From Calditrichota bacterium (GTDB lineage Bacteria > Calditrichota > Calditrichia > RBG-13-44-9 > J042), in assembly GCA_013150955.1 (NCBI GenBank), contig JAADJD010000001.1, forward strand, positions 1 through 10,521: DNA of 10,521 nt, read 5' to 3'. The position numbers were made by a program, and so were the translations under genes. Shown piece after piece: positions 1-10,521 of this stretch. The first letter of the stretch is position 1; each line of letters starts with the position of its first letter. A model generated the notes under the pieces. That model saw nothing but the letters and a program-made list of their open reading frames with translations, was not told the DNA's origin and searched no databases.

Positions 1-2
1 TC

Positions 3-251
3 ACTGTGCTGGCCCATCACGTGGTTCAGTGTATCCAATGGTATTTGCACCAGAAGGATTGCTACCTGCGTTGGTCGAGCATTCGTCAGGCGCTGGGCAC
101 CCAACAGCGCTTAACGAGCAGTTTTACTACTGAGGCAGGCAAGCGTATTCATATTCGTCACACCTCAGAGCCGGAGGCCTTTCATCGGTTTGTGGCCGAT
201 GCGTTGGGGATTACTCCCAAACCCCTGGCCAGAAAGAAAACAATCCTTTAG
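3..251 (+). CDS. IS1634/IS4-type transposase, C-terminal fragment (5' end outside window)
   Basis: The reading frame is open from the window edge to a TAG stop, so this is the tail of a longer gene and not a small gene. The peptide runs (T)VLAHHVVQCIQWYL, then WSSIRQALGTQQRLT, then GKRIHIRHTSEPE and ends shortly after ADALGI. This succession (hydrophobic helix, W-x-x-IR, QQR-T, a GK-x-IHIR strand, then a final DALG) is the usual C-terminus of IS1634-like DDE transposases of the IS4 superfamily. The catalytic residues would lie upstream of the window. The non-coding end of the element follows within a few bases of the stop (81-bp repeat, copy 1). The family call comes from memory of this C-terminal pattern, and the subgroup is uncertain. 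Confidence 0.72.
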   Translation, partial: TVLAHHVVQCIQWYLHQKDCYLRWSSIRQALGTQQRLTSSFTTEAGKRIHIRHTSEPEAFHRFVADALGITPKPLARKKTIL

Positions 252-252
252 A

Positions 253-272
253 CCCACAAAATCCGTAGTGGG
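253..272 (+). other. Small hairpin just after the transposase stop
   Basis: CCCAC (253-257) pairs with GTGGG (268-272) around a 10-base loop, and an A/T-rich stretch follows. It may help end transcription of the IS1634-type transposase gene. The stem is only 5 bp and the following T run is poor, so this is weak. The left arm is not conserved in the second copy of the 81-bp repeat. Confidence 0.2.
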
Positions 273-338
273 AATAAAAATTTCGTAATGCTTGTATTTA
301 TTGGCTTTTTTGTAGTTTTGCGTTAAAGATGGGTTGAG
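258..338 (+). repeat. 81-bp direct repeat, copy 1 (probable right end of the IS1634-type element)
   Basis: This 81-bp stretch starts 6 bases after the transposase stop and recurs in the same orientation at 1710-1790 with 9 mismatches, most of them transitions. Similarity stops sharply after gatgggttgag. It is best read as the non-coding right end of the IS1634-type element, with its terminus at or near 338. The IS256-type transposase gene on the other strand runs into it and takes its last four codons and its TAA stop (323-325) from it. Which element arrived second is inferred from this overlap and not proven. Confidence 0.7.
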
Positions 339-1525
339 CTCGGTTCCTCCTCCTCTTTTGGCGAATCCATGTCTAAATACTTATAGCCTGTCAACCATTC
401 CTCGCTATACTCCATACACAAGGCACTGACCAATCTCAGACAAGATGCCTCATTGGGAAATATCCTTACTACCTGGCTCCGACGTCGTATCTCCTGATTC
501 AAGCGCTCCAGCATGTTGGTGGAACGCATCCGACGCCGATGCGACTCCGGCAAACTGTAAACCGTAAAACAGGCCTCTATCTCCTCATCCAGCCAGTCGG
601 CGATTCGGTCTTTCTTGGCTGATATTAATTTCTCTACCAGCAGCCGCTTGCGCTCTCGGGCGGTCTCTATCTCTGGTGCACCAAAAATATCCTGGAGCCA
701 CTTCACATATTCCTTGCCTTCCCGGCGGGAAAACTTGCCCAAAAAATTGCGCAGAAAATGAACCTGACACCGTTGCCAGCTCACATCATAAAACTCCTGC
801 TTTAACGCCTGCACCAAACCCTTATGCTCATCACTAACCGCATACTTCACTCCCCTTAATCCACGCTCCTTTAAGCCCTGAAATACCCGCCGCCAGCTCT
901 CATAACTTTCACTGTCTCCTATCTCGACCGAAAGCACTTCACGATAACCACTACGTTTAATTCCAACAACCAATAACACCGCCTTGCTCTTAACAACGCC
1001 ATTGTCGCGAATATCTTCATAGCGCGCATCGATTACAAGGTAAGGATACTCACCCTCCAGTCTACGCTCCCGCCACCGCTTAAGCGTCTCATCCAAACGG
1101 CGCACTAAATTGCTAACCGTGCTCCGCGATAAACTCTCACCGCATAACTGCTCTACCACTCTCTTTACCTTTCGAGTAGACACCCCCTGTAAATACATCT
1201 CCAACAACGTGCCGACAAAGGCTTGTTCACTGCGCTGATAGCGGGCAAACAACTCCGTGGAAAATTCCCCCGCCCTGTCCCGCAAAACCTCCAGCTCTAT
1301 CGTACCAACACGCGTCTTGAGCTTGCGGCTGTATCTCCCATTGCGATAACCCCGCCGTGACTGCGTGCGCTCATGGGGCGCAGCACCAATGAACTCTTCA
1401 AATTCCGACTCCAGTATCTGCTGCAAACCCTCCTGAACTATTTGACGTAAGAATTCACGCTCGTTCATCAATACTTCTTGAATTTCACTGGGCTGCAGTT
1501 TAACTTCTTGCGTGTTTTGGGCCAT
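323..1525 (-). CDS. IS256-family (Mutator-type) transposase, nearly complete, with a 3' end replaced by foreign sequence
   Basis: This 400-aa DDE transposase catalyses cut-and-paste or copy-out movement of its element. The N-terminal half holds the zinc-free DNA-binding region, including RRGYRNGRYSRKLKT (about 57-71) and GVSTRKV. The catalytic triad reads D166 (in VIDARYE), D232 (in VSDEHKGL) and E340 (in STNMLERLNQEIRRR). The family C-x-x-H pair is C253/H256 (RCQVHFLRN). Length and motif order match intact IS256 relatives. The ATG is preceded by AGGAG at 5-base spacing. The extreme C-terminus (final STHL and the stop) is encoded by the abutting 81-bp repeat, so the native tail and downstream IS end are missing here. 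The protein could still be active, acting in trans on other copies. Confidence 0.93.
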   Translation of the reverse strand: MAQNTQEVKLQPSEIQEVLMNEREFLRQIVQEGLQQILESEFEEFIGAAPHERTQSRRGYRNGRYSRKLKTRVGTIELEVLRDRAGEFSTELFARYQRSEQAFVGTLLEMYLQGVSTRKVKRVVEQLCGESLSRSTVSNLVRRLDETLKRWRERRLEGEYPYLVIDARYEDIRDNGVVKSKAVLLVVGIKRSGYREVLSVEIGDSESYESWRRVFQGLKERGLRGVKYAVSDEHKGLVQALKQEFYDVSWQRCQVHFLRNFLGKFSRREGKEYVKWLQDIFGAPEIETARERKRLLVEKLISAKKDRIADWLDEEIEACFTVYSLPESHRRRMRSTNMLERLNQEIRRRSQVVRIFPNEASCLRLVSALCMEYSEEWLTGYKYLDMDSPKEEEEPSSTHL

Positions 1526-1654
1526 ATCCTCTCCTTTCGATTGGGTTTTTCTTCTATTTTTTTCCTTTTATCCCAAAGTTAGGAAGGATATGGCTCTTTT
1601 TCTCTTATTTTTGTCTTTTCTTTTTTGTTTTTACACAAAATTATGGACACAATC
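339..1654 (-). mobile_element. IS256-family insertion sequence lacking one end
   Basis: The element is defined by the transposase gene plus its 5' flank up to the terminal inverted repeat at 1628-1654. On the left it stops at about 339, where sequence belonging to the 81-bp repeat begins. No second terminal inverted repeat is present between 252 and 345. The simplest inference is that the IS1634-type element inserted into the tail of this IS256 copy, leaving the missing end to the left of the window. A deletion is the alternative. As it stands in the window, the copy has a single end. Confidence 0.7.
1628..1654 (-). repeat. Terminal inverted repeat of the IS256-family element (transposase 5' side)
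   Basis: Read on the minus strand from 1654 the sequence is GATTGTGTCCATAATTTTGT followed by GTAAAAA. It closely resembles the classic IS256 terminus (GATAAAGTCC..ATAATTGTGTAAAA, recalled from the family). It lies about 100 bp upstream of the transposase ATG, a normal distance for the family. The first base of the element is therefore probably 1654, and the host sequence or target duplication starts at 1655. Confidence 0.75.
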
Positions 1655-1709
1655 AGATTGAACTACACTCCACATTTTCCTTGAAAATGCACCTCTCAAT
1701 ATCAAAAAT

Positions 1710-1790
1710 AAAATCTGCAGTGGGAATAAAAATTTCATAATGCTTATTTTTACTGGCTTTTTTGCAGTTTTACGTTAAAGATGGGTTAAG
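1710..1790 (+). repeat. 81-bp direct repeat, copy 2 (solo IS end)
   Basis: It is 89% identical to 258-338 (72 of 81 positions) in the same orientation, and ends at the same point (gatgggttaag). There is no transposase coding sequence in front of it: positions 1655-1709 are unrelated to the end of the IS1634-type gene. It is thus an isolated end, left by a deleted second copy or by recombination. Nothing else recognisable lies between 1655 and 1709. Confidence 0.65.
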
Positions 1791-1810
1791 TCTTTCAGAT
1801 GGCGATATGA

Positions 1811-1993
1811 TTCGAACGTCGGATTGCTAAGCTCAAGCTGAGCGAAGGCCATGCAGCGATTAAAAGAGATTATGGTGGATTGAATGGGAAAGCGATGGCA
1901 GAAGACGCACGGCTTTCACCTGAACCCATGGTTAAGCAATTAGGGATTTTTAAACTGTTCGGTACCTCCAAATCCACCATCCATGCTTTGTAG
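1811..1993 (+). pseudogene. Gene relic with a helix-turn-helix-like C-terminus, unrecognised
   Basis: The frame is open from just after a TGA (1808-1810) to a TAG, with no convincing start codon or ribosome binding site. The peptide begins FERRIAKLKLSEGHAAIKRD, continues through GGLNGKAMAEDA, and ends LGIFKLFGTSKSTIHAL. It reads like real protein rather than chance translation. The closing LFGTSKSTIHAL resembles the final helix-turn-helix of site-specific serine recombinases or resolvases (pattern LGVSKSTxYRAL). I cannot name the family. It is probably the 3' remnant of a gene whose front was removed by the insertion-sequence events to its left. Positions 1994-2071 hold nothing recognisable. 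Confidence 0.35.
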
Positions 1994-2071
1994 TGACAAA
2001 TCGCTCATTTTTGATTGACGATATCTTGTTGATATTACAAGTGTTAGCAAAATTCAACTGTCAAACCCGGG

Positions 2072-2551
2072 TTAAAAAAGTTTGTCGAAAATTTGGTGCA
2101 AAAAAGACTTCGTTTTACTGTCTTCACAAAAAATATATGTTCCTTTAATTCCTCGTGTTAAAAAAATACGATACCGATTAATAAGAAGCTGCATGGCCTT
2201 TTGATAATCCGTTTTATTTCCCTTTTTGGCAGAATAAATTAGCTTTTTCAAACTGGGTTTGCCAATTTCGTCTTCACAATAGTTTCCAATTTGCCAGCAA
2301 TTATCTTTCCAGATGAAATCCCTTCCCCAAATTACACCAACAAAATCACTCTCAAATCCTTGACATCCATAAATTGATGCACACCGTTCCAATCGGTTCG
2401 ATTCCCCATATACCCAAAAGGGCACGTAATCATGTTTTGGATTCATTAACCAATAAATCTTCAATCCAAGATTTTTATATAGCTCAAATCCTGATGGAAG
2501 TGGATATCCAATTCTCAAATTATTTTTTCCGTATGGATTGTTAATCTGACC
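2072..2551 (-). pseudogene. DUF2075 helicase/ATPase, C-terminal part cut off by a frameshift
   Basis: This is the downstream half of the gene starting at 3983. The frame is open from 2551 and encodes GQINNPYGKNNLRIGYPLPS onward. It includes SIYGCQGFESDFVGVIWGRD, the helicase motif V-like segment conserved in DUF2075 proteins, and NRYRIFLTRGIKGTYIFCED, which carries the motif VI-like arginines. It has no proper start: the first possible codon is a TTG at 2518 in the middle of the conserved domain, with no ribosome binding site. It is therefore unlikely to be translated independently. Deleting one copy of the 10-bp duplication at 2544-2563 fuses it in frame to the upstream part, giving a 633-residue protein, close to the usual length for the family. 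The stop is TAA at 2072-2074. Confidence 0.85.
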
Positions 2552-3983
2552 TTATCTGACCTTTCGATTCCGTAAAAGCCGCTATTAAGGCCACTTTAAA
2601 TCCCTCTTCCCTTTTGTATTTTAGTTCACGTATGAGCATTTCAAAATCATTCAAAACTTTAAATTCATATTTATCCCGCCAGGCATCAACAACCCCTGGA
2701 TGTAATGCTTCAGGATTAGTTAACAATTTCTCAACAAACCGGTGGTAGACTTGTCCGCCCTCTACACGATAAAACCCTCTTAGATATTCTTCCTTTATAA
2801 ATTTTCCCTGAATAGAAGCTTCATGAATAAAATTTTGTCTTGTTCCTTCTTCTTCTGAATTTAATATCTGATTCTCATCATAAAAGAACACAGCTACTCG
2901 GGCCCTGCGCATTGCAATGGCAATGTTATGCTTGGACATGCGCTGAGCTTCGTCGTATATCACTAAGTCTAAGTAAGGACCTTTATAGTTTTCTTCGGCT
3001 AGGCCCGTATAACCTCCATTGGGACCCACCGAGTAAAACTTGATGGGATCACTTAATCCCTGTTTAACGGAATTAAAAACTTCCCGGATGGAATTGATCA
3101 ATCGATTGTTACGATAAGTAAGCACAGATTGGTATCCCCGATGCAGCGATGTTAATAACAAATGAATAGCCAGCAGAGTTTTACCAGAACCAGGAGCCCC
3201 CTGCACAAGATAAACGACATCTCTTTTACCCGACTGTACATCTTGAATGATTTTACCTACAACCTGAAGTTGTTCGGCCGATAATCCCCATCCTTTCTCG
3301 GCCAATGCATAATGACTCTGTTTTTGAATATCCGTGAAATGTTTCTTAATAGCTGTAAATAATCTTTTGGATTGTCTGTAATATCCATTAATAAAAGAAA
3401 ATACTATAGACTGGTTAATGCCTTTCACTAGCAGATTTTTTATAAATTGACGAATGTGAAGGACATCGTCACGATAAAATACTGGAATATTAAATAAAAG
3501 CTGAATGTGTTTTTGCTGCGCATTATACATTAAAACAGCTTTATAAATTTCAAAATTTTCTGCTTCCGAATGAGAAAAGCGGATTTTCCCCACATAATTT
3601 TCCAATTGATATTCCGGGTGGACTGTTTTACCTAGATTACATTCAACGATAGTTTCTGAATCTTTTTGTTCTGCTCTTGTCCAACCTTTAAATTCAAACA
3701 CGATAAGGGCCGGTTTTTGATGAAAATTCATCCCAAATAAAATACAATCAATGCGTTCATTACTAAACGGCAATCGATATTCAAATGCAATAAAGAGAGG
3801 ATAAAAGTGAGGATCGTTCATTACCTTCTTTAAGAAATTAACCGTGGATAACCAAGAGGAAACTTGCTCGATTCCCGGATTTTCTCCAAAAATAGAAATA
3901 AAATTTCTCTGGAATTCTTGCAAAATCTGCTGTGAATCCTGAAAAACAAACTCCTTGACGGAACTGAGATATACACAATTCAC
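2541..3983 (-). pseudogene. DUF2075 (Schlafen group-3-like) helicase with N-terminal PD-(D/E)XK-like nuclease domain, frameshifted
   Basis: Numbered from the GTG at 3983. The N-terminal region carries a nuclease-like signature: E68 in FEYRL, D79 in ERIDCILFG, E97-x-K99 in LIVFEFKGW, and a RecB-like Q126-xxx-Y130 in YQLENYVGKI. Residues from about 235 form a superfamily-1-like P-loop module: Walker A GAPGSGKT (262-269), Walker B with DEAQR (344-348) and motif III YDENQ (368-372). The expected role is ATP-driven nucleic-acid unwinding coupled to cleavage. Proteins of this family often occur near defence genes, so phage defence is plausible but not shown. The frame ends in GQIRSD-stop because of a 10-bp duplication, losing helicase motifs V-VI. 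It stands alone, AT-rich, next to insertion-sequence debris, which suggests transfer. It could still make a truncated product. Confidence 0.85.
2544..2563 (-). repeat. Perfect 10-bp tandem duplication that breaks the DUF2075 gene
   Basis: On the coding strand AAGGTCAGAT occurs twice back to back. With both copies the frame reads SKGQIRSD-stop. With one copy it reads SKGQINNPYGKNNLRIGYPL and continues to the natural end. The duplication is thus the exact cause of the +10 frameshift. Replication slippage could create it and could also revert it. Confidence 0.9.
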
Positions 3984-3991
3984 ATTCAACG

Positions 3992-3997
3992 CTCCTT
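3992..3997 (-). promoter_or_regulatory. Shine-Dalgarno site deciding the DUF2075 start
   Basis: AAGGAG lies 8 bases upstream of a GTG at 3981-3983, the ideal spacing. A TTG two codons earlier (3987-3989) is only 2 bases from this site and is a poorer start. GTG is therefore preferred, making the protein two residues shorter than the longest frame. Confidence 0.6.
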
Positions 3998-4131
3998 AGG
4001 TTTTTGACTAAAGTTAATAATTAATGAATTAAAAAAGAATTTTTCTAACATTAAAAATCTTTAATAAGTCATCTAAATTATTAGAACTCCCGATTGGAAC
4101 CGAAAATTTATACAAGTTTTTACGAAACCTG
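3998..4131. other. AT-rich leader region upstream of the DUF2075 gene, no gene seen
   Basis: This stretch is very AT-rich and presumably carries the promoter of the minus-strand DUF2075 gene. Several -10-like TA-rich hexamers exist, but no -35/-10 pair stands out, so I do not place a promoter. Confidence 0.3.
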
Positions 4132-4343
4132 GATTATACATTAGACCGCGAATGTCACGAAAGAACACGAATATCAATAATCCTAAATAATGCGTTAAAC
4201 CACGAATCACGCGAATAAATTCGAATAATATCAATAAAATACCGAGTCTATCCGGGTAAACATTTTCATCCACATAGAATCAAGTGCATTTTGTTATTTT
4301 TATTGGTGTTAATTTGTGTAATTCGTGGTTCTAATGCATAATC
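4132..4343 (+). repeat. Inverted-repeat element copy A (4185-4343) plus a half-copy (4132-4181)
   Basis: The left arm is aaataatgcgttaaaccacg-aatcacgcgaat. The right arm is aattTGTGTaattcgtggtt-ctaatgcataatct, roughly its reverse complement. The middle carries the family core cattttcatcca..atagaatc and ttattttt. A degenerate left-arm half (gattatacattagaccgcg-aatgtcacg) precedes it. It has the same orientation as copies D and E. It lies between the DUF2075 gene and the lipoprotein gene. Short open frames here (such as 4073-4273, minus) are translations of repeat sequence and are not called as genes. Confidence 0.8.
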
Positions 4344-4390
4344 TCGTATAATTTAGCTAAAATAGACTTTTTTCAAGATCGAATTCGCCC

Positions 4391-4412
4391 GGTAGCCGGC
4401 TGGCAATAGCCA
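4391..4412 (-). other. Weak hairpin downstream of the lipoprotein gene
   Basis: A CTGGC/GCCAG stem with a 4-base loop lies about 25 bases after the lipoprotein stop, within a GC-rich patch. There is no good T run after it on the minus strand, so it is at best a poor terminator. Confidence 0.2.
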
Positions 4413-4433
4413 GGATTTGCAACGGACAACTGG

Positions 4434-4757
4434 TTATTTCACCCCCTCCATCTCAAACTCCCGAATCAACAACATCCGCTGGTCATTCTGGGAGATCAGC
4501 TGTGCTTCGATGATGCGAATGGTACGGGTCTGGAGGGACCAGAGTTTCTGGTAATCGGGGGATTGGGGAGAGATCTCCATCGTTTTTCCATCGGCAAATT
4601 CAGCCATCAGCCGGGTGAACGGTTCATTGCCCGCCACGTAGAGTCGGACGGATACATCCCGAATTACCTGCTGGTGGCGACCCGAACAGGCGGTTAATAA
4701 TAAAAGAAAAGCCATGGCCAGCAACACGAACGGCGTATTCCACGAATGATTCACCAT
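4434..4757 (-). CDS. Small lipoprotein of unknown function
   Basis: This 107-aa protein has a textbook type-II signal peptide: a short polar start, a hydrophobic run (FVLLAMAFLLLL, 10-21) and the lipobox L21-T-A-C24. Cysteine 24 would be lipidated after cleavage. Serine at +2 suggests outer-membrane sorting under the E. coli rule. The mature part of about 84 residues alternates short strands and charged stretches (VSVRLYVAGNEPFTRLMAEF, then ADGKTMEISPQSPDY) and looks beta-rich. I do not recognise a family. The ATG has GAGGGG close upstream (3-base gap), and the next codon, GTG, has better spacing (6), so the start could be one codon later. It is flanked on both sides by palindromic repeats, lies about 650 bp from the RND gene on the same strand, and is therefore probably transcribed alone. 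Confidence 0.75.
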   Translation of the reverse strand: MVNHSWNTPFVLLAMAFLLLLTACSGRHQQVIRDVSVRLYVAGNEPFTRLMAEFADGKTMEISPQSPDYQKLWSLQTRTIRIIEAQLISQNDQRMLLIREFEMEGVK

Positions 4758-4816
4758 GATCCCCTCAGCTCAAAATTTCGTTTCATGAAATTTCCCGTGT
4801 TATCCTAAATCGTGTA

Positions 4817-5017
4817 TTCGACCACAAATGCGCACGAATGAACAATAAAAATGAACCCAGATTATGCAATAGCCCACGAATGAAACGAATGAACAGGAAC
4901 AAAATAATAAATCCATTGGATGATATCTGGATGAAAATGTGCTCCGGCGTTTTTTCGCGATTTTGTGGATATTTTTTGGATTCATCCGTGCAATTCGGGG
5001 TTTAATGCATTATTTGG
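4817..5017 (-). repeat. Inverted-repeat element copy B (4857-5017) plus a half-copy (4817-4856)
   Basis: It starts cagattatgcaatagcccac-gaatg and ends ttcatccgtgcaattcgggg-tttaatgcattatttggg. The core is atccattggatgatatctgg-atgaaaatg followed by ttcgcgattttgtggatatt. The core is the reverse complement of copy E (aatatccacaaaatcgc and catccagatatcatccaat), so B is inverted relative to A, D and E. An arm-like half copy (cgaccacaaatgcgcacgaa) precedes it. Open frames such as 4800-4985 (minus) consist of repeat sequence. Confidence 0.8.
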
Positions 5018-5038
5018 GATCAAAATTGGATTAATTTT

Positions 5039-5167
5039 TCAATACCTACCATTGACCCGTTCGATTAAGGTGAATATTCCCGGAACGAAGTCAAACCCCT
5101 GTTGTGCCACTTTTTGTTTCCGCACTTGGAAGTACTGGTTCTGTAGTTGTCCATTTTCATTCTTCAT
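5039..5167 (-). pseudogene. Possible small ORF or gene remnant between two repeat copies
   Basis: A 42-codon frame begins MKNENGQLQNQYFQVRKQKV and ends GIFTLIERVNGRY before a TGA. The residue pattern (QNQYFQVRKQKVAQQGFDF, then VPGIFTLIERVNG) looks like genuine protein and is unlike the repeat-derived translations around it. There is no Shine-Dalgarno site, and the upstream sequence turns directly into a repeat arm. It may be the tail of a gene truncated by repeat insertion, or chance. I recognise no family. Confidence 0.25.
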
Positions 5168-5186
5168 TCGGATTCGTGGTAATTTA

Positions 5187-5355
5187 AACCCAGATTATGC
5201 TTTAAACCACGAATTACACGAATTAACACAAATAAATATAGTAAAATCCATTGGATGAGATCTGGATGAAAATGGGTTTTAGGTTTTTTTCGCGATTTTG
5301 TGGTTATTTTTTGATTTCATTCGCGTGATTCGCGGTTTAACGCATTATTTGGGTT
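5187..5355 (-). repeat. Inverted-repeat element copy C, the best-preserved arms
   Basis: The left arm (aacccagattatgctttaaa-ccacgaattacacgaatt) and the reverse complement of the right arm (aacccaaataatgcgttaaa-ccgcgaatcacgcgaat) match over about 37 positions with about 8 differences. The core is atccattggatgagatctgg-atgaaaatg then ttcgcgattttgtgg, oriented like copy B. It ends about 55 bases from the 3' end of the RND gene. As an RNA it could fold into a long hairpin and might act as a terminator for that gene, since no other terminator is visible. A short extra arm (attcgtggtaattt, 5172-5185) lies beside it. Confidence 0.85.
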
Positions 5356-5409
5356 AAATCATCCACGGTTGAAAACCCATTCCGATATTCACCATCATGC
5401 CCGGCAAAA

Positions 5410-8346
5410 CTACTCTGAAGGAACAACATCGGCCACGTCACCGGGATGTTCACGGGACGTCACCTCTGTGCTGGCCGCCTGCTGCAAAAATTTCGGTTTG
5501 ATCCACAGCAACAGCGCTGGCAGTACGGTCAGCGTGAACAGCGCGCTCACGAAAATGGTCATGGCGGTCAGTCCCCCGAAACGGCGAATGTGTTGTCCGC
5601 CGGCCGCCAGCAGCACCAGAAAGCCCAGTCCCACCGCCAGTGCGTTGATGATGATGGAAATGCCGGTGGTGTTCAGTGTGTGCTGCAGCGCGGTCAGCGC
5701 ATCCCGGCTCTTTTTCATTTCATCCCGCAGCCGCGAGATGAAGTGGATGTCCGTATCGATACCCAGACCGATGGCCACAGAAGCGATCATGGCGGTGAAC
5801 GAATCCAGCCCGATGCCCAGGTAGCCCATCACCGCAAAGTTGATCAGGATGGTGAGCGAGATGGGCACCACCGCCAGCACGCCCCCGGTGAGCGAGCGGA
5901 AAATCAACGCCAGCAGGATGATCACCAGCATCAGGGTGATGGACAGGCTTTCCACCTGCGTTGGCGTGAGTTCTTCTTCCATGCGCTTGAGCACCGGTGC
6001 CAGACCGGATTGCGCCACGCGGACGGTCAGCCTGCGCCATGTCGGCAAGTCGGCTTCTCCCAATGCAGCAGCAATCTGCGGCTCCGGGGCGATGAGCAAC
6101 TCTTCATTGGCCTGCCACAGCGTGCCTTTCAGGTCGCGCCAGAGTTCGGCGTCGCCGAGGCGCTCCCGGGGAATCTGTTGCTGCAACTGCCGCAGCGCCG
6201 GTTGCAACCGCAGTTCCGCCAGTTGATCCCGGAGGACCGCCGTCAGCGAACCGGCCAGCCAGCCGGCATCTTCGCGATCCACTCCGGGCGCCAGCCGCAG
6301 GATGATGCGCTGGATGACGGCCGAGTCTGGTGCCGCTGTCCTGCTCAACTGCTGGCCAATGGCCCGGCTGATCCTCCGGGCCACGGCAACGGGCAGTTCC
6401 ACCTCGGCCTCCGGGCCGGTGAGATAATCCAGCGCCGCATTTGTCAAAACGGTCCCGGTTTCCGGGATGGGCGGTGGGTTCAGCGCCTGATCGACCACTA
6501 CCGCGAGTGCGTTGTCCGGCAACTCCAGCCCGTGACGGCGCAGGTCCAATTTCAGATCCGCAAGCATTTGCTGGTGGCGAATCTGCAGCAAGCGCGACCT
6601 TGCTTCTGGAGATACCTCACTCAGCCGCACCACGGCCAGCGGCTGCTGATAGGGTGCCAGCAACCGATCGATGCTGTCCACCGCCGCCACCAGGAATGCG
6701 GTGTGCCAGGTGTTGAGTTTGGCCTGTAACAGCGCCTCGGTTTCCTGCCGCGAGACGAGCTGCTCCATCATCTCCCGCCCCTCGATGAGAAACCAGAGAT
6801 TGCTTACGCCCTGGCGGTCTTCCGGCACGGTGTAACGGTCGTTCATCACAGCGTTCATTTCTGCCAGCACGCTGGCAATGGACTGCGACTTGCTGACGCC
6901 GGGCACCACTTCCAGCCGGCGTTCGATTTCGTGCATGAGCTTCAGCGTGGCGGGATCGCGCAGGTCGCCGTCCACCAGAATCTGGATGGGCAGGGAGCCA
7001 CCGAATTTTTCCCGCAGCAGCATCTCGGCGTGGAAAGGATCGCTGCCTTTTTGCAGGCACAGCGTCCAGTCCACATCCTTCTGGATGCGCGGCAGTGCCA
7101 CCGCGGAGAGGATCACCATGCCCACGGCGGCGATCAGGATGGCCTTTTTGCGGCGGTGGATGAAACGGCCCAGGGCCTCGCCAAAAGGCGCGATCCTTCG
7201 GTTCTGTTTCTTTGCCGGACCGGGTGTTATGCCGAAGGAAAGCAGCGCCGGCAGTAGCGTCAGTGTGACCACCAACGCGATGACGATGCCCAGTGCCGTG
7301 AGCAGTCCGAATTGCTGAATGACCGCGAAATCGGAAATGGCCAGCGCCGCAAAGCCCACCGTGGTGGTGATGGTGGTCAGGATGATGGGCGTGCCCATTT
7401 CTTTGAACACCATGCGCGTGGCCTCCCGGGCCGGTTCGCCCAGGCGCCGCCGCTCGAAATAACGCTTGAGCAGGTGGATGCCATCCGCGCTGCCCAGGGC
7501 AAGCAAAATCACCGGCGCAATGCCCGTTAACAAGTCCATCTGCAGGCCGGTCATGCCCATGAAGCCCACTACCCAGATCACGCTGATGGCTACCACCAGC
7601 ATGGGGAATACTACCCCGGCCCAGTGGCGGAAGCCCAGATACAGCGTCAGGATCAGGATCAGCACCATCAGCGGCACCAGCACGGTCAGGTTCTCGGTAA
7701 TCAGCAGGGTCATGTTGAAAATCAAAAACGGCATGCCGCCGAAGTAGAGCCGGGTGTTTTCTGGCGCCTGCACCCGTTCCAGCACCTCCTCGGCGGCGGC
7801 TTTCACCTGCAGCGAGGTGGCAAACTGATTAATGGCCCTGGCCGAGCCGCCCTGAAAGCGTAGCACGATGGCCGCCGTGGTGCCGTCTTCGGACACCAGC
7901 CGGCTCACGTAGCGGTCTTTTTGCATCACGTAGTTCTTCAGCACTGCGATGGCCTGCGGGGAATCCAGCGAGCGCCCATCGAACAGTTCCCCGACCTCCA
8001 GGCCCCAGTCGGTCTTGCGGAAATCCACCACGTTGGTCAGGCTGGTCACATAGGCAATACCCTCGACATTTTTGAACGCCTCGGTGAGCTCCTGCAAGAG
8101 CTTCAGGTTTTGCGGCGTGAACACGTCGTCTGCCGACAGCAGTGCCACGCCCACGGAATTGCCACCAAAGATGTCCCCGATGCGATTGTACTGCTGCACC
8201 AGCGGATCGTCCTGCCGTAAATAAGTGGAGAAATCCGCATTCAGTTCCACCCGCATGGCCTGCATTCCGAAAAATGCGGTGATAAGAAGCATGACGCCAA
8301 TGATCATCCAGCGCCAGCGAATAACCCGGTCGGCTAATTTCAGCAT
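5410..8346 (-). CDS. RND-superfamily transporter, HAE3/MMPL type, with an enlarged second periplasmic loop
   Basis: This 978-aa inner-membrane protein is expected to export lipids, hopanoids or amphiphiles using proton flux; the substrate is unknown. It shows the duplicated 1+5 / 1+5 helix plan. TM1 is at about 13-31, periplasmic loop 1 at 32-215, TM2-6 at about 218-371, TM7 at about 400-418, loop 2 at about 420-798 and TM8-12 at about 801-950. TM4 carries GSADGIHLLKRY, and the matching TM10 carries the GLGIDTDIHFISRL motif typical of HAE3/MMPL proteins. Loop 2, about 375 residues, is about twice loop 1; its extra part (about 520-790) is helical and rich in Q, R, E and L. The ATG has GAGGG 5 bases upstream. 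The gene is visibly GC-rich against AT-rich flanks. No TetR regulator, membrane-fusion protein or LolA-like partner is adjacent. Confidence 0.9.
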   Translation of the reverse strand: MLKLADRVIRWRWMIIGVMLLITAFFGMQAMRVELNADFSTYLRQDDPLVQQYNRIGDIFGGNSVGVALLSADDVFTPQNLKLLQELTEAFKNVEGIAYVTSLTNVVDFRKTDWGLEVGELFDGRSLDSPQAIAVLKNYVMQKDRYVSRLVSEDGTTAAIVLRFQGGSARAINQFATSLQVKAAAEEVLERVQAPENTRLYFGGMPFLIFNMTLLITENLTVLVPLMVLILILTLYLGFRHWAGVVFPMLVVAISVIWVVGFMGMTGLQMDLLTGIAPVILLALGSADGIHLLKRYFERRRLGEPAREATRMVFKEMGTPIILTTITTTVGFAALAISDFAVIQQFGLLTALGIVIALVVTLTLLPALLSFGITPGPAKKQNRRIAPFGEALGRFIHRRKKAILIAAVGMVILSAVALPRIQKDVDWTLCLQKGSDPFHAEMLLREKFGGSLPIQILVDGDLRDPATLKLMHEIERRLEVVPGVSKSQSIASVLAEMNAVMNDRYTVPEDRQGVSNLWFLIEGREMMEQLVSRQETEALLQAKLNTWHTAFLVAAVDSIDRLLAPYQQPLAVVRLSEVSPEARSRLLQIRHQQMLADLKLDLRRHGLELPDNALAVVVDQALNPPPIPETGTVLTNAALDYLTGPEAEVELPVAVARRISRAIGQQLSRTAAPDSAVIQRIILRLAPGVDREDAGWLAGSLTAVLRDQLAELRLQPALRQLQQQIPRERLGDAELWRDLKGTLWQANEELLIAPEPQIAAALGEADLPTWRRLTVRVAQSGLAPVLKRMEEELTPTQVESLSITLMLVIILLALIFRSLTGGVLAVVPISLTILINFAVMGYLGIGLDSFTAMIASVAIGLGIDTDIHFISRLRDEMKKSRDALTALQHTLNTTGISIIINALAVGLGFLVLLAAGGQHIRRFGGLTAMTIFVSALFTLTVLPALLLWIKPKFLQQAASTEVTSREHPGDVADVVPSE

Positions 8347-8364
8347 GGTAACCCTCGCTGTTTT

Positions 8365-8393
8365 TTTATAACACGATTCAACATGTGTGCCAG
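8365..8393 (-). promoter_or_regulatory. Candidate sigma-70-type promoter for the RND gene
   Basis: On the minus strand CTGGCA (-35 like, 4 of 6 matches to TTGACA) is followed after exactly 17 bases by TATAAA (-10 like, 5 of 6). Transcription would start only about 12 bases before the ATG, leaving a very short leader that still contains the GAGGG site. This is a consensus match by eye only. Confidence 0.3.
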
Positions 8394-8604
8394 GAAAAAG
8401 CGGGCTCGATTACCTATCCTGAGCAAGCATTAGAAAAACAGGCGATTGGTACAGGTTTTAGTGACGACGGGCATAAGTGTGACATCTTCTTTTGAAAACT
8501 ATTCTCAAATTAACTGTAGAATATTCCACTAAAATAATCTGCTTTGTTCGTATACGATGCACCTTTTCTTCTGGCGCTCAATAGTCAAAGCATGAATTTT
8601 AATC
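8394..8604. other. Divergent intergenic stretch upstream of the RND gene, no gene seen
   Basis: No start-plus-ribosome-site combination of useful length is seen on either strand. A short plus-strand frame ending at about 8504 (peptide ITYPEQALEKQAIGTGFSDD) looks protein-like but lacks an ATG and is too short to call. The region probably holds upstream control sequence only. Confidence 0.3.
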
Positions 8605-8817
8605 TAAATAATATGTTAAACCACGAATCACGCGAATGAATTCGAATAAAATCTACAAAATAGCGAATATATCTAAAAAAAACATTTTCATTCAGATAGA
8701 ATCCAATGCATTTTATTATTTTTATTGGTATTAATTCGTGTAATTCGCGGTTCTAATGCATAATCTGGGTTTATTTTGTGTTAATTCGTGTCATTCGTAG
8801 GCGATTGCTTAATCTGG
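8605..8817 (+). repeat. Inverted-repeat element copy D (8605-8768) plus a half-copy (8769-8817)
   Basis: The left arm is taaataatatgttaaaccac-gaatcacgcgaat. The right arm is attaattcgtgtaattcgcg-gttctaatgcataatctgg. The core contains atctacaaaatagcgaat, cattttcattcagatagaat and ttttattatttttattgg. It is closely similar to copy A throughout and has the same orientation. An extra arm (tgtgttaattcgtgtcattc) follows. It lies in the divergent region between the RND gene and nhaA. Confidence 0.85.
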
Positions 8818-9071
8818 AATTATCAGACTCTTTCCATGCGGTAAAGGGGGAAATGGATCAGCAAGGTGGGATTTACAAGATGATCCTTAGCTTGAGGGCA
8901 ATAACGCTTCATTATCATTGATGGGGTTTGCAATGGAGTGGATCAAAAGAATTTTACCCTTGATTTCAAATCCCCGGCAATTTATCATTGGCATCACGGA
9001 TCACCCACTTTGGTGGCCTCCGTGGTATAAACATCGAAAGCGAACAGGTAAATGCATAGAGGGAATTCTAT
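8818..9071 (+). other. nhaA leader region, no gene called
   Basis: About 250 bases separate repeat D from the nhaA start. A plus-strand frame from 8918 overlaps the nhaA start in another frame, has no good ribosome site and shows no recognisable domain, so I leave it out. A TAGAGGG ribosome site ends 8 bases before the nhaA ATG. The length leaves room for a promoter and a regulatory leader (sodium- and pH-linked control is common for nhaA), but I see no defined structure. Confidence 0.3.
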
Positions 9072-10247
9072 ATGAAAGCCATGATCGAGGAGTTTATCCA
9101 GAAGGAGTCGTCGGGTGGGATTGTGTTGATGTTTACTACTGTTCTGGCCATGCTGGTCAGCAACACCGCTCTGGCGCCCTGGTACCAGTCCATTTTGAAT
9201 TTGCCCATGGAGGTGCGGGTTGGCCCGCTTCATCTGGATAAAAATTTGTATTTGTGGGTCAACGATGGGCTGATGGCCATTTTCTTTTTACTGGTGGGGC
9301 TGGAAGTCAAGCGGGAAATTCTGGAGGGACATCTCTCCACCGTTCAGCAGGCCACGCTTCCGGTCATTGCCGCAGTGGGGGGCATGCTGGTACCGGCACT
9401 GGTGTATTTATCGTTTAACATCGATGATCCGGTGGCCCGCAACGGTTGGGCCATTCCCGCTGCAACCGATATTGCCTTTGCCCTGGGCGTGTTGTCTCTG
9501 TTGGGCAAGCGGGTTCCTGTTTCCCTGAAGATATTTCTCATGGCCCTGGCGATTATTGATGACCTGGGAGCCATTGTGATCATCGCCGTCTTCTATACGG
9601 CGAAGTTGTCCATGACCTCGTTACTGGTGGCAGGGATTGCCCTGCTGGCTCTGATTACACTGAATTATTTTGGCGTTGTTCGACGCGCCGCCTATTTTAC
9701 CATTGGAATCGTTTTGTGGGTCAGTGTGTTGAAATCCGGTGTGCACGCGACACTGGCGGGTGTGGCGCTGGCCTTTACCATTCCTTTAACTGGCCGCGAT
9801 GAAGAGGGGCGTTCCATATCGCCTTTAAAAGAACTGGAACACGACCTGCACTACTGGGTAGCCTTTTTTGTTCTGCCCATCTTTGCCTTCGTTAATGCCG
9901 GGGTCGATATCGGGGACATCTCCGTGGCGCAAATGACCGGTCCGGTGCCGATGGGCATTTTACTGGGATTGTTTTTGGGCAAGCAGCTGGGGGTTTTCTG
10001 GTTTAGCTGGGCGGCCATTAAACTGGGCCTGGCCCGTTTGCCCGAAAGCAGCAACTGGTGGCAATTATACGGGGTTTCGGTGCTTACGGGCATTGGGTTT
10101 ACCATGAGCCTGTTCATCCTGACCCTTGCATTCGAAGATCCCGCCATGTATCAATACACCGATAAGCTGGCCATTTTACTGGGCTCGCTATTATCGGGAG
10201 TTGTGGGATACAGCATGCTTCGTTTGCGCGCCTCTGCTGTAAACTGA
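9072..10247 (+). CDS. nhaA: NhaA-type Na+/H+ antiporter
   Basis: This 391-aa inner-membrane antiporter expels Na+ (and Li+) in exchange for protons and supports pH and salt homeostasis. E. coli NhaA is 388 residues, and the key residues fall at the same numbers. These are D65 and E78 in NDGLMAIFFLLVGLEVKRE, T132-D133 of the crossed unwound helix in IPAATDIAFALGVL, the ion-binding pair D163-D164 in ALAIIDDLGAIVII, and the pH-sensing H225 in SGVHATLAG. The lysine equivalent to K300 is K304 in FLGKQLG, and GIGFTMSLFI ends the conserved core. It is complete, with no frameshift. The ATG has GAGGG 8 bases upstream. It stands alone between repeat copies D and E, with no nhaR regulator in the window. 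Confidence 0.96.
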   Translation: MKAMIEEFIQKESSGGIVLMFTTVLAMLVSNTALAPWYQSILNLPMEVRVGPLHLDKNLYLWVNDGLMAIFFLLVGLEVKREILEGHLSTVQQATLPVIAAVGGMLVPALVYLSFNIDDPVARNGWAIPAATDIAFALGVLSLLGKRVPVSLKIFLMALAIIDDLGAIVIIAVFYTAKLSMTSLLVAGIALLALITLNYFGVVRRAAYFTIGIVLWVSVLKSGVHATLAGVALAFTIPLTGRDEEGRSISPLKELEHDLHYWVAFFVLPIFAFVNAGVDIGDISVAQMTGPVPMGILLGLFLGKQLGVFWFSWAAIKLGLARLPESSNWWQLYGVSVLTGIGFTMSLFILTLAFEDPAMYQYTDKLAILLGSLLSGVVGYSMLRLRASAVN

Positions 10248-10273
10248 AAATGAGGAATCGCTGTCGCCCTGCA

Positions 10274-10303
10274 GGTCCGGGTGGATGAGATTCCATCCGG
10301 ACC
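10274..10303 (+). terminator. Hairpin after nhaA, probable terminator
   Basis: An 11-bp stem (GGTCCGGGTGG with CCATCCGGACC, one G-T wobble) encloses an 8-base loop, starting 26 bases after the nhaA stop. The strong GC stem is followed by ggggttatt rather than a clean T run. It may stop transcription inefficiently or mainly protect the 3' end of the mRNA. Confidence 0.55.
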
Positions 10304-10317
10304 GGGGTTATTAATCC

Positions 10318-10475
10318 TCAATAATGTGCTAAACCGCGAATCATGCGAACGAAACCAAAAAATATCCACAAAATCGCAAATAATCCCTGGAACACATTTT
10401 CATCCAGATATCATCCAATAGTTTTATTATTTTAACCCAGATTACGCAATAGAACGAAATTTCTAATGCGTAGCA
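10318..10475 (+). repeat. Inverted-repeat element copy E (right arm degenerate)
   Basis: The left arm aataatgtgctaaaccgcga-atcatgcgaac and the core aatatccacaaaatcgcaaa, then catccagatatcatccaata and gttttattatttt, match copies A and D in order and B and C in reverse complement. The right arm is altered: aacccagattacgcaataga-acgaaatttctaatgcg. The last bases of the window (10476-10521) are AT-rich and carry nothing I can name. Confidence 0.75.
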
Positions 10476-10521
10476 ATAGAAAATAATTATTTTAACCTAT
10501 TGATTATTTGGGAATTGCAAT

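Follow-up and report, generated by a model that had tools for sequence, protein, structure and literature searches.

The short inverted repeats in this stretch of DNA belong to a MITE family that was in all likelihood (we put the probability at about 0.87) mobilised in trans by a transposase of the IS1380 family, whose own element matches the MITE in its ends and in its target. The window, by which we mean the whole 10,521-nucleotide stretch analysed, corresponds to contig C21 in a genome assembly of 66 contigs and 4.07 Mb, and the closest protein relatives of its genes come from MAGs of deep-sea vents, some bearing the label KSB1 or Calditrichota. In this genome one MITE family makes up about 3% of the sequence, a candidate driver is identifiable and the genome of a sibling is nearly empty of the element; it is a usable natural case for following the explosion of a non-autonomous transposon in a bacterial host, the sites at which its insertion is tolerated and the growth of complex repeats through nesting.

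Copies and fragments in the window

The window holds five copies of one intergenic element of about 170 bp, one of them cut short, together with arm fragments. An earlier, sequence-only reading had recognised a family of five elements of roughly 160 bp, and the copies do lie at the places and in the relative orientations that it gave; the end point that it set, 10475, falls inside an IS1380-family IS. The features are the following:

4126-4181, plus strand: left-arm fragment of an older copy that was hit by the insertion of A
4177-4352, minus strand: MITE copy A, with a perfect target-site duplication (TSD) ATAAT/ATAAT; the element proper is 4182-4347
4801-4855, plus strand: diverged left-arm fragment abutting B, from an older copy interrupted by B
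4851-5023, plus strand: MITE copy B, TSD ATGAA/ATCAA with one mismatch
5184-5358, plus strand: MITE copy C, perfect TSD TTAAA/TTAAA
8598-8774, minus strand: MITE copy D, TSD TTTAA/TTTAT with one mismatch
8770-8821, minus strand: next to D, a piece of arm (model 1-49) left from an older copy
10311-10430, minus strand: MITE copy E, which the IS1380 insertion truncates at model position ~49
10431-10435, no strand: target site TTTAA of the IS1380 insertion
10436-10521, plus strand: left end of the IS1380-family IS, CCCAGATTACGCAATAG...; the contig ends within the IS

Seven matches to the 17-bp end CCCAGATTATGCATTAG with at most three mismatches occur in the window, against 0.03 in shuffled sequence. 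Pieces of arm flank A, B and D because these three copies inserted into older ones, and copy E ends at 10430 because the IS, which starts at 10436, inserted there. As the end of the window lies inside this IS copy, the window stops within the very element that interrupts E; the 86 bp of it that are present are 100% identical to the IS on contigs C18, C13 and C27 of the same genome (G000).

Two other features of the window concern different sequences. An 81-bp direct repeat (89% identical, 258-338 and 1710-1790) flanks a Mutator-type (IS256-like) transposase gene at 323-1525, and a further copy of it on C18 (L108, ~1411-1460) abuts an IS1380 insertion at TTTAT; since it is also found on that contig, the 81-bp sequence is a further dispersed repeat. 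On the minus strand at 2072-3989 there is a Schlafen group 3 helicase-domain gene (PF09848), apparently split in two frames near 2518-2541 with a short tandem duplication, ATCTGACCTT, beside the split, and probably a pseudogene.

Ends, target site and a likely IS1380-family partner

Copies of the family begin with CCCAGATTATGC... and finish in ...GCATTATTTGGG, with inverted terminal repeats (TIR) of 17 bp. When copies were aligned with their flanks, the sequence was random beyond a 5-bp WTNAW motif found at both sides, and column conservation fell to background outside the TSD, with boundaries that are sharp and common to the copies. Because conservation stops outside the duplicated 5-mer, the element proper is the sequence from CCCAGATTATGC to GCATTATTTGGG, and it duplicates 5 bp. 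The two 5-mers were identical in 74 of 204 copies, compared with 16.8 +/- 3.9 for mismatched pairs, and had at most one mismatch in 119 of them, many old copies having imperfect TSDs; over the 204 copies the agreement stops short of a sixth base. A typical element measures 165 bp between the duplications and 175 bp with both. The length had been described as fixed, which is nearly right, as full copies range from about 139 to 192 bp, both duplications included. The earlier identification of these small intergenic repeats as MITEs is borne out by the inverted terminal repeats at sharp, rather than continuously varying, boundaries, by the constant 5-bp TSD, for which a search had been proposed, and by the lack of coding capacity.

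The MITE ends resemble ISEcp1-type ends, beginning CC(C/T)AGATT, which we take to indicate the IS1380 family. When the genome was searched with the NF033539 profile (cut-off 180 bits), a single locus passed, with 218 bits; it lies at the end of contig C18, and its transposase was separately confirmed as IS1380 family; no second IS1380-family locus in the genome exceeded the cut-off. Upstream of this transposase the sequence reads CCCAGATTACGCAATAGAACG..., and the left ends of the IS, found on C13, C18, C21 (the window) and C27, are mutually identical, preceded by TTTAA at C13, C27 and in the window and, at C18, by a partly duplicated end. Right ends on C12, C14, C19, C35 and C44 read ...CTCTAATGCGTAATCTGGG and are followed by TTTAA-like sites. 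The IS terminates in CCCAGATTACGCAWTAG and is bordered mostly by TTTAA or similar WTNAW sites; contigs end in it, which explains why some of the MAG contigs break.

Counted from the exact cut point, 16 of 17 bases agree between the ends of the IS and of the MITE, every MITE subfamily having ATTATGC where the IS has ATTACGC, and both use the same 5-bp target. A likely autonomous partner with matching ends, which had been expected elsewhere unless another amplification mechanism was at work, has thereby been found, with its sole assembled transposase copy, that on C18, in two frames; the break, near C18:1057, may be decay or a collapsed repeat. No similarity between MITE and IS is visible beyond the TIR, which gives no support to an interior derived from the IS by deletion. 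Because the similarity stops after the TIR, our claim is that the family was mobilised by IS1380, not that it was deleted from it.

Since the MITEs share their ends and target sites with a resident IS1380-type transposon, they were very probably spread by its transposase. The enzyme would act in trans on the CCCAGATTATGCATTAG ends of the ~165-bp MITE, and each insertion would duplicate 5 bp of an AT-rich WTNAW target. Several subfamily bursts would then have raised the family to its present size, purifying selection would have kept copies in intergenic DNA only, and repeated insertion into the element's own AT-rich arms would have given rise to nested clusters and arm fragments.

The sampled copies fall into five or more subfamilies, with 9-45 copies in each and a divergence of about 8-9% from the consensus of the subfamily (median 8.6%), and nearly identical pairs are absent, the nearest-neighbour minimum being 2.3%. 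The burst is therefore not recent, and it probably took place over several rounds. Copies of the IS have identical ends whereas the MITE copies have diverged by 8-9%, so the present IS may have arrived later than the driver or descend from it, and the MITEs may have been driven directly by an ancestor or a relative of the IS that we see today. The same difference in age, along with the ATTATGC found in all MITE subfamilies in place of the ATTACGC of the IS, would also fit if a different transposase, for example from a lost IS1380 relative or another enzyme of the IS4 superfamily, had spread the MITEs and the resident IS1380 shared its end specificity by descent only. We regard this as unlikely, though as the strongest of the competing explanations, given the agreement of the ends from the exact cut point, the common 5-bp target and a genome with no other IS1380-family locus over the cut-off.

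Copy number, placement and function

The census draws on stretches that add up to 1.15 Mb and on counts of patterns over the whole genome. An unbiased sample of 400 kb, from three long contigs chosen regardless of matches, held 49 full places and 99 in total, which occupy 3.0% of its bases and extrapolate genome-wide to about 500 full and about 1,000 total places (about 500 of them broken). The left TIR with at most two mismatches occurs 711 times in the 4.07 Mb (reversed control, 7), and a search with copy C alone gave at least 72 matches in the genome. The family thus recurs hundreds of times outside this locus, and its abundance is unusual for a bacterium.

Among the 205 full copies in the 1.15 Mb only one lies deep inside an ORF, as against about 60% if placed randomly, in agreement with the intergenic-only location first proposed. 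Copies are depleted between divergent genes (20, about 53 expected) and in excess between convergent genes (63, about 40 expected), the expectations being arithmetic from base-pair totals. This pattern fits a protection of promoter regions, and we infer that selection is the cause of the intergenic bias.

The strictly intergenic location and the convergent excess, together with a consensus that folds into a long hairpin, could also be read as the mark of functional regulatory or RNA elements, such as terminators, sRNAs or attenuators, kept by selection. We consider this highly improbable. The hairpin is there because any long inverted repeat must form one, the divergent-region depletion fits the purging of harmful insertions, co-directional gaps hold only 22 same-sense against 38 opposite-sense copies, and the element is nearly absent from the sibling genome. 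It had been proposed that a conserved core points to a bound protein or a functional RNA fold, and this part of the sequence-only reading is not supported: compensatory changes were found in none of 12 pairs of the consensus fold (40 aligned copies), the core diverges more from the subfamily consensus (8.4%) than the arms do (5.7-6.9%; the TCTGGATGAAAATG part, 6.4%), and Rfam returned nothing at the gathering threshold, its best match, MIR9486, being at chance level. Folding, covariation and segment-wise conservation therefore give no support to a functional RNA or protein-binding core.

Insertions of a full copy into another copy number about 22 in 754 kb, and in them the older element continues beyond a duplicated 5-mer, in most cases ATAAA or TTTAT. 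As the state of the target prior to insertion can be read from the interrupted copy, nested copies are internal empty sites, so that the empty sites for which the earlier reading had suggested looking do exist, each marked by its TSD. A spread as REP/BIME or ERIC-like palindromes, by RAYT (TnpA-REP) or other means and without target duplication, would suit palindromic, intergenic sequences in hundreds of copies and mosaic clusters, but is the least credible explanation of all, contradicted by the real TIR and 5-bp TSD, by nested insertions that account for the clusters and by ends that match a resident IS.

In 656 kb of sequence from a sibling of the same genus (G001), 34 places have both flanks syntenic, and none of the four syntenic intervals aligned holds the element; base-exact empty-site joints were not obtained in this genome because the intergenic flanks are too diverged. 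The only element in the 656 kb, and the single MITE copy of this sibling, is at C15:2437-2751 (L144), with TSD ATAAT. In its core sits an insert of ~140 bp that belongs to a different type of repeat (ACCACAAAGACTC...). The G001 MITE is located in a region that is rearranged and that L017 shares, but the comparison did not establish orthology. IS1380 gave no match in G001, and the other two genomes of the taxonomic family gave no match to the MITE or to IS1380, except one TIR-like site in G002. The plasmid collection held no match to the MITE, and the viral contigs no TIR-plus-arm match, five contigs having the arm motif only.

A shared arm module and known systems

The arms of the MITE consist of three ~9-10-bp repeats, CCACGAATT/NCACGAATT/NACACGAAT, which usually face a similar inverted array, and which have relatives of the type CCACTGATT/TCCACAGAAA/GACACGGATT. 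The arm motif CCACGAATTNCACGAATTNACACGAAT recurs in class-mates, in one-repeat length variants, inside MITEs with other ends and a TSD of 6-7 bp. The pattern CACGAATKNCACGAATKNACACGAAT was found in 9 of 385 genomes, 7 of which belong to the 40 genomes from this phylum, and the control gave no match. In the class-mates G017 and G027 the arm pattern sits just inside a different MITE of ~101-131 bp with ends GAGTYCASTMTAAAAA (65-120 end matches per genome) and AT-rich TSDs of 6-7 bp, for example ATTTAT, ATGTAT and ATGACAT. Copies of 101, 112 and 121 bp of this MITE differ by one repeat unit, and the window's family likewise gains or loses one ~9-bp unit; one element with GAGTYCASTMTAAAAA-type ends is without the arm module. 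Examples from G017 and G027 of GAGTYCASTMTAAAAA-end MITEs with the CCACGAATTNCACGAATNNACACGAAT arm of the window's family, present in tens of copies per genome, are L247, L256, L262, L265, L270, L284, L290 and L292. Hairpins or arrays of similar ~9-10-bp triplets without TIR were also seen (L146, L148, L151, L157, L160, L249, L254, L263, L265), of the types CCACGAATT.., CCACAGAGA.., CCACTGATT.. and CCGCAAAGA.., scattered in intergenic DNA of several genomes, other phyla included; the literature searched by motif held nothing on them.

We suggest, tentatively, that the arms could be a separate dispersed module outside the transposon proper, picked up independently by unrelated MITE families, here one with IS1380 ends and in G017 and G027 one with GAGTYCASTMTAAAAA ends. 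The module may go back to a common ancestor, may have been captured independently or may have some role in itself, and it may spread by a mechanism of its own or be favoured by a host factor. Its presence in MITEs with different ends raises a testable question, namely what makes these sequences recurrent in bacterial genomes.

In the literature searched we found no MITE tied to an IS1380 element, and nothing on the repeat motif when searched as a sequence string. With the IS1380 family (ISEcp1, IS1380) the MITE shares the 5-bp AT-rich target duplication, seen too in the relative G017, which has an intact IS1380 with CCTAAATTTCTAA ends (also given as CCTAAATTT) and a TTTAA duplication at one copy; the partner transposase is over the curated IS1380 cut-off, whereas the MITE itself is without a transposase and has an interior unrelated to the present IS. 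Prokaryotic MITEs such as Correia, Chunjie, SM1-SM4 and MITEAba12 are likewise short, intergenic and non-coding, with TIR, TSD and an autonomous partner elsewhere (PMC10969869). Reported copy numbers are 25-44 for SM elements and >120 for Correia, and in Photorhabdus ERIC reaches 711 (PMC10969869); compared with most prokaryotic MITEs, the family described here has a far higher copy number and nests extensively in itself. The ERIC sequences of enterobacteria are similarly palindromic, intergenic, of like size and present in hundreds of copies, but differ from our MITE, for which both a TSD and a matching IS were found.
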